From NCBI RefSeq assembly GCF_030545015.1, contig NZ_CP120653.1:1116001-1180000 (forward strand): a DNA stretch of 64,000 bases. The letters are read 5' to 3'. This document shows, in pieces, positions 1 through 64,000 of the stretch (its first letter is position 1; each line of letters opens with the position of its first letter). The translations under genes were made by a program, and so were the position numbers. The notes below the pieces were generated by a model. The model made no database searches. It saw only the letters and a program-made list of their open reading frames with translations, and was not told the origin of the DNA. Source of the DNA: Myroides sp. JBRI-B21084. GTDB taxonomy: Bacteria; Bacteroidota; Bacteroidia; Flavobacteriales; Flavobacteriaceae.

Positions 1-426
1 ATCACTAGGCCAAACATGAAAAGCATCAGTACGCATAGGTGTTTGGTCGTTAAAATATGATTGAGGTACCAAATGCTCTCTATTATAACAATCACCTTCT
101 TTACCGTAATTACCACACTGATCAGAAATTACAGTATATACATAAGGGTCTGCAGCTGTTGGTTTTTCAGAATAAATGTCTAAAATTGTTTGGTCGTTTT
201 CATAATACTTATCTCTAAAACCATTTTTAGCATTATTGTTGCTGTACAAATCCCAAAGCCCAGGTGTGTATGTTAAAACATTGTGATTGTTAGTAATTAT
301 TGTTTTTAATTGTGATTTTAACACATAGCCCGTTCCTGTAGCATTATTGTAATAATTAGCAGGGATTTGAGCCAACATTGCAACCGAACAACAAACGGTT
401 ACAAATAAAGTTGATATTTTTTTCAT
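1..426 (-). CDS. Secreted endonuclease I family protein (3' end outside window)
   Basis: Read from the ATG at 426, 142 residues lie in the window and the frame stays open past position 1. Residues 1-19 are a signal peptide (Lys-Lys, hydrophobic core, ending ML-A-Q). The motifs YNREHLVPQSYF and DAFHVWPSD match the endonuclease I (EndA/NucM) family of His-Me-finger nucleases, which cut DNA and RNA non-specifically outside the cytoplasm or in the periplasm. Flavobacterial members often end with a type IX secretion tail, but that part is not visible. The gene starts 7 nt after the stop of the rRNA methyltransferase gene, so the two are probably co-transcribed. Confidence 0.85.
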   Translation of the reverse strand, partial: MKKISTLFVTVCCSVAMLAQIPANYYNNATGTGYVLKSQLKTIITNNHNVLTYTPGLWDLYSNNNAKNGFRDKYYENDQTILDIYSEKPTAADPYVYTVISDQCGNYGKEGDCYNREHLVPQSYFNDQTPMRTDAFHVWPSD

Positions 427-433
427 TTTAAAA

Positions 434-1648
434 TTAATTAATACGTTCCATTAAACACATGTAAAAACCATCGAAGCCCGATTGCGATGCTAAAACCTTT
501 TCGTCTTTAATAAATTTAAAGTTTTTACCAAAATCGGTTTTTAAAAAAAGTTCAATTTGTTTTTCGTTTTCAGAAGGTAAGATAGAACAAGTTGCGTAAA
601 CCAATTTTCCACCTAGTTTTACCATTTTAGAATAATTTGCTAAAACTTCTTGTTGGGTTTTCTTTATGTTTTCAATAAACTCTGGTTGTAATTTCCACTT
701 GCTATCAGGGTTACGTTTTAATACGCCTAAGCCCGAACATGGAGCATCAAGTAAAACACGATCGGCTTTATCGTAAAGTTTTTTAATAACTTTTGTTGAG
801 TCTATTATGCGGTATTCCACATTAAAAACACCGTTGCGTTTTGCCCTAATTTTCAACTGCTTTTGTTTACTTTCATATAAATCTAAAGCAATAATTTGTC
901 CTTTATTCTGCATTTTTGCAGCAATATGCAATGTTTTACCACCGGCTCCAGCACATGTGTCAATAACACGCATACCCGGCTGTACATCTAACAAAGGCAC
1001 TACTTTTTGCGATGAAGCGTCTTGAACTTCAAAATAACCTTCTTTAAATAAATCGGTCATAAAAACGTTTGCACGTTCTTTTAAAATTAAAGCGTCGGGA
1101 TATTTGTCATCTAAAATTGTCTCAATATCCAAATCCATCAGTTGTGCACGCAATTTTTGTTTAGTAGTTTTTAACGTATTTACCCTTAAAACTACTTGTG
1201 CCTGTTGGTTTTGGGCTTCTAATTCTTTAGTCCAAACTTCTTCACCTAGTTCTTGAACACCTAATTCATCCATCCAATCAGGAATAGATTCACGGTATTT
1301 CCTAATTTTAGAAAGTTCGTCAAATTTACCTTTAATACGTCTAATAGGTGTATTTTCAAAATACTTCCAATCGGGTAGGGTAATTCCTCTTAAAACCGCC
1401 CAAACAGCAAAAATGCGCCAAACGGCATCACGCGTAAAAGGTTCCTTTACTTCGGCAATTTCGGTATATAATCTTTTCCAACGAACAATTTCATAAATTG
1501 TTTCGGCAACAAACTTACGGTCTTTTGCACCCCAACGTGGGTCTCTTTTTAGGGCTTTTGCTACTTCTTTATCGGCATATTCGCCATCGTTAAAAATATT
1601 TAACAACGAATCGATAACCGCAAAAACCAAATTTCTATGTAATCGCAT
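434..1648 (-). CDS. RsmB/NOP-family rRNA (cytosine-C5) methyltransferase
   Basis: This 404-residue protein has the SAM-dependent RNA m5C methyltransferase layout: an N-terminal RNA-binding part and a Rossmann methyltransferase core. Motif I is seen as DTCAGAGGKTLHIAAKM. Motif IV DAPCSGLG and motif VI YATCSILPSEN carry the two cysteines used in catalysis and product release in this family. The probable substrate is 16S rRNA, as in E. coli RsmB, but the target base cannot be read from sequence. It is the first gene of a short minus-strand operon ending in the endonuclease I gene, with a TAACTTTG promoter box at 1668-1675. Confidence 0.92.
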   Translation of the reverse strand: MRLHRNLVFAVIDSLLNIFNDGEYADKEVAKALKRDPRWGAKDRKFVAETIYEIVRWKRLYTEIAEVKEPFTRDAVWRIFAVWAVLRGITLPDWKYFENTPIRRIKGKFDELSKIRKYRESIPDWMDELGVQELGEEVWTKELEAQNQQAQVVLRVNTLKTTKQKLRAQLMDLDIETILDDKYPDALILKERANVFMTDLFKEGYFEVQDASSQKVVPLLDVQPGMRVIDTCAGAGGKTLHIAAKMQNKGQIIALDLYESKQKQLKIRAKRNGVFNVEYRIIDSTKVIKKLYDKADRVLLDAPCSGLGVLKRNPDSKWKLQPEFIENIKKTQQEVLANYSKMVKLGGKLVYATCSILPSENEKQIELFLKTDFGKNFKFIKDEKVLASQSGFDGFYMCLMERIN

Positions 1649-1667
1649 TTTAAATTAAATAAGCTTA

Positions 1668-1675
1668 CAAAGTTA
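1668..1675 (-). promoter_or_regulatory. Putative -7 promoter box for the RsmB-family gene
   Basis: On the minus strand the sequence reads TAACTTTG, matching the Bacteroidota -7 consensus TAnnTTTG, about 20 nt before the ATG at 1648. No clear TTTG -33 box is seen at the expected distance. Confidence 0.5.
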
Positions 1676-1722
1676 CAATTTATATGTTGGCTGTGAAATA
1701 CTTTTTTTAGATAAGCTTTTTA

Positions 1723-1730
1723 TAAATTTG
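1723..1730 (+). promoter_or_regulatory. Putative -7 promoter box for the HAD phosphatase gene
   Basis: TAAATTTG fits TAnnTTTG and lies 14 nt before the ATG at 1745. The -33 region is only T-rich, so the promoter assignment rests on the -7 box. Confidence 0.5.
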
Positions 1731-1744
1731 CAAAAATTTTTTTT

Positions 1745-2401
1745 ATGGTTAAAACCGTTATTTTTGATATGGATGGAGTTATTGTTGATACAGAACCTGT
1801 TCACAAATATGCATATTTTAAACATTTTGAGGAGTTAGGAATTAATGTTTCTGAAGAATTGTATGCTACTTTTACTGGAAATTCTACTCGAAATGTTTTT
1901 CAAAAATTGAAAGATCAATTTGGATTGAACGCCGATGTTGAAGATTTAATTTTAAGAAAACGATCGCTTTTTAACGATGCATTTGATACAAAACCCGATT
2001 TAGAATTAATTGCTGGGGTTGAAAATTTAATAAAAGATTTACATGCAAATGAAGTGGAATTGATTTTAGCTTCATCGGCTTCAAAAAGCACTATTACTAG
2101 AGTATTTAACCGCTTTAAATTAAATGAATATTTTACTCATAAGGTTAGTGGTGAAGATTTTCCTAAATCTAAACCAGATCCAACTATTTTTATTCATGCA
2201 GCTTCGCTATCTAAAAATAAAAAAGAGGAGTGTATTGTTATAGAAGATAGTACCAATGGTGTGAAAGCGGCTTGCGCAGCAGGAATTTATTGTTTAGGAT
2301 ACAATAGTGAAAATTCTAAACTGCAAAATTTAGAAGGAGCAAGTGTGTTGGTTGATGACTTTTTTAAGATTAACGCAAGTTTTATTAAGAGTTTAAAATA
2401 A
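1745..2401 (+). CDS. HAD superfamily phosphatase, beta-phosphoglucomutase-like
   Basis: The 218-residue protein has all HAD subfamily IA motifs: DMDGVIVDTEP at residues 8-18 (Asp nucleophile and acid/base Asp), a Ser motif ASSASKST, the Lys in SKPDPTIF, and VIEDSTNGVKA for Mg2+ binding. This combination is typical of beta-phosphoglucomutase and sugar-phosphate or other small phosphatases, and the substrate cannot be decided. It is a single gene between its own promoter box and a strong terminator at 2402-2427, diverging from the RsmB-family gene. Confidence 0.88.
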   Translation: MVKTVIFDMDGVIVDTEPVHKYAYFKHFEELGINVSEELYATFTGNSTRNVFQKLKDQFGLNADVEDLILRKRSLFNDAFDTKPDLELIAGVENLIKDLHANEVELILASSASKSTITRVFNRFKLNEYFTHKVSGEDFPKSKPDPTIFIHAASLSKNKKEECIVIEDSTNGVKAACAAGIYCLGYNSENSKLQNLEGASVLVDDFFKINASFIKSLK

Positions 2402-2427
2402 AAAAATCCCGAATTATCGGGATTTTT
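2402..2427. terminator. Bidirectional rho-independent terminator between HAD gene and ndk
   Basis: The stem AATCCCGA (2405-2412) pairs with TCGGGATT (2417-2424) around the loop ATTA, with A-runs before and T-runs after. It can serve both the plus-strand HAD gene and the minus-strand ndk gene that converge here. Confidence 0.85.
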
Positions 2428-2446
2428 TATGTTTTATTTTTATAAA

Positions 2447-2866
2447 TTAAAACTGCTCTCTACCAGCAAAGTGGAAAGCTGCTTCAATTTCTGCATTTTC
2501 GTCAGAATCTGAACCGTGAACTGCATTTTCACCAATAGATTTTGCATATTTTTTACGGATAGTACCTTCTGCAGCATCTGCTGGGTTTGTAGCACCAATT
2601 AATGTACGGAAATCTTCAACAGCGTTATCTTTTTCTAAAATAGCTGCAACAATTGGACCTCTTGACATGAATTCTACTAATTCACCATAGAACGGACGTT
2701 CAGCGTGTACTTCATAAAATTTCTTAGCATCTGCAACTGTTAATTGCGTTAATTTCATTGCAACGATTCTGAAACCACCTTCAGCAATCATGTTTAAGAT
2801 TCCACCAATACTACCAGCTTCTACAGCGTCTGGTTTAATCATTGTAAATGTTCTTGTACCTGCCAT
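2447..2866 (-). CDS. ndk: Nucleoside diphosphate kinase
   Basis: This 139-residue protein is a full-length NDP kinase, transferring the gamma phosphate of ATP to NDPs and dNDPs through a phosphohistidine. The signature ENAVHGSDS places the phospho-accepting His at residue 117. The N-terminal TMIKPDAV strand and the nucleotide-binding residues are also present. It is a single gene with a terminator at 2402-2427 and a TATTTTTG box at 2891-2898. Its dNTP-supply role is consistent with the reductases further along, but they are not linked here. Confidence 0.97.
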
Positions 2867-2890
2867 TTTTTTCTTTGTTTAATTTGGATG

Positions 2891-2898
2891 CAAAAATA
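2891..2898 (-). promoter_or_regulatory. Putative -7 promoter box for ndk
   Basis: The minus strand reads TATTTTTG (TAnnTTTG), about 25 nt before the ndk ATG. No TTTG is found at the usual -33 spacing. Confidence 0.45.
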
Positions 2899-2964
2899 AC
2901 TATTTTATAAAATTATAAACTACTTTATGGCAAATAGTTTATAAATTTATATAAATTAAAAATA

Positions 2965-3354
2965 ATGAAGCACGATATTAAAAACCGCAACGATTTGGAA
3001 AAAATAGTTCGAATTTTTTATGACAAAATTCGTAAAGATGAAGAATTAGGACCTGTTTTTAATTCTATTATTACAGATTGGGAACCACATTTACAAAAAA
3101 TTATTAATTTTTGGGAACAACATGTTTTTGGTGTTCAAAAATACAGTGGCGATCCCATTGCTGCCCATAATAAAGTTGATGCTTTTATGAATTACGCCAT
3201 TACACCCCATAATTTTGGGACATGGCTTTTTTATTGGCTACAAACATTAAACGAACTTTTTGAAGGACCAAATGTAGAAGTTTTAAAATTTAAAGCTCGT
3301 AAAATGCAAACTATTTTTTATGTGAGTATGGTTAAAGATCGCCCTAAAAGTTAA
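2965..3354 (+). CDS. Group III truncated haemoglobin
   Basis: At 129 residues the protein has the size and pattern of a group III truncated haemoglobin: helix B/C aromatic residues, a tryptophan-rich stretch (INFWEQHVFG, then FGTWLFYWLQT) and a conserved histidine in TPHNFGTWL that is the likely proximal haem ligand. Group III members are linked to oxygen or nitric oxide chemistry, but the role of this one is unknown. Its stop codon overlaps the stop of the convergent VOC gene at 3351-3354, so no separate terminator lies between them. Confidence 0.85.
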   Translation: MKHDIKNRNDLEKIVRIFYDKIRKDEELGPVFNSIITDWEPHLQKIINFWEQHVFGVQKYSGDPIAAHNKVDAFMNYAITPHNFGTWLFYWLQTLNELFEGPNVEVLKFKARKMQTIFYVSMVKDRPKS

Positions 3355-3707
3355 TCGCAAATAGTAATAATATTTCCGTTATTATCGGCAAAAACAAATT
3401 CTTTATTTCCGTAAATTCTTAAAGTTATAGGCTCTAAAATGGTAATGTTTTTTTGTTGAATTTCGTTAAAAAACAATTCAATTTCTGGTATCCATAGAAT
3501 AATGTGCTGTTTTTGGTTTTTATTTGGGAAATGGTTGTTAAAAACGGCAAAATGTATTTGAAAACCATTTCGTTCTACCATTCCATAAGTGTTTGGTATT
3601 TTGTTTATTAATGAAAAACCTAATTTTTCAATATAAAAAATTAAGGTTTTTTCTACATTTTCTACATATAAACGTGGTGCCGATGCAATTATTTGTGCTT
3701 TATTCAT
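3351..3707 (-). CDS. VOC family (glyoxalase/bleomycin-resistance-like) protein, copy 2
   Basis: I start this gene at the ATG at 3707 (MNKAQIIASAPRLYVENV), giving 118 residues. A longer reading from 3761 would add a segment unlike other VOC proteins and overlap the upstream gene further. The pattern of two beta-alpha-beta-beta-beta halves, with FYIEKLGFSLI and a final FVFADNNGNIITI, is that of the vicinal oxygen chelate superfamily. The chosen start overlaps the stop of the preceding VOC gene by 8 nt, so they are translationally coupled. The substrate is unknown. Confidence 0.82.
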   Translation of the reverse strand: MNKAQIIASAPRLYVENVEKTLIFYIEKLGFSLINKIPNTYGMVERNGFQIHFAVFNNHFPNKNQKQHIILWIPEIELFFNEIQQKNITILEPITLRIYGNKEFVFADNNGNIITICD

Positions 3708-4068
3708 GTGTAATGTTTTCTCCAAATTGTAAAATATAACCGTTGTTGTCTTTAATAGCAAATTCGTTCATTGCCCAATCAAAAGTTTCAAGTGGGTAAA
3801 CAATTTCTACACTATCTTTTAGAGCATTCCAAAGCTCTTCTATATTGGTAACGTTGAAATAAAACGAACCTGAAAAACCTATTTTTTCATAAACAGTATG
3901 TTGGTTTGGTTTTGCAAGCATAATTTCAGTTTTATCTTTACGCAAAGAAGCCCATTGCCAGCTTTCGTTATATTCACCACATGTAAAACCCAAAACCTTA
4001 GTGTAAAAATCTACAGAAGCTTGTAAATCTTCTGTCCATAACATTGGGGTAACTGAATTAAATTTCAT
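3700..4068 (-). CDS. VOC family (glyoxalase/bleomycin-resistance-like) protein, copy 1
   Basis: This 122-residue single-domain protein begins VTPMLWTEDLQASVDFYTKVLGF, a typical first VOC half, and ends with FAIKDNNGYILQFGE, where a Glu metal ligand is usual. It is similar to the adjacent VOC protein and the pair probably arose by tandem duplication or act as partners. Family members include glyoxalases, drug-binding proteins and isomerases, and none of these can be chosen from sequence. It starts 5 nt after the stop of the DUF2971 gene and is probably in the same operon. Confidence 0.85.
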   Translation of the reverse strand: MKFNSVTPMLWTEDLQASVDFYTKVLGFTCGEYNESWQWASLRKDKTEIMLAKPNQHTVYEKIGFSGSFYFNVTNIEELWNALKDSVEIVYPLETFDWAMNEFAIKDNNGYILQFGENITHE

Positions 4069-4073
4069 AGTTG

Positions 4074-4769
4074 TTAAATTAAAATATCGCTTTCTAAATC
4101 AGATTTTTCAATGGTAAATTCAAAACCTAAGCGTTCAACTACTTCAATTACTAATTTTTTGTACCAATTTTCTGATTTAGGGTGAATGTACAATCGCTCA
4201 ATCATTTCGTTAACATCAATTAACACTTTTACACCTTCGTTTATATGTAAATCTAAATGCGAAATATCGGTAATAACTCGAACTTCATGTTCGTACTGAA
4301 AACTTTTTCGTTTAAAAAGAAACGGAAAAAAATCGTCATTAAAAGGTATATGTTCCTTTTTATAATCAATGTAATTTACTTCACCAATATATTGATCTGC
4401 TTTAGGTTCAATCAACGCTTTTTTTAAGCTGCCAATGGTAGATTGTATTGCCAATCCTTCGTTGTTTTTTGTGAAAACTTGCCACATGGCGTAACTTTCG
4501 TAAGAATTAGCGTGCCAACTACTAATTACAATGTTTTTTCGTTTTGATTTGTAGGCGTCTAAATATTCGGGATTATCTGCCAACAGCTTTTTAATTTCTT
4601 CGTACGTTGGTTCGCTAAAAGTACCTTCGAACTGGTCTTCAAATTTATCAGATCGAGCCATAAACATTCGGTTAGATAATAGTAAATCTAAGAATTTAGA
4701 CAAATCTAAATACTTCCATATTACGGTTTCGTCTGCTGGGATATGAAGTTTATGGTTTTCTTTGAACAT
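4074..4769 (-). CDS. DUF2971 family protein
   Basis: The 231-residue protein opens with IWKYLDLSKFLDLLLSNRM and has RSDKFEDQFEGTFSEP, the tryptophan-tyrosine and FED/EG pattern of DUF2971. It continues with the conserved SSWHANSYESYAMWQVFT stretch, where cysteine is often replaced by serine. There is no signal peptide or membrane segment. The biochemical role of the family is not established, and members often lie in variable genome regions. It heads a three-gene minus-strand group with the two VOC genes, next to the GIY-YIG repeat cassette. Confidence 0.82.
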   Translation of the reverse strand: MFKENHKLHIPADETVIWKYLDLSKFLDLLLSNRMFMARSDKFEDQFEGTFSEPTYEEIKKLLADNPEYLDAYKSKRKNIVISSWHANSYESYAMWQVFTKNNEGLAIQSTIGSLKKALIEPKADQYIGEVNYIDYKKEHIPFNDDFFPFLFKRKSFQYEHEVRVITDISHLDLHINEGVKVLIDVNEMIERLYIHPKSENWYKKLVIEVVERLGFEFTIEKSDLESDILI

Positions 4770-4844
4770 TTTTTTATAAAGTTAGAATATTAGTTTAGAA
4801 AGTTAAAAGGTTATAAAGGTTGTTGGAAATAGCCTGTTTTTTTT

Positions 4845-4910
4845 GCGACTTTGAGTCAAGCTCAGAGTGACAGTAGCTTGGTCATGCTGAACTTGATTCA
4901 GCATCTCATA
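4845..4910 (+). repeat. Twin-hairpin 66-bp repeat, copy A
   Basis: This copy matches copy B (5204-5269) at 65 of 66 positions in the same orientation. It contains two 8-bp hairpins with 5-nt loops: 4848-4868 (ACTTTGAG-TCAAG-CTCAGAGT, one T-G wobble) and 4884-4904 (ATGCTGAA-CTTGA-TTCAGCAT). The two loops are reverse complements of each other. The stop codon of the GIY-YIG gene (4906-4908) lies inside this copy. Confidence 0.95.
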
Positions 4911-5187
4911 TTAGTTGTATCGTTTCTAAATTTGGATTAACGTCTTTAATGAGTTTTAATTTCCAATCTTTTTTCCAACTCTTCAATTGTTTTTCTCGGG
5001 ATATTGCAAGGTTAATGTCATTGTAAACTTCATAATAAATCAAATCTGTCAAATTATATTTTGATGTAAAAATGGAAGCTCTGCTTTCATTATGTTCCAA
5101 ACTTCTCCAATTTAAATCATTAGTAACACCTACATAAAATGTTGTTCGATATTTATTTGTTACTATGTAAACATAAAATTGAGACAT
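4906..5187 (-). CDS. GIY-YIG nuclease family protein
   Basis: The 93-residue protein is a minimal GIY-YIG domain. YVYIVTNK and FYVGVTNDL stand for the GIY and YIG strands (here VYI and YVG), followed by RSLEHNE with the catalytic Arg and His region, and REKQLKSWKKDWKLKLI with the catalytic Glu. This is the stand-alone UvrC-like group common in Bacteroidota, whose cellular role is unknown. The gene sits exactly between two hairpin repeats, and its last codons run into the left one. No TAnnTTTG promoter box was found upstream, so it may rely on outside transcription. Confidence 0.9.
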   Translation of the reverse strand: MSQFYVYIVTNKYRTTFYVGVTNDLNWRSLEHNESRASIFTSKYNLTDLIYYEVYNDINLAISREKQLKSWKKDWKLKLIKDVNPNLETIQLI

Positions 5188-5203
5188 GATTTTATCGTTT
5201 GAT

Positions 5204-5269
5204 GCGACTCTGAGTCAAGCTCAGAGTGACAGTAGCTTGGTCATGCTGAACTTGATTCAGCATCTCATA
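5204..5269 (+). repeat. Twin-hairpin 66-bp repeat, copy B
   Basis: Same sequence as copy A except C for T at 5210, which makes the first hairpin perfect (ACTCTGAG-TCAAG-CTCAGAGT, 5207-5227). The second hairpin is at 5243-5263. It lies directly upstream of the GIY-YIG start codon. Confidence 0.95.
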
Positions 5270-5271
5270 AC

Positions 5272-5292
5272 ACTTTGAGTCAAGCTCAGAGT
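5272..5292 (+). repeat. Partial third repeat copy (first hairpin only)
   Basis: These 21 bp equal the first hairpin of copy A (4848-4868). The second hairpin is missing, so this is a truncated or half unit directly after copy B. Confidence 0.85.
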
Positions 5293-5365
5293 TATAAGGG
5301 TTTAACAATCTATATCTTATAAATTTATAAAAAAAATGATTTAGTTAATTAAAAAATAAGGTTCT

Positions 5366-5572
5366 TCAATTAGAAACATACTCTAAAATATCACTTGGTT
5401 GGCAATTTAGTACTTTGCAAATGGCTTCTAAAGTAGAAAAACGAATGGCTTTTGCTTTACCTGTTTTTAAAATAGATAAGTTGGCAGTTGTTATACCAAT
5501 TTTGTCTGCCAATTCTTGCGATTGCATTTTGCGTTTAGCCAGCATAACATCAAGGTTTACTATTATAGGCAT
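5366..5572 (-). CDS. XRE-family HTH regulator, YozG-like
   Basis: This 68-residue protein is almost entirely one Cro/C1-type helix-turn-helix: MLAKRKMQSQELADKIGITTANLSILKTGKAKAIRFSTLEAICKVLNCQPSDIL. Short regulators of this kind are commonly encoded beside DUF2975 membrane proteins, and two such genes lie just upstream in the same operon. The start overlaps the end of the serine hydrolase gene by 23 nt, indicating translational coupling. It may regulate its own operon, probably together with the membrane proteins, but its operator was not identified. Confidence 0.9.
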   Translation of the reverse strand: MPIIVNLDVMLAKRKMQSQELADKIGITTANLSILKTGKAKAIRFSTLEAICKVLNCQPSDILEYVSN

Positions 5573-6659
5573 TTATAATTTTTTTTAATTGGGAAATTAA
5601 CTGCTGCTGCATTTTGTAAATTGCTTCTACATGTTTTTCATCGGCTGCGTTTGCAAAAATCGTGATTCCTAATTTATTTTCAGGAATTAAAATAGCGTGC
5701 GTGTAAAAAGTTGCGGTACTTCCATCGTGAAAACTCAACTTTTGATTGCCTTGAACGGCATTTCCCCAACCATAGCTGTAATTATCAACATCGAAGTGTA
5801 TTTTTTTAAAGTTTTCTTGTTTTAATATGCCTGTTTCAGAATTATATCCTTTTAAATGCAGTTGCAACCACGCAGCATAATCGGTAATGTTCATTGATAA
5901 ATCGCCTGCCGAAAGCATAAAATCTTCTAATTTGTACGAATGTGTTGGCGGCAAAGCTGTCAATTCATTATTTTCCAACCAATGACCCCACGCATGATTC
6001 AAGCTTTTTTTATTTGGAAACCCAAAACTGTAATCCCAATTTTGTTGCTTCATAAAATCTGCCAATAAATCTTCGTACGATTTTTTTGCTGATTTTTCAA
6101 TCATCATAGCTGCCATAACGTAACCCGCGTTTGAGTAAGTTCCTTTTTCTACCGTTGGTTGTGCTAAAACTTGTTGTGCAAATTCAACTCGTTTTAATTC
6201 GGTTGTTTTAGCCGTTATTTTTAATGACAGAAATTCCGAACCGTCTGTGTATGGTTGAACTTGTGCATTGTGGGATAACAAATCTTTTAATGTTATGGAA
6301 TGATATGCCGAGTTTTTATCGTTTTTCAATTCAGAAAAAAGCGAGTAAAAAGGAGTTTCTAACGATAAATTTCCTTTTTCGATCTGTTGAAATGCCAAAA
6401 ACGATGTAAACGCTTTTGTGTTTGATCCTATATGAAACAAGGTTTTGTTAGTAACTGCCTCATTGCTTTTGTTTGAAATTGTTCCGGCTGTTCCGTAAAA
6501 TATGTTATCACTATTAATTACAGCGGCTGCAATTGCTGGAATATTATTTTCTTTTACCGATGCTTGTAATAAACTGTCGATAATTTTACTGTGTTGTGTA
6601 TTTTGTGCTAACATTATTGTTGTAGTTAATGTAAAACAAAGTGATATTATTTTTTTCAT
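5550..6659 (-). CDS. Beta-lactamase-family serine hydrolase, exported
   Basis: The 369-residue protein has a signal peptide (residues 1-18, ending MLAQ) and the class C beta-lactamase/PBP fold motifs: SNTK at 79-82 (nucleophile Ser79 and Lys82), YSN at 175-177 and HDG at 311-313 in place of KTG. An HxG third motif is usual in esterase and D-aminopeptidase-like members, so a peptidase or esterase is more likely than a true beta-lactamase. It lies between a DUF2975 gene (4-nt gap) and the XRE regulator (overlap), an unusual insertion into that gene pair. Confidence 0.88.
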   Translation of the reverse strand: MKKIISLCFTLTTTIMLAQNTQHSKIIDSLLQASVKENNIPAIAAAVINSDNIFYGTAGTISNKSNEAVTNKTLFHIGSNTKAFTSFLAFQQIEKGNLSLETPFYSLFSELKNDKNSAYHSITLKDLLSHNAQVQPYTDGSEFLSLKITAKTTELKRVEFAQQVLAQPTVEKGTYSNAGYVMAAMMIEKSAKKSYEDLLADFMKQQNWDYSFGFPNKKSLNHAWGHWLENNELTALPPTHSYKLEDFMLSAGDLSMNITDYAAWLQLHLKGYNSETGILKQENFKKIHFDVDNYSYGWGNAVQGNQKLSFHDGSTATFYTHAILIPENKLGITIFANAADEKHVEAIYKMQQQLISQLKKIINAYNSKP

Positions 6660-6662
6660 GAT

Positions 6663-6689
6663 ATTATATAGTTAGTTCGTTTTCTTGTT
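6663..6689. repeat. 27-bp direct repeat at gene ends, copy 1
   Basis: Matches 7173-7199 at 26 of 27 positions. It covers the last codons and stop of the second DUF2975 gene and the start of the spacer behind it. Confidence 0.85.
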
Positions 6690-7170
6690 GTTGTTTTAAA
6701 CCTAATTCGAATGCTTTGCCAATACCAAGAAGGAATATTCCTAAAAATAATTTGAAAGAAGTGTGTTCAAGTAACTTAACAATATTAGGGTCGTATTCCA
6801 TAGCAGAAATAGAATTAAATAGCGGAAAACAATATTCTACAATAAAATCTTGTATAATAAATATTGAAATGACTAGCCAACCAATTAAACGGATGTTTTT
6901 TGCATTTTCTAAAGTAAAATAATTTTTTAAAGTGAATTGAGTAACTACCTTTTTCATTCGTAATAAAATTAAAAAGAAAAGTACCATAGTTATTATTTCA
7001 AGAAAAAAAGGAAAAGTAGAAAAGTAAGCAACGTTTTCCTCTTGATTTAATTCATTTGCTAATTCTTTTGGTGTATTTGTCCAAGTTATCATCAATATTA
7101 ATAAGGCTAAGGCTGAAAGTACCAGAAATAAATAATAAATAAGAGATATAAGAATTTTTAAAAGTTTCAT
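6664..7170 (-). CDS. DUF2975 family membrane protein, copy 2
   Basis: The 168 residues contain four predicted membrane segments (about 7-27, 53-70, 92-112 and 143-160), as in DUF2975 proteins. The C-terminus ends QENELTI, the same as the preceding gene. The family has no known activity but is typically paired with a small XRE regulator, as here after the serine hydrolase gene. It starts 3 nt after the stop of the first DUF2975 gene. The identical tails suggest tandem duplication or exchange between the two. Confidence 0.72.
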   Translation of the reverse strand: MKLLKILISLIYYLFLVLSALALLILMITWTNTPKELANELNQEENVAYFSTFPFFLEIITMVLFFLILLRMKKVVTQFTLKNYFTLENAKNIRLIGWLVISIFIIQDFIVEYCFPLFNSISAMEYDPNIVKLLEHTSFKLFLGIFLLGIGKAFELGLKQQQENELTI

Positions 7171-7172
7171 AA

Positions 7173-7199
7173 ATTATATAGTTAATTCGTTTTCTTGTT
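7173..7199. repeat. 27-bp direct repeat at gene ends, copy 2
   Basis: Partner of 6663-6689 (one mismatch). It covers the last codons and stop of the first DUF2975 gene and the 3-nt spacer to the next start. Confidence 0.85.
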
Positions 7200-7716
7200 T
7201 TAGCTCGATGTTTTCTTCTTTTTGAGTTTTAGCAATATGAAATACTTTGCTAAGTACAAGAAAGAATAATCCAATTATAAGACCGTTTAAAGGTGCTGTA
7301 AATAATGTGTTTAATACATTTTCACTTTTGTTAGTTTCTATAAATTCTTTTAAATCATTAAAATAAAATGGGTTGAACTTAGATAACATCGAAATTAAAT
7401 ATCCAAATAAGTAAATAAATCCAATAACTTTAAAATTTTTAATTACTGTATTTGTGAATATTTTTAATTGAATGAAAGATGCAATGTTCTGTTTAAATAA
7501 AAATATGGAATATACATACGATGCGTAATATGTAATTACCGTTAACAAAAGTATGATAATGGGGAGTTTGTTTTTTGTTGAAAAACTTGCAACTGAAGTT
7601 CCAACATCAAAACCTAAAATAAAAAATATAAAAAGTAAGCAACCAAAAATGCCGCCTATAAGTAAAGTAAAAAAAAGGATTGTAATAATAAGGTCTAACA
7701 AGTGCAATGTTTTCAT
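7174..7716 (-). CDS. DUF2975 family membrane protein, copy 1
   Basis: The 180-residue protein has four predicted membrane segments (about 8-35, 52-73, 95-115 and 139-158) and a charged tail ending QENELTI. It fits DUF2975, though more weakly than a clear motif match would. It is the first gene of the operon DUF2975-DUF2975-serine hydrolase-XRE, with a good promoter at 7742-7769. The paired membrane proteins and HTH regulator may sense a membrane or envelope condition, but this is inference. Confidence 0.68.
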   Translation of the reverse strand: MKTLHLLDLIITILFFTLLIGGIFGCLLFIFFILGFDVGTSVASFSTKNKLPIIILLLTVITYYASYVYSIFLFKQNIASFIQLKIFTNTVIKNFKVIGFIYLFGYLISMLSKFNPFYFNDLKEFIETNKSENVLNTLFTAPLNGLIIGLFFLVLSKVFHIAKTQKEENIELKQENELTI

Positions 7717-7741
7717 ATATTAAATTTTGATTATTTATCGA

Positions 7742-7769
7742 CAAAGATATATAAATTATCGAAAAACAA
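7742..7769 (-). promoter_or_regulatory. Promoter of the DUF2975/serine hydrolase/XRE operon
   Basis: The minus strand carries TATCTTTG (7742-7749, TAnnTTTG) with TTG at 7767-7769, 17 nt upstream, close to the Bacteroidota -33/-7 arrangement. It is 25 nt before the first start codon. Confidence 0.6.
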
Positions 7770-7785
7770 TAATTTTCTAATAAAA

Positions 7786-7808
7786 AAAATCACTCCAAGA
7801 GTGATTTT
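7786..7808 (-). terminator. Terminator of the DUF4199-to-ABC exporter operon
   Basis: A 10-bp stem AAAATCACTC (7786-7795) and GAGTGATTTT (7799-7808) closes on the loop CAA. On the minus strand it is followed by a T-run and lies 21 nt behind the ABC exporter stop. Confidence 0.85.
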
Positions 7809-7829
7809 TAAAATTTATGTAATTGGTTA

Positions 7830-9665
7830 TTAACTTTCAAATGATTGTAACGAAACTAATTTTGCGTACGTACCGTTTTTAGCCAAAAGTTCGTCGTGTG
7901 TACCTTGTTCGGCAATTTCGCCTCGGTTCATAACTACAATAACATCGGCTTTTTGTATGGTTGATAGCCTATGTGCAATTACAACCGACGTTCTGTTTTG
8001 CATCATTTTCTCTAATGCATCTTGTACCAAACGCTCGCTTTCGGTATCTAAAGCCGAAGTAGCTTCGTCTAAAACCATAATAGGAGGGTTCTTTAAAACG
8101 GCACGCGCTATAGAAATACGCTGTTTTTGTCCGCCCGAGAGTTTTCCTCCGCCATCGCCAATATTTGTGTTAATGCCATCGGGTAAATGTTGTACAAACT
8201 CATACGCATTTGCAATTTTTAAGGCAGCAATCACATCCTCATCAGTAGCGTTTAATTTTCCAATACGCACGTTATCTGCAATACTGCCGTTAAACATAAT
8301 ACTGTCTTGGGTTACTAGACCTAATTGTTCACGTAAAGCAAAAAGTTGAATATCTTTAATATTTGTGCCGTTTAACGTTATTGTTCCATTTTCAACATCG
8401 TAAAAACGCATCAATAAATTAGCAATGGTACTTTTACCAGAACCTGACTGACCTACCAATGCAACGGTTTTACCTTTTGGTATATCTAACGAAAAATTCT
8501 TTAAAACGTTTTGCTCCCCATCATAAGAAAAAGTGATGTTTTTTAATTGAATTTTATCGTTAAAACTGTTTATTGCGATTGATTTTTCGGTATCGCGAAT
8601 AACATTTGGAGTTTCAATAATTTCAAAAACACGTTCTGCAGCTGCCGAACCATTTTTAACCTGATACGATGCTTTTGAAATAGCTTTTGCAGGTGTTAAA
8701 ATATTATAAGCCATACCAATGTAACCTATAAAAGCACCGCCCGAAAGCGATCCGTCTTGTAATACTAAAGTACCACCGTAAATTAACAAAACCGCAATGG
8801 TTGCAATGCCTAAAAATTCAGACATTGGCGATGCTAAATTGTGTTTTTTACCTATTTTGTTGGTTAATATGTACAAACGATTAACCGATGCTGTAAATAG
8901 GTTTTTAAAATACGTTTCGGCATTATATCCTTTCACTACTTTTAAACCGGTTAATGTTTCTTCTACCACAGAAATCATATAGCCGTTTTCTTGTTGCGCA
9001 CGTGCTGACTGTGATTTTAACGATTTACCAATTTTTGATATAATTAATCCAGAAATAGGTATAAAAATAAATACAAATAAGGTTAGTTTCCAACTTATTG
9101 AAAACATTATGCCTAAAGTAATTATTATAGTAAGTGGTTCTTTAACAATTAGTTCTAAAACGGCGAAAAAGGAATTTTGGACTTCGTTTACATCACCTAA
9201 AATTCGAGCCATAACGTCGCCTTTGCGTTTTTCAGAATAATATGAAACGGGTAAATCTACAATTTTAGCATACATTTTTTCTCTAAAATCGCGTAGCACA
9301 CCTGTTTTAAGTTTCATTAAATGTTGTAAACCTAAAAATCCAAATAGGTTTTTTAATAAAAATATAATAATTATAATACTTATAATTAAATACAAAGCAT
9401 AAGCAGCACCTTTTTGCTCGGTTAAATAATTTACATAATAGTATAATGTATCATTTAAATAGGTTTTAAGTTCCCAAATGCCGTTGTATGTTGGCAATTT
9501 AGTTACTTTTTCTTCTTCGCCAAATAAAACATTCATTACAGGTATAATCATTACAAAACCTAATGATGAAAATAAGGCGTACAAAACATTAAAAACCACA
9601 TTCCAAATAATATTTGGTTTGTATTTTAATGCAAAAGGAATTAGTTTTTTTAAATTATCGTCCAT
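7830..9665 (-). CDS. ABC exporter, fused permease and ATPase (MsbA-like)
   Basis: The 611-residue half-transporter has about six N-terminal membrane helices (to about residue 330) and a C-terminal ATPase domain. Walker A is GQSGSGKSTIANLL, the signature is LSGGQKQRISIARA, and Walker B with the catalytic Glu is IMVLDEATSALD, followed by the switch His in VIAHRLST. It would work as a homodimer in the inner membrane, exporting lipid, peptide or drug. MsbA-type lipid export is plausible, but the substrate is not certain. Its ATG overlaps the stop of the phosphomutase gene by one base (TAATG). Confidence 0.9.
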   Translation of the reverse strand: MDDNLKKLIPFALKYKPNIIWNVVFNVLYALFSSLGFVMIIPVMNVLFGEEEKVTKLPTYNGIWELKTYLNDTLYYYVNYLTEQKGAAYALYLIISIIIIIFLLKNLFGFLGLQHLMKLKTGVLRDFREKMYAKIVDLPVSYYSEKRKGDVMARILGDVNEVQNSFFAVLELIVKEPLTIIITLGIMFSISWKLTLFVFIFIPISGLIISKIGKSLKSQSARAQQENGYMISVVEETLTGLKVVKGYNAETYFKNLFTASVNRLYILTNKIGKKHNLASPMSEFLGIATIAVLLIYGGTLVLQDGSLSGGAFIGYIGMAYNILTPAKAISKASYQVKNGSAAAERVFEIIETPNVIRDTEKSIAINSFNDKIQLKNITFSYDGEQNVLKNFSLDIPKGKTVALVGQSGSGKSTIANLLMRFYDVENGTITLNGTNIKDIQLFALREQLGLVTQDSIMFNGSIADNVRIGKLNATDEDVIAALKIANAYEFVQHLPDGINTNIGDGGGKLSGGQKQRISIARAVLKNPPIMVLDEATSALDTESERLVQDALEKMMQNRTSVVIAHRLSTIQKADVIVVMNRGEIAEQGTHDELLAKNGTYAKLVSLQSFES

Positions 9666-11395
9666 TAATTCAAATTCATATCGTTAATAATGCGTTGAAT
9701 TTTATTGGTTAAATATTCATCGGCATCTTTAATTTCTTCAATGTTTTCAATAGGAGTGTTGGTACTAAAATAAAACTTAATTTTAGGTTCGGTTCCACTT
9801 GGTCGTGCACAAATTTTAGATCCGTCTTCTAAATAATAAATCAACACGTTTGATTTTGGTAAGAACAAAGGCTCTGTTTCATTCGAAAATAAATTAGTTG
9901 CTATTGAACTTTGGTAATCTTCAATAAAAACCACACGTTCACCTGCAATTTCTTTTAAAGGATTGTTGCGTAATTCCGTCATCATTTTTGCAATTTCTTC
10001 AGCGCCGTCTTTTCCTTTTTTAGTTAACGAAATTAAATGTTCTTTATAATATCCAAAATCAACGTAAAGGTTTTGTAATTCTGTAAATACCGATGAACCT
10101 GCATGTTTAGCAATTGCAGCAATTTCACAAATTAATAGGGTAGAAGCTACGGCGTCTTTATCACGTACAGCATCGCCCACCATAAAACCAAAACTTTCCT
10201 CGCCGCCGCCAATAAATTTTTGTTCAGGAAAATCTTTAATAAATTTTGCAATCCATTTAAAGCCTGTAAGTCCTACTTTGCAATCAACTTCATACGCTTC
10301 GGCCAAAGCTAAAATCATAGGTGTTGAAACAATGGTTGAACCCACAAAGTGTTTTTTGCCTTGTAATTTTCCTGCACGTTTCCATTGTTCTAACAAAAAA
10401 GCAGTCATAACAACCATAGCTTGATTACCGTTTAAAAGCACCATTTTTCCTTCGGTATCGCGTACGGCAACTCCCAATCGGTCAGAATCAGGATCGGTAC
10501 CAATAACAATATCTGCGTTGGTATCATTTGCCACATTTAAAGCCATTTGTAAAGCTTCAGGTTCTTCAGGATTTGGCGATTTAACGGTAGGGAAATCTCC
10601 GTTTGGTTCCGCTTGTTCCGCTACGATATGTACATTGGTATATCCGGCTTTTGCTAAAACATTTGGAATGGCTTTTATGGAAGTACCGTGTAATGCTGTA
10701 TAAACAATTTTTAGGTTTTTACGGGCATTTTCGGGTACATTAAATGATGCGTTTTCTATAGTTGATTTTGCAAAAGCTTCGTCGATTTCCGAACCAATGT
10801 ATTCAATTAATTCGTTATTAGCATCAAACAAAATATCACTATAATCTAAACTTTCAATAACCTGAATAATTTCTTTATCTTGTGGAGGAACCAATTGCCC
10901 ACCATCTTGCCAATACACTTTGTAACCGTTGTATTCTGGAGGGTTGTGCGATGCTGTTAAAACTATCCCTGCATGGCAATTTAGGTAACGAACAGCAAAA
11001 GACAATTCAGGAGTAGGGCGTAAATCTTCGAACAAAAAGACTTTAATTCCGTTTGCAGAAAAAACATCGGCAACTATTTTTGCTAACGATTTACTGTTGT
11101 GGCGGCAATCATATGCTATAGCTACTTTTATTTGTTCGTCAGGAAAACTCTGTTTTAAATAGTGCGATAAACCTTGGGTGTTTTTACCCAAAGTGTATTT
11201 GTTAATACGGTTTGTGCCAACGCCCATTATACCACGCATACCGCCTGTTCCGAATTCTAAATTTTTATAAAAAGCATCTTCTAATTCTTTTGGTGCCGAA
11301 GTTAAAAGTGCTTTTACTTGGTTTTGAGTTTCGATATCAAAAGGATCTTGAATCCATTTGTTGCTTTGTTCTAATATATTTTTAGGGATATTCAT
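9665..11395 (-). CDS. Phospho-sugar mutase (phosphoglucomutase/phosphomannomutase)
   Basis: This 576-residue alpha-D-phosphohexomutase interconverts hexose 1- and 6-phosphates. The four-domain order is visible: the phosphoserine loop TASHNPPEYNG with Ser149, the Mg2+ loop GTDPDSDRLG, the sugar-binding loop GGGEESFGFM and the phosphate-binding RPSGTEPK near the C-terminus. Length and motifs fit the PGM2-like group that uses glucose or other sugars. It sits between a glycosyltransferase and an ABC exporter, which fits sugar-nucleotide supply for envelope glycans. Confidence 0.93.
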   Translation of the reverse strand: MNIPKNILEQSNKWIQDPFDIETQNQVKALLTSAPKELEDAFYKNLEFGTGGMRGIMGVGTNRINKYTLGKNTQGLSHYLKQSFPDEQIKVAIAYDCRHNSKSLAKIVADVFSANGIKVFLFEDLRPTPELSFAVRYLNCHAGIVLTASHNPPEYNGYKVYWQDGGQLVPPQDKEIIQVIESLDYSDILFDANNELIEYIGSEIDEAFAKSTIENASFNVPENARKNLKIVYTALHGTSIKAIPNVLAKAGYTNVHIVAEQAEPNGDFPTVKSPNPEEPEALQMALNVANDTNADIVIGTDPDSDRLGVAVRDTEGKMVLLNGNQAMVVMTAFLLEQWKRAGKLQGKKHFVGSTIVSTPMILALAEAYEVDCKVGLTGFKWIAKFIKDFPEQKFIGGGEESFGFMVGDAVRDKDAVASTLLICEIAAIAKHAGSSVFTELQNLYVDFGYYKEHLISLTKKGKDGAEEIAKMMTELRNNPLKEIAGERVVFIEDYQSSIATNLFSNETEPLFLPKSNVLIYYLEDGSKICARPSGTEPKIKFYFSTNTPIENIEEIKDADEYLTNKIQRIINDMNLN

Positions 11396-11407
11396 TTAAA
11401 AAATTGA

Positions 11408-12364
11408 TTATAAGTTAATTTGGTTTGAAATTTTGTAGCGCGATTCGTTGTTTTTGCTTCGTAAAATGATTTCGCCTAAAAATCCAGCTAAAAACAACTG
11501 GGTGCCTAAAATCATTGCGGTTAACGAAATATAAAACCACGGATTGTTGGTTACCAAAACAGCAGGTTGGTGTACCGATAATTTATATAATTTGTAGATA
11601 CCAATAAATGCAGCACTACAAAAACCAACTAAAAACATAATTACACCTAATGCCCCAAATAAATGCATGGGACGTTTGCCAAATTTTGATAAAAACCAAA
11701 TGGTAATTAAATCTAAAAAGCCGTTTACAAAACGGTTCATTCCAAATTTTGAAACGCCGTATTTACGTGCTTGATGTTGTACTACTTTTTCGCCAATTTT
11801 ATGAAAACCTGCATTTTTTGCTAAAACAGGAATGTAACGATGCATTTCGCCATATACATCGATATTTTTTACCACCTTGTTGCTGTAAGCCTTTAAACCA
11901 CAGTTAAAATCGTTTAATTGAACACCCGATGTTTTACGTGCTGCCCAATTAAATAACTTTGAAGGTAGGTTTTTAGCTACTACCGAATCAAAACGTTTTT
12001 TCTTCCAGCCCGAAACTAAATCATATTTTTGTTGAACAATCATGTTGTAAAGTTCGGGAATTTCGTCTGGACTGTCTTGTAAATCGGCATCCATAGTAAT
12101 AACAACATCGCCTTTAGCAATTGCAAAACCAGCGTGTAAAGCCTGTGATTTTCCAAAGTTTTTCTGAAAACGAACTCCTTTTATTTGCGTATCGTTTGCT
12201 GTTAAGTTTTCTATAATTTCCCAAGAATTGTCGGTACTGCCATCATCAATAAAAACCACTTCATAGGTGTAATTATTTTGTTGCATTACTTTTGTAATCC
12301 AAATGTATAATTCAGGTAACGATTCGGCTTCGTTTAACAATGGAATAAGTATGGTAATATTCAT
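11408..12364 (-). CDS. Polyprenyl-phosphate glycosyltransferase, GT2 family (DPM1/GtrB-like)
   Basis: The 318-residue protein has a GT-A domain with IDDGSTDNSWEII and the DxD-like MDADLQDSPDEIPEL, followed by RFQKNFGKSQALHAGF. Two C-terminal membrane helices (about 236-256 and 276-300) anchor it to the inner membrane. This layout is that of enzymes that place a sugar on undecaprenyl phosphate for later use in cell-surface glycans or lipid A. The sugar is not known. It is 2 nt downstream of the DUF4199 gene and 12 nt upstream of the phosphomutase gene. Confidence 0.88.
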   Translation of the reverse strand: MNITILIPLLNEAESLPELYIWITKVMQQNNYTYEVVFIDDGSTDNSWEIIENLTANDTQIKGVRFQKNFGKSQALHAGFAIAKGDVVITMDADLQDSPDEIPELYNMIVQQKYDLVSGWKKKRFDSVVAKNLPSKLFNWAARKTSGVQLNDFNCGLKAYSNKVVKNIDVYGEMHRYIPVLAKNAGFHKIGEKVVQHQARKYGVSKFGMNRFVNGFLDLITIWFLSKFGKRPMHLFGALGVIMFLVGFCSAAFIGIYKLYKLSVHQPAVLVTNNPWFYISLTAMILGTQLFLAGFLGEIILRSKNNESRYKISNQINL

Positions 12365-12366
12365 TA

Positions 12367-12906
12367 TTAATTTGCAGGTGAATTAAATTCTGATTTGTTG
12401 CGTATTGCCAATGCAATAATTAACCCAGGAATAGCCATTAATAACACACGAGTTGCTGCAGACATTAATAACGTACCAAAACTATATGGGTTAGAATCGG
12501 TAACCATAGCAACCGATTGTTCGGCCTGATCTTTAGGTACACCAAATTTTAGCATTTGTTGCTTAGTTAGTTCTATAGCATCAAGTTTTAGTAAATTTCC
12601 AGTTTCGGTATCAACCACACCATATAAAATAAATAAAAATACGGTGCTAATTAAAAGTCCCATTGCAATGGTTATAAAATAAGGTATAAAAGCTTCTTTT
12701 AATGTAATATAGCCACCTAATTTACGTTTTGCAATAAAAGTAGCCAACGCACCAAAAACAATTACTACAAAAAGCATTAAAAACCCACCGTAAATAGAAT
12801 TCATTAATTTATAATTAAAAAAATAAATTAAAAGGTAAGTTAAAACCATAAATACAGCTATGATACTGCCAAATTTAATACCTGTATTTTTAAGTAAAGT
12901 ATTCAT
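12367..12906 (-). CDS. DUF4199 family membrane protein
   Basis: The 179-residue protein has four predicted membrane segments (about 14-31, 39-58, 75-97 and 146-168) and the conserved IKFGSIIAVFM and GGYITLKEAFIPYF stretches of DUF4199, a Bacteroidota family of unknown function. The loop between segments 3 and 4 is acidic and helical. In this phylum the gene often lies next to a GT2 glycosyltransferase gene, as here, so a role in membrane glycolipid handling is possible but untested. Confidence 0.8.
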   Translation of the reverse strand: MNTLLKNTGIKFGSIIAVFMVLTYLLIYFFNYKLMNSIYGGFLMLFVVIVFGALATFIAKRKLGGYITLKEAFIPYFITIAMGLLISTVFLFILYGVVDTETGNLLKLDAIELTKQQMLKFGVPKDQAEQSVAMVTDSNPYSFGTLLMSAATRVLLMAIPGLIIALAIRNKSEFNSPAN

Positions 12907-12934
12907 TATATATGTATGTTATTATAAAATCTTA

Positions 12935-12942
12935 CAAATATA
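12935..12942 (-). promoter_or_regulatory. Putative -7 promoter box for the DUF4199 operon
   Basis: The minus strand reads TATATTTG, with a second candidate TATTTTTG at 12943-12950. No matching -33 box is obvious. Confidence 0.45.
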
Positions 12943-12996
12943 CAAAAATAGGTTGTAGATAATTTTGCATTTGTTGGATAAAAAAGTGTAAAGTTA

Positions 12997-13028
12997 TTTT
13001 TGTAGATTAAAATATGTTATTAAATTTG
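12997..13028 (+). promoter_or_regulatory. Promoter of rpmE2
   Basis: TTTTTG (12997-13002) and TAAATTTG (13021-13028) are 18 nt apart, an excellent match to the Bacteroidota TTTG/TAnnTTTG promoter. The transcript would have a leader of about 100 nt before the L31 start, long enough for autoregulation, though no known element was recognised in it. Confidence 0.65.
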
Positions 13029-13136
13029 CATTCTGAAAAATAAACAATTACATAAAAAGCTGTTTTTGGTTTATACCTTTTTGAAAGATAAAAGCATCAG
13101 AACAATTACAGCCATTAATTTAAAACAAGATTTACA

Positions 13137-13388
13137 ATGAAACAAGGTCTTCACCCAGAAAATTACAGATTAGTAGCGTTTAAAGATATGTCTAACGATG
13201 ACGTATTCATCACAAAATCAACAGTTGATACAAAAGAAACAATTGAAGTTGATGGAGTAGAGTACCCAGTTTATAAAATGGAGATTTCGCGTACATCGCA
13301 CCCATTCTACACAGGTAAATCTAAGTTAATTGATACAGCAGGTCGTATCGATAAATTCAAAACTAAATACGCTAAATTCAAAAAATAA
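13137..13388 (+). CDS. rpmE2: 50S ribosomal protein L31, type B
   Basis: This 83-residue protein starts [19 protein letters not shown] and carries [24 protein letters not shown], the standard L31 pattern. It lacks the zinc-binding cysteines of type A L31, so it is the cysteine-free type B form (RpmE2/YtiA), which can be used without zinc. In many bacteria this form is Zur-controlled, but in Bacteroidota it is often the only copy. It is a single gene with its own promoter and a strong terminator. Confidence 0.96.
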
Positions 13389-13404
13389 TTTTTTGATTTA
13401 TATT

Positions 13405-13446
13405 AAAAAAGAAGGATGTTTAATTTTAAACATCCTTCTTTTTTTA
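13405..13446. terminator. Bidirectional terminator between rpmE2 and symporter
   Basis: A 12-bp stem (GAAGGATGTTTA, 13411-13422, with 13427-13438) has a 4-nt loop, with A-run and T-run on the two sides. It can end both the rpmE2 transcript and the convergent eight-gene operon. Confidence 0.9.
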
Positions 13447-13470
13447 TTTAGTTTATTCAGGGGTATTAAT

Positions 13471-15159
13471 TTAATTACTTTTAACACGTTTGTTTATTAT
13501 ACTTTGTATGATAAATGCAATTATAATTACTGTAAAAACACCAATTGGATTAAGCCACATAAAACTTATAACATCTAAATTATAAATATAAATTACTACT
13601 AATTGTGCTAATAATGCGCCCCAAAATGTAGCTTTAGCTTTTATGTATTTGAAAAAGAATGCTATTAGGAAGATACCTAAAACCGGACCATAAAATATAG
13701 AACCTATTATGTTTACAAGTTGAATTAAGTTTTCAAACAACGTAATTAAGCAAGCAGCTAAAATACAAATGATGCCCCAAAAAACAACTAGATATTTGGT
13801 TACTTTTAAATAATGTTGTTCTGATAAATTGGGTTTGTATGTTTTGTAAATATCTATTGCGGAACTTGATGCAACGGCATATAAACCCGATGCCGAACTT
13901 GACATAGCTGCCGAAAAAATCATGGCTAATAAAAAACCAATAATTCCGTGGGGTAAATAATTTAATATAAAATAAATAAAAACATAGTCTTTATCATTTG
14001 TTTCAGCATTTTTATCAACCTTGGTAATAATATCGCGTGCATTTTGGCGCAATTGTACTTCGTGTTCATTTAAAGCTACTAATTTTTCTTCTAACATTTC
14101 GTTTTCATAGCCTTGGTTTAATTGCCCAGTGTAAATTTGTGTAATTTCTTTTTTTTCGTTTAATAAATCTTTTAATTCAATTTCTAAATCGCGGAATTCA
14201 TTTTGATAAGTAGAATTTAAAACTTTTTGGGTGTTTACTGGATTAAAATGTATTGGCGATTGATAAAAATGAAAAAAGATAAATACCATAACACCTACCA
14301 ATAATATAAAAAATTGCATAGGTACCTTTAAAACACCATTCATTAATAAACCCACTTGCGTTTCTTTTATGTTTTTGCCAGATAAATAGCGCCCCACTTG
14401 CGATTGATCTGTTCCAAAATAAGCCAACATTAAAAAGAAACCTGCTGTTATACCGTTCCAAAGAGTGTATGTTTCGGAAAAATTAGTTGAAAAGTTTAAT
14501 AAATTAAGTTTTCCTTCAATTTTTGCAACATTAAAAACGTTTACAAAATTTACTTCTTGTGGTAATTTAAATAGAATGATAAAAAACGTTAAAAACATAC
14601 CGGCCATTATTACAAAAGCTTGCTGTTTTTGGGTAATATTTAAAGCTTTTGTACCACCAAAATACGTATAAAAAATAATTACAATTCCTATTGAAACTAT
14701 AATGAACGTTAAATCCCAATTTAAAATAGAAGATAAAATAATTGCTGGTGCATAAATGGTTATTCCTGTACCTATACTACGTTGAATGAGGAAAATAACC
14801 GATGCTAAAGTTCTTGTTTTTAAATCGAATCTGTTTTCTAAAAATTCGTAGGCTGTATATACTTTTAATCGGTGAAAAACAGGTATAAATACCATACAAA
14901 TTACTACCATTGCTAACGGTAAACCAAAATAAAACTGCACAAAGCCCATGCCGTCGTGAAATGCTTGCCCTGGTGTAGACAAAAATGTGATTGCACTTGC
15001 TTGTGTAGCCATTACCGAAAGCCCAACTGTAAACCAGTTTGTGCTTTGGTTTGCTAAAATATATTCTTGAATGTTTTTACTGCCACGGGTTTTATAAGTT
15101 CCGTATAAAACAATAAACAACAAAGTGCTTAAAAGTATGATCCAATCTAATAATTCCAT
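13471..15159 (-). CDS. Sodium:solute symporter (SSS family) with a cytoplasmic-type coiled insertion
   Basis: This 562-residue protein has about 13 membrane segments of the SSS (SGLT/PutP) fold, with the sodium-site region GLSVMATQASAITFLSTPGQAF and the AAMSSSASGLYAVASSSAIDIY helix. Residues 301-391 form a long charged, helical, non-membrane insertion, unusual for the family. The likely substrate is a sugar, amino acid or similar solute. It lies behind a PIG-L deacetylase gene and a 35-aa membrane peptide, so uptake of an acetylated sugar or its product is an attractive but unproven guess. Confidence 0.87.
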   Translation of the reverse strand: MELLDWIILLSTLLFIVLYGTYKTRGSKNIQEYILANQSTNWFTVGLSVMATQASAITFLSTPGQAFHDGMGFVQFYFGLPLAMVVICMVFIPVFHRLKVYTAYEFLENRFDLKTRTLASVIFLIQRSIGTGITIYAPAIILSSILNWDLTFIIVSIGIVIIFYTYFGGTKALNITQKQQAFVIMAGMFLTFFIILFKLPQEVNFVNVFNVAKIEGKLNLLNFSTNFSETYTLWNGITAGFFLMLAYFGTDQSQVGRYLSGKNIKETQVGLLMNGVLKVPMQFFILLVGVMVFIFFHFYQSPIHFNPVNTQKVLNSTYQNEFRDLEIELKDLLNEKKEITQIYTGQLNQGYENEMLEEKLVALNEHEVQLRQNARDIITKVDKNAETNDKDYVFIYFILNYLPHGIIGFLLAMIFSAAMSSSASGLYAVASSSAIDIYKTYKPNLSEQHYLKVTKYLVVFWGIICILAACLITLFENLIQLVNIIGSIFYGPVLGIFLIAFFFKYIKAKATFWGALLAQLVVIYIYNLDVISFMWLNPIGVFTVIIIAFIIQSIINKRVKSN

Positions 15160-15160
15160 G

Positions 15161-15268
15161 TTAGCTGGTTAAATGCATTATAAAATAAAAAAGTATGATG
15201 TAAAAAACGTTAATTAAAAGTACAATACTGTAGCTTTTTCGCCATTTTATCCATTTAAAATCGTTCAT
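15161..15268 (-). CDS. 35-aa single-pass membrane peptide between deacetylase and symporter
   Basis: Read on the minus strand, ATG at 15268 to TAA at 15161 encodes 35 residues: a basic, Trp-rich start (MNDFKWIKWRKSY) followed by one hydrophobic helix (SIVLLINVFYIILFYFIM). It begins 1 nt after the stop of the PIG-L gene and ends 1 nt before the symporter ATG, exactly filling the gap. This packing, together with good membrane-protein composition, supports a real gene. It may be an accessory subunit of the symporter, like small partners of other transporters. No named family is recognised. Confidence 0.68.
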   Translation of the reverse strand: MNDFKWIKWRKSYSIVLLINVFYIILFYFIMHLTS

Positions 15269-15269
15269 T

Positions 15270-17726
15270 TTAAAGTTCAATTAAGTTTATAAATAATTCT
15301 AAAGCGCCTGTATTTCCAGCGGGTAATTGTCTAAAAAAGCTTAAACCAGTATAAATATAATTTCCTTTACCATGTTTTGCAATAAGTAACGCACCGTTAG
15401 TATCCTTTTCATCAAAATCGTGCGATGTAAAAACGGGGTGTAATTCAGTTGCAAATTCATCGGCATAATACAAACCTTGTTCTTGTACCCAATTTTTAAA
15501 ATTCTCTTGTGTAATTTTAAAAGGTTCGTTTAAAACCGTTTCGTTAGGATTTATAAATTGTACAGTTGCGTTTTCATTTGTAATTCTGGTTTTACCAATT
15601 TTTAAATTATAAGGTGCAATTTCGTTGGTTTGTAAATTATTATTGGTTTGATATTGCACAATAACCGTACCGCCATTTTTAGTATAATCAAACAATAATT
15701 TGTTTTTAGTTTTTAACAAACTTTCAGTGTTAAAAGCTCGAATACCAACAATTATGGTTTCGTAATTTGATAATTCTTCAGCTTTTACACTTTCTAAATT
15801 AATAAAATCTACGTTGTAACCTACATTTTTTAAAACCTGCGGAATTTCGTCGCCTGCACCAACTATATATCCTATGTTCTTTTTCTTTAAAACACTTTTA
15901 TTAAAAGATACAATTTTGGTTTCGGCAGGTTTAAAATAATAATTTAACGGAATGTGGTTGTAATCAACCCATTTTGTTTCTGCATTACTTAAAATTTTAT
16001 TGTTTTCAAATACATTTACAGTATACGCTCCTTCTGCAAAATCATTTGGAATAATTATTTCTTTGTTTTTTTCGTTCGATTTTATTGAAAACAGAATAGA
16101 TGGTGTTATAATATCTTTTTTGTTGTTTATAGCGTTGTTAAGGTCTAACTTTTTTAAGATTATTTCCCCGTTTATGTCTTCATCAGAATAATTACTCAAA
16201 ACAACGGATACATTTTGGTTTTTATGATTGTTTGATATGTAAACAGGTTGCTTAAATTGTACCGAGACTGCTGGTACTATATGAAACGGTTTGTAAATTT
16301 CGCCTTTTACAACATCTTTATAATGGTATTGAATAGGCAAGGTGTACGATAAATACACGCCGTTAACTTCTAAACCAATAATGTTTTTTGGGTTTGCATT
16401 AAATTGTGTTTCAAAATCGTTAAAAGTGTTTATAAATTTAAAATTAGTAAAATCGTTGTTTGAAAATTTTGTTTGATAGTATTCATAAAAAACTTCTTGA
16501 TTTGTAATTGTTTTATCAATACTTACTTTGTTGTTATTAATTGTAATATCTTTTACAACAATGTTTTGGTTAGATCTGTTAGCGATTTCAACCTTAACAT
16601 CAACATTTTCGTTTGGAGTAGTGTACGGTTCGTTTGTAGTAATATCTAAAAACAAACCGGCGCAATTTTTAATAAGTTCTTTAACTTCGGTTTGTTTGCG
16701 TTTTTTCCAAATGGATTCAGGTAATTTATCAATTTCGGTGTAAATTTTTGTCAATAAATGAATAGATTTAGTAGGATCTTTAAAATCGTATTCTTTTAAT
16801 AGTTGTGTAACTAAAGGTTGAATATTTTTACCACCTTCAATTCGGTTCCAACTTGTATCAATACCTTCAAATAGATTGTTCGATTTTAATCCATCGCCAT
16901 CAACCAATTCTACATAATCAATTTCATCACCGCGTGACGAAATATCACCAAAACCTTGCGATTGATGTTGGCTGCGACTTAACGATGCAATTTCTTGATT
17001 GTTTTTACCTAATTGATTATAAAACACACCAATGTTTAAAGGAACGTACTTTGATTTATCGGCTTTTTCAAAAGCCTGTTTACTGCCAAAAAGGAACCAA
17101 GAAACATTAAAGAATAATCTTTTGGGTTGCCAAGTATTTGTGTTTTCTTTTAGTAAATCTTTATAATTTTTATCGTTTGCTAAACTAAAAGCCAGTTTAG
17201 AAAGTTGCGCCGATGCGGTATGATGGCCGTGAGTGGTGCCTTCGGTTCTATGATCAAAACGGTTTACAATAACATCGGGTTGTTCTTTTCTAATTAAATA
17301 AACCATTTGTTTAAGTAACAAATCTTTATCCCATTTTTCAAAAGCTTCTTTAGGGTGTTTTGAAAATCCAAAATCATCGGCTGTTGAAAAAAATTGTTTT
17401 CCTCCATCAATTTTTCGTGCGTTCCATAATTCGTTTGTGCGAATTACGCCTAAATCGGTACCTAGTTCATTACTTATTAAGTTTTGACCACCGTTGCCAC
17501 GTGTTAACGAAAAATAATTGGTATATGCTTTATCGTGATGTGTTAAATAGGTAATTAAACGGGTGTTTTCATCATCGGGGTGAGCCGCAATATACAAAGC
17601 GCTTGCCAAAATGTTTAATTTTTCCATTTGAAAATAAATTTCAGACGGAGTAGGGGTTTGTGGTTTTTGTGCAAAACTGTGTTGTAAAAACAAACCACAA
17701 AATATATAGATTAGGTATTTATTCAT
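15270..17726 (-). CDS. PIG-L/LmbE family deacetylase, exported, large
   Basis: The 818-residue protein has a signal peptide (1-19, ending SFAQ) and an N-terminal LmbE-like zinc deacetylase domain (about 35-260), with the metal motif AAHPDDEN and a later HGHHTASAQL. The C-terminal 500 residues are beta-rich, ending in a glutamine-amidotransferase-like stretch (YETIVGIRAFNTE, NGGTVIVQYQT). Single-domain relatives have about 230 residues. Members remove acetyl groups from N-acetylglucosamine-type sugars. It lies upstream of the small membrane peptide and symporter, suggesting extracytoplasmic processing before uptake. Confidence 0.85.
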   Translation of the reverse strand: MNKYLIYIFCGLFLQHSFAQKPQTPTPSEIYFQMEKLNILASALYIAAHPDDENTRLITYLTHHDKAYTNYFSLTRGNGGQNLISNELGTDLGVIRTNELWNARKIDGGKQFFSTADDFGFSKHPKEAFEKWDKDLLLKQMVYLIRKEQPDVIVNRFDHRTEGTTHGHHTASAQLSKLAFSLANDKNYKDLLKENTNTWQPKRLFFNVSWFLFGSKQAFEKADKSKYVPLNIGVFYNQLGKNNQEIASLSRSQHQSQGFGDISSRGDEIDYVELVDGDGLKSNNLFEGIDTSWNRIEGGKNIQPLVTQLLKEYDFKDPTKSIHLLTKIYTEIDKLPESIWKKRKQTEVKELIKNCAGLFLDITTNEPYTTPNENVDVKVEIANRSNQNIVVKDITINNNKVSIDKTITNQEVFYEYYQTKFSNNDFTNFKFINTFNDFETQFNANPKNIIGLEVNGVYLSYTLPIQYHYKDVVKGEIYKPFHIVPAVSVQFKQPVYISNNHKNQNVSVVLSNYSDEDINGEIILKKLDLNNAINNKKDIITPSILFSIKSNEKNKEIIIPNDFAEGAYTVNVFENNKILSNAETKWVDYNHIPLNYYFKPAETKIVSFNKSVLKKKNIGYIVGAGDEIPQVLKNVGYNVDFINLESVKAEELSNYETIIVGIRAFNTESLLKTKNKLLFDYTKNGGTVIVQYQTNNNLQTNEIAPYNLKIGKTRITNENATVQFINPNETVLNEPFKITQENFKNWVQEQGLYYADEFATELHPVFTSHDFDEKDTNGALLIAKHGKGNYIYTGLSFFRQLPAGNTGALELFINLIEL

Positions 17727-17734
17727 TTTAAAAA

Positions 17735-18241
17735 CTATAAAATAACAACTGCTTTTTGTAAAAATAAGTTGTTTGGATAAGAAATAATTTCGCCTTCAGG
17801 TGTTATTAATATGGTATGAAAAGCTTTAATATCATCAATTTCAGCTTCAATAGGAAAGTCTTTATCTTGTATTCTAATACGGTCGCCAATTTTAAAAGGA
17901 AACGAGAAAAACATAATTACTCCAGCGGTTAAATTACTTAAAACCGACCATTGTGCAAATAATGCTACGCCAATAAAAGTTATGGCAGCACCAATAAAAC
18001 CAAATAATTGTGTAGTGTTAACTCCCCAAAATAAAATGGTAAAAATTAAGAATAATATATTTAAAAGCGAATTAAAGTATTTAATAATAAGCTTACTTCT
18101 ATTATCAGATTTTGTAGAATACTCAGAAAATTTTAAAACAACTTTTTTAATTATTAAACGTAATATGTAAACCAAAATAAGTAAAATAACGGTAATAGCA
18201 ATTTTACCGTAATAATTATGTAGATAAAAATCTTGAAACAT
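17735..18241 (-). CDS. Small mechanosensitive (MscS-type) channel protein
   Basis: I use the ATG at 18241 (MFQDFYLHNYYGKIAITV), since the slightly longer frame starts at TTG. The 168 residues hold three membrane segments and an MscS beta domain with GAAITFIGVALFAQWSVLSNLTAGVIMFFSFPFKIGD, the pore helix and its glycine/alanine packing. The C-terminal vestibule domain of E. coli MscS is missing, as in other short flavobacterial forms. The ATG overlaps the maf stop by one base, so expression is coupled. Confidence 0.87.
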   Translation of the reverse strand: MFQDFYLHNYYGKIAITVILLILVYILRLIIKKVVLKFSEYSTKSDNRSKLIIKYFNSLLNILFLIFTILFWGVNTTQLFGFIGAAITFIGVALFAQWSVLSNLTAGVIMFFSFPFKIGDRIRIQDKDFPIEAEIDDIKAFHTILITPEGEIISYPNNLFLQKAVVIL

Positions 18242-18822
18242 TACCAATTTAATAATTCGTTATACAATTTTTCCATAGGCATACCCACAACATTTGTGTA
18301 TGAGCCGTTAATTTTTTTTATACCAATTAATCCAATCCATTCTTGTATACCGTAAGATCCGGCTTTATCAAAAGGTTTAAAAGTATCTACATAATACGCA
18401 ATATCATTTTTTTGGAGCACGTTGAAAGAAACTTCAGTAACATCGTAAAAAAGATGTTCTTTTTCGGCAGATTTAATACAAACCGCACTTATTACTTGGT
18501 GTGTTTTATTTGATAATTTTTCAAGCATTTCAATTGCTTCTGTTTTATTTTCGGGTTTACCAAGTGATGTTTCATCAACCCAAACAATTGTATCGCACGT
18601 AATAACAATATCGTTTGGTGCTAAATTGTTAAAAACCGATGCTTTTTGCAAAGCAATATATAAAGCAATATCCTTGCCCGTTAAATGGGAAGGATATTCT
18701 TCGTTTACGTTTGCTGGTGAAACGCTAAAATGTAAGCCTAAATCGGTTAAAAATTGTTTTCTTCTAGGTGAATTTGATGCTAATATTAGGTTTTTTTTAT
18801 CGAATTTTTCTTTTAGAATCAT
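18241..18822 (-). CDS. maf: Maf family nucleotide pyrophosphatase
   Basis: The 193-residue protein begins with LILASNSPRRKQFLTDLGL, the Maf signature with the SPRR substrate loop, and has ITCDTIVWVDETSLGKPENKTEA, where Asp acts as the general base. Maf enzymes hydrolyse non-canonical or ordinary NTPs such as dTTP and UTP to monophosphates and were first linked to septum inhibition. It overlaps the MscS gene and starts 1 nt after the UbiA-like gene ends. Confidence 0.94.
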   Translation of the reverse strand: MILKEKFDKKNLILASNSPRRKQFLTDLGLHFSVSPANVNEEYPSHLTGKDIALYIALQKASVFNNLAPNDIVITCDTIVWVDETSLGKPENKTEAIEMLEKLSNKTHQVISAVCIKSAEKEHLFYDVTEVSFNVLQKNDIAYYVDTFKPFDKAGSYGIQEWIGLIGIKKINGSYTNVVGMPMEKLYNELLNW

Positions 18823-18823
18823 T

Positions 18824-19717
18824 TTATTTTAAATTGAAAAATAAAACTACGATAGAAAAAATAGTTAACCAAATGATTATGTTTAAAAAATTATTAATGC
18901 TGTTAAATTCTTCGGTAGTTTTAGCTTTCCATAATTTTGTAATGTAAATTAAATAAGGAATAATAACAGCAATAGCAATGTAACCTATTAATAAAGTTAG
19001 GTTCGTGTGTATGATACAAAACAATACAATTAAGGCTAGTGGAATAATAGATAAATAAGTTGTACGTTTGGCACCTACTAATCTTCCGTGAATGGTTGCT
19101 AATGATTTACGACTGTGCTTAATATCTAATTCCATGAATTTTAAATCCATAACAATGGTTTTTATAAAATACAAAAGCCAAAGTAATGCGCAAATTTGTA
19201 GCGATATGTTTAGTAATTGCTGTTTTGCAGGGTTGTGTTCAGCGTTCATTTCTAACGATGGCATTAAATCCATCAATACCAAATTAAACAACGGAAAAGC
19301 AATTATTAATGAATAAACAACGTTATCAAAAACCAAAATTTTACGCCATTGAGTTATGTACAGGTATAAAATTGCGGCTAAAGCTAAGAAAAAACCAAAA
19401 TAATAAGTTTTATCAATGTAACCTGCTACGGTAATAGCAATTGCAATTCCTATGGCGTTTACACCAAGATAAATATAGTACGATTTTTCGATGTTTTTTT
19501 CGATGCTTTTATCTGGAAATTCTTCTTGCAGCACAATTTTGTATAACAAAACACCACCATATAAAATAAACCCAATTGCAACTAAAAACGAAAAAAAGTG
19601 AAGCTTTGTGAGTCCTAAATCATTAATTAAAGGTTCAAATAAAACAAATCTAAAAAGTAAAACCGCTACAACAAGTTGTAACATCATTTGTGCTTGATCT
19701 TTTTTTAGAACACTCAT
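18824..19717 (-). CDS. UbiA-like membrane protein with degenerate active-site motifs
   Basis: The 297 residues form about eight membrane helices and align with the UbiA prenyltransferase layout. In related flavobacterial operons this position holds a geranylgeranylglycerol-phosphate geranylgeranyltransferase. Both Asp-rich motifs are damaged, however: the first, normally NDxxDxxxD, reads LYKIVLQEEFPDK, and the second, normally DxEGDxxxGxxTLP, reads DLKFMELDIKHSRKSLA. Metal-diphosphate binding is therefore doubtful. It may be inactive or use a changed reaction. It lies between the KdsC-like and maf genes. Confidence 0.7.
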   Translation of the reverse strand: MSVLKKDQAQMMLQLVVAVLLFRFVLFEPLINDLGLTKLHFFSFLVAIGFILYGGVLLYKIVLQEEFPDKSIEKNIEKSYYIYLGVNAIGIAIAITVAGYIDKTYYFGFFLALAAILYLYITQWRKILVFDNVVYSLIIAFPLFNLVLMDLMPSLEMNAEHNPAKQQLLNISLQICALLWLLYFIKTIVMDLKFMELDIKHSRKSLATIHGRLVGAKRTTYLSIIPLALIVLFCIIHTNLTLLIGYIAIAVIIPYLIYITKLWKAKTTEEFNSINNFLNIIIWLTIFSIVVLFFNLK

Positions 19718-19735
19718 AGCTTATAAATTTAAATG

Positions 19736-20263
19736 TTAGTCAAACTTTGCTTCGAAATGTTCAAGCCATTTGCCTTGAACTTTCATAACTTGTTCAATTA
19801 CATCGCGCACAGCTCCTTTTCCACCTTTCACATGCGAAATGTATTTGCTTAATTGTTTAATTTCGGGTACTGCATCTTGCGGACAAGCAGGTAAACCTAC
19901 TTTTTGCATAACCCAATAATCGGGGATATCATCGCCCATATAAAGAACATTTTCGGGTTTAATATTATTTACATGTATGTATTCTTGGTAAATAGCTACT
20001 TTGTCTGGCACTCCCAAATGTATATCGTAAATGCCTAGGTTGCGTAACCGTATGCGAACACCTTCGTTTGATCCGCCCGAAATAATACATACATTATACC
20101 CTTTTTCTATGGCTGCTTTCATAGCATAACCATCGCGTATATTCATTTCTCTTAATAATTCTCCGGTTTGTGTTACGTGTATGGTTCCGTTGGTTAAAAC
20201 ACCATCAACGTCAAAAATAAATGTATTAATGTGGTTTAAATATTCTTTGTAACTTTTAGACAT
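19736..20263 (-). CDS. KdsC-like HAD phosphatase (KDO-8-phosphate phosphatase type)
   Basis: This 175-residue protein has a cap-less HAD core: FIFDVDGVLTNGTIHV (nucleophile and acid Asp), ISGGS, and GDDIPDYWVMQKVG for Mg2+. The size and LREMNIRDGYAMKAA pattern match 3-deoxy-D-manno-octulosonate 8-phosphate phosphatase, a tetramer in LPS inner-core synthesis, although related phosphatases share the fold. It overlaps the DUF2520 gene by 8 nt, a pair often conserved in Bacteroidota. Confidence 0.85.
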   Translation of the reverse strand: MSKSYKEYLNHINTFIFDVDGVLTNGTIHVTQTGELLREMNIRDGYAMKAAIEKGYNVCIISGGSNEGVRIRLRNLGIYDIHLGVPDKVAIYQEYIHVNNIKPENVLYMGDDIPDYWVMQKVGLPACPQDAVPEIKQLSKYISHVKGGKGAVRDVIEQVMKVQGKWLEHFEAKFD

Positions 20264-21005
20264 TTTGTTGTATGCTTTGTGTAATTAATTTGTATATCTC
20301 TTTAAAAATTGGATTTTTTAAAAAGTCTTCATGTTTTTCTATTGTTTTACTATCAAATCTTATTGCAGGTCCCGTTTGCGCTTCTTTAGGGCTTAAATAT
20401 CTAATTTTATCAGCTGTTTCGTTTATTAAAGGTTTTAAAATATTAAAAGATATGTTGTTATCAGTACAAATTTTATTACCTATTGTATATAAATGATTTG
20501 TGAAATTGCTTACAAAAACCGCTGCAACATGTAAACTTTTTCGTTGATCCGATGAAATTTCATACACATTGTTAGATAGTAAATTAGCTAACAATTTTAA
20601 TTCGTTTAAATCACTATCGTTTTCAGCTTCTAAGCACAAGGGTACTTCTTTAAAATTTACCTCTTTATTTTTAGAAAAAGTTTGCAAAGGGTAAAAAACA
20701 CCTTTTCTGTTTTTATTGTTTAAAACATCAATAGCTGTTGTTCCCGATGTATGTACAACTAACTTGTTTTTATAAGGTATTTTTTCGGCAACTTCTTCAA
20801 TTGCTCTATCCAATACTGCAATTAATGTAATATCGGCAGGTTTTAAATCATCAATTTGTACCAGTAAATTAAGAGCAAAAAAATCATCTATTTTTTCCAA
20901 AGAACGTACCCCAATGTTTTGTATTTTATAATTGTTTAAGTTGTTTATGGCACTAAATAAATGATAAGCTACATTGCCCCAACCTATTAAATTTATTGTT
21001 TTCAT
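20256..21005 (-). CDS. DUF2520 Rossmann-like oxidoreductase family protein
   Basis: The 249-residue protein opens with the dinucleotide-binding stretch INLIGWGNVAYHLFSAI, then ADITLIAVLD and LVVHTSGTT, and has a helical C-terminal DUF2520 domain (HVAAVFVSNFTNHLY). The fold is that of NADP-dependent or F420-type reductases of the ketopantoate or prephenate type, but no reaction is established. It is the first gene of the eight-gene minus-strand operon, with a promoter at 21011-21038. Confidence 0.85.
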   Translation of the reverse strand: MKTINLIGWGNVAYHLFSAINNLNNYKIQNIGVRSLEKIDDFFALNLLVQIDDLKPADITLIAVLDRAIEEVAEKIPYKNKLVVHTSGTTAIDVLNNKNRKGVFYPLQTFSKNKEVNFKEVPLCLEAENDSDLNELKLLANLLSNNVYEISSDQRKSLHVAAVFVSNFTNHLYTIGNKICTDNNISFNILKPLINETADKIRYLSPKEAQTGPAIRFDSKTIEKHEDFLKNPIFKEIYKLITQSIQQNV

Positions 21006-21010
21006 ACAAC

Positions 21011-21038
21011 CAAAGTTACATTAAAGAACAATAGCAAA
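21011..21038 (-). promoter_or_regulatory. Promoter of the DUF2520-to-symporter operon
   Basis: On the minus strand TTTG (21035-21038) and TAACTTTG (21011-21018) are 16 nt apart. This is the only clear promoter for the tightly packed genes running down to 13471. Confidence 0.6.
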
Positions 21039-21176
21039 CCGATTTTAATTAAGTTAAATTTAATATAATTTTAAGAAAAAAAACATACGAACGTTAATTT
21101 TAAGAAAAATTGAGCAAAATACTCAAATTCAAACCCTTTAAATAAAAAGCAATTCTTTAAAATCGATATAATTTTG

Positions 21177-21184
21177 TAAATTTG
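21177..21184 (+). promoter_or_regulatory. Putative -7 promoter box for the ABC-F gene
   Basis: TAAATTTG fits TAnnTTTG, 22 nt before the ATG. It diverges from the DUF2520 operon promoter. Confidence 0.5.
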
Positions 21185-21194
21185 CAGCTTATAA

Positions 21195-22823
<1,629 letters not shown>

Positions 22824-22847
22824 TTATTTTTTATGATATTTTTTAAA

Positions 22848-22876
22848 AACAGTTCCAAAACGGAATTGTTTTTTTT
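22848..22876 (+). terminator. Terminator after the ABC-F gene
   Basis: AACAGTTCC (22848-22856) pairs with GGAATTGTT (22862-22870) with one G-T pair and a 5-nt loop, followed by eight T residues. Confidence 0.75.
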
Positions 22877-22915
22877 GTTATATTTATATGTTAAATTTAG
22901 ATAGAAATAAAAGTT

Positions 22916-23332
22916 ATGAAACAATATAAAAAAGATACTTTAACCATTAATTGGGAACCTGAAAAATGCATACATTCAACCAAATGTTGGCGTGGCGAAA
23001 CAGGTTTGCCAACGGTATTTAATCCAAAAGAAAAACCGTGGATTAAACCAGAAAACGAAGAAATTGAAACCATTATTGCTCATATAAAACAATGTCCAAG
23101 CGGCGCTTTATCGTACAGTTTAAACGATGAAATTGTTGTTGATACCAATGCCGCAACTAGCATTACCATACTTGCCAACGGACCATTACTTTGTACGGGT
23201 AAAATTAAAATTATTTACCCTAATGGAAATGAAGAGGAAAAAACGAACAATACCGCTTTGTGCCGTTGTGGTGCATCGGCAAATAAACCATTTTGCGACG
23301 GTAATCATGCAAAAGTTGGTTTTAAAGGCTAA
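22916..23332 (+). CDS. Fer4_19 and CDGSH iron-sulfur double-domain protein
   Basis: The 138-residue protein has an N-terminal divergent ferredoxin-like domain (Fer4_19), with Cys18, Cys24 and Cys60 in KCIHSTKCWRG and KQCPSGALSY, and a C-terminal CDGSH domain, with LCRCGASANKPFCDGNH giving the three-Cys/one-His [2Fe-2S] ligand set (Cys116, Cys118, Cys127, His131). CDGSH proteins are redox-sensitive electron or cluster-transfer proteins. The partner is unknown. It is convergent with the FUSC gene, with only 4 nt between the stops. Confidence 0.9.
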   Translation: MKQYKKDTLTINWEPEKCIHSTKCWRGETGLPTVFNPKEKPWIKPENEEIETIIAHIKQCPSGALSYSLNDEIVVDTNAATSITILANGPLLCTGKIKIIYPNGNEEEKTNNTALCRCGASANKPFCDGNHAKVGFKG

Positions 23333-23336
23333 TAGG

Positions 23337-25535
23337 TTATTTCATTTTTAGGGTTAGCTTTTCAATTTTTTCTGAAAGGTTGCTCATAAAAATCAACTGA
23401 TCAATAATTAGTTGAGATTCCTCTAATTTTTGAATTTTTAATTGCGCATCAATATCTAAATCGTCTACTTCTTTTCGGCGAATACTTTTTAATTCGCTTA
23501 TACTAATGTAGTAATCTTCGTTAGTATCTGTATTTAAGTCAGCATCAACATTTAAATTGTGTAATGCCTGACTTAAATTGTTATTGGTATAATCCATTGC
23601 CAATTTAAAGGCTTTAGATGCTTCGGAAGTTTTATGAAACTGAATGTAAGTACCAATACTTGCAGCGCACGAAACCAACGTTTGGTTTAAAATGGTAAGT
23701 TCGTATAATTCGGCACGATTTATTTGTTTAGCTTTTGGTTCTTGAATCATTCGTTGAAAACTAGCCATTAAATTTCCTACTTCAATAAATGCATTTTTAC
23801 GTGCAATTTTGTACGATGTAGCTGGTTCGCCTTTTTTAATGTAGTAATATTTAACTTCAACAATATAAAATTTAATTGCACGTAATGTGTTTTCTAAATA
23901 AGAGTTTACAGACTGTAATTCCCAGCTTGGCCATAAAAACCGAGTTGCTAAAAAGGCAAGCGTTGCACCTACTAAAGTGTCTAGAATACGGTAAATTAAA
24001 TGTGATTCTGCATTATCGGTTAACAATCCATAAATTAAAATGATATAAATTGTTATAAAAGTTACGCCAACTTTATAATCGGTTGCCGAAAACCAAAAAC
24101 CTAGTAGCATTGATACAATTGCTAAAAGGCTTAAAACTAAATTGCTATCAATAAAAATTAAAGCTATAATTCCTAAAATACCACCTATAAGAGTGCCAAT
24201 TACCCGGTGAGCAGATCGTTGTTTGGTTAAACCATACCCCGGACGCATAATTACTACTATGGTAAGTAAAATCCAATAGGCGTTTTCAAATTTAAAAAAC
24301 ACACCAATTAACAAACCCATTAACATGGTTATTGTAATACGAAGTGAGTACCTAAACGTAGCCGATTTAAAGTTTAAATGATTGGTGAAAGTTTTAAAAC
24401 TATAGTGTTCTGGGGTGAAAAACTTTTCTAAATCTTTATATTTACCTCTTAATTCATCGGCGTTTACACGCTCTTTATATACACGTTCTAACCCTTTAAT
24501 TTTTTCAATTTGTTTATCGGCATAAAAAAGTAAATTGTTAATATGTACTGCTTTTTCATCGTAAACCGATATGTTTTGGTCTGTTAAAAACGTGTTTATT
24601 TTTTGTTTTAATTTTTTAAAATCGTTAACTAAACTACCTTTTGAATGGTATTTTTTATTTGTTTTAATATGAAAGGCCAATCTTTTTAATGTATATGCAA
24701 AATTATCGGCCAAAGTTTTATATTCAGTAACTATAGAAGCATCGTTTTTAAAAAAATCAATAAATTCAGCATGATTAAAAGTGTTAGCCATTGCCAATTC
24801 TAAAATTTCAACAAGTGATGTTAATGCTACTAATTGTTTTCTGTTGTTGTTAGAGTTTAAAGTGTATGCTTTGTTATACACCAAATATTCGCGAATGTGT
24901 TCATGTAATTCGTTAATTCTTATTTGTTTTTCAAGTAATTGTCTACTAATTTTTTCACGATCAGCGCTATTCGTCCACAACGCAGCTCTTAAATTTAGGT
25001 AATCACCAGTAATTTCAATACATTCTGCAACTTCTAAATTTATGTATCGGTTGGGTTTAATAAAATAAAAAAGTATCGAAACAAATGTGTAAAACAAACC
25101 ACCTAGCAATAAATAAAGGCAATTTGTTAATAAAATTTCGGGCTTGTCATGATGTATAAATGATAAACTAATTGTAAGTAACAACGTAAATGATAACAAA
25201 TTAGCCCTATGTCCAAAGAGTGAAATAAACGCCGAAAGAAAAATAAAAGCACAAAATAGAATTGTAAAAACAAAAAAATATTGATAAGTGTAAGTTAATG
25301 ATAATGAAATGATTGGAATTAAAAAAGCAACCAAAAGTAAGCCAATTACTTTATGTTTAAAGTTACTTGAAATATCAATAGGTGCGCAAAGTAAAGCCCC
25401 TAAAGTAACTGTAAAAGCAGCTGTGAAATCGGCTGCGTCATAAAATACAAAAAAGGCCACAATAGCCGTAAATGTAATTTTAATGGCGTTATAAAATTGG
25501 TTGTCACCAAACTTAATAATTAACTTGTCAAACAT
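23337..25535 (-). CDS. FUSC family (YccS-like) inner-membrane transporter
   Basis: This protein of 732 residues, from the ATG at 25535, has two blocks of about six membrane helices (about 15-165 and 385-530), each followed by a long helical cytoplasmic domain. The pattern matches the FUSC/YccS family, related to aromatic-acid efflux and fusaric-acid resistance proteins. The motif GYGLTKQRSAHRVIGTLIGG lies at the start of the second FUSC domain. It probably exports small organic acids. It is a single gene with no partner membrane-fusion gene nearby. Confidence 0.87.
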   Translation of the reverse strand: MFDKLIIKFGDNQFYNAIKITFTAIVAFFVFYDAADFTAAFTVTLGALLCAPIDISSNFKHKVIGLLLVAFLIPIISLSLTYTYQYFFVFTILFCAFIFLSAFISLFGHRANLLSFTLLLTISLSFIHHDKPEILLTNCLYLLLGGLFYTFVSILFYFIKPNRYINLEVAECIEITGDYLNLRAALWTNSADREKISRQLLEKQIRINELHEHIREYLVYNKAYTLNSNNNRKQLVALTSLVEILELAMANTFNHAEFIDFFKNDASIVTEYKTLADNFAYTLKRLAFHIKTNKKYHSKGSLVNDFKKLKQKINTFLTDQNISVYDEKAVHINNLLFYADKQIEKIKGLERVYKERVNADELRGKYKDLEKFFTPEHYSFKTFTNHLNFKSATFRYSLRITITMLMGLLIGVFFKFENAYWILLTIVVIMRPGYGLTKQRSAHRVIGTLIGGILGIIALIFIDSNLVLSLLAIVSMLLGFWFSATDYKVGVTFITIYIILIYGLLTDNAESHLIYRILDTLVGATLAFLATRFLWPSWELQSVNSYLENTLRAIKFYIVEVKYYYIKKGEPATSYKIARKNAFIEVGNLMASFQRMIQEPKAKQINRAELYELTILNQTLVSCAASIGTYIQFHKTSEASKAFKLAMDYTNNNLSQALHNLNVDADLNTDTNEDYYISISELKSIRRKEVDDLDIDAQLKIQKLEESQLIIDQLIFMSNLSEKIEKLTLKMK

Positions 25536-25616
25536 CACTTAAAGAATTGAAAAAAGAGATCTACCTAATCAGGTATTAAAGTTATTAATTATAACTACAT
25601 TTTTTACTATAATTTG

Positions 25617-25624
25617 TAACTTTG
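25617..25624 (+). promoter_or_regulatory. Putative -7 promoter box for def
   Basis: TAACTTTG fits TAnnTTTG and lies 24 nt before the ATG at 25649. It covers the alternative TTG start at 25622, which therefore cannot be the translation start. Confidence 0.6.
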
Positions 25625-25648
25625 CACAGATATTTTAAAAACAAAAAA

Positions 25649-26236
25649 ATGATTTTACCTATTGTTGGTTACGGCGATCCGGTTTTACGTAAAGAATGTG
25701 AAGAAATTACAAAAGAATATCCACAGTTAAATGAACTTATAAAAAACATGTACGAAACCATGGATAATGCGTACGGCGTTGGTTTAGCAGCCCCACAAAT
25801 AGGTTTGCCAATACGTTTGTTTGTTGTTGATACCAAACCTTTTAGTGAAGACGAAGATTTATCTGCTGAAGAACGTGCATTTTTAGCAAGTTTTAGTTGC
25901 ACCTTTATTAACGCTAAAATTTTAAACGAAGAAGGCAAAGAATGGGCTTTTAACGAAGGTTGTTTAAGCATACCGGGTGTACGTGAAGATGTGTATCGTA
26001 AACCTAATATAACTATTGAATACTTTGATGAAAATTTTCAAAAGCACACTAAAGATTTCACAGGCTATGCGGCACGTGTAATTCAACACGAATACGATCA
26101 TATTGAAGGGGTGTTGTTTACCGATAAAATTTCATCACTAAAAAAGAAATTAAACGCCAAACGATTACAAAACATAATGGAAGGAAAAGTGTTTCCTGAT
26201 TATAAAATGAAATTTATAAACAAAAAAGGTAGATAA
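25649..26236 (+). CDS. def: Peptide deformylase
   Basis: From the ATG at 25649 the protein has 195 residues. It removes the formyl group from N-terminal methionine of new proteins. The three family motifs are GVGLAAPQIG (43-52), EGCLSIPG (103-110, Cys105) and QHEYDH (146-151, His147 and His151, catalytic Glu148), giving the iron or zinc site. An upstream TTG start would lie within the promoter box. It is followed by DUF5606 and mazG, a common order in Flavobacteriia. Confidence 0.97.
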   Translation: MILPIVGYGDPVLRKECEEITKEYPQLNELIKNMYETMDNAYGVGLAAPQIGLPIRLFVVDTKPFSEDEDLSAEERAFLASFSCTFINAKILNEEGKEWAFNEGCLSIPGVREDVYRKPNITIEYFDENFQKHTKDFTGYAARVIQHEYDHIEGVLFTDKISSLKKKLNAKRLQNIMEGKVFPDYKMKFINKKGR

Positions 26237-26290
26237 TTTTGGATATTAAATTCAAATTATGATATTTGTGACCTTGAAAAATTTTAAACA

Positions 26291-26809
26291 ATGAGCGTAG
26301 AGAAAGTTTTAGCTATATCTGGAAAGCCAGGATTATACGAATTAAAAATCCAAACAAGATCAGGATTTATTGCAGAATCATTAATCGATGGTAAAAAATT
26401 AACCGTTGGTTTACGTAGCAACGTAAGTTTATTATCAGAAATTTCTATTTACACAGAAACAGGTGAATTAAAATTATTCGAAGTTTTTGCACGTATTGCA
26501 ACTAAAGAAAATAACGGCCCTGCATTAGATCATAAATCAACAAATAACGAATTATTAAACTATTTTGGTGAAGTAATTCCAGATTTTGATCGCGATCGTG
26601 TATATGTGTCAGATATTAAAAAAGTTTTAAACTGGTATAATATTTTACAAGGTGCAAATTACATTGCAAATTTAAATGCGCCAGCTGTTAGTACAACAGG
26701 TTCGGTTACCATTAACAACACTACCGAAGAAACTGCAGAAACAGTTGTTGCCGAAGAAAAGCCTAAAGCTAAAAAAGCAACAAAAAAGAAAACTGAAGAT
26801 AAAGAATAA
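26291..26809 (+). CDS. DUF5606 family protein
   Basis: The 172-residue protein has an N-terminal DUF5606 region (VLAISGKPGLYELKIQTRSGFIAESL) forming a small beta-rich domain, a middle helical part and a low-complexity Ala/Thr/Glu/Lys tail ending KKATKKKTEDKE. The Lys-rich tail suggests nucleic-acid contact, but the role is unknown. It is conserved in Bacteroidota next to def. It ends at a strong terminator (26815-26836). Confidence 0.82.
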   Translation: MSVEKVLAISGKPGLYELKIQTRSGFIAESLIDGKKLTVGLRSNVSLLSEISIYTETGELKLFEVFARIATKENNGPALDHKSTNNELLNYFGEVIPDFDRDRVYVSDIKKVLNWYNILQGANYIANLNAPAVSTTGSVTINNTTEETAETVVAEEKPKAKKATKKKTEDKE

Positions 26810-26814
26810 TAACT

Positions 26815-26840
26815 AAATCCGGCTTTTGCCGGATTTTTTA
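26815..26840 (+). terminator. Terminator after the DUF5606 gene
   Basis: AAATCCGGC (26815-26823) pairs with GCCGGATTT (26828-26836) around TTTT, with a T-run after. It ends only 12 nt before the mazG start, so mazG depends on read-through or an internal promoter. Confidence 0.85.
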
Positions 26841-26851
26841 TACCATTTGTT

Positions 26852-27634
26852 ATGAGTAAACGCGCACAACAATTAAAAGCTTTTGAACGTTTGTTAGATA
26901 TAATGGACGATTTGCGTGAAAAATGCCCCTGGGATAAAAAACAAACTTTTCAATCGTTAAAACACTTAACAATTGAAGAAGTGTATGAATTGAACGATGC
27001 AATTTCGGAAAATAATGATACCGAAATTAAAAAAGAATTGGGCGATATTTTATTACACATTGTTTTTTATGCTAAAATTGGCAGTGAAACAAACGTGTTT
27101 GATATAGAAGATGTTTGCAACACCATTTGCGAAAAGTTAATTTCCAGACATCCGCATATTTATGGTGATGTTGTGGCTACCGACGAAAAAACTGTTAAAG
27201 AAAACTGGGAAAAATTAAAACTTAAAGAAGGTAATAATTCGGTGTTAAGTGGTGTTCCTAATTCACTACCAGCAGTTGTTAAAGCTTTTCGTATTCAAGA
27301 TAAAGTAAAAGGTGTAGGGTTTGATTGGGATAATAAAGCTGATGTTTGGGCTAAGGTTGAAGAAGAGTTAGCCGAGTTTAAAGCAGAAGTTGAACAGAAT
27401 AACCTTGAAAAGCAAGAACAAGAATTTGGCGATGTATTATTTGCACTTATAAATTATGCGCGTTTTTGTAATATAAATCCTGAGGAAGCTTTAAATAAAA
27501 CCAACCAAAAGTTTATTAATAGATTCACAAAAATGGAAGAATTAATTAAACAAGATTCTAAAACTATTGGCAACTTACCTTTAAAAGAATTAGATGTTTA
27601 TTGGAACGAAGTAAAAAAAACTGAAAATAATTAA
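26852..27634 (+). CDS. mazG: Nucleoside triphosphate pyrophosphohydrolase MazG
   Basis: The 260-residue protein has the two-copy MazG layout. Copy 1 (about 10-115) has LREKCPWDKKQTFQSL and ELGDILLHIVFYAKI, with EEVYEL and ELGD acidic Mg2+ residues. Copy 2 (about 150-245) has EEELAEFKAEV and EFGDVLFALINYARF. It hydrolyses NTPs and dNTPs to monophosphate and pyrophosphate, cleaning the nucleotide pool and influencing stringent control. It is convergent with the thioesterase gene across a shared terminator. Confidence 0.95.
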   Translation: MSKRAQQLKAFERLLDIMDDLREKCPWDKKQTFQSLKHLTIEEVYELNDAISENNDTEIKKELGDILLHIVFYAKIGSETNVFDIEDVCNTICEKLISRHPHIYGDVVATDEKTVKENWEKLKLKEGNNSVLSGVPNSLPAVVKAFRIQDKVKGVGFDWDNKADVWAKVEEELAEFKAEVEQNNLEKQEQEFGDVLFALINYARFCNINPEEALNKTNQKFINRFTKMEELIKQDSKTIGNLPLKELDVYWNEVKKTENN

Positions 27635-27660
27635 TTTTTTATTTAAATTGTATTAAAAAC

Positions 27661-27687
27661 AAAAGCACTCTTTTTTTGAGTGCTTTT
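27661..27687. terminator. Bidirectional terminator between mazG and the class I reductase operon
   Basis: AAAAGCACTC (27661-27670) and GAGTGCTTTT (27678-27687) form a 10-bp stem with a 7-T loop. It ends mazG on the plus strand and nrdB-nrdA-thioesterase on the minus strand. Confidence 0.9.
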
Positions 27688-27693
27688 TTGTAT

Positions 27694-28083
27694 TTAATCT
27701 TTAATAACCTTTGTAGGGTTTTTATCTTTATCTAGCGCAACAAAAGTAAATTCACCATTTATTGCTAAGTATCGTATATCTGTGTACATTTCTTCAATAT
27801 AAATTTCAACCGAAACCTTTAAGCTTTTGTTACCAACGTGAGTCACTTTTCCTATTAACTCCACAATAGTTCCTGCCGGAATAGGTTTGGTAAAATCTAT
27901 TTTATCCGATGAAACCGTAACCATCATTTGTCTTGAAAAACGAGTGGCAGTAATAAAGGCAACTTCGTCCATCATATGCATAGCAGTTCCACCAAAAAGG
28001 GTATCGTAATGATTGGTAGTATTAGGAAAAACGGCTTTAAAAATTCGTGTTTCACTGTTTTTAATTCTTTCTTCTAATGTCAT
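27694..28083 (-). CDS. Acyl-CoA thioesterase, hot-dog fold (YciA/BACH-like)
   Basis: The 129-residue single hot-dog domain has FPNTTNHYDTLFGGTAMHMMDEVAFI, matching the active-site Asn/Asp region of the YciA and BFIT/BACH group, and IDFTKPIPAGTIVELIGKV. It hydrolyses acyl-CoA to fatty acid and CoA, probably as a hexamer, and its chain-length preference is unknown. It lies 10 nt behind nrdA and may share the riboswitch-controlled transcript, which would be a metabolic oddity. Confidence 0.88.
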   Translation of the reverse strand: MTLEERIKNSETRIFKAVFPNTTNHYDTLFGGTAMHMMDEVAFITATRFSRQMMVTVSSDKIDFTKPIPAGTIVELIGKVTHVGNKSLKVSVEIYIEEMYTDIRYLAINGEFTFVALDKDKNPTKVIKD

Positions 28084-28093
28084 TTTTTTAAAA

Positions 28094-29740
28094 TTAAGCT
28101 TCGCAACTTGAACAAGTTACTAAATTATTTACAAATTCTTTTGAAACACTTTGGCTGCGTTGATAATACAATGTTTTTACGCCCAATTTCCAAGCTTCTA
28201 TTAACAAACGGTTTACTTCTTTAACGGGTAAATTAGCAGGTATGTTTAAGTTTAAACTTTGCGCTTGATCAATGTATTTTTGGCGAATTGAAGCTTGCAA
28301 AATAATTTCGTACTGACTAATTTCTTTAAATGTTTTAAAAACATCTTTTTCTTCTTGACTTAATTCTGATAAATGTTGAACACTACCGTGATTAAGCATA
28401 ATGCTTCGCCAGGTTTCTTCGGTATCTAAGCCTTTTTTTTCTAATAAATCTTTTAGATATTTATTTTTTCGCATAAAGTTTCCTTTTGCTAAGCCAGCTT
28501 TGTAATAATTGCTACTAAAAGGTTCAATTCCGGGCGATGTTTGTCCTAAAATTGCCGATGATGATGTAGTAGGTGCAATAGCTAATAAAGTAGTATTTCT
28601 TCTGCCATAACCTTTTAAAACAGATGGTTCACCATAAATTCGAGCCAAATCTTGCGATGCTTTTAAAGCTTTTTCTTCTATTTCTTTAAAAATTTTATTG
28701 GTAAGCATTTTTGCTTCTAAACTTTCAAAAGCAATCATGTTTTTTTGTAAGTATGAATGCCAACCCATAACACCCAAACCTAGTGCACGGTGGTTTTTTG
28801 CAAAATCATGTGCCGATTTTAAGTAATAATTCCCTTCTGTTTTAGCGGTAAATTCACTAATTACAGCATCTAAAAAGTAAGTGGCTAATTTTACGGCTTC
28901 GGTATCTTTCCATTCATCATATAATTCTAAATTCATTGATGATAAACAACATACAAACGATTCTTCTTTATTAGAAGGTAAAGCAATTTCTGAACATAAA
29001 TTACTTGCGTAAATTTGCATTTCTTTGTCTTTGTAAACTTCTGGTTTATTACGGTTTACGTTGTCTGTGAAAAATAAGTACGGTAGGCCTTTTTGTTGAC
29101 GGCTTTCTAGTACTTTAGCCCAAACTTCGCGTTTTTCTTGGTCGCCATCTATCATATCTTGCATCCAATAATCGGGAACGCAAACACCGTAAAATAAATT
29201 TTGTATAGGATTTCCAATGTTTTTAATATCTAAAAACTCTTTAATATCATCGTGGTCAATATCTAAATAAGCTGCAAAAGCACCCCTGCGTACACCACCT
29301 TGCGATATGGTGTCCATAGCTGTATCAAACAATTTCATAAAACTTACCGCACCACTGCTTTTTCCGTTATCGGTTACAGCGCTTCCGCGCTCGCGTAATT
29401 CACCAAAATAGCCACTTGTACCACCGCCAATTTTAGTTTGCATAATTACCTCGCCTAATTTATGCGTAATGCCTTCAATATTATCGGGTACATAAACGTT
29501 AAAGCACGAAATAGGTAAACCGCGTTCGGTGCCCATATTTGCCCAAATAGGCGATGATAAACTCATCCAGCCTTTTTCAATCATTTCAATAAAAGCCTCG
29601 GCAAGTTCGGGTTTATAAAGTTGCTTTGCAGCTGCGTTTGCAATGCGTTCAATTGCTTTTTGCGTGGTTTCACCTTTAAGTAAATAACCACGGTTTAATA
29701 TTTGTTCGCTTTCTTCGTTAAGCCACCATAATCTTTCCAT
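28094..29740 (-). CDS. nrdA: Class I ribonucleotide reductase, large (alpha) subunit, short form
   Basis: This 548-residue catalytic subunit reduces NDPs to dNDPs with NrdB. The radical and redox residues are visible: Cys79 in LPISCFN, Cys249 and Glu251 in SNLCSEI (thiyl-radical Cys and Glu), Cys264/265 in FVCCLSS, and the C-terminal redox pair Cys543/Cys546 in VTCSSCEA. It is some 200 residues shorter than E. coli NrdA because the N-terminal ATP-cone is missing, so dATP control of overall activity is not expected here. It follows nrdB by 20 nt and lies under a cobalamin riboswitch. Confidence 0.93.
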   Translation of the reverse strand: MERLWWLNEESEQILNRGYLLKGETTQKAIERIANAAAKQLYKPELAEAFIEMIEKGWMSLSSPIWANMGTERGLPISCFNVYVPDNIEGITHKLGEVIMQTKIGGGTSGYFGELRERGSAVTDNGKSSGAVSFMKLFDTAMDTISQGGVRRGAFAAYLDIDHDDIKEFLDIKNIGNPIQNLFYGVCVPDYWMQDMIDGDQEKREVWAKVLESRQQKGLPYLFFTDNVNRNKPEVYKDKEMQIYASNLCSEIALPSNKEESFVCCLSSMNLELYDEWKDTEAVKLATYFLDAVISEFTAKTEGNYYLKSAHDFAKNHRALGLGVMGWHSYLQKNMIAFESLEAKMLTNKIFKEIEEKALKASQDLARIYGEPSVLKGYGRRNTTLLAIAPTTSSSAILGQTSPGIEPFSSNYYKAGLAKGNFMRKNKYLKDLLEKKGLDTEETWRSIMLNHGSVQHLSELSQEEKDVFKTFKEISQYEIILQASIRQKYIDQAQSLNLNIPANLPVKEVNRLLIEAWKLGVKTLYYQRSQSVSKEFVNNLVTCSSCEA

Positions 29741-29760
29741 AATTATTGTTTTTTTTTGAA

Positions 29761-30735
29761 TTAAAATAAATCGTCGGCAGTAATACTTTTATCGTGTTTG
29801 GTATAATCAACAGGGCGTTTAGCAAAAAAATCGTCTAAACTATTTGCAAAAATTTCTTCTTCAAACCAAATCATGGGTTGGTAGGCATCGTTGTTCACAA
29901 AAAATAATTTGCGTAACCCAATTTTAACCAAACTTTCGTCTAAACGAAATTTCATAAAGTTTAATAAATTGTTTTTTGAAATGGTTTCAAGTTCGCCATA
30001 TTCAAAAATCCAATCTAAAATTTCGCTTTCGATTTCAATAGATTCCTTTACAATTTCGTTTATTTCGTTAACAGTTGCTTCATCAAAAAAATCAGGAAAT
30101 TCTTCTTTAATTTTATTAATGGTAAAAATACCAGCATTTGCATGAATTTGTTCGTCTACCGATGTCCATGCAATAATATTACTTACATTTTTCATGGCAC
30201 CTTTAAAGCGTGTAAACGATAAAATAATAGCAAATTGACTGAAAAGCGATACGTTTTCTATTAAAATGGTAAACAAAATCAAAGATTTTAAATAATCTTT
30301 TTTGTTTTCGGCTTTTGAATGTTTTAAAGCATTTGAAAGATAATCGATGCGTTTTTTTATCACCGGAATTTCAATTACATTTTCAAAAGCGTTGTTATAG
30401 CCTAAAACTTCAAGTAAACGCGAATACGCTTCGGAATGGCGAAATTCACATTCGGCAAACGTGCTTCCCAAACCATTAAATTCGGGCTTAGGTAAGTGTA
30501 AATACAAATTGCCCCAAAATGTTTTTACGTTTACTTCAATTTGGGCAATAGCAAGTAAACTGCGTTTTACAATTTCTTGTTCTATTGGTGAAAGATGTGA
30601 ATGAAAATCTTGAATATCGGCTGTGAAATCAACTTCAGAATGTACCCAAAACGATTTGTTAATAGCGTTTGTAAACTCTAAAATTTCTGGATACTCAAAA
30701 GGTTTGTAATTAATACGTTTGGTAAAAATACTCAT
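29761..30735 (-). CDS. nrdB: Class I ribonucleotide reductase, small (beta) subunit
   Basis: The 324-residue ferritin-like subunit holds the dimetal site and radical. Metal ligands are Glu67, Glu97, His100, Glu160, Glu195 and His198 (ECEFRH, LIENV, DEQIH). Tyr104 sits four residues after His100, as in the tyrosyl-radical position, so a tyrosyl radical is likely. Oxygen is needed to assemble it. It is the first gene of nrdB-nrdA, with a long leader (about 196 nt) holding a B12 riboswitch. It thus provides the B12-independent way to make deoxynucleotides. Confidence 0.95.
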   Translation of the reverse strand: MSIFTKRINYKPFEYPEILEFTNAINKSFWVHSEVDFTADIQDFHSHLSPIEQEIVKRSLLAIAQIEVNVKTFWGNLYLHLPKPEFNGLGSTFAECEFRHSEAYSRLLEVLGYNNAFENVIEIPVIKKRIDYLSNALKHSKAENKKDYLKSLILFTILIENVSLFSQFAIILSFTRFKGAMKNVSNIIAWTSVDEQIHANAGIFTINKIKEEFPDFFDEATVNEINEIVKESIEIESEILDWIFEYGELETISKNNLLNFMKFRLDESLVKIGLRKLFFVNNDAYQPMIWFEEEIFANSLDDFFAKRPVDYTKHDKSITADDLF

Positions 30736-30784
30736 GCTTTAATTTTTTATATGGAACAATTTGTGTAAACAGATAAGAAAAATC

Positions 30785-30825
30785 CATATAAAAAAAGAAG
30801 GTTTCTTAGCAGTTTACTTTATATG
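30785..30825 (-). promoter_or_regulatory. Candidate expression platform of the cobalamin riboswitch
   Basis: In the minus-strand leader between aptamer and nrdB, CATATAAA (30818-30825) pairs with TTTATATG (30785-30792), enclosing an inner AAGAA-ACC-TTCTT hairpin (30795-30807) followed by a T-run (30790-30796). The nearby GTTGC can pair with GCAAC of the aptamer core. Terminator or pairing switch is inferred from structure only. Confidence 0.45.
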
Positions 30826-30838
30826 CGAAAGCAACGCT

Positions 30839-30932
30839 TTTTTTACAAGAGGTCTGACTTTTAAGTGGTTTGCTTAATTTACAGTTGCGCAACAGTTCAA
30901 GATTTACACTTGATTCTCTATTTTGTAAAAAA
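30839..30932 (-). ncRNA. Cobalamin (B12) riboswitch aptamer in the nrdB leader
   Basis: On the minus strand, TTTTTTACAA (30923-30932) and TTGTAAAAAA (30839-30848) form a 10-bp P1 stem. Between them are the conserved B12 elements in order: AATAGAGAATCAAGTG (GGGAA-like, then P4 CAAG/CTTG with TAAAT between), GAACTG, the core GCGCAACTGTAA (30879-30890), a TTAAG/CTTAA hairpin, and AGTCAGACC (30851-30859) at the 3' side. This order is that of the Rfam cobalamin class. At 94 nt it is compact, lacking large peripheral stems. It sits in front of the B12-independent reductase, next to the B12-dependent one. Confidence 0.88.
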
Positions 30933-30938
30933 TGTTAT

Positions 30939-30946
30939 CAAATTTA
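30939..30946 (-). promoter_or_regulatory. -7 promoter box for the riboswitch-nrdB-nrdA transcript
   Basis: The minus strand reads TAAATTTG, placing the transcription start near 30932, exactly where the P1 stem of the aptamer begins. No clear -33 box is seen. Confidence 0.6.
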
Positions 30947-31325
30947 GTTTTTATATTTTACTTTTCGATGCTTTTTTTTAATGAAATTATGAACAATTTT
31001 TGTTTATAACCTTATTTGCTTGATTTGCAATACTTTTTAATTTTTTAATTTTTAATTTCTTATTAATATTAAAAAAATGTAAACTTTTTTACTTTTAGTT
31101 TTTTTTAAACTGTTGATTTGTAGTTTTTTATTGTGTAATTTTTGTAAACTTTTAAAAATAAGTAGTTATTAACGCTTGTTGATAACTTTTATTTTTTTTT
31201 GAAATAAAAATTATTTTTAAAGCAAAAAGTTTGTAATTTTATAAAACAAACAAATGAAATAAGAACCTTGTTTAGTTGTTTGTTTTTGAATAGTTTAAAC
31301 CGATCTACAAATTTAAAAATATACT
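30947..31325 (+). other. AT-rich upstream region of nrdJ
   Basis: This 379-bp stretch holds no gene. It is very AT-rich with many T- and A-runs. A possible promoter for nrdJ is TTTG (31117-31120) with TAATTTTTG (31136-31144). A 22-bp imperfect palindrome GTTATTAACG-CT-TGTTGATAAC lies at 31165-31186, downstream of that candidate and well placed for an operator. It does not match the NrdR box. Confidence 0.4.
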
Positions 31326-33896
31326 ATGGAAATAGCACCCGACGTACTAGAGGCAAAAAAAACATACACCAATGAGGAAGCCATTAACGCATCAACAGCA
31401 TATTTTAAAGGCGATGTTTTAGCAGCTACAGTTTTTGTAAATAAATATGCGTTGAAAGATTCGCACGGAGCTATTTACGAAAAAACTCCTGATGATATGC
31501 ACCGCCGAATTGCTTCAGAAATTGCACGTGTTGAAGCAAAATATGCAAATTCGTTAAGTGAAAATCAAATTTTTGATTTAATTAAAAACTTTACCTACAT
31601 AATTCCGCAAGGAAGCCCAATGACGGGTATAGGTAATCCTTTTCAAATAGCTTCTTTATCAAACTGTTTTGTGATTGGTAACAATGGTGAAAGTGATTCG
31701 TACGGTGGTATCATGAAAATTGATCAAGAACAAGTACAGTTAATGAAACGCCGTGGTGGTGTAGGTCACGATTTATCACATATTCGCCCAAAAGGATCAC
31801 CTGTTAAAAACTCCGCTTTAACATCAACAGGTTTGGTTCCTTTTATGGAGCGTTTTTCAAATTCAACTCGCGAAGTTGCCCAAGACGGTCGTCGTGGCGC
31901 TTTAATGCTTTCAGTATCTATTAATCATCCAGATGCAGAAGGGTTTATCGATGCAAAATTAGAACAAGGCAAAGTTACAGGAGCAAATGTTTCGGTACGT
32001 ATCGATGATACTTTTATGCAAGCTGTAAAAAACAATACCTTATATACACAGAAGTATCCTATTTTTTCACAAAATCCTAAATATTCAAAAGATTTAAATG
32101 CAGCAGAATTATGGAAAAAAATAGTTCACAACGCTTGGAAATCTGCAGAACCAGGAATTTTATTTTGGGATACAATTATAAATGAATCGTTGCCTGACTG
32201 TTATGCAGATTTAGGTTACAAAACCCTATCAACAAACCCTTGTGGTGAAATTCCTTTGTGTGCTTATGACTCTTGCCGTTTGTTAGCAATAAATTTATTT
32301 TCTTACGTTGTAAATCCATTTACAGCCGATGCGTATTTTGATTTTGAGTTATTTAAAAAGCACGTTGCCATTGCGCAACGTATGATGGATGATATTATTG
32401 ATTTAGAATTAGAAAAAATTGATACGATTATTGAGAAAATTGACGAAGATCCAGAAGATGCTGAAGTAAAGCGTATAGAGCGTAATTTATGGATTGAAAT
32501 TCGTAAAAAAGCCGATGAAGGTCGTAGAACAGGTGTAGGAATTACTGCAGAAGGCGATATGTTAGCAGCTTTAGGCATTCGTTACGGTTCTAAAGAAGGT
32601 AACGAATTTTCAGTTAACTTACACAAAACATTAGCTTTAGCGGCTTATCGTTCATCGGTAGAAATGGCTAAAGAACGTGGTGCTTTTGCAATTTTTGATG
32701 CTAAACGAGAAGTAAAGAACCCGTTTGTATTGCGAATTAAAGAAAACGATCCGCAGTTATTTAACGATATGCAAGAATACGGACGTAGAAATATTGCATT
32801 GTTAACTATTGCTCCAACTGGTTCAACATCAATTTTATCGCAAACAACTTCGGGTATCGAACCTGTTTTCTTACCTGTTTATAAACGTCGTAGAAAAGTA
32901 AATCCAAACGATAAAGATGTACGTATTGATTTTGTTGATGAAGTAGGTGATTCATGGGAAGAATACGTGGTTTTTCACCATAAATTTAAAATGTGGATGG
33001 AAGTTAATGGAATTGATACCAATAAAAACTATTCGCAAGAAGAAATTAATACGTTAATTGAACAATCACCTTATTACAAAGCAACTTCTAACGATGTAGA
33101 TTATATTAGTAAAGTTGAAATGCAAGGTGCTATTCAAAAGTGGGTAGATCACTCAATTTCTGTAACAATTAATGTTCCAAACGATGTTACCGAAGAATTA
33201 GTTGGACAATTGTATATGAAAGCGTGGGAAGTAGGTTGTAAAGGGGTAACCGTTTACCGCGATGGTTCACGTTCGGGCGTTTTAATTTCAAACGATAAAA
33301 AAGAAGAAAAGAAAAAGACCGAAAACACCAATGAAGACGAAGTTTCTTTTCCTACTAAACGTCCGCATGCTTTAGCTTGTGATATTGTACGTTTTCAGAA
33401 TAACAAAGAAAAATGGATTGCGTTTATTGGTAAAATTGACGATAGACCTTACGAAATTTTTACAGGTTTAGCCGATGATGAAGATGGTATTTTATTACCA
33501 CGTTGGGTAAATGATGGTTTTATAATTAAAAATCGTGATGAAAAAGGAAATTCTAGATACGATTTTCAATATGTAAATCAACGAGGCTACAAAACAACTA
33601 TCGAAGGATTGTCGTACCGTTTTGATCCTGTTTTCTGGAACTACGCTAAATTAATTTCTGGAACATTACGCCACGGAATGAAAATTGAAAACGTGGTAGA
33701 TTTAATTAACTCGTTACAATTAGATAACGAATCAATTAATACATGGAAAAACGGAGTTGCACGTGCTTTAAAACGATTTGTACCCGATGGTACCGAAGCG
33801 AACGGCCAAAAATGCAGCAACTGTAATTCAACTAACTTAATGTACCAAGAAGGTTGTTTAACATGTAAAGATTGTGGTTCATCAAAATGCGGATAA
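31326..33896 (+). CDS. nrdJ: Adenosylcobalamin-dependent (class II) ribonucleotide reductase
   Basis: The 856-residue protein is a single-chain reductase that makes its thiyl radical from adenosylcobalamin and needs no oxygen or small subunit. The pattern QIASLSNCFVIGNN (Cys114), the STNPCGEIPL radical motif and NIALLTIAPTGSTSILSQTTSGIEP in the barrel are class II. The C-terminal part (about 690-856) has the domain with KRPHALACDI and a four-Cys zinc-ribbon-like end with C-x2-C pairs (CSNCNS, CLTCKDC) and a final SSKCG. No ATP-cone is seen at the N-terminus. It diverges from nrdB-nrdA. Confidence 0.94.
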   Translation: MEIAPDVLEAKKTYTNEEAINASTAYFKGDVLAATVFVNKYALKDSHGAIYEKTPDDMHRRIASEIARVEAKYANSLSENQIFDLIKNFTYIIPQGSPMTGIGNPFQIASLSNCFVIGNNGESDSYGGIMKIDQEQVQLMKRRGGVGHDLSHIRPKGSPVKNSALTSTGLVPFMERFSNSTREVAQDGRRGALMLSVSINHPDAEGFIDAKLEQGKVTGANVSVRIDDTFMQAVKNNTLYTQKYPIFSQNPKYSKDLNAAELWKKIVHNAWKSAEPGILFWDTIINESLPDCYADLGYKTLSTNPCGEIPLCAYDSCRLLAINLFSYVVNPFTADAYFDFELFKKHVAIAQRMMDDIIDLELEKIDTIIEKIDEDPEDAEVKRIERNLWIEIRKKADEGRRTGVGITAEGDMLAALGIRYGSKEGNEFSVNLHKTLALAAYRSSVEMAKERGAFAIFDAKREVKNPFVLRIKENDPQLFNDMQEYGRRNIALLTIAPTGSTSILSQTTSGIEPVFLPVYKRRRKVNPNDKDVRIDFVDEVGDSWEEYVVFHHKFKMWMEVNGIDTNKNYSQEEINTLIEQSPYYKATSNDVDYISKVEMQGAIQKWVDHSISVTINVPNDVTEELVGQLYMKAWEVGCKGVTVYRDGSRSGVLISNDKKEEKKKTENTNEDEVSFPTKRPHALACDIVRFQNNKEKWIAFIGKIDDRPYEIFTGLADDEDGILLPRWVNDGFIIKNRDEKGNSRYDFQYVNQRGYKTTIEGLSYRFDPVFWNYAKLISGTLRHGMKIENVVDLINSLQLDNESINTWKNGVARALKRFVPDGTEANGQKCSNCNSTNLMYQEGCLTCKDCGSSKCG

Positions 33897-33910
33897 GCAA
33901 TTAAAATATA

Positions 33911-33941
33911 AAAAAACGGAACTTTTTAGTTCCGTTTTTTT
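33911..33941 (+). terminator. Terminator after nrdJ
   Basis: AAAAAACGGAACT (33911-33923) pairs with AGTTCCGTTTTTT (33928-33940) around TTTT. It is a strong rho-independent terminator. Confidence 0.9.
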
Positions 33942-33961
33942 GTTTATATTTAAAATTAGAG

Positions 33962-34333
33962 ATGAAAATTATAGTTGATAAAATAAATACGAAACCATAT
34001 CATAGTTTATCGAAAAAAGATATTCAATTAATTTTAAGTAAAATACCAGTTAATTGGGTACATAATTTTACTATATTTAAAATTTCTGCTCAATTATTTA
34101 CGAGTAGTGGTTGGGATAGGCCGGTTATAATGAATGTGAGTAAAAGAACTTTTAATATTTTATCACGAGGGTTAAAGAAAAATGATATAATAAAAGAGCT
34201 ACTTATTGAGGTTTTTCTTTATTACACAAATATCAACTCCCAAGCCCAAGGGCATAAATTAACTAATAAACAACGTAAAGAGTTTGAGGGAATAATAGCT
34301 CCATTTTATGAAGAAATTCTAAAAGATATTTAA
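33962..34333 (+). CDS. Hypothetical protein of 123 residues
   Basis: I do not recognise a family. The protein is basic and mostly helical, without signal peptide or membrane segment. It has a central SSGWDRPVIMNVSKRTFNILSRGLKKND stretch and ends in a helical EEILKDI. It stands alone between two strong terminators (33911-33941 and 34347-34380), so it must have its own promoter, though none is obvious in the 20-nt gap. Its coding look (plausible amino-acid composition, framing by terminators) favours a real gene. Confidence 0.6.
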   Translation: MKIIVDKINTKPYHSLSKKDIQLILSKIPVNWVHNFTIFKISAQLFTSSGWDRPVIMNVSKRTFNILSRGLKKNDIIKELLIEVFLYYTNINSQAQGHKLTNKQRKEFEGIIAPFYEEILKDI

Positions 34334-34346
34334 ACAATTTAAAATA

Positions 34347-34380
34347 TAAAAAAGTCAATGCATTAAACATTGACTTTTTT
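34347..34380. terminator. Bidirectional terminator between hypothetical gene and PepSY gene
   Basis: AAAAAAGTCAATG pairs with CATTGACTTTTTT around a short loop. It serves the plus-strand hypothetical gene and the minus-strand iron-uptake pair. Confidence 0.88.
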
Positions 34381-34387
34381 ATATAAT

Positions 34388-35524
34388 TTATGATTTTTTT
34401 CTACGTTTGTTTTGCCAAATTATAAACCCCGTAATTGGTAACGAAGCACAAATTAACGCCGCAAAAAAAGCAATTAATTTAGTTGTAAAACCACCAATGT
34501 TACCCGTATGTAAATCGTAATTATAAGAAGTAATTTTAGTACCTAAACTTAAATTTTTGTATGATTTAATATTAATTATTTGACCACTTGTTTGGTTTAT
34601 ATAATACCAAAAAAAAGCACTAGTTTTACCTTTTTGTAAACGGACTTGAAAATCATGTGGTTCGTTTTTATCTTTTAAACGAATAGAAATTTGGCTTGCA
34701 TTTACATGATTTTGTAATATATATGCTAATCCGTTATTTAAGCTATTTGCTTCTTTTTGTGGAATAAATTCATACGAGTAGCTTTTTACTTTTTTATTTG
34801 ATTGGAATACATCAAAACTTTTAGTCACTACATTTTTAAAATCAGGAAAAGCAAAAATCAATCCTGTAAAACAAAAAATTAAAACAAAAGGCAGTATGTA
34901 AAAACCTAAAACGTTGTGTAAATCATAATTCAAACGTTTAATTTTTGCGTTTGTTTTTATTGTAAAAGCTTGTTTTAAATTTCGTTTTTTTAGATTTTTA
35001 GGTATCCATAAGCACAAACCACTTAAACCAATAATTACAAAAAGCAAAGTTGCAATACCAACAATTAGCGAACCGTATTTTTTACCTAAAAGTAAATTCA
35101 TGTGTATTTGTAGTACAATATTAAAAAACTCCTTTTTTGAATTTTCAAAATGTTGCACTTCGCCAGTATAAGGATTTAAAAATACCTGTTTATGATATAC
35201 ATGGTAATTTGTATAAAACAAAGCATTATTGTTGGTTTTTAGTGCTTTAAAAACCCAAGTTCTGTTTTTTTGAGGGAAAACTTCAACCCGAGAAATTATT
35301 TGGTTATTAGGTAATGCTTTTTCTGCAATTGCAATTAAAGAAGTAAGTTCAATTGGCTTATTTTTATTATGATTTTCAGATATAATAAAATATTTTTCAG
35401 GATAAAATAAAACCTTTAAATCGTCTTGAAAAACATATAAACAGCCAGAAATACTTACAAGTAAAACAATGCTACCTGTAAGTATTCCTAACCATTTGTG
35501 AAGCCAATTTATTTTTTTTCTCAA
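34388..35524 (-). CDS. PepSY-associated membrane protein (iron reductase-like)
   Basis: This 378-residue protein has four membrane helices (about 13-33, 144-170, 200-222 and 345-366) and PepSY regions facing the periplasm, the PepSY_TM (PiuB/FegB-type) layout. Its N-terminus INWLHKWLGILTGSIVLLVSISG is typical, and the His residues in the helices (HKWLG, HMNLLLG, DLHNVLG, DLHTGN) could bind haem. Such proteins are often made with siderophore receptors and may reduce ferric siderophores at the inner membrane. Here it lies 6 nt downstream of the TonB-dependent receptor gene. Confidence 0.88.
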   Translation of the reverse strand: MRKKINWLHKWLGILTGSIVLLVSISGCLYVFQDDLKVLFYPEKYFIISENHNKNKPIELTSLIAIAEKALPNNQIISRVEVFPQKNRTWVFKALKTNNNALFYTNYHVYHKQVFLNPYTGEVQHFENSKKEFFNIVLQIHMNLLLGKKYGSLIVGIATLLFVIIGLSGLCLWIPKNLKKRNLKQAFTIKTNAKIKRLNYDLHNVLGFYILPFVLIFCFTGLIFAFPDFKNVVTKSFDVFQSNKKVKSYSYEFIPQKEANSLNNGLAYILQNHVNASQISIRLKDKNEPHDFQVRLQKGKTSAFFWYYINQTSGQIINIKSYKNLSLGTKITSYNYDLHTGNIGGFTTKLIAFFAALICASLPITGFIIWQNKRRKKS

Positions 35525-35530
35525 ATTATA

Positions 35531-37843
35531 TTAAAATTTGTATTGTAAATTTAAACTAGTAGTTATACCGTTACCTAAAACATATTCTGCATCAAGTGCA
35601 CGGTATTGGCTAACAGTAGGGTAGTAATAGTTGTTTAAAAGATTTTCTACACCTAAACTAACAGTCCAATTTGTTTTAAAAGCATAACTTCCTGAAAAAT
35701 TAATTGTTTGAACCGCTTTTATTGGTCCTTCGCTATTATTATATTTCCCTTTTTCATTCTTTTCAAAACGATTTCTAGCATCGGTATGTAACCATGAAAG
35801 TTGCAAATTTAAGTTATTTATTGGTGAATAGTTTACATAAGCAACTGCTTTTGCTGGTGCAATTCTAGATCCATTTAAATATACTTTAGATCCGTCGTCA
35901 AAAGTAGCTTTTCCTTCAACAAACGAATAATTTCCACCAAAACTAAGTTTGTCATTTGTAAAATAATCTAAAGCAATTTCAAAGCCATATACACGTTCAG
36001 GTTCGCGTTGTGGGGTTAAATATCCACCTACATCAACTAGATTTACACCTAATTTAGAAGTGCTTATAAAATATGCTGCCGAAAAGTTAAATTTAGAAAA
36101 ACGACTACTAAAACCTGCTTCGTAATTGTTTGTTATGATAGGGTCGGTAGCTAAACTTTCAATTGTGTTTTCAGTCGCTTTACGTAAAATTCTACCTAAT
36201 TCATTAATTGCAAATCCTTGTGAAAAACTTACAAAAGGGTTAAAATAAGCATATTTTTTATAACGTAAACCAGCGTTAAACATTGTTGCTTCGTAAGGTA
36301 TTTTTCCACCTTGAACAAAAATACTTCCTTCGTTATTTGGTCCGGTAGCAATTGTTTGGTAATCTTTTACATTTACAGTTGCATTTTCGTAACGCACGCC
36401 TCCTTTAAAAATTAAATGATCAAAAAAGTCTATTCTAACTTGGGCATAAGGCGCAATATTTGCCATATCCATTTTTGGAATATACACACGACCATCAACT
36501 AAATCTTGGTAAGTCACGTCGTTTAAAACATCTAATCCATACGTTAAATCAATTGGAAATTTGGTATTAATAGGTGTGTTTAAATTAATACGCAATCCTT
36601 TTTTATTTGAGTTAATTTTAGTTTGACCAGCACCATACCAAGCACTTGAATTGGCAACGTATCTGTTCATTGATCGAAACGAATTTACATAAGCGGTAAC
36701 ATCTAATTTAGTGGTATTAAATAGATTATCTTTTGTAAACGTAAACATAAAATTGTGGTTGTAAGGCGTTCCAGCATTTTCACCAGGTTCTGTACCTTTT
36801 ATACCAACTGTAGGTGTTTGACCATAAACGCCTGTTTTGCTAATGTATTTTGCTTTTTGTGTACTGCCGTAATAATTGTAAAGCATTGTTAAGTTGGTAT
36901 GATCGGTAAAATCATATCCTAATTTTGTAAAACCATTTATTTGATTAGTGTTTGATAAGCCATCGGTTTGCCCTAAAGGTTCACCTTTAGCATCACGTTG
37001 TAAGCCTGTATAGGCATATGATGCGCCAGCAACATAACTGAATTTATTTTTACGACCGTTAAAGTACTGTGATGCGCGATAGCCTAGCGTTTCATTTCCA
37101 TGAATTGGATTAAAATTTGTACCTAAAATTGACGTTCCGTGAAAACTATTTGTTTTTGGATTTTTTTTAGTAATATAGTTAATAATACCGCCACCAGAAC
37201 CGTTTCCGTAAATTGAAGTTGCTCCTTTTATAATTTCAACACGTTCAATAGCTTGTGCGTCAATAGTTCTTATGTCTCGTTGCCCGTTCATTAGTGGTGT
37301 AGATTGTGGTACCCCATCAATTAAAACCAAAACTTGTCGTCCGCGTAACGTTTGTCCTGCATTTGTTGCTTTGTTTGTTGTTGTACCTAAACCAGGAACT
37401 AAATTTCCTAAAATAGATGATAAGTTGTTTGATATGGCACTTTGCAACGCAATATCTTCTTCATTTAAAATTGTAATCGATGAAGGTACGGTAGTTATAT
37501 GTTCGGGTTTTCTACCAACTGTAACCACTATTTCATCTAAATTAGTACTTTGATTTTCAAGTACAATAACATACTCGTTAATGTCGTTTATCGATCCAAA
37601 TAAAAAGTAAGTATCGCTATAATTTGGTGCCGAAACAATAACAGAATTATCTAAAATCTTAGCAGCATCTAGCTGCGCTTCTCCTTTTTCGTTGGTAAGT
37701 GCAATAACTTCATTTCCAGATGAAACGGTAGCATTTGCAATTGCCGTTTTTAAGTTGTTTTCAACTTTAATTTTTACTGTTTGTGCAATTATAACTTGTG
37801 TGAAGAACAAAACTATAATCGAAATAATAAATCGCAATTTCAT
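35531..37843 (-). CDS. TonB-dependent siderophore-type outer-membrane receptor
   Basis: The 770-residue protein has a signal peptide (1-20), a carboxypeptidase-like N-terminal domain (about 22-95), a plug domain (NLDEIVVTVGRKPEHITTVPSSI; RGRQVLVLIDGVPQSTP; IERVEIIKGATSIYGNGSGGGIINYIT) and a 22-strand barrel ending in NLQYKF. The plug features and the PepSY partner point to ferric-siderophore uptake (FhuE/IutA-like), but the ligand is not certain. It is likely iron-regulated: the promoter at 37873-37905 is well formed, although no Fur box could be verified by eye. Confidence 0.92.
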   Translation of the reverse strand: MKLRFIISIIVLFFTQVIIAQTVKIKVENNLKTAIANATVSSGNEVIALTNEKGEAQLDAAKILDNSVIVSAPNYSDTYFLFGSINDINEYVIVLENQSTNLDEIVVTVGRKPEHITTVPSSITILNEEDIALQSAISNNLSSILGNLVPGLGTTTNKATNAGQTLRGRQVLVLIDGVPQSTPLMNGQRDIRTIDAQAIERVEIIKGATSIYGNGSGGGIINYITKKNPKTNSFHGTSILGTNFNPIHGNETLGYRASQYFNGRKNKFSYVAGASYAYTGLQRDAKGEPLGQTDGLSNTNQINGFTKLGYDFTDHTNLTMLYNYYGSTQKAKYISKTGVYGQTPTVGIKGTEPGENAGTPYNHNFMFTFTKDNLFNTTKLDVTAYVNSFRSMNRYVANSSAWYGAGQTKINSNKKGLRINLNTPINTKFPIDLTYGLDVLNDVTYQDLVDGRVYIPKMDMANIAPYAQVRIDFFDHLIFKGGVRYENATVNVKDYQTIATGPNNEGSIFVQGGKIPYEATMFNAGLRYKKYAYFNPFVSFSQGFAINELGRILRKATENTIESLATDPIITNNYEAGFSSRFSKFNFSAAYFISTSKLGVNLVDVGGYLTPQREPERVYGFEIALDYFTNDKLSFGGNYSFVEGKATFDDGSKVYLNGSRIAPAKAVAYVNYSPINNLNLQLSWLHTDARNRFEKNEKGKYNNSEGPIKAVQTINFSGSYAFKTNWTVSLGVENLLNNYYYPTVSQYRALDAEYVLGNGITTSLNLQYKF

Positions 37844-37872
37844 TTTATATTAATTTAGACTGAATCTATTGG

Positions 37873-37905
37873 CAAATGTAAGCTGTAATGTAGAATTGTT
37901 CCAAA
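37873..37905 (-). promoter_or_regulatory. Promoter of the TonB receptor-PepSY operon
   Basis: On the minus strand TTTG (37902-37905) and TACATTTG (37873-37880) are 21 nt apart, matching the Bacteroidota promoter pattern, about 30 nt before the receptor start. Confidence 0.62.
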
Positions 37906-38024
37906 TAAAAATAGATAAAAATAAACGTTTAATTTTAATTTAAAATTTAATAGTTTGTAAATCAGTAAGTAGGGTGTTTTAAAAAATCTGACTTCAACCA
38001 ATAAAAGTTTTTATACAGCAATGC

Positions 38025-38053
38025 TTTTGCTTGGGCAATTTTTCTTAAATTTG
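38025..38053 (+). promoter_or_regulatory. Promoter of prfA
   Basis: TTTTG (38025-38029) and TAAATTTG (38046-38053) are 16 nt apart. The -7 box lies within the N-terminal extension of the longest frame, so translation must start further in, at 38075 or 38078. Confidence 0.6.
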
Positions 38054-38074
38054 CAAACTGAAATCTTTAACTAT

Positions 38075-39151
38075 ATGATGTTAGATCGTTTACAATATGT
38101 AAAACAACGTTTTGATGAGGTGTCTGACTTGATTATTCAGCCAGATGTAATTGCCGATCAAAAACGTTATGTGCAATTAAATAAAGAATACAAAGACTTA
38201 AAGGCCTTGGTTGAAAAACGCGAGGAATATATTAATGTAGTTGGAAATATTAGCGAAGCCAAAGAAATTATTGCCGATGGGAGCGATGCTGAAATGGTAG
38301 AAATGGCTAAAATGCAGTTAGACGAAGCGCAAACGCGTTTACCTGAACTTGAAGAAGAAATAAAGTTCATGCTTATTCCTAAAGATCCAGAAGACGCTAA
38401 AAACGTAATGGTTGAAATTCGTGCAGGTACAGGTGGTGATGAAGCTTCAATTTTTGCTGGCGATTTATTTAGAATGTACACCAAATATTGCGAAAATAAA
38501 GGTTGGAGAACTTCGGTTGTTGATTTAAACGAAGGTACTTCGGGCGGTTTTAAAGAAGTTATTTTTGAAGTAACTGGAGAAGATGTTTACGGAACGTTGA
38601 AATACGAAGCCGGCGTTCATCGTGTACAGCGTGTTCCACAAACCGAAACACAAGGGCGTGTGCACACATCGGCAGCAACGGTTATGGTATTACCTGAAGC
38701 GGAAGAGTTTGATGTGCAAATAGATATGAACGAAGTTCGTGTTGATTTCTTCTGTTCGTCTGGTCCAGGTGGGCAGTCGGTAAATACCACAAAATCGGCG
38801 GTACGATTAACACACATTCCAACAGGTTTGGTGGCACAATGTCAAGATCAAAAATCGCAACACAAAAACAAAGACAAAGCGTTAATTGTATTGCGTTCGC
38901 GTTTATACGAAATGGAATTGGCAAAGAAGCAAGCAGAAGACGCTACAAAACGATCTTCTCAAGTTTCATCGGGCGACCGTTCTGCTAAAATTCGTACCTA
39001 CAATTATCCGCAAGGTCGTGTTACCGATCACAGAATTGGTTTAACAATTTACGATTTAGACGGTGTTATGAATGGAAACATTCAAAAAGTAATTGATGAG
39101 TTACAATTAGTATCAAATACCGAAAAGTTAAAAGAATCAGAAGTATTTTAA
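38075..39151 (+). CDS. prfA: Peptide chain release factor 1
   Basis: With the ATG at 38075 (or the adjacent one at 38078) the protein has about 358 residues. It reads UAA and UAG stop codons and hydrolyses peptidyl-t[27 protein letters not shown] holds the universal GGQ loop, and [14 protein letters not shown] carries the PxT tripeptide that marks RF1 rather than RF2. A longer frame starting at 38021 overlaps the promoter and is rejected. A terminator follows at 39166-39190. Confidence 0.96.
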
Positions 39152-39165
39152 TTTATTATATTTGG

Positions 39166-39190
39166 AAAGCCTCTATTTAAGAGGCTTTTT
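39166..39190 (+). terminator. Terminator after prfA
   Basis: AAAGCCTC (39166-39173) pairs with GAGGCTTT (39181-39188) around a 7-nt loop, with a long T-run. Confidence 0.88.
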
Positions 39191-39206
39191 TTTAAGACTT
39201 TAAACA

Positions 39207-40025
39207 ATGACAACAAAACAACTAAACGAGCAAATTCAACAAAAAAAATCATTTTTATGTATTGGTTTAGATGTTGATTTAACTAAAATTCCTCAACATT
39301 TATTAAATACAGAAGATCCAATTTTCGAATTCAATAAAGCTATTATTGATGCTACGCATGATTTGTGTGTATCATACAAACCAAATACTGCTTTTTACGA
39401 AGCTTATGGTTTAAAAGGATGGTTGTCTTTAGAAAAAACCATAAAATACATAAACGAAAATTATCCAGAAATATTTACAATAGCAGATGCAAAGCGTGGC
39501 GATATTGGAAATACATCAACTATGTATGCTAAGGCATTTTTAGAAGATTTAAATTTTGATTCGGTAACTGTAGCTCCTTATATGGGCAAAGATTCGGTTG
39601 AACCTTTTTTAGCTTTTGAAAACAAACATACCATTTTGTTGGCTTTAACTTCAAATCAAGGTGCTTTTGATTTTCAAACAAAAGAAGTTGAAGGTAAACC
39701 AATGTACCAAACCGTTTTAGAAACTTCTAAATCTTGGAAAAATAGTGAAAATTTAATGTATGTTGTTGGCGCTACAAAAGCAGAATATTTTACCGAAATT
39801 AGAAAAATTGTTCCAGATAGTTTTTTGTTAGTACCAGGCGTTGGTGCACAAGGTGGTAGCTTAGCCGAAGTTTGTAAGTATGGTATGAGTGCCAATGTAG
39901 GTTTGCTAATAAACTCATCACGAGGTATTATTTATGCATCAAACAACGAAAATTTTGCAGAAGCGGCCCGTGCCGAAGCCTTGAAACTACAAAGCGAAAT
40001 GGCTTTACATTTACAAAATAATTAA
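39207..40025 (+). CDS. pyrF: Orotidine 5'-phosphate decarboxylase (type 2)
   Basis: The 272-residue TIM-barrel enzyme makes UMP from OMP in pyrimidine synthesis. [14 protein letters not shown] and [14 protein letters not shown] (the Asp-Lys-Asp catalytic network) are clear, with [11 protein letters not shown] for phosphate binding. Its length is that of the longer type 2 group common in Bacteroidota and mycobacteria, not the 230-aa E. coli type. It starts after the prfA terminator, and the BtuF-like gene begins one base after its stop. Confidence 0.95.
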
Positions 40026-40026
40026 T

Positions 40027-40830
40027 ATGTTAGTAATTACGGACGATTTAGGAACCGTGCACACGTTTAGTCAAACTCCCAAACGCATTATTTCGTTAGT
40101 GCCTTCACTAACAGAAACTTTATACGAATTGGGTTTAGAAGATGAAATAAAAGGAATAACCAAATTTTGTGTACATCCTTTTCATTTAAAATCGGTTAAA
40201 ATTAATGTAGGCGGTACAAAAAACGTGCATGTTGATAAAGTTAAAGCGCTTACTCCAGATATTATCATAGCTAATAAAGAAGAAAATACGTTAGAAATAA
40301 TAAACAGCTTAAAAGATATTTGTCCTGTTTTTGTTACTGATATTGTAACTGTAGATGATACATTAAAAACTATTGCCAATTTTGGAACAATTTTTAAGCG
40401 TACCACCGATGCAAAAAAATGGATTGATAAAATTAGTTTTGCTTTTAACGATTTTAATGCTTTTATGGCTAATAAAGCATGGCAAAAAGCTGCTTACTTA
40501 ATTTGGCGCGAACCCTATATGGCAGCTGGCAACAATACGTTTATTAACGAAATGTTACTTTTAAATAAGTTTACAAATATTTATAGTAGCCTTGAAGGTA
40601 GATATCCCGAGGTTGAGATTAGAAAAATGCGTATTCAAGGCGATCCTGAATTGGTGTTTTTATCATCGGAACCTTACCCTTTTAAAGAAGAACATGCTTT
40701 TGAAATTGGTAGAGCCACACATCATGCTAAAACTGTTTTTGTAGATGGTGAAATGTTTTCGTGGTATGGTACTCGTCTTTTTAAAGCATTTCAATATTTT
40801 AAAACGCTCCAAAATCGTATTAGCGATTAA
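40027..40830 (+). CDS. BtuF-like helical-backbone metal receptor without signal peptide
   Basis: The 267 residues show the class III binding-protein fold (RIISLVPSLTETLYELGLEDEIKGIT, then ALTPDIIIANKEENTLE and a Rossmann-like C-terminal half ending in WYGTRLFKAFQYFKTL). Known relatives bind cobalamin, haem or iron-siderophores in the periplasm. No signal peptide or lipobox is present: the protein begins MLVITDDLGTVHTFSQ. It may be cytoplasmic, acting in B12 or metal handling, or the start is misplaced, but pyrF ends directly before it. It is co-transcribed with pyrF. Confidence 0.82.
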   Translation: MLVITDDLGTVHTFSQTPKRIISLVPSLTETLYELGLEDEIKGITKFCVHPFHLKSVKINVGGTKNVHVDKVKALTPDIIIANKEENTLEIINSLKDICPVFVTDIVTVDDTLKTIANFGTIFKRTTDAKKWIDKISFAFNDFNAFMANKAWQKAAYLIWREPYMAAGNNTFINEMLLLNKFTNIYSSLEGRYPEVEIRKMRIQGDPELVFLSSEPYPFKEEHAFEIGRATHHAKTVFVDGEMFSWYGTRLFKAFQYFKTLQNRISD

Positions 40831-40879
40831 AGGGAAATAGGGCAGAACATAAAGATTTTTAAAAAAGACAAGATACAAT

Positions 40880-41314
40880 ATGGGTGTAGCAGAATTATTA
40901 CTTAAAAGAAAGCAGGAATTAGCCGAAAAAAACAAACGTGAAGGTAATTTATATCAAGAAAATTTTAAAAACGAAAATAACGTTACGCTTTTACCAAGCG
41001 GTGTAATGTTTAAAATATTACAGCAAGGTACTGGTAATTTAGCATTGATAAGTGATACAGTACGCTGCCATTACCACGGTACAAATGTGTACGGCGAAGT
41101 TTTTGATAGTTCGGTTAACAGAGGTAAACCAGCAGAATTCCAAATTAGTAAACTTATAAAAGGTTGGCAAGAAGTAATGCCTTTGTTGCAAATAGGTACA
41201 AAAGCACAAATTGTTATACCTTCAGATAGTGCTTACGGAGATCAGCAAATTTCAAAAGAAATTGGTCCATTTAGTACTTTAATTTTTGAAGTTGAATTAT
41301 TAGAAATTCTTTAA
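40880..41314 (+). CDS. FKBP-type peptidyl-prolyl cis-trans isomerase
   Basis: The 144-residue protein has a charged N-terminal helix (residues 6-25, AELLLKRKQELAEKNKREG) and then an FKBP domain: VRCHYHGTNVYGEVFDSS, LIKGWQEVMPLLQIGTKAQIVIPSDSAYGD and STLIFEVELLEIL. It catalyses proline isomerisation and may act as a folding helper. There is no signal peptide, so it is cytoplasmic, unlike the periplasmic FkpA or Mip types. It ends at a strong bidirectional terminator. Confidence 0.92.
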   Translation: MGVAELLLKRKQELAEKNKREGNLYQENFKNENNVTLLPSGVMFKILQQGTGNLALISDTVRCHYHGTNVYGEVFDSSVNRGKPAEFQISKLIKGWQEVMPLLQIGTKAQIVIPSDSAYGDQQISKEIGPFSTLIFEVELLEIL

Positions 41315-41320
41315 TATAAC

Positions 41321-41352
41321 AAAAAACGCGATGAATTAATCATCGCGTTTTT
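41321..41352. terminator. Bidirectional terminator between FKBP gene and sucD
   Basis: AAAAACGCGATGA (41322-41334) pairs with TCATCGCGTTTTT (41340-41352) around ATTAA. It serves both converging genes. Confidence 0.92.
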
Positions 41353-41371
41353 TTGTTATATAGAAAATAAA

Positions 41372-42247
41372 TTATCCTAAAACTTCTTTTACTTTTTTAC
41401 CAATTTCAGCTGGTGAATCTACAACGTGGATACCACATTCTCTCATGATGCGTTTTTTAGCTTCTGCTGTATCATCAGCACCACCAACAATTGCACCTGC
41501 GTGACCCATTGTACGACCTTTAGGAGCAGTTTCACCTGCAATGAATCCAATAACTGGTTTTTTATTACCGTTTTCTTTGATCCAACGTGCAGCATCTGCC
41601 TCTAATTGACCACCAATTTCACCAATCATAATGATAGCTTCAGTTTCTGGATCGTTCATTAACAATTCAACAGCTTCTTTAGTAGTTGTACCAATAATTG
41701 GATCACCACCAATACCAATAGCAGTTGTTATACCTAAGCCTTGTTTTACAACTTGGTCTGCGGCTTCATAAGTTAATGTACCCGATTTAGAAACGATACC
41801 AACTGAACCTTTTTTGAAAACAAAACCTGGCATAATACCAACTTTTGCTTCACCTGGAGTAATAACACCAGGACAGTTAGGACCAACTAAACGACAATTT
41901 TCTCTTGTTTTTACATAGTTGTAAGCAGTAACCATGTCGGCAACCGGAATACCTTCTGTAATACAAATAATTACTTTAATGCCAGCTTCTGCAGCTTCCA
42001 TAATTGCATCTGCAGCAAATGCTGGTGGAACAAAAATAATAGATGTATCTGCACCTGCTTTTTCAACAGCATCTTTTACTGTATTAAATACAGGACGATC
42101 TAAATGCATAGTTCCGCCTTTACCAGGAGTAACACCACCTACAACATTTGTACCGTATTCAATCATTTGTGAAGCATGGAACGTTCCTTCGCTTCCTGTA
42201 AATCCTTGAACTATTATTTTAGAATCTTTGTTTACTAATACACTCAT
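41372..42247 (-). CDS. sucD: Succinyl-CoA ligase, alpha subunit
   Basis: The 291-residue protein is the CoA-binding and phosphohistidine subunit of succinyl-CoA synthetase, the substrate-level phosphorylation step of the TCA cycle. [20 protein letters not shown] (CoA-binding loop), [21 protein letters not shown] and [10 protein letters not shown] with the phosphorylated His249 are visible. The beta subunit gene (sucC) is not in the window, so the two subunits are unlinked here. It has its own promoter box at 42284-42291. Confidence 0.97.
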
Positions 42248-42283
42248 AATTTATTTATAATTATCGTTTTTTGAATTATTTTA

Positions 42284-42291
42284 CAAAAATA
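42284..42291 (-). promoter_or_regulatory. Putative -7 promoter box for sucD
   Basis: The minus strand reads TATTTTTG, 36 nt before the start codon. No matching -33 box is seen. Confidence 0.48.
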
Positions 42292-42331
42292 ATGTTTAAT
42301 GAATAATATTAAAATTTTTTGGTTTAATTTT

Positions 42332-42703
42332 TTACAAATTTGCCAATTGACTCATTTGAACCCCTTTGTATAATTTGTTGTCTTTTAGTTCCCATACATT
42401 AAAAAACGTAGCTAAAACCAATTCCTCATCGGGATTTTCAAGCGTACGTACGTAATAGGTATAACGAATCATTACTTTATTGTTTTCACTCATTACATCA
42501 TGAACTTCGGCACGTAAATCAAAGTAAGAATGTTTTAAATCTTTTGAAAGAGCCATTAAATCGGCATGTTCTAACAATAAATGTCCTTTAGAACTGTGCC
42601 ATTCTAACTGAATATCTTCATGAAAAATATCTAAACAATAAATTTTGTTTAAAATACCTGCCGATTCGTAAAACTTTTTTACAATTTGTAAAGGGTTGTT
42701 CAT
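42332..42703 (-). CDS. NTF2/SnoaL-like fold protein
   Basis: The 123-residue protein has the cone-shaped NTF2-like pattern: an N-terminal helix (NPLQIVKKFYESAGI), a middle helix (DLMALSKDLKHSYFDLRAEVHDV) and long beta strands (KVMIRYTYYVRTLE; VLATFFNVWELKDNKLYKG). Related proteins include SnoaL polyketide cyclases, isomerases and binding proteins, and no active site can be named. It is the last gene of the lipid A operon, 6 nt behind the second lpxD-like gene. Confidence 0.75.
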   Translation of the reverse strand: MNNPLQIVKKFYESAGILNKIYCLDIFHEDIQLEWHSSKGHLLLEHADLMALSKDLKHSYFDLRAEVHDVMSENNKVMIRYTYYVRTLENPDEELVLATFFNVWELKDNKLYKGVQMSQLANL

Positions 42704-42709
42704 AAGTTG

Positions 42710-43621
42710 TTATTTTACTAAATTTTTAACCTTAGCAACGTGTTTGTAATATTCACGCGCTTCTTCGGCAGGAACACCAAAATACACTTTATTACCTTCT
42801 AAATTTTTAGAAACACCTGCTTTTGCTAAAATTACGGCATTTTCGCCTATGTTAATTCCACTTGTTGTTCCAACTTGCCCCCAGATGGTAACATTATTTT
42901 CTATTACTACACAACCTGCAATTCCGCATTGTGCAGCAATTAAGCACATTTCACCAATAATAGTGTCGTGTCCAATGTGTACCTGATTATCTATTTTGGT
43001 ACCTTTTTTAATGGTTGTGTCTCCCGTAACTCCTCTGTCAATTGAACAAAGAGCTCCTAGTGTAACATCATCTTCAATAACTACAGCACCAGAAGAAATT
43101 AACGGGTCGAAAAAATTGGTACGTTTTTTATAATAAAAAGCATCGGCACCTAAAACGGTTCCTGCATGTATTACAACATTATCGCCAATTATTGAATGAT
43201 CGTTAATAACAACATTTGCATGTATGATGCAATTTTTGCCAATTTTTACGTGGTTGCCAATAAATACATTCGGTTGTAAAATGGTACCTTCGCCTATAGT
43301 TGCTGTTGATGAAATTGCTGCTGATGACGCTTGAAACGGACGGAAATAAGTTGATAATTTATTAAAATCGCGAAAAGGATCATCTGAAATTAACAATGCT
43401 TTGCCTTCAGGGCATTCAACATCTTTATTAATTAAGATAATAGTTGCGTTTGAATTTAAAGCCTTATCGTAATATTTCGGGTGGTCTACAAAAACAATTT
43501 CTCCGGGTTGAACTACGTGAATTTCGTTCATTCCTAAAACAGGAAAATCGGGTGAACCAACAAAAGTACACCCAATTATTTCTGCAATATTTTCTAAACG
43601 ATATGTTTTAGGAAATCTCAT
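42710..43621 (-). CDS. Second LpxD-like acyltransferase
   Basis: The 303-residue protein has the LpxD order: an N-terminal uridine-binding-like domain (VVQPGEIVFVDHPKYY), then a left-handed beta-helix of hexapeptide repeats (about 105-270) and a C-terminal helix. It keeps the NQVHIGHD histidine matching the catalytic His of LpxD, but the second His of GxVGxxGH is replaced (GQVGTTSGINIG). It may make an alternative acylated sugar or act with the first LpxD. It lies between efp and the NTF2-like gene, 7 nt from efp. Confidence 0.85.
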   Translation of the reverse strand: MRFPKTYRLENIAEIIGCTFVGSPDFPVLGMNEIHVVQPGEIVFVDHPKYYDKALNSNATIILINKDVECPEGKALLISDDPFRDFNKLSTYFRPFQASSAAISSTATIGEGTILQPNVFIGNHVKIGKNCIIHANVVINDHSIIGDNVVIHAGTVLGADAFYYKKRTNFFDPLISSGAVVIEDDVTLGALCSIDRGVTGDTTIKKGTKIDNQVHIGHDTIIGEMCLIAAQCGIAGCVVIENNVTIWGQVGTTSGINIGENAVILAKAGVSKNLEGNKVYFGVPAEEAREYYKHVAKVKNLVK

Positions 43622-43628
43622 TTGTTAT

Positions 43629-44195
43629 TTATTCTTTAATACGTTCAATGTAACTACCTGAAGCTGTATCAATTTTAATTTTATCGCCTTCGTTTATAAA
43701 TAAAGGTACGTTTACTTGAGCACCCGTTTCTACAGTTGCTGGTTTTGTAGCATTTGTAGCAGTATTTCCTTTCACACCTGGCTCGGTATAAGTTACTTCT
43801 AGTACAATAGAGGCTGGCATATCAACAGATAAAGGCGATTCGGTTTCGGTATTAATTTGAACCATTACGTTGGTACCTTCTTTTAGTAAATCGGGTGCAT
43901 CAAGGATATTTTTATCTAACGTAATTTGTTCAAAAGTTTCGTTATTCATAAAATGAAAATCGTTTCCTTCGTTGTATAAGTACTGAAAAGTATGTGTTTC
44001 AACACGAACAACATCAATTTTATGTCCTGCTGAAAAGGTGTTGTCTAACGTTTTACCCGATGTTAAGCTTTTCATTTTTGTACGTACAAATGCAGGTCCT
44101 TTACCTGGTTTTACGTGTAAAAATTCTACAATTTTAAAAATATCGTTGTTGTATTTAATACATAATCCGTTTCTAATATCTGATGTACTTGCCAT
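43629..44195 (-). CDS. efp: Elongation factor P
   Basis: The 188-residue protein has the three EF-P domains (KOW-like N-terminal, OB middle and C-terminal). KPGKGPAFVRTKMKSL holds the lysine at the tip of the first domain that contacts the P-site tRNA and is modified by EpmA in other bacteria. The function is to rescue ribosomes stalled at polyproline. The VPLFINEGDKIKIDTASGSYIERI end is the EF-P signature. It is embedded among lpx genes, a flavobacterial arrangement. Confidence 0.96.
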   Translation of the reverse strand: MASTSDIRNGLCIKYNNDIFKIVEFLHVKPGKGPAFVRTKMKSLTSGKTLDNTFSAGHKIDVVRVETHTFQYLYNEGNDFHFMNNETFEQITLDKNILDAPDLLKEGTNVMVQINTETESPLSVDMPASIVLEVTYTEPGVKGNTATNATKPATVETGAQVNVPLFINEGDKIKIDTASGSYIERIKE

Positions 44196-44222
44196 AATTT
44201 ATTTTTAATTTAATATATTTTT

Positions 44223-45008
44223 TTAATAAACACCTGTGTAACCTTTCATAATTCCGCGAGAAGAATTACGTACAAATTGAATAATTTCATCGCGTTCAGG
44301 AGTTGCTTCCATTTCGGTTTCAATAAGATCTATCGCTTGTGAGTTATTGTAGTTTTTTTGATACAGTACGCGATAAATATTTTGTATTTCTCTTATTTTT
44401 TCTGAATCAAAACCTCTTCTACGTAATCCTACAGAGTTGATACCAACATACGAAATTGGTTCACGTGCTGCTTTAATATATGGTGGAACATCTTTACGTA
44501 CTAATGTACCACCTGTTATAAATGAGTGCGAGCCAATTGTGCAAAATTGGTGAACAGCAACCATACCTGCTAAAACTACAAAATCGCCAACAGTTACATG
44601 CCCCGCAAGGGTACTTGAGTTAGAGAATATGCAGTTATCGCCTACAATGCAATCGTGTGCAATGTGGCTGTATGCTTGAATTAAACAATTTTTACCTATT
44701 ATAGTTCGGTATCGATCTTTTGTACCACGGTTAATGGTAACACATTCGCGTATAGTGGTATTATCGCCAATTTCGGCAGTAGTATCTTCGCCTTCGAATT
44801 TTAAATCTTGTGGTTCAGCCGATATTACCGCTCCTGGAAAAATTTTACAGTTTTTTCCAATGCGTGCCCCTTCCATAATGGTAACATTCGATCCTATCCA
44901 AGTTCCTTCACCAATTTCCACATTGTTGTGTATGGTTGTAAAAGGTTCTATTACCACATTTTTAGCAATTTTTGCTCCGGGATGAACGTATGCTAATGGT
45001 TGATTCAT
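44223..45008 (-). CDS. lpxA: UDP-N-acetylglucosamine acyltransferase
   Basis: This 261-residue enzyme adds a 3-hydroxyacyl chain to UDP-GlcNAc, the first step of lipid A synthesis. The left-handed beta-helix of hexapeptide repeats runs over residues 1-190, and the catalytic His is in IQAYSHIAHDCIVGD. The C-terminal helical part (RRRGFDSEKIREIQNIYRVLYQ) is typical. It follows the lpxC-fabZ fusion gene by 18 nt and precedes efp by 27 nt. Confidence 0.96.
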   Translation of the reverse strand: MNQPLAYVHPGAKIAKNVVIEPFTTIHNNVEIGEGTWIGSNVTIMEGARIGKNCKIFPGAVISAEPQDLKFEGEDTTAEIGDNTTIRECVTINRGTKDRYRTIIGKNCLIQAYSHIAHDCIVGDNCIFSNSSTLAGHVTVGDFVVLAGMVAVHQFCTIGSHSFITGGTLVRKDVPPYIKAAREPISYVGINSVGLRRRGFDSEKIREIQNIYRVLYQKNYNNSQAIDLIETEMEATPERDEIIQFVRNSSRGIMKGYTGVY

Positions 45009-45026
45009 TCTATAAAATATTAATTA

Positions 45027-46415
45027 CTACTTTGCTTTTACTATTTGAGCCATTAATTCGGCTTCGGTAACAATTCTTCCGTTTGCATAAGCTACTGCTT
45101 GCATGTGGCAAATACCTCTACGAATAGGACTGATTAAATCTAATTTAAAAATTAATGTATCGCCTGGTAATACTTGTTGTTTAAAACGTACATTATCTAT
45201 TTTCATAAAATAGGTTAAATAATTTTCAGGATCTGGTACCGTGCTTAACGCTAAAATACCTCCGGTTTGAGCCATAGCTTCAATTATTAAAACCCCTGGC
45301 ATTACTGGTGCACCTGGAAAATGGCCTTGAAAAAATTCTTCGTTCATGGTTACATTTTTCATACCCACCACGTGCGAGTCTGATAATTCTATTATACGAT
45401 CTACCAAAAGCATTGGAAACCTGTGTGGTAACATGGCCATTATTTTGGTAATATCCATTAAAGGCTCTTTATTTAAATCAAAAACAGGTACTTGATTTCT
45501 GCGTTCGGCTTTTATAATTTTAGACATTTTTTTTGCAAACTGTGTGTTTACAAAATGTCCGGGTTTATTTGCAATTACTTTTCCACGAATACGTGTGCCA
45601 ATTAAGGCTAAATCTCCTACTACATCTAACAATTTATGGCGAGCTGCTTCGTTTGGATAATGCAGGGTTAAATTATCTAAAATTCCGTTAGGTTTAACGG
45701 CGATATCGTCTTTACCAAACGCAACTTTTAGGTGTTGTAAAGTTTCGTTTGATATTTCTTTATCTACATAAACAATAGCATTGTTTAAATCGCCACCTTT
45801 AATTAATCCGTGTGCTAATAAGGTTTCAATTTCGTGTAAAAAGCTAAAAGTTCTTGCTTCAGAAATATCTTTTTTAAAATCGCCCATGTTTTTTAAGGTT
45901 GCATTTTGTGTACCTAGTACTTTGGTACCAAAATCTACCATGGTTGTGATTTGATATTCGTCTGCAGGCATTACTATAATTTCGCTACCGGTGCGTTCAT
46001 CGGTATACGAAATTACTTCTTTAACGATGTATTCGTTGCGTTCGGCATCTTGTTCAACGATACCTGCTTTTTCTACAGCTTCAACAAAAAATTTAGATGA
46101 ACCATCCATAATTGGTGGTTCAGAAGCGTTTAATTCAATAATAACATTGTCTAAATCGCAACCAACAAATGCTGCTAAAACGTGTTCTGTAGTGTGTAAT
46201 TGTACGCCTTTACATTCTAAATTTGTACCACGTTCTGTTGAAACTACGTAATTTGCATCTGCTTCAATTACCGGACTTCCAGGTAAATCTACTCTAACAA
46301 AAGTAAAACCATTGTTAATGGGTGCGGGTTTAAAGGTCATTACTACTTGTTGCCCTGTGTGTAAACCTACACCTTCAATTGTTATTTCTTGGCCGATGGT
46401 TTTCTGTTTAACCAT
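45027..46415 (-). CDS. LpxC-FabZ fusion: lipid A deacetylase and hydroxyacyl-ACP dehydratase
   Basis: At 462 residues it joins two enzymes. Residues 1 to about 305 are LpxC, the zinc deacetylase that commits to lipid A, with HTTEHVLAAF (zinc His74 and His78) and GLIKGGDLNNAIV. Residues about 310-462 are FabZ, the hot-dog dehydratase of fatty acid elongation, with LPHRFPMLLVDRI and GHFPGAPVMPGVLIIEAMAQ. The fusion is a Bacteroidota trait and may couple the use of 3-hydroxyacyl-ACP between lipid A and membrane lipid synthesis. It starts 6 nt after lpxD ends. Confidence 0.97.
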   Translation of the reverse strand: MVKQKTIGQEITIEGVGLHTGQQVVMTFKPAPINNGFTFVRVDLPGSPVIEADANYVVSTERGTNLECKGVQLHTTEHVLAAFVGCDLDNVIIELNASEPPIMDGSSKFFVEAVEKAGIVEQDAERNEYIVKEVISYTDERTGSEIIVMPADEYQITTMVDFGTKVLGTQNATLKNMGDFKKDISEARTFSFLHEIETLLAHGLIKGGDLNNAIVYVDKEISNETLQHLKVAFGKDDIAVKPNGILDNLTLHYPNEAARHKLLDVVGDLALIGTRIRGKVIANKPGHFVNTQFAKKMSKIIKAERRNQVPVFDLNKEPLMDITKIMAMLPHRFPMLLVDRIIELSDSHVVGMKNVTMNEEFFQGHFPGAPVMPGVLIIEAMAQTGGILALSTVPDPENYLTYFMKIDNVRFKQQVLPGDTLIFKLDLISPIRRGICHMQAVAYANGRIVTEAELMAQIVKAK

Positions 46416-46421
46416 AACTAT

Positions 46422-47456
46422 TTAACTTAAATTTGCTTTATCGGTTGTTTTTTTTATTTCTTCAAGATCTTTTACGATGCTTGGTAATTTTCTAAAATAG
46501 ACATACGATTTTGAAAAATCGTTGTATCCCATGGCAGGCGATCCTTGTATCATTTCACCATCTTTAATGCTTTTACCTACACCAGATTGTGCTTGTATAC
46601 GTACGTTATCGCCAATTGTAATATGACCAACAATGCCTACTTGTCCGCCAATTATACAATTTTTACCTATTTTGGTAGAACCTGCAATACCTGTTTGGGA
46701 TGCAATTACAGTATTTTCGCCAACTTCTACATTATGTGCAATTTGTATTTGGTTATCTAATTTAACCCCTTTGCGAATTACGGTTGATCCTAATGTAGCT
46801 CTGTCTATGGTTGTACATGATCCAATTTCTACATTATTTTCAATTATAACATTTCCAATTTGAGGTATTTTATCGTAGGTGCCATCTGGATTTGGTGCAA
46901 AACCAAAACCGTCAGAACCGATAATTGTTCCAGAATGAATCACGCAATTTTCACCAATAATGGTTTCAGAATAAATACGTGCACCTGCATACAAAATGGT
47001 GTTATCGCCTATTTCAACGTTATCGCCAACAAATGAATTAGGGTATATTTTTACATTATTGCCAATTTTTGTGTTTTTGCCAATATACGAAAAACTTCCT
47101 AAATACAAATCGGTTCCGTAAGATACACCTTCTGAAATTACAGATGGTTGTTCGATACCCGATTTCATTAATTTTATTTGGTTGGCGTATTCTAATATTT
47201 TGGTAAATGCTTTGTACGAATCATCAACCTGTATCATGGTTGCTTTTACAGGTTGTGTGGGCTGAAAAGTTTTATTTACGATTACAATAGACGCGTTTGT
47301 TGTGTACAAATAGTTGTTGTACTTAGCGTTTGATAAAAAAGTGATTGCCCCTTGTTCACCTTCTTCGATTTTGGCTAATTTAAAAACCTCTACCGTAGAA
47401 TCGCCCACAACGGTACCGTTTAAAACTTCGGCAATTTGTTCTGCTGTAATCTTCAT
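46422..47456 (-). CDS. lpxD: UDP-3-O-acyl-glucosamine N-acyltransferase
   Basis: I start at the ATG at 47456 ([14 protein letters not shown]); a TTG three codons earlier is less likely. The 344-residue protein has the uridine-binding N-terminal domain ([16 protein letters not shown]), the beta-helix, and [11 protein letters not shown] with the catalytic His plus [12 protein letters not shown] with the second His. It transfers the N-linked hydroxyacyl chain in lipid A synthesis. It is the second gene of the HD hydrolase-led operon. Confidence 0.95.
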
Positions 47457-47477
47457 TGAGTACAAAAATATTAAATT

Positions 47478-48716
47478 TTAATTAACTTTAGCTAATCCTT
47501 TTGGGTAGCATATAAAGTATTTATATACTGGTTCTGCTAAAGCCTTTAAATTGTATTGGTCTGATGCTTCTAACACATCAACAATTTCGTTATTTTTCTT
47601 GTAAATAATTATAGGGTCGGCTTTTAAATCATAAGCCTGATTTTTTAATTTATCGCCAAAAACAAAGTAATCTATTTCGTTTTCGTTAATTAAAAAGGTT
47701 TCTTTACACCATTTTTTATATTGTTGCAATTTGCCCGCTACTTCATTTTCTGGTATCAATTGTACATTAAATAACTTTCTGTTTACAATTGCACTACTTA
47801 AAAAGGAAAGAACTTTATCATTATGAAATTGCCAATTTTTTAATGCTGTGTAAACATCGGCATCATCTAACAAAGCAAAGTTTTCTAAAATTTGGTTCGT
47901 AAAGTTTGCTTTAGAAACCGAATTTTGTAAAAAAAAGGTTAAGGCGTTACTTGCTTGTAAATCTACCCCGTTTAAAGTTAGTTGTTTGGCACGTTTTAAA
48001 ATTTTTGAAAGCAACAATTCGGCTCCAACACTTGTTTTGTGTAAGTAGCATTGCCAATACATTAAACGGCGTGCTACTAAAAATTTTTCTACAGAATAAA
48101 CTCCTTTTTCTTCAACTACTAAAACATCGTTATGAACATTTATCATTTGAATTAAACGTTCAGAATTTATGTTTCCTTCGGCAACACCGCTGTAAAAACT
48201 GTCGCGCTTTAAATAATCCATTCGGTCCATATCTAGTTGAGAAGATATAAGCTGAATTAAGAATTTACGTGGATAATTTCCTTTAAAAATTTCGATAGCT
48301 AACGATAATTTTCCATTAAATTCAGTATTTAAAGCTTCCATAAAAAGCAAAGAAATTTCTTCGTGATGAATGTTTTCTACAATACTATGTTCCATTGCGT
48401 GCGAAAAAGGTCCATGACCAATATCGTGCAATAATATAGCTATGTAAAGCGCTTCTTCTTCATCTTTAGAAATGGCTACATTTTTAAAGCGCAATACTTG
48501 TACTGCTTTTTGCATCATATGCATACAGCCAAGCGCGTGATGGAAACGTGTGTGTTCTGCACCTGGATAAACTAAAGACGATAACCCCATTTGTTTAATT
48601 CTACGCAAACGCTGAAAATACCTATGCTGAATTAAATCGTACAACAATGTTGTTGGTATGGTTATGAAGCCATAAATTGGGTCGTTTAAAATTTTTAATT
48701 TATTTTCTGATGTCAA
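47478..48716 (-). CDS. HD-domain phosphohydrolase (dNTPase/SAMHD1-like)
   Basis: I place the start at the TTG at 48716 (reading MTSENKLKILNDPIYGFITIP). The longer frame from 48773 begins upstream of a promoter box at 48740-48747, whose transcript could not include it. The 412-residue protein has AEHTRFHHALG, LLHDIGHGPFSHAMEHS (HD motif) and DMDRMDYLKRDS, the metal-binding set of dGTPase and SAMHD1-like dNTP triphosphohydrolases. It may control dNTP levels. It leads into lpxD, 21 nt away. Confidence 0.85.
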   Translation of the reverse strand: MTSENKLKILNDPIYGFITIPTTLLYDLIQHRYFQRLRRIKQMGLSSLVYPGAEHTRFHHALGCMHMMQKAVQVLRFKNVAISKDEEEALYIAILLHDIGHGPFSHAMEHSIVENIHHEEISLLFMEALNTEFNGKLSLAIEIFKGNYPRKFLIQLISSQLDMDRMDYLKRDSFYSGVAEGNINSERLIQMINVHNDVLVVEEKGVYSVEKFLVARRLMYWQCYLHKTSVGAELLLSKILKRAKQLTLNGVDLQASNALTFFLQNSVSKANFTNQILENFALLDDADVYTALKNWQFHNDKVLSFLSSAIVNRKLFNVQLIPENEVAGKLQQYKKWCKETFLINENEIDYFVFGDKLKNQAYDLKADPIIIYKKNNEIVDVLEASDQYNLKALAEPVYKYFICYPKGLAKVN

Positions 48717-48739
48717 AACTTTGTTTTTGTAATATCTGG

Positions 48740-48747
48740 CAAATATA
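48740..48747 (-). promoter_or_regulatory. -7 promoter box for the HD hydrolase-lpx operon
   Basis: The minus strand reads TATATTTG, placing transcription start near 48733 and the TTG start about 17 nt behind it. No -33 box is seen at the right place. Confidence 0.55.
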
Positions 48748-48766
48748 ACTATTTTAATAAAAGTAA

Positions 48767-48806
48767 AATGCACTTTTATTTAACAAAAAGTGCATTCGTT
48801 TTTTTT
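48767..48806. terminator. Terminator after hutH
   Basis: An 11-bp stem (AATGCACTTTT, 48767-48777, with 48786-48796) has an 8-nt loop. It lies 13 nt behind the hutH stop and before the promoter of the lpx operon. Confidence 0.8.
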
Positions 48807-48808
48807 AA

Positions 48809-50299
48809 TTAAAAGGTATGATTATTTAAAAATTGTATACTTTTTTGAATGTCATAATGCAAAATTCGGTCTTCTTGCACTGTAGGAACTTCTTTTCTAA
48901 AAGCTGCAACAAAATTTTCAATAAATTCACTTGATTGTAATGGTCGTCTAAACTCTAAGGCTTGTGCTGCGTTAAATAATTCAATTGCTAAAATTCGCTC
49001 TAAATTTTCAACAATTTTTAAAGTTTTTGTTGCCGCATTAGCACCCATACTAACGTGGTCTTCTTGGCCGTTACTAGAAACAATACTATCAATACTTGCA
49101 GGTGTAGCCAATTGTTTGTTTTGACTTACAATGCTTGCAGCAGTATATTGTGGTATCATAAAACCTGAATTTAACCCTGGATTATTTACTAAAAAAGGTG
49201 GTAAATTACGTAAGCCCGATATTAATTGATAGGTTCTGCGTTCTGAAATGTTTCCTAATTCGGCTAAAGCAATTGCTAAAAAATCTAATGCTAAAGCCAA
49301 AGGTTGGCCATGAAAATTTCCGCCAGATACGATTAAATCTTCGTCAACAAAAATATTTGGATTATCGGTAACCGAATTAATTTCGGTTTTAAAAACTTTT
49401 TCTACATAATCAATTGCATCTTTTGAAGCCCCGTGAACTTGTGGAATACAACGGAAAGAGTAGGGGTCTTGTACGTGTTTTTTTGGTTGATTGATTAAAG
49501 AACTGCCTTCTAAAATACTGCACATGTATTTAGCAGTTGTTACTTGCCCTTTGTGCGGACGTACCATGTGAATTAGGTTGTTAAAAGGATCAATTCTACC
49601 ATCGAAACCTTCTAAAGAAACGGCGCTAATTGTATCGGCTAATTTAGATAGTTTTGCAGTTTTTAGTAAAATATAAGCACCGTATGCACTCATAAATTGG
49701 GTGCCGTTTAATAATGCTAAGCCTTCTTTTGATTGTAACGTAATCATATCCCAACCTTTTTCGGTTAGCATTTGTTTAGCAGCAATAGTTTCACCATTCA
49801 TGTAAACTTCGCCTTCGCCAATTAATGGCAAACACAAATGTGCAAGTGGTGCTAAATCTCCCGATGCCCCTAATGAACCTTGTGTGTACACTATTGGTAA
49901 GATATCGTTGTTGTAAAAATCAATTAATCGCTCAACAGTTTGTAATTGCACGCCCGAATTTCCGTAGCTTAACGACTTAATTTTAAGCAACAGCATTATT
50001 TTAACAATTTGGTGAGGCACTTGGTCGCCAGTACCACACGCGTGTGATTTCATTAAATTTTCTTGAAGTGTAGTTAAATCTTCGTTCGAAATTTTAACAC
50101 TATATAATGACCCAAATCCTGTATTTATTCCATAAATAGGGTTGGTTTGTGTTTGCATTTTATTATCTAAATACGCACGGCATTTGTTAATATTTGCAAT
50201 AGCTTCTTCCGATAAGGCTAATTGGTGGTTTTCACTAATTATTAAGTTTAATTCTTCTAAACTTAAGATATTGTTACTGATATAATAGGTAGTTAACAT
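48809..50299 (-). CDS. hutH: Histidine ammonia-lyase
   Basis: The 496-residue enzyme removes ammonia from L-histidine to give urocanate. TQGSLGASGDLAPLAHL contains Ala145-Ser146-Gly147, which cyclise to the MIO cofactor, and PIYGINTGFG holds the catalytic Tyr. The selectivity pair is Ser-His (85-86, in LMKSHACG), as in histidine rather than tyrosine or phenylalanine lyases. Other hut genes are not beside it. A TTTTG lies at the expected -33 position, but no exact -7 box was found upstream. Confidence 0.94.
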   Translation of the reverse strand: MLTTYYISNNILSLEELNLIISENHQLALSEEAIANINKCRAYLDNKMQTQTNPIYGINTGFGSLYSVKISNEDLTTLQENLMKSHACGTGDQVPHQIVKIMLLLKIKSLSYGNSGVQLQTVERLIDFYNNDILPIVYTQGSLGASGDLAPLAHLCLPLIGEGEVYMNGETIAAKQMLTEKGWDMITLQSKEGLALLNGTQFMSAYGAYILLKTAKLSKLADTISAVSLEGFDGRIDPFNNLIHMVRPHKGQVTTAKYMCSILEGSSLINQPKKHVQDPYSFRCIPQVHGASKDAIDYVEKVFKTEINSVTDNPNIFVDEDLIVSGGNFHGQPLALALDFLAIALAELGNISERRTYQLISGLRNLPPFLVNNPGLNSGFMIPQYTAASIVSQNKQLATPASIDSIVSSNGQEDHVSMGANAATKTLKIVENLERILAIELFNAAQALEFRRPLQSSEFIENFVAAFRKEVPTVQEDRILHYDIQKSIQFLNNHTF

Positions 50300-50432
50300 G
50301 GGTTTGTTTTATTGATTGCCAAAATTCTTAAAACTTATCTATATAACAAAATGTTTTAATGTTTAAAATATACATTGTTGTAAAAGTACTGGTAAAATTA
50401 AGTAAAATAAAGATAATGAAAGAATTAAATAA
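50300..50432. other. Spacer between hutH and rnpB
   Basis: This 133-bp AT-rich spacer carries the hutH promoter region. On the minus strand TTTTG near 50348 lies upstream of an imperfect -7 box. No gene was found in it. Confidence 0.4.
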
Positions 50433-50731
50433 AAAGTAGACCTATAAGCCGGGTTCTGTACATTGCTAAAAGCAAGTCCTTATCATTTATCTAGACTTTT
50501 AATTACTTAAAAGTTCAATCTGCCTACCCTCCAACTTGCGCGAGCAGCACTTAACGTTGGTATACATGGCATTTCACCGAATAGAGTTTACCTGGTTTCA
50601 CTACAGCCTAACTGTACATACTTTCTGTTGCACTTGTCCTCACCTTACGGCGGACGGGCGTTACCCGCTATTCTGCTCTATGGTGCCCAGACTTTCCTCT
50701 GACCTAAGCCAGCGATAAGGTGGTCTACTTG
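50433..50731 (-). ncRNA. rnpB: RNase P RNA, bacterial class A
   Basis: The minus strand reads GTAGACCACC at the 5' end and GGCTTATAGGTCTAC at the 3' end, which pair to form helix P1. The universal GAGGAAAGTCTGGGC (P4 region) and the conserved AGAACCCGGCTTATAG stretch are present. It is the catalytic RNA that matures tRNA 5' ends. The length is about 299 nt, short for class A, as in other Bacteroidota. T-rich sequence after P1 serves as the terminator. It diverges from murQ. Confidence 0.95.
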
Positions 50732-50734
50732 CTG

Positions 50735-50742
50735 CAAAAGTA
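50735..50742 (-). promoter_or_regulatory. -7 promoter box for rnpB
   Basis: TACTTTTG (TAnnTTTG) on the minus strand lies 7-12 nt before the RNA 5' end, as expected. Confidence 0.65.
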
Positions 50743-50795
50743 CTATTTAAAATTTGTTTTGTAAGTATAAATTAAACCACTTAGTTATTTTTCTT

Positions 50796-50803
50796 TAAAT
50801 TTG
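50796..50803 (+). promoter_or_regulatory. -7 promoter box for murQ
   Basis: TAAATTTG lies 17 nt before the ATG at 50821 and overlaps the GTG at 50803, which therefore is not the start. Confidence 0.6.
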
Positions 50804-50820
50804 TGTTCAAATATTTATAT

Positions 50821-51633
50821 ATGTCGTTTGATAAAATTACTGAGTCTGATTCGAAATACAATCATTTAGAACAAATGAGTGTAAGCGATTTGCTTTTAAA
50901 TATCAACAAGGAAGATCAACAAGTACCATTAGCCGTACAAAAAGCCATTCCCCAAATAGAAATTTTAGTACATAAAGTAGTTGAACAGCTAAAAAAAGGT
51001 GGGCGTTTGTTTTATATTGGTGCTGGTACATCGGGGCGATTAGGTGTTGTAGATGCATCTGAATGTCCACCTACATTTGGTGTAGCTTATGACAAAGTAA
51101 TAGGTTTAATTGCTGGTGGCGATACTGCCATACGTATGGCAGTTGAAAATGCCGAAGATAACGAAACACAAGCCGAAATTGATTTAAAAGCGTACCAAAT
51201 TAACAGCAACGATTTTGTTATTGGCATAGCTGCATCAGGTACTACGCCTTATGTATTGGGTGGTTTACAATTTTGTAACAATAACCAAATACCAACTGGT
51301 GCTATTACATGTAATCAGGGAAGTCCGGTTGCGCTTTTAGCAAAGTACCCAATTGTTGTAGTTGTAGGCCCTGAATTTGTTACAGGAAGTTCGCGAATGA
51401 AAGCTGGTACTGCTCAAAAATTGGTTTTAAATATGATATCAACTGCTACCATGATTCAATTAGGGCATGTAAAAGGAAATAAAATGGTTGATATGAAACT
51501 TTCAAACCATAAATTAGTCAACAGAGCTATAAGTATGGTTATGAATGAATTAAATGTGTCATTAGATAAAGCTACTCAGCTTATTGAAACTTATGGAAAT
51601 GTGCGTAACGCAATTAAAAATTACACCAAATAA
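50821..51633 (+). CDS. murQ: N-acetylmuramic acid 6-phosphate etherase
   Basis: Starting at the ATG at 50821 (MSFDKITESDSKYNHLEQMS), the protein has 270 residues. It cleaves the lactyl ether of MurNAc-6-phosphate to GlcNAc-6-phosphate in cell-wall recycling. RLFYIGAGTSGRLGVVDASE is the SIS-domain phosphate loop, and GSSRMKAGTAQKLVLNM the family signature. The GTG at 50803 overlaps the promoter and is rejected. Its stop overlaps the next start by one base (TAATG). Confidence 0.95.
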   Translation: MSFDKITESDSKYNHLEQMSVSDLLLNINKEDQQVPLAVQKAIPQIEILVHKVVEQLKKGGRLFYIGAGTSGRLGVVDASECPPTFGVAYDKVIGLIAGGDTAIRMAVENAEDNETQAEIDLKAYQINSNDFVIGIAASGTTPYVLGGLQFCNNNQIPTGAITCNQGSPVALLAKYPIVVVVGPEFVTGSSRMKAGTAQKLVLNMISTATMIQLGHVKGNKMVDMKLSNHKLVNRAISMVMNELNVSLDKATQLIETYGNVRNAIKNYTK

Positions 51634-51863
51634 TGGAAACTCCTAAAACCGATAAAACCAGAATTTACAAAGGTTTACAAAAAATTTTTATTGCCATACC
51701 TTTAATGTTTGTAGGTCCTATTATTATAAATTCATCTTTTAAAAACAAAGAACATCTATTGTATTATCCAGTTTTAATATTAGGTTGTTTAATTTGTTTA
51801 TACGCCATGTATTTATTTTTTAAAGGATTAAAAACCATGGTAAATGGTTTATTTAATGATTAA
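51633..51863 (+). CDS. Small two-helix membrane protein, DUF6095-like
   Basis: The 76-residue protein has two hydrophobic helices (about 16-33 and 43-64) in the pattern IPLMFVGPIIINSSFKNKEHLLYYPVLILGCLI, typical of the small flavobacterial DUF6095 group. Function is unknown. It overlaps murQ by one base and is followed 2 nt later by a lipoprotein gene, so all three are co-transcribed. Confidence 0.7.
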   Translation: METPKTDKTRIYKGLQKIFIAIPLMFVGPIIINSSFKNKEHLLYYPVLILGCLICLYAMYLFFKGLKTMVNGLFND

Positions 51864-51865
51864 TT

Positions 51866-52237
51866 ATGAAAAAACTTTTATTTATAACTGCAACTGTTTT
51901 ACTTACAAGTTGTTACCAGCAAGAGCGAAATTGTACCGATTTTAAAACTGGAACTTTTTTGTTTGAACAAGAAATAAACGGAGTTAAACATTCTTCAACT
52001 TTTGTACGTACAAATCAATATGAAATAGAAACGTATCAAGGAAAAAAAGATACGGCAACTATTCGTTGGATTAACGATTGTGAATACATTTTACAAAAAA
52101 TGCATCCTAAAAATATGGCTGATAAAAAAGCAGTTCAAATTAAAATCTTAACTACAAATGATGATGGGTACACGTTTGAATACAATATTGTTGGCGATAC
52201 CAACAAACAAAAAGGGACTATAAAAAAGCTAGAATAA
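51866..52237 (+). CDS. Putative lipoprotein, function unknown
   Basis: The 123-residue protein has a lipoprotein signal, MKKLLFITATVLLTSC, with the lipobox Cys16. The mature part is beta-rich, with two cysteines and a TATIRWINDCEYIL stretch. In related genomes such proteins are sometimes labelled DNA topoisomerase IV, which the sequence here does not support. It is the last gene of the murQ operon, with a terminator behind it. Confidence 0.75.
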   Translation: MKKLLFITATVLLTSCYQQERNCTDFKTGTFLFEQEINGVKHSSTFVRTNQYEIETYQGKKDTATIRWINDCEYILQKMHPKNMADKKAVQIKILTTNDDGYTFEYNIVGDTNKQKGTIKKLE

Positions 52238-52268
52238 AAATGAGTTCATTTTAATGAACTCATTTTTT
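52236..52268. terminator. Bidirectional terminator after the murQ operon
   Basis: AAAATGAGTTCATT pairs with AATGAACTCATTTT (outer stem about 52237-52250 with 52253-52266). Converging minus-strand genes can use it too. Confidence 0.88.
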
Positions 52269-52279
52269 ATTACTGTTAA

Positions 52280-52546
52280 TCAGAAACATATCTCTTTCCG
52301 ATTTTCTATTTCGGTACTTAAATTATTTAAGTTTACAATAATTAAAAAAACACTTACTGTTTGTAAAAAAATAATTGGGATATAGTTTTTACTATCCATT
52401 CTTAATTCTTCATATACAAATAAATAAGCAAAAAAGGCACAAGCTAAAAAATCTACAATTACTAAGCCAATTAATACATATTTAAGTGTGTTTTTTTTTC
52501 TGACTAAATCCTCGGTTGAAGTGTTTTTGTATTTGCTATTTTTCAT
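52280..52546 (-). CDS. Small membrane protein, function unknown
   Basis: I start at the ATG at 52546 (MKNSKYKNTSTEDLVRKKN), giving 88 residues. The ATG overlaps the TGA of the GNAT gene by four bases (ATGA). Two hydrophobic helices (about 22-45 and 56-73) are separated by a charged loop. No family is recognised. The coupling to the GNAT gene supports it being real. Confidence 0.65.
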   Translation of the reverse strand: MKNSKYKNTSTEDLVRKKNTLKYVLIGLVIVDFLACAFFAYLFVYEELRMDSKNYIPIIFLQTVSVFLIIVNLNNLSTEIENRKEICF

Positions 52547-53094
52547 AATTTTTTTTTCAACCATTCCCATTTTAATAAAGAATAACATTCAGAATTTTCA
52601 TTAACCGATTCAACTACGTAATCTTCGCGTATGGTACCTTCTTTTAAAAATTGATAACGGTTAAGTAGTTTTATCGATGCGGTATTTTCTTTAGCTACCA
52701 AAGCTTGAATTCTGTGCAAATTCATTTCGTTAAAGCCAAAATTTAAAACAGCTTGTAAAGCTTCGGTCATAAATCCTTGTTGTTTATCCTTTTCGTTTCT
52801 TAAACCATAATAAAGTTCGGCGCGGTTGTGTGTTTTGTTCCAAGTATGAAAGCCACAATCGCCAATAGGTAAATGGGTTTCTTTATTAATTAACAAGAAA
52901 AAAAATTGCGAAATCCTAAAAGTTTCCATACCGTTTTCGTGCATGTTTTTAAAATGATTGTATCCGTTTTCATCTACCCCAAAAAAATTTATAATTTGTT
53001 GTTTGGTTTTGGATTGAAATAATTGATGGATAAACGCAGGAGAAATACCTTTTAAAATTAACCTTTTAGTTTCAATTTCAATTTCTTGATTCAT
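52543..53094 (-). CDS. GNAT family N-acetyltransferase (RimJ/RimL-like)
   Basis: The 183-residue protein has the acetyl-CoA fold motif at GLRNEKDKQQGFMTEALQAVLNFGF (motif A) and NTASIKLLNRYQFLKEG (motif B), close to ribosomal-protein alanine acetyltransferases and similar enzymes. The substrate is unknown. It lies 15 nt behind coaD and overlaps the small membrane protein gene. Confidence 0.85.
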   Translation of the reverse strand: MNQEIEIETKRLILKGISPAFIHQLFQSKTKQQIINFFGVDENGYNHFKNMHENGMETFRISQFFFLLINKETHLPIGDCGFHTWNKTHNRAELYYGLRNEKDKQQGFMTEALQAVLNFGFNEMNLHRIQALVAKENTASIKLLNRYQFLKEGTIREDYVVESVNENSECYSLLKWEWLKKKL

Positions 53095-53109
53095 TTTAAA
53101 TAATTAATG

Positions 53110-53562
53110 TTATTTTTTTACCGCTTTTGGTACCAATAAACTGTAATCGCCATTGTTGCGAATAAAATCGCGTACAATACTTGAACTAATAAAAGACGTG
53201 TCAACTGCTGTTAACAAAAATACAGTTTCTATACCCGATACCAATCGGTTGGCATGTGCAATGGCTTTTTCAAATTCAAAATCGGCCGGATTTCTTAGTC
53301 CTCTCAATAAAAAATCGGCATTTTGTTCTTTGCAAAAATCAATAGTAAGTCCGTGATAATTGGTAACTTTAATTTTTGGTTCGTTTGCAAATGTTTCTTG
53401 AATAAACCGCATACGTTCTTCAAGAGTAAACATGTATTTTTTATCGGCATTGCTACCAATGGCAATAATAATTTCATCAAACAAAGGCAAAGCACGTGTA
53501 ATAACATCAACATGGCCATTGGTTATGGGATCAAACGAACCTGGAAAAACTGCTTTTTTCAT
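53110..53562 (-). CDS. coaD: Phosphopantetheine adenylyltransferase
   Basis: The 150-residue nucleotidyltransferase makes dephospho-CoA from 4'-phosphopantetheine and ATP, the fourth step of CoA synthesis. FPGSFDPITNGH holds the HxGH-type ATP motif (TNGH, 14-17), and SFISSSIVRDF is the ISSTxxR motif. The start codon overlaps the ddl stop by one base (TAATG). Confidence 0.96.
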   Translation of the reverse strand: MKKAVFPGSFDPITNGHVDVITRALPLFDEIIIAIGSNADKKYMFTLEERMRFIQETFANEPKIKVTNYHGLTIDFCKEQNADFLLRGLRNPADFEFEKAIAHANRLVSGIETVFLLTAVDTSFISSSIVRDFIRNNGDYSLLVPKAVKK

Positions 53563-54545
53563 TAAAATTTATTTCGTGTTAAGGCTAATTCAATTGCATT
53601 CTCAAATAAATCGTTTAACGAAATACCTGCTTCGCGCGCTTGTTGTGGTAAAATACTTTCTGTTGTTAAGCCAGGTACTGTATTCATTTCTAATAAAAAG
53701 GGTTCGCCACCAGCTAAAATAAATTCTGAACGCGAAAAACCATCCATTTTTAAAATGGTGTAAATGCGTTTGGCAACATCTTCTATTTTTGTTTTTTCTT
53801 CTTCTGAAATTCTAGCAGGTGTTATTTCGCTAGACTTACCTTCGTATTTTGCTTCGTAATCAAAAAAGTCGTTTTCTGATACAATTTCGGTTATAGGTAA
53901 AACAATGGTATCGTTTTTATACTTTATAACACCAACCGAAACTTCTGTACCTTTTAAATAACTTTCAATAATAATTTCATCGTCTTCTACATAAGCTTTT
54001 TCAATAGCAGGTACTAGTTGTTCACTTTCTTTAACCATTGAAATTCCAAAACTAGAGCCCGATTTATTAGGTTTTACAAAACAAGGTAAGCCTACACGTT
54101 GTATAATTTGTTCTGCATTTATAACATCACCTTTATTAAGGTAATACGATATTGCCGTTTTTATACCATAAGGTTTAAGAACCGAAAGCATATCGCGTTT
54201 ATTAAAAGTTAATGAAGATTGATAATAATTACACGATGTTTGCGGAATATTTAGCAATTGCAAGTAGGCTTGTATCAATCCGTCTTCGCCCGGTGTACCA
54301 TGAATAGCGTTAAAAACAACATCAAAAGTTATTTTTGTACCATTAACCGTAACCGAAAAATCATTTTTATCAATTACAAATCTATTTTTATTTTCGTCTA
54401 CATAAAACCAACCTTCGGTTAAAATGTGAATACTGTATAAATTATATTTAGTTTTATCTAAATGATTATAAACAACTTCGCCGCTTTTTAAGGATATTTT
54501 ATATTCGCTAGAATATCCTCCCATAATAATTGCTACATTTTTCAT
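53562..54545 (-). CDS. ddl: D-alanine--D-alanine ligase
   Basis: The 327-residue ATP-grasp enzyme makes D-Ala-D-Ala for peptidoglycan. NAIHGTPGEDGLIQAYLQ, PCFVKPNKSGSSFGISMV and FLLEMNTVPGLTTESILPQQ are the family signatures. It overlaps coaD by one base and diverges from the PASTA-domain gene. The order ddl, PASTA protein, RluD is common in Flavobacteriia. Confidence 0.95.
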   Translation of the reverse strand: MKNVAIIMGGYSSEYKISLKSGEVVYNHLDKTKYNLYSIHILTEGWFYVDENKNRFVIDKNDFSVTVNGTKITFDVVFNAIHGTPGEDGLIQAYLQLLNIPQTSCNYYQSSLTFNKRDMLSVLKPYGIKTAISYYLNKGDVINAEQIIQRVGLPCFVKPNKSGSSFGISMVKESEQLVPAIEKAYVEDDEIIIESYLKGTEVSVGVIKYKNDTIVLPITEIVSENDFFDYEAKYEGKSSEITPARISEEEKTKIEDVAKRIYTILKMDGFSRSEFILAGGEPFLLEMNTVPGLTTESILPQQAREAGISLNDLFENAIELALTRNKF

Positions 54546-54634
54546 TTAATAATGTATTTTTATATTTTTATTTTTGTAACGTGTATTTTTTGCTAGTTTG
54601 AACAAATTTATAAAAATACACGAAACATAATTGA

Positions 54635-54642
54635 TAACTTTG
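54635..54642 (+). promoter_or_regulatory. Putative -7 promoter box for the PASTA-to-purB-side operon
   Basis: TAACTTTG lies 17 nt before the ATG at 54660. No -33 box at normal spacing. Confidence 0.48.
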
Positions 54643-54659
54643 CTAAAATTAATAACACT

Positions 54660-55283
54660 ATGGGTATTATATCATTCATAAAAAGTAAGCAGTTTTTTTT
54701 CTCTTTAATTTCGGCAATTGTAATTGTTGTATTACTAGGTTTTGGAACACTACAGTTTTTAAATATTTTTACGCGTCATGGGAAAGAAATTGCAATACCC
54801 GATTTGCGTAAAATGAAAGTTGAAAAAGCTATGGATGCAGTTGCTGAAAATGGTTTTGAAATAATTGTTATAGATACCATTGATTTTAACCCTAAATATC
54901 CACCGTATACAATTTCAGAGCAAGATCCTAAACCCAATGATGCTGTTAAAGAAGGGCGCAAAATTTATGTAAAAATAAATGCAAAAGGTTATTCTTCTTT
55001 ACGTTTACCTAATTTAGATGGACGTACGTTGTGTCATGCTACTTCAATTTTAGAATCGTTAGGTTTGAAAAAAGGCGAAGTAAAATACGAACCCGATTTT
55101 GCCAAAGATGTGGTTTTACGTGTGGAACAAGACGGAAGAATTTTACGTGCTGGAGATAAGGTACTTAAAAATTCAAAAATTAATTTAATATTAGGCGATG
55201 GCATGCTGGGGTACAAACCCGAAGTTGATTCTTTAGGTGAAATGTACGAAGATGTAGCACCAGCAATTGACTCAATTTTTTAA
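54660..55283 (+). CDS. PASTA-domain membrane protein
   Basis: The 207-residue protein has an N-terminal membrane helix (about 11-35) and two to three PASTA repeats outside (IAIPDLRKMKVEKAMDAVAENGF; LRLPNLDGRTLCHATSILESLGLKKGEV). PASTA domains in other proteins bind peptidoglycan or beta-lactams. No kinase or transpeptidase domain is attached, so it may be a wall-sensing or scaffold protein. It is the first gene of a long plus-strand run and is next to ddl, fitting a wall role. Confidence 0.87.
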   Translation: MGIISFIKSKQFFFSLISAIVIVVLLGFGTLQFLNIFTRHGKEIAIPDLRKMKVEKAMDAVAENGFEIIVIDTIDFNPKYPPYTISEQDPKPNDAVKEGRKIYVKINAKGYSSLRLPNLDGRTLCHATSILESLGLKKGEVKYEPDFAKDVVLRVEQDGRILRAGDKVLKNSKINLILGDGMLGYKPEVDSLGEMYEDVAPAIDSIF

Positions 55284-55284
55284 A

Positions 55285-56325
55285 ATGATAGACGATACTA
55301 ACTTACTAGAAGACGATTTACACGAACATTATCGTTTTGAAGCAGGTAAAGGACAAGCACCTTTGCGTGTTGATAAATTTTTAATGAATTTAGTTGAAAA
55401 CGCAACTAGAAACAAAATACAAAAAGCGGCAGAAAACGGAAACATTTTTGTGAACGATGTTCCTGTAAAATCAAACCATAAAGTAAAAGCAAACGATGTG
55501 GTACGTGTGTTAATGGAGCAACCGCCTTTTGAAAACATTATTATTCCCGAAAACATTCCTTTAGATATTGTATATGAAGACGATGATTTATTGGTAATTA
55601 ATAAACCAGCTGGTTTAGTGGTACATCCGGGGCATGGTAATTACACGGGTACTTTAGTGAATGCTTTAGCCTATCATTTTGAAAATTTGCCTTTAAATAG
55701 TTCAGAACGCCCAGGTTTAGTTCACAGAATTGATAAAGATACAACAGGGTTACTGGTAATTGCCAAAACAGAATGGACAATGACCGAATTGCAAAAACAA
55801 TTCGCCGAAAAAACAACCGAACGCGAATATATTGCTATTGTTTGGGGGAATGTTGAAGAAGATGAAGGTACAATAGAAAGTTATATTGGTCGCCATAAAG
55901 TAGATCGTATGCAAATGGCATCGTTCCCTGATGATTCAAACGGAGCAAAACATGCCGTTACGCATTACAAAGTAATAGAACGTTTGGGGTATGTAACACT
56001 GGTTTCATGTAAATTAGAAACAGGTAGAACGCACCAAATTCGTGTACACATGAAAGCAATTGGGCATACTTTATTTAACGACGAACGTTACGGTGGCGAC
56101 AAAATTTTAAAAGGAACTACTTTTACTAAATACAAACAGTTTGTTGAAAACACTTTTAAAGTTTTACCACGCCAAGCCTTACATGCAAAAACTTTAGGTT
56201 TCATGCATCCTATAAAAAAAGAGTACATGCAATTTGATACCGAAATACCTGCCGATATGGTTGCTGCCATAGATCGTTGGCGCAATTATTCAAATAATCA
56301 CGAAGTTGTTGAAGAAGAAGATTAA
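55285..56325 (+). CDS. RluD-type 23S rRNA pseudouridine synthase
   Basis: From the ATG at 55285 (MIDDTNLLEDD) the protein has 346 residues; a TTG frame from 55267 overlaps the PASTA gene. It has an N-terminal S4 RNA-binding domain (about 27-75) and the RluA/RluD catalytic domain with LVHRIDKDTTGLLVIAK (catalytic Asp150) and GRTHQIRVHMKAIGHTLFND. It would isomerise uridines in 23S rRNA. It starts 1 nt after the PASTA stop. Confidence 0.94.
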   Translation: MIDDTNLLEDDLHEHYRFEAGKGQAPLRVDKFLMNLVENATRNKIQKAAENGNIFVNDVPVKSNHKVKANDVVRVLMEQPPFENIIIPENIPLDIVYEDDDLLVINKPAGLVVHPGHGNYTGTLVNALAYHFENLPLNSSERPGLVHRIDKDTTGLLVIAKTEWTMTELQKQFAEKTTEREYIAIVWGNVEEDEGTIESYIGRHKVDRMQMASFPDDSNGAKHAVTHYKVIERLGYVTLVSCKLETGRTHQIRVHMKAIGHTLFNDERYGGDKILKGTTFTKYKQFVENTFKVLPRQALHAKTLGFMHPIKKEYMQFDTEIPADMVAAIDRWRNYSNNHEVVEEED

Positions 56326-56795
56326 TGATGACGATAATTAATTTAAGAGGAGTAAAAAATTTAGCAAGCGATGTAAAATTAAATCAGCTTTACAATCAGT
56401 TTGATACATTGTTAAGTGAATTAAGAAAAAAGGAAATACCCGATTCAATAATTCAATTAATTAATAAAGAAGTTGAAGAAATTAATACTTCTAATTCTTT
56501 AACAACAAACGATTTAAGAAAGGTTATTAAGAAAAAACAAACTGCTATTTTAAGGTTAATTGAAAAAGAAATACAATTAGTTCCTAAAAATTATTACCGC
56601 ACACTTTATTTAGCACTAGGGATGACTGTTTTTGGTATACCAATTGGGGTACTTGCAGGAGTTTTTTTAGGAAACCCTGGTTTATTTGCGTTAGGTCTAC
56701 CCATTGGTGTAGCAATTGGCGTAACTGTAGGAACTGCAATGGATAAAAAAGCAGTTAAAGAAAACAGGCAATTAAATGTAGAAATTAAATATTAA
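56325..56795 (+). CDS. Hypothetical membrane protein with glycine-rich helices
   Basis: The 156-residue protein starts with a helical, charged N-terminal region (1-85) and has two C-terminal hydrophobic stretches rich in Gly, GMTVFGIPIGVLAGVFLG and ALGLPIGVAIGVTVGTAMD, that could form a hairpin in the membrane. No family is recognised. It overlaps the RluD stop by one base, so it is coupled. A second ATG at 56328 is equally possible. Confidence 0.68.
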   Translation: MMTIINLRGVKNLASDVKLNQLYNQFDTLLSELRKKEIPDSIIQLINKEVEEINTSNSLTTNDLRKVIKKKQTAILRLIEKEIQLVPKNYYRTLYLALGMTVFGIPIGVLAGVFLGNPGLFALGLPIGVAIGVTVGTAMDKKAVKENRQLNVEIKY

Positions 56796-56797
56796 AT

Positions 56798-57319
56798 ATG
56801 TTAGTTTTTGTAGGTAGTAATTCATCAAAATCAATCAATGAACAGTTAACAAAATCGGTTTTAAAAGAACTGAATATAAACCACACTTTTCTTGATCTTA
56901 AAACATTAGATATTCCTTTATTTAGTGAAGATTTAGAACGTGAAATTAAATCACCTAAAGGAATTGAATTGTTATTAGGTGAAATAAATACTCACGAACA
57001 TATTTTTATAGCTACCAATGAACACAATAGCAATTTATCGGCGTTTTTTAAAAATATTTTAGATTGGTTATCACGCGCAAATAAAAGCTTTTTGTACGGA
57101 AAAAAAGTATTTATTTTAAGTACATCAAACGGTAAACGCGGTGGTTTAAGTGCCAATGAAATTCTACAAAATATGGTAAATCGTTTTGGTTGTCAAGCAG
57201 TTGTAAGTTATGTGTTTACATCTTTTTCAGAAAATTTTAATACAGAAAATCAACAAATTACAAATAAAGATTTCTTGAAGGAAATTGAAGATAAGCTAAA
57301 CATAATTTTAAAAAATTAA
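56798..57319 (+). CDS. NADPH-dependent FMN reductase-like flavoprotein
   Basis: The 173-residue protein has the flavodoxin-like fold of the NADPH-dependent FMN reductase family: FVGSNSSKSINEQL for phosphate, and IATNEHNSNLSAFFKNILDWLSR at the flavin region. It has a changed phosphate loop, so NAD(P)H use is likely but not certain. It is 2 nt behind the hypothetical membrane protein and overlaps the PabB-like gene by one base. Confidence 0.82.
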   Translation: MLVFVGSNSSKSINEQLTKSVLKELNINHTFLDLKTLDIPLFSEDLEREIKSPKGIELLLGEINTHEHIFIATNEHNSNLSAFFKNILDWLSRANKSFLYGKKVFILSTSNGKRGGLSANEILQNMVNRFGCQAVVSYVFTSFSENFNTENQQITNKDFLKEIEDKLNIILKN

Positions 57320-58611
57320 TGCAACGGTTTTCTAAAACGTATCAAATAAAAAATTGTTCACATTTTAAAAAGCAATTGCTTTTGTGGGCACAACAATTTC
57401 GCGAAGTTGTTTTTTTAGAATCAAACAATCACAAAGCCAAATACAGCACACACCAAGCTGTTTTGGCTTTTGATGCTTTTACTTTGTTGCAAACCGATTA
57501 CGAAAATGCGTTTGAAAAACTGAAAGAATATCAAAAAAACACCAACGATTGGCTTTTTGGATATTTAAGTTATGATTTAAAAAACGACGTAGAACAGTTG
57601 CAATCGAATAACTTTGACGGATTACATTTTCCTGATTTATTCTTTTTTCAACCTAAAAAACTCGTTTTTTTTGAAGAAGAATCGGTTCGTTTTGAATATT
57701 TAAAAATGTGCGATGATGAAATTGATAGTGATTTTAGCGAAATTACTGCTGTTAAACTATTTGAATCGCATCAACCTCAAATAAGAATTAATAATAGAAT
57801 TCAGTTTAAAGAATACGAAAATGGTTTTCAAAGAATCATAAATCACATTCAACGTGGCGATATTTACGAAGCCAATTATTGTATGGAATTTTATGCTGAA
57901 AATGTTTCGTTGAACACCAATGAATTATTTTGGAACTTAAACAAAATTTCCGAACCGCCTTTTGCATGCTATGCTAAATTTAATAAGCATTTTGTAATGA
58001 GTGCTTCGCCCGAAAGATACATAAAAAAGCAAGGTTTAAAAGTAATTTCGCAACCTATTAAAGGAACTGCAAAACGCGGAATTACAGCTGATGAAGACAC
58101 ACTTTTAAAGCAAAATTTAGCTGAAAACAAGAAAGAACAAACCGAAAATGTAATGATTGTAGATTTGGTTCGGAACGATTTGTCTAAAACTGCTACAAAA
58201 GCTTCGGTTCAAGTAGAAGAATTGTTTGGTATTTATACGTTTAAACAAGTACATCAAATGATTTCAACTGTAGTTTCTGAGGTTTCCGAAGATCAAAACC
58301 CCGTAGATATTATAAAATCTACTTTTCCAATGGGTAGTATGACGGGGGCTCCAAAATTATCGGCTATGAAAATTATCGAAGAGGTAGAGCAATCCAAACG
58401 CGGCGTTTACAGCGGTGCCATTGGTTATTTTACACCTAGTAACGACTTTGATTTTAATGTAGTAATTCGTAGTATATTGTATAATAATGAACAAAAGTAC
58501 GCATCGTTTAGCGTGGGTAGCGCCATTACAATTAATGCAAATGCAACCGATGAATACAACGAGTGTTTGTTAAAAGCACAAGCAATGAAAAATGTATTAC
58601 AACAATGTTAA
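57319..58611 (+). CDS. pabB: Aminodeoxychorismate synthase component I-like (PabB/anthranilate synthase I family)
   Basis: The 430-residue chorismate-binding enzyme has ANYCMEFYAENVSLN, SPERYIKKQGLKVISQPIKGTAKRG and STFPMGSMTGAPKLSAMKIIEEVE, as in PabB and TrpE. PIKGTAKRG is the PabB-type motif with a nucleophilic Lys, supporting p-aminobenzoate synthesis for folate. No PabA glutaminase gene or PabC gene is adjacent. It overlaps tilS (ATGTTAA, 7 nt). Confidence 0.87.
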   Translation: MQRFSKTYQIKNCSHFKKQLLLWAQQFREVVFLESNNHKAKYSTHQAVLAFDAFTLLQTDYENAFEKLKEYQKNTNDWLFGYLSYDLKNDVEQLQSNNFDGLHFPDLFFFQPKKLVFFEEESVRFEYLKMCDDEIDSDFSEITAVKLFESHQPQIRINNRIQFKEYENGFQRIINHIQRGDIYEANYCMEFYAENVSLNTNELFWNLNKISEPPFACYAKFNKHFVMSASPERYIKKQGLKVISQPIKGTAKRGITADEDTLLKQNLAENKKEQTENVMIVDLVRNDLSKTATKASVQVEELFGIYTFKQVHQMISTVVSEVSEDQNPVDIIKSTFPMGSMTGAPKLSAMKIIEEVEQSKRGVYSGAIGYFTPSNDFDFNVVIRSILYNNEQKYASFSVGSAITINANATDEYNECLLKAQAMKNVLQQC

Positions 58612-59918
58612 ACCAATTTAAGCAACATATAACGCAAATTTTTCCCGAAGTTTTTACTAACAAAACCTTGTTGGCTGTTAGTGGTGGGGTAGATAGTATG
58701 GTGCTTTTGCAATTGTTTATTCATTTAAAAGTAGAATTTGCTGTTGCACATTGTAATTTTCAGTTACGTGATGCCGACAGTGATTTAGACGAAAAATTGG
58801 TTACAGATTTTTGTAATAAAAACAACATTACCTGCTTTGTTAAAAGGTTTGATACCATGCAGGTTGTTAAAAGCAAAAACGTTTCCATACAAATTGCAGC
58901 ACGCGAACTAAGATATAATTGGTTTAAGCAGCTTTGTACTACTAATAACTATCGGTTTATAGCAACTGCGCACCATTTAAACGATCAAGTTGAAACGTTT
59001 CTAATTAATTTTACTCGCGGTACGGGTATTGATGGTTTGGTTGGAATTCCTGAAAAAAACCAACAAATAATACGGCCGATGCTCCCTTTTTCTCGTGATG
59101 AAATTTTAAATTTTGCAGTTGAAAATGGAGTAGAGTGGAGGGAAGACCAATCTAACGCTACAACAAAATACTTACGTAATAAAATTAGGCATTTAATAGT
59201 GCCAGTTTTAATGGAAGAAAATCAGCAATTTTTGCAAACTTTTCAAAACACATTGCATTTTTTAAAGCAAACGCAGCACTTAGCAAACGATGCTATGGTT
59301 TATTTTGAAAATGAATGTGTTATAAAAGAAGCCGATTTTGTAAAGATCGATTTAGATAAATTACAAAAATTTAATAATAAAACCGCCTATTTAGTACAAT
59401 TTTTAATGTCTTACGGTTTTTTTTCATCTACCGAAATAGAAAAAATTTGCGTTGCATCTACAGGTAAATTCATTAAAAATAATAATTATACACTTTTAAA
59501 AAACCGCAATGAATTGTTAATTTATGATGAAAAATTAATAAATAAAGCAGTTTTTTTTATAAAAAATGAAAATGATGTTTTGCAACTTCCTTTTTTTATG
59601 AAAATTTTAAGGGTAGAAAACGCAGAAATTAACACAGATAAAGATACTATTTTCGTAAATTCGGAGCTTTTAAAATGGCCATTGGTTTTACGCAAAATAA
59701 ATACAGCCGATGTTTTTCAACCTTTTGGTATGAAAGGTTTTAAAAAAGTATCAAAGTTTTTTAAAGATGAAAAACTATCTAAAATAGAAAAAGATAACAC
59801 GTGGCTTCTTGTTAATGGCGATGATAAAATAATTTGGATTGTGGGTATGCGTGCCGACAATCGTTTTAAAATACTAAATAACAGTAAACAAAACCATATA
59901 ATAACGTTAAAACAATGA
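58605..59918 (+). CDS. tilS: tRNA(Ile)-lysidine synthase
   Basis: From the ATG at 58605 (MLNQFKQHITQIF), the protein has 437 residues. It converts C34 of the CAU-anticodon tRNA-Ile to lysidine so that AUA is read as isoleucine, essential in bacteria. The PP-loop LLAVSGGVDSMVLL (22-35) and HHLNDQVETFLINFTRGTGIDGL are clear, with a C-terminal TilS domain. A TTG frame from 58563 lies within the pabB coding region. It overlaps the DsbD-like gene (ATGA). Confidence 0.95.
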   Translation: MLNQFKQHITQIFPEVFTNKTLLAVSGGVDSMVLLQLFIHLKVEFAVAHCNFQLRDADSDLDEKLVTDFCNKNNITCFVKRFDTMQVVKSKNVSIQIAARELRYNWFKQLCTTNNYRFIATAHHLNDQVETFLINFTRGTGIDGLVGIPEKNQQIIRPMLPFSRDEILNFAVENGVEWREDQSNATTKYLRNKIRHLIVPVLMEENQQFLQTFQNTLHFLKQTQHLANDAMVYFENECVIKEADFVKIDLDKLQKFNNKTAYLVQFLMSYGFFSSTEIEKICVASTGKFIKNNNYTLLKNRNELLIYDEKLINKAVFFIKNENDVLQLPFFMKILRVENAEINTDKDTIFVNSELLKWPLVLRKINTADVFQPFGMKGFKKVSKFFKDEKLSKIEKDNTWLLVNGDDKIIWIVGMRADNRFKILNNSKQNHIITLKQ

Positions 59919-61900
59919 GAAATTTACTCACTTTACTAGTACTTTTTGTTACTGGTTTAGGCTTTTCACAACAATTACAAGATCCAGTTAAATGGAAATC
60001 AAGTATCGAAAAAATTTCAGATACAGAATATCAAATAAAGTTAGACGCTACTATTGAAAAAGAGTGGCACATGTACTCTCAATTTACTCCTGAAGGTGGA
60101 GCCTTGCCGTTAGAATTTATTTATAATAACGCAAAAGGTAATTACGAACCACAAGGTAAAGCAAAAGAAAGCGAATACACTAAAAAATTCAATGATATTT
60201 TTGAAGTAGATGAATATTATTTTGCTAATGAAGCGCATTTTACACACACTATTAAAGTTACAAACCCAGCGGTTAAAAATATTCAGTTAGAATTATCGTA
60301 CCAAGCATGTGTTGAAATGTGTATTCAATTAAACAAATTTTTTGTTTTTGATTTAGAAACATTAACAGCTACCGAAGTTCAAAATTTTGAAAATTTAACT
60401 GCAGTTACACCTGTAAAAAACGATACCATTAATAAAATAAAAGAAGTGCCAGCAAAATCGGCAACTTCTAAGCATGAAAAAAAAGGATTGTGGTCTATTT
60501 TCATCATTGCATTTTTTTCAGGTTTTGCAGCATTGTTAACACCATGTGTGTTTCCAATGATACCTATGACGGTAAGTTTCTTTACAAAACAAAGCAAATC
60601 GCGTGCAAAAGGTATTAAAAACGCAATTATTTATGGGTTATCAATCATTATTATTTACGTTTTATTAGGTTTAATTGTAACTAAAATATTTGGTGCCGAT
60701 GCGTTAAATGCCTTATCAACAAACATATGGTTTAATATTGTATTTTTTGTTTTATTAATTGTATTTGCATCATCGTTCTTAGGTGCTTTTGAAATTATGT
60801 TGCCAAACTCATGGGCTAATAAGGTTGATCGTCAAGCAGACCGTGGCGGTATGATTGGTATCTTTTTTATGGCTTTAGCATTGGCAATTGTATCGTTTTC
60901 ATGTACCGGACCAATTGTTGGAACCTTGTTGGTAGAAGCAGCATCTAAAGGCGGAACAGCTCCTTTAATTGGTATGTTTGGCTTTTCATTAGCATTGGCA
61001 TTACCGTTTATGTTATTTGCCATGTTCCCAGGTTGGTTAAATTCAATGCCACGTTCAGGTGGATGGATGAATACTGTTAAAGTTTCTTTAGGATTTTTAG
61101 AATTGGCTTTAGCATTTAAGTTTTTATCAAACGCCGATTTGGTTTTACAAAAACATTGGTTAGAACGCGAGGTGTTTTTAGCTATTTGGATTGCTGTATT
61201 TGCTGCATGGGCTATTTATTTGTTTGGAAAAGTACAATTGCCACACGATTCTAAAATCGAAAAAATTTCGGTAGGTAGGTTGTTTATGGCGTTGTTAGTA
61301 TCAACTTTTACAATCTATTTAATTCCAGGATTATGGGGTGCGCCTTTAAAATTAATCTCTGGTTTTCCACCGCCAATGACATATTCTGAAAGTCCGTATG
61401 GTGTAGGAAATTCAAAAGGAGGTGCAGGCTCTGTTTCAGCAATACCTAATGGTGCTAAAGAAGGTCCACAAGGTATCATCACTTTTACAGATTACGAAAA
61501 AGGTATGGCTTATGCTAAAGAAGTTAACAAACCTGTTTTATTAGATTTTACAGGCCATGCGTGTGTTAACTGTAGAAAAATGGAAGAAAATGTGTGGTCT
61601 GAAACCAATGTTTTAAAAATATTAAATGAAGATGTTGTTTTGATATCTTTATATGTTGATGAGAAAAAAGAATTGCCACAAGCAGAACAATATGTATCTA
61701 AAACAACAGGTAAAAAAATTAAGACAGTGGGGAACAAATGGAGCGATTTTCAAATTGAAAAATACCAAGCAAACGCACAACCTTACTACATTGTTTTAGA
61801 TAACGAAGGAAATTCTTTAAACACGCCAGTTGGGTACACACCCGAAGTTACTGAATATGAAAATTGGTTAAAAGAAGGAGTTAACAACTATTCAAAATAA
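59915..61900 (+). CDS. DsbD-like thiol:disulfide interchange protein
   Basis: The 661-residue protein has a signal peptide (1-18, ending GFSQ), an N-terminal DsbD-alpha-like domain (about 20-150) with Cys in YQACVEMCIQL, eight membrane helices of the DsbD beta/CcdA type (about 192-480) with ALLTPCVFPMIPMT and SCTGPIVGTLL cysteines, and a C-terminal thioredoxin domain with GHACVNCRKME. It passes electrons from cytoplasmic thioredoxin to periplasmic disulfide isomerases and cytochrome c maturation. It overlaps tilS by four bases. Confidence 0.93.
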   Translation: MRNLLTLLVLFVTGLGFSQQLQDPVKWKSSIEKISDTEYQIKLDATIEKEWHMYSQFTPEGGALPLEFIYNNAKGNYEPQGKAKESEYTKKFNDIFEVDEYYFANEAHFTHTIKVTNPAVKNIQLELSYQACVEMCIQLNKFFVFDLETLTATEVQNFENLTAVTPVKNDTINKIKEVPAKSATSKHEKKGLWSIFIIAFFSGFAALLTPCVFPMIPMTVSFFTKQSKSRAKGIKNAIIYGLSIIIIYVLLGLIVTKIFGADALNALSTNIWFNIVFFVLLIVFASSFLGAFEIMLPNSWANKVDRQADRGGMIGIFFMALALAIVSFSCTGPIVGTLLVEAASKGGTAPLIGMFGFSLALALPFMLFAMFPGWLNSMPRSGGWMNTVKVSLGFLELALAFKFLSNADLVLQKHWLEREVFLAIWIAVFAAWAIYLFGKVQLPHDSKIEKISVGRLFMALLVSTFTIYLIPGLWGAPLKLISGFPPPMTYSESPYGVGNSKGGAGSVSAIPNGAKEGPQGIITFTDYEKGMAYAKEVNKPVLLDFTGHACVNCRKMEENVWSETNVLKILNEDVVLISLYVDEKKELPQAEQYVSKTTGKKIKTVGNKWSDFQIEKYQANAQPYYIVLDNEGNSLNTPVGYTPEVTEYENWLKEGVNNYSK

Positions 61901-61909
61901 AATAAACGT

Positions 61910-62758
61910 ATGAAAAAGTTAGTATTAGTAGCAGCAATGTTTGTAGCCATACAAGCAAATGCACAAATTAAAACACCACAAGCAAGCTTAAAAGCCGAAG
62001 TAGAACAAGTGGTTGGTTTAACCGATTTTGACATTAACTATTTTCGTCCGGCTAAAAAAGGACGTTTGGTTTTTGGCGATTTAGTGCCTTATGGTAAAGT
62101 ATGGCGTACGGGCGCAAACCAAAACACAACTATTGAATTTAATACGCAAGTTGAAATTAATGGTATGGCGGTTCAACCTGGTAAGTATGCGTTATACACA
62201 ATTCCTAAAGCTGAAATGTGGGATGTTGTGTTATACAAAACTACCGATAACTGGGGCTTACCTAAAACTTGGAACGATAGCGACGTGGTTTTAAAAACTT
62301 CGGTTAAACCTTATGCTTTACCACACGATGTAGAGTATTTAACTATTAACGTATCGCCAAAAAATAACGAACAAGGTACCATTGATTTATCTTGGGAAAA
62401 AACCTTAATTCAAATTCCGTTTACTGTTCCTACGCACAAAATTGCAATGGAAAGCATCAACACAAATTTAAACGATGCTGCTAAAGCTAACGATTATTAT
62501 GCGGCAGGTGTGTATTTATTTAACACAAATACCGATATTAAAAAAGCGTTAGAATACGTAAATAAATCAATTACAATGCAAAATGGCGAAGCACCTTTTT
62601 ATATGTTGCGTCAAAAATCATTAATTCAGGCTGCAAATGGCGATAAAAAAGGAGCTGTTGAAACCGCTAAAAAATCATTAGAACTTTCTGAAAAAGCAGG
62701 TAACGAAGATTACATTAAAATGAATCGAAACTCAATTTTAGAATGGAGTAAATCATAA
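61910..62758 (+). CDS. DUF2911 family exported protein
   Basis: The 282-residue protein has a signal peptide (1-18, ending NANAQ), a beta-rich DUF2911 domain (about 20-175) with YGKVWRTGANQNTTIEF, and a C-terminal TPR-like helical part (AAGVYLFNTNTDIKKALEYVNKSI). The family is common in Bacteroidota and has no known activity. It is the last gene of the long plus-strand run and ends at a terminator. Confidence 0.88.
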   Translation: MKKLVLVAAMFVAIQANAQIKTPQASLKAEVEQVVGLTDFDINYFRPAKKGRLVFGDLVPYGKVWRTGANQNTTIEFNTQVEINGMAVQPGKYALYTIPKAEMWDVVLYKTTDNWGLPKTWNDSDVVLKTSVKPYALPHDVEYLTINVSPKNNEQGTIDLSWEKTLIQIPFTVPTHKIAMESINTNLNDAAKANDYYAAGVYLFNTNTDIKKALEYVNKSITMQNGEAPFYMLRQKSLIQAANGDKKGAVETAKKSLELSEKAGNEDYIKMNRNSILEWSKS

Positions 62759-62761
62759 AGT

Positions 62762-62795
62762 AAAAGAGAAGCAGAAATGCTTCTCTTTTTGTTTA
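62762..62795 (+). terminator. Terminator after the DUF2911 gene
   Basis: AAAAGAGAAGC (62762-62772) pairs with GCTTCTCTTTT (62779-62789) around a 6-nt loop, with T-run. Confidence 0.9.
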
Positions 62796-62836
62796 ATTCA
62801 ATTCAAAATAAGTTTTTTTAAACTATAAAACCTCTG

Positions 62837-62844
62837 TATATTTG
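62837..62844 (+). promoter_or_regulatory. Putative -7 promoter box for purB
   Basis: TATATTTG fits TAnnTTTG, 24 nt before the purB ATG at 62869. The -33 region is T-rich without a clear TTTG. Confidence 0.5.
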
Positions 62845-62868
62845 TAGCTTTAAAAATTGGGAATATTT

Positions 62869-64000
62869 ATGTTAACAGAATTAAATGCAATTTCGCCAAT
62901 CGATGGTCGTTACAGAGCAAAAACAGCTCCTTTAGCAGATTTTTTTTCAGAAGAAGCACTTATAAAATACCGCGTTTTAGTAGAAGTTGAATACTTTATT
63001 GCATTGTGCCAATTGCCTTTGCCACAAGTTGCAAACGTTTCTAAAGACTTATTTGCTGAATTACGCAAAATTTATAATGATTTTTCTACCGAAGATGCAC
63101 TTTGGATCAAAAATACAGAAAAAACGACCAACCACGATGTAAAAGCGGTTGAGTATTTTATAAAACATAAATTTGATCAATTAGGCTTACAAGATTATAA
63201 AGAGTTTATTCACTTTGGATTAACTTCTCAAGATATTAATAACACTGCAATACCTTTATCTACCAAACATGCATTTGAAAAAGTGTATATGCCTACATTT
63301 ATTCAATTAATCAACAAATTAAAAGAATTAAGTGTTGAATGGAAAGATATTCCTATGTTGGCACGCACGCACGGGCAACCGGCATCGCCAACGCGTTTAG
63401 GTAAAGAAATTTTGGTTTTTGTGGTGCGCTTAGAAGAACAATTACGTTTGTTAAACAACATTCCTTTTGCAGCAAAATTTGGCGGTGCAACTGGTAATTT
63501 TAATGCGCATAAAGTGGCGTATCCAACAAATGATTGGCAAGCTTTTGGTGAAAATTTTGTTGAAAACGTGTTGGGCTTAAAACATTCGTTTCCAACTACA
63601 CAAATAGAACATTACGACCATTTTGCAGCTTTTTGCGATGCTTTAAAACGTATTAATAACATTATTATAGATTTAGATCGTGATGTTTGGACTTACGTTT
63701 CAATGGAGTATTTTAAGCAAAAAATTAAAGCAGGCGAAGTAGGTTCATCGGCTATGCCACACAAAGTTAACCCAATTGATTTTGAAAATTCTGAAGGAAA
63801 TTTAGGTATTGCTAACGCTATTTTTGAACATTTAGCTGCCAAATTACCTATTTCACGTTTACAACGCGATTTAACCGATAGTACTGTATTACGTAATATT
63901 GGCGTTCCTTTTGGGCATACTATTATTGCTTTTGAAGCTACTTTAAAAGGCTTAAACAAATTGCTTTTAAACGAAGCTAAATTTATTGAAGATCTTGAAA
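62869..64000 (+). CDS. purB: Adenylosuccinate lyase (3' end outside window)
   Basis: The frame opens at the ATG at 62869 and stays open to the window end, giving 377 visible residues of about 450 expected. It acts twice in purine synthesis, splitting fumarate from SAICAR and adenylosuccinate. MLTELNAISPIDGRYRAKT is the family N-terminus, TSQDINNTA and RTHGQPASPTRLGKE are the active-site regions, and GSSAMPHKVNPIDFE is the fumarase-superfamily signature loop. Confidence 0.97.
   Translation, partial: MLTELNAISPIDGRYRAKTAPLADFFSEEALIKYRVLVEVEYFIALCQLPLPQVANVSKDLFAELRKIYNDFSTEDALWIKNTEKTTNHDVKAVEYFIKHKFDQLGLQDYKEFIHFGLTSQDINNTAIPLSTKHAFEKVYMPTFIQLINKLKELSVEWKDIPMLARTHGQPASPTRLGKEILVFVVRLEEQLRLLNNIPFAAKFGGATGNFNAHKVAYPTNDWQAFGENFVENVLGLKHSFPTTQIEHYDHFAAFCDALKRINNIIIDLDRDVWTYVSMEYFKQKIKAGEVGSSAMPHKVNPIDFENSEGNLGIANAIFEHLAAKLPISRLQRDLTDSTVLRNIGVPFGHTIIAFEATLKGLNKLLLNEAKFIEDLE

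Follow-up and report, generated by a model that had tools for sequence, protein, structure and literature searches.

The window, that is, the whole stretch of 64,000 nucleotides that was analysed, carries genes for a class I and a class II ribonucleotide reductase. On the minus strand nrdB is followed by nrdA and then by a gene for an acyl-CoA thioesterase, separated by 20 and 10 bases respectively, and the thioesterase gene presumably lies on the same transcript as nrdA; nrdJ diverges from this group on the plus strand. The genes are as follows.

27694..28083, minus strand: acyl-CoA thioesterase gene (4HBT), 10 bases 3' of nrdA (PF03061, Pfam; homologues stand behind cobalamin riboswitches elsewhere)
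28094..29740, minus strand: nrdA, of the TIGR02510 / PRK09102 type, 548 aa (TIGR02510 above cut-off, and Pfam)
29761..30735, minus strand: nrdB, class I ribonucleotide reductase small subunit, 324 aa (PF00268, Pfam)
31326..33896, plus strand: nrdJ, adenosylcobalamin-dependent class II reductase, divergent (TIGR02504, 560.8 bits, cut-off 399.95)

The gene calls of the original prediction were right, NrdJ (TIGR02504) and NrdA (TIGR02510) being recognised above cut-off and NrdB and the 4HBT thioesterase by Pfam. The nearest named relatives of the NrdB locus belong to Paenimyroides. The genome to which the window belongs (2.5 Mb) encodes one NrdB and one NrdJ; it gave no match to NrdD at E<=0.01, and its best match to NrdR, which contains an internal stop, scored 18.8 bits against a cut-off of 124.65, so that none is above cut-off. 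With such a gene content, a switch in front of nrdB could decide which reductase gets made. Additionally, no ATP-cone domain was detected by Pfam in NrdA or NrdB (28094-30735 of the window), and overall-activity control through such a cone therefore seems to be absent.

The nrdB leader comprises positions 30735-30946 of the minus strand, with the nrdB start codon at 30735, and it is in this leader that the original prediction had placed a cobalamin riboswitch. An Rfam search at the gathering threshold gave no cobalamin match within the window. The search by E-value detected RF01482 (AdoCbl) at 30812-30943 on the minus strand with 41.9 bits (E 2.7e-6), a significant match and yet one below the gathering score of 50 bits. 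In likeness to RF01482, the match spans the whole model (positions 1-149) and is the best-scoring of clan CL00101; unlike that family, the leader falls under the gathering score, is short and is A+T-rich, and a riboswitch RNA is thus missed here by the standard annotation cut-off. Elsewhere in the 2.5 Mb genome RF01482 has no match at E<=1, and the RF00174 score of the nrdB leader is 21.6 bits. The only further cobalamin riboswitch that RF00174 detects in this genome precedes a TonB-dependent receptor. Amongst relatives, the nrdB leader of the closely related locus L004 reaches 51.7 bits with RF01482, above the gathering score, and that of locus L021 passes the RF00174 cut-off with 101.6 bits. 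Among the named records, eight nrdB leaders of the compact kind, their places assigned to nrdB by coordinates, exceed the RF00174 cut-off of 31.5; leaders above it include those of Albibacterium, Salinimicrobium, Brumimicrobium, Acidiluteibacter and others. The long RF00174 form is seen in the nrdB leaders of L099, L126 and the relative L021.

A covariance model, R1, was built from 21 leaders, which match it by construction. The parts of the aptamer and a putative promoter box are listed below.

30939..30946, minus strand: TAAATTTG, putative -7 box of the form TAnnTTTG, 6 bases before P1 (from the sequence)
30812..30943, minus strand: compact cobalamin (AdoCbl-type) riboswitch aptamer with P13 hairpin (RF01482 41.9 bits; R1 105.1 bits, as a training sequence)
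30923..30932, minus strand: P1 5' arm, pairs with 30839-30848 (10/10 pairs)
30898..30912, minus strand: P4 hairpin, 30909-30912 with 30898-30901 (changes on both sides at 3/4 pairs; 100% of cells paired)
30888..30891, minus strand: L5 UGCG, proposed kissing partner of L13 (complementary to 30824-30827)
30854..30884, minus strand: P6 region, CTG 30882-30884 with CAG 30854-30856, including the AGTCAGACC core (RF01482 match, covariation)
30839..30848, minus strand: P1 3' arm (10/10 pairs with the 5' arm)
30814..30834, minus strand: P13 hairpin, 30828-30834 with 30814-30820, loop CGCA 30824-30827 (covariation alignment)

All four aptamer motifs quoted in the original prediction were found on the minus strand in the order given there, and the perfect 10-bp P1 is indeed present, TTTTTTACAA (30932-30923) pairing with TTGTAAAAAA (30848-30839) at 10/10 positions. 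The leader is kept in relatives and its stems covary: in an alignment of 21 nrdB leaders from Bacteroidota, 95.0% of the 521 cells hold a standard pair at the named positions, P1 standing outside that count, and changes on both sides occur at 10 of 25 pairs, a covariation score reached by none of 500 shuffles. In P6 the outer pairs are invariant and the inner stem covaries (5/5 pairs, 83.8% of cells paired); P13 is paired in 97.3% of cells, with changes on both sides at 2/7 pairs. The L5-L13 contact shows GCG:CGC complementarity in all 21 leaders, without covariation, since three of its four pairs are invariant and the fourth is unpaired in 5/21. The best P1 helix has 8-10 pairs of differing sequence in 12 of the 21 leaders (that of L063 is probably spurious) and 5-7 pairs in the other nine, a count made with no shuffle control. 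The exact TAnnTTTG pattern, which we take to be the Bacteroidota -7 promoter element, recurs at the corresponding position in six of the 11 aligned close leaders (the window, L003 and L049-L052). The leader was found to hold a conserved core of the cobalamin class (CL00101) with supported P4, P6 and P1 stems and, judged by its sequence, the earlier observation of a cobalamin riboswitch in front of nrdB is confirmed.

The occurrence of the riboswitch was followed in genomes with NrdB of this type, taken from named records as the best 80 of 166 relatives. R1 finds a riboswitch at nrdB in 22 of these 80 loci, 18 of which had trained the model; they belong to Paenimyroides, Neoflavobacterium, Saprospiraceae, Albibacterium, Salinimicrobium, Brumimicrobium, Acidiluteibacter, strain Ap0902 and three MAGs (Crocinitomicaceae L099, the partly degenerate L118 and Chitinophagaceae L126). 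The search for nrdJ covered 50 of these 80 genomes; the other 30 are mostly Flavobacterium proper, and R1 detected no nrdB riboswitch in them. Within the 50, nrdJ is present in 27, and the riboswitch precedes nrdB in 21 of the 27 genomes with nrdJ as against 1 of the 23 without (Fisher p 8e-8, relatedness uncorrected). The B12-dependent counterpart, which in the window is nrdJ itself, is thus found in the same genome in 21 of the 22 riboswitch-nrdB genomes of the 50, the one riboswitch without a detected nrdJ being that of the MAG L126. Six of the 50 genomes have nrdJ and no riboswitch found at nrdB (L068, L073, L089, L092, L110 and L124). No completeness values accompany these 50 genomes, and a missing nrdJ may in some of them reflect a gap in the assembly. 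A set of 100 related genomes gave a similar picture: 25 of them encode this NrdB (counted at 5e-93 or better), and the riboswitch lies at nrdB in 4 of the 5 with nrdJ and in none of the 20 without; relative G072, in which nrdJ is present, shows upstream of nrdB only a 21.1-bit R1 match. The P. viscosum genome (G027, G104) appears to be common to the 50-genome and 100-relative sets.

The divergence of nrdJ from nrdB, part of the original prediction, holds in the window and is local only. The head-to-head layout was rejected as a conserved feature because loci L054-L056 and L112 keep the riboswitch and have their nrdJ matches on other contigs.

From the P13 3' arm to the start codon, the following segments are predicted to take part in alternative pairings.

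30802..30817, minus strand: P13 3' arm and following bases, alternative partner of 30765-30780 (GTAAAC/GTTTAC and TAAGAAA/TTTCTTA complementarity)
30784..30791, minus strand: TTATATGG, predicted start-region occluding strand, pairs with CCATATAA at 30747-30754 (P13-forced fold of the window leader)
30765..30780, minus strand: anti-P13 strand, GTTTAC 30765-30770 and TTTCTTA 30774-30780 (fold without the P13 5' arm; covariation)
30747..30754, minus strand: CCATATAA, segment predicted to be occluded, upstream of the nrdB start codon at 30735 (P13-forced fold, opening cost)

In 11 close leaders the anti-P13 helix is paired in 91.9% of cells, with changes on both sides at 2/9 pairs (3 cells); shuffles were as high in 9/500 cases for changed pairs and in 0/500 for changed cells. 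The best match to L13 plus the P13 3' arm begins 34-47 bases before the start codon in 19 of the 21 leaders; taken singly, it goes beyond nearly all shuffles (<=7/300) in 10 of the 21 only. For the window leader a different strand, at -58, scores best and is equalled by 27/300 shuffles, and for L061 the best match lies at -70, at chance level.

An earlier proxy, the mean unpaired state, gave the expected direction in 18/21 leaders with many small differences, after which opening energy with shuffles was used. The bound state was approximated by forcing P13 with four L13 bases kept unpaired and the free state by removing the P13 5' arm, and the cost of opening nrdB bases -12 to +6 was compared with that of spacer shuffles (40 rounds). 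On folding, this cost is higher with P13 forced in 19 of the 21 leaders, with a mean difference of 3.06 kcal/mol, against a mean of 0.04 and a highest round of 0.33 kcal/mol for the shuffles, none of the 40 rounds being as high as the leaders; in 16/21 leaders no single shuffle of 40 matches the difference. The window leader costs 6.1 kcal/mol with P13 forced versus 4.4 (0/40 shuffles as high). The difference has the wrong sign in L003 and L049 and lies within the shuffles in L052, L061 and L119. Three Brumimicrobium leaders (L069, L086 and L119) have the start codon itself paired in the fold with P13 forced. Folding thus favours a B12-induced translational OFF control by occlusion of the start region, and repression by B12 is predicted from it.

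Very probably, expression of the nrdB-nrdA-thioesterase operon is held down under ample B12 by a compact riboswitch of the cobalamin class, whose ligand is probably AdoCbl. The sequences themselves show the aptamer with its covarying stems, the downstream alternative pairings and the near-restriction to nrdJ genomes, and the switching steps given next are what we infer. Binding of AdoCbl would stabilise the L5-L13 kissing contact and hence P13, which would reclaim the segment otherwise holding the downstream strand; the freed strand, or its neighbour, would then pair around the nrdB start codon and block translation. When B12 is lacking, P13 would open, the strand would be recaptured and NrdB and NrdA would be made, and with B12 the cell would rely on NrdJ. 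A shortage of B12 may also be when the thioesterase is needed, which would explain why its gene is under the same control. In some cobalamin riboswitches an L5-L13 kissing loop acts on the start site; the present leader resembles them in its L5-L13 complementarity, its P13 and its proposed translational output, and differs in that the downstream strand could pair with either P13/L13 or the start region. P13-L13 is also treated, for cobalamin riboswitches, in passages of PMC9600662.

The same aptamer could instead act by premature termination of transcription at the AAGAA/TTCTT hairpin and U-run (30790-30807), which the original prediction had offered as a terminator. A hairpin of five pairs does stand directly before the U-run in the window, and much of the transcription of nrdAB in Propionibacterium acnes appears to stop before the first gene, according to passages of PMC3848588. 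However, a standard terminator scan of the window leader returned no terminator-like site, a weak hairpin with a U-run was seen in 2 of the 21 leaders versus 1.7 expected from shuffles, and a stem of at least six pairs with at least three G/C was seen in none of the 21; the AAGAA/TTCTT hairpin is moreover not conserved in the close relatives aligned. The terminator reading was accordingly rejected, and control by termination appears unlikely.

It might also be argued that the riboswitch serves mainly the thioesterase or a general B12 economy, with nrdBA carried along and its repression incidental and not an isozyme switch. Thioesterase homologues with cobalamin riboswitches of their own do occur in genomes without nrdJ, but the riboswitch at nrdB tracks nrdJ, and the fetched stretch contains no thioesterase in 10 of the 22 named nrdB-riboswitch loci (L062, L063, L069, L070, L086, L099, L108, L118, L119 and L126), and we regard such a role as very unlikely. 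That the RNA is a decayed riboswitch, kin to cobalamin aptamers and no longer binding B12 in this strain, would fit a score below the gathering threshold, with RF00174 giving only 21.6 bits, and the partly degenerate look of the MAG leader L118; against this, the core motifs are intact, P1 has 10 pairs, and covarying stems and alternative pairings are kept in close relatives, which leaves decay extremely improbable. As far as sequence can show, the aptamer, its target and the isozyme logic of the original prediction hold, given the covariance match, the conserved leader and the co-occurrence with nrdJ, and repression of nrdBA by B12 is the reading that we prefer.

The thioesterase had received a passing remark in the original prediction and matters more than was implied there, as homologues lie directly behind cobalamin riboswitches elsewhere. 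A selected, non-random set of 56 riboswitch places was inspected, which includes 20 hand-picked places less three duplicates as well as the RF00174 place L246, and from which 22 nrdB-leader loci were left out. The first gene behind the riboswitch is a thioesterase homologue in 13 of these 56 places (44-76% identical to that of the window), and the second gene is one in three, behind a FabH-like gene in two (Pfam on one) and a Diphthami_syn_2 gene in the third. Genes that look like metE follow the riboswitch in eight places (by eye, with no family search), and cobT-cobS stand behind the riboswitch in 4/56 selected places (Pfam on one pair). In the 100 relatives, 30 thioesterase loci (at least 54% identity) comprise 11 with an R1 match within 1.5 kb upstream, 3 in the nrdBA operon and 16 with neither; nine of these 16, all of the window's GTDB genus, are beside tRNA genes, in a look at the neighbourhoods of 20 of the 30 loci. 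In L060, L061 and L115 the thioesterase gene sits between nrdB and nrdA, under the riboswitch. The folding test was mixed for 11 of the 13 first-gene thioesterase leaders (L194 and L200 left out), with 8/11 in the expected direction, a mean of 0.88 kcal/mol and 3/11 for which no shuffle of 40 was as high.

We infer that the thioesterase drains stalled acyl-CoA (propionyl- or methylmalonyl-CoA) when B12 runs out: the AdoCbl-dependent methylmalonyl-CoA mutase would stall, propionyl- and methylmalonyl-CoA would build up and their hydrolysis would free CoA. Genomes with a riboswitch-thioesterase pair and without nrdJ, such as G064, G077, G088 and G096, retain matches to this mutase, so that their thioesterase probably answers to another B12 enzyme. 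The mutase was rejected as a discriminating partner of the thioesterase: PF01642 matches occur in 95 of the 100 relatives, and its co-occurrence is therefore uninformative for the disposal of acyl-CoA. A wider programme of Bacteroidota for B12 scarcity, with riboswitches on genes of B12-free isozymes (nrdBA, metE) and on uptake and salvage genes and with a dedicated acyl-CoA thioesterase that hydrolyses propionyl- or methylmalonyl-CoA and has been joined to nrdBA in Paenimyroides, is a possibility that we advance tentatively; if true, the thioesterase would be the metabolite-disposal arm of the B12 regulon. The thioesterase as a recurring partner of cobalamin riboswitches is most likely the new part of this work, nothing bearing on the link having been found in the titles and abstract beginnings of a literature search that subscription journals mostly lie outside. 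The repeated pairing may shed light on the bacterial response to a block in B12-dependent acyl-CoA metabolism.

Other arrangements were seen behind cobalamin riboswitches. In L191 and L197 a FabH-like synthase stands between riboswitch and thioesterase, and our guess is that in a B12 shortage it could be primed with propionyl-CoA and so use it up. Small cysteine-rich proteins recur in L245, L253 and L254. In L248, L249, L250 and L251 (Paenimyroides and related) a second compact cobalamin riboswitch precedes cobT-cobS, genes for attachment of the lower ligand; none before cobT-cobS was found in the window's own genome.

B12 riboswitches are already known to control class I nrd operons in Streptomyces and P. 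acnes. Borovok et al. in 2006 reportedly placed the Streptomyces nrdABS class Ia operon behind a B12 riboswitch with control of transcription. The present locus is alike in having a B12 riboswitch before a class I reductase operon, and here as in Streptomyces the organism also has a class II reductase. It lies in another phylum, however, with translation control predicted in place of the transcription control reported there, and has a compact aptamer, a divergent nrdJ, a thioesterase gene after nrdA and no NrdR above cut-off. In P. acnes, passages of PMC3848588 describe the nrdAB and nrdDG operons as annotated with cobalamin riboswitches and nrdRJ as not so annotated, the likeness being that the annotated riboswitches fall on B12-independent reductase operons and not on nrdJ; unlike here, early transcript ends are in evidence there, and the operon and phylum are different (PMC3848588). 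The passages retrieved on cobalamin riboswitches and ribonucleotide reductase do not describe a nrdB case in Bacteroidota. De novo cobamide synthesis is said, in a passage of PMC8123684, to occur in only 0.6% of Bacteroidota genomes. Our prediction is that a set of Bacteroidota picks its DNA-precursor enzyme by RNA sensing of the B12 supply.

The sequence TTATCAACA, counted on either strand, is strongly enriched upstream of nrdB. Stretches of 700 bases 5' of nrdB from loci L049-L128 (the best 80 of 166, relatedness uncorrected) hold 126 copies in 56,000 bases, versus 23 in the remaining 780,634 bases of these loci. Of the 80 loci, 45 have one or more copies and 33 have two or more, the distance to the start being mostly 145-310 bases, and the intergenic region of the window has one, at 31177-31185. 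The sequence, which we take to be one base off a DnaA box, possibly points to a replication-linked control of the reductase.
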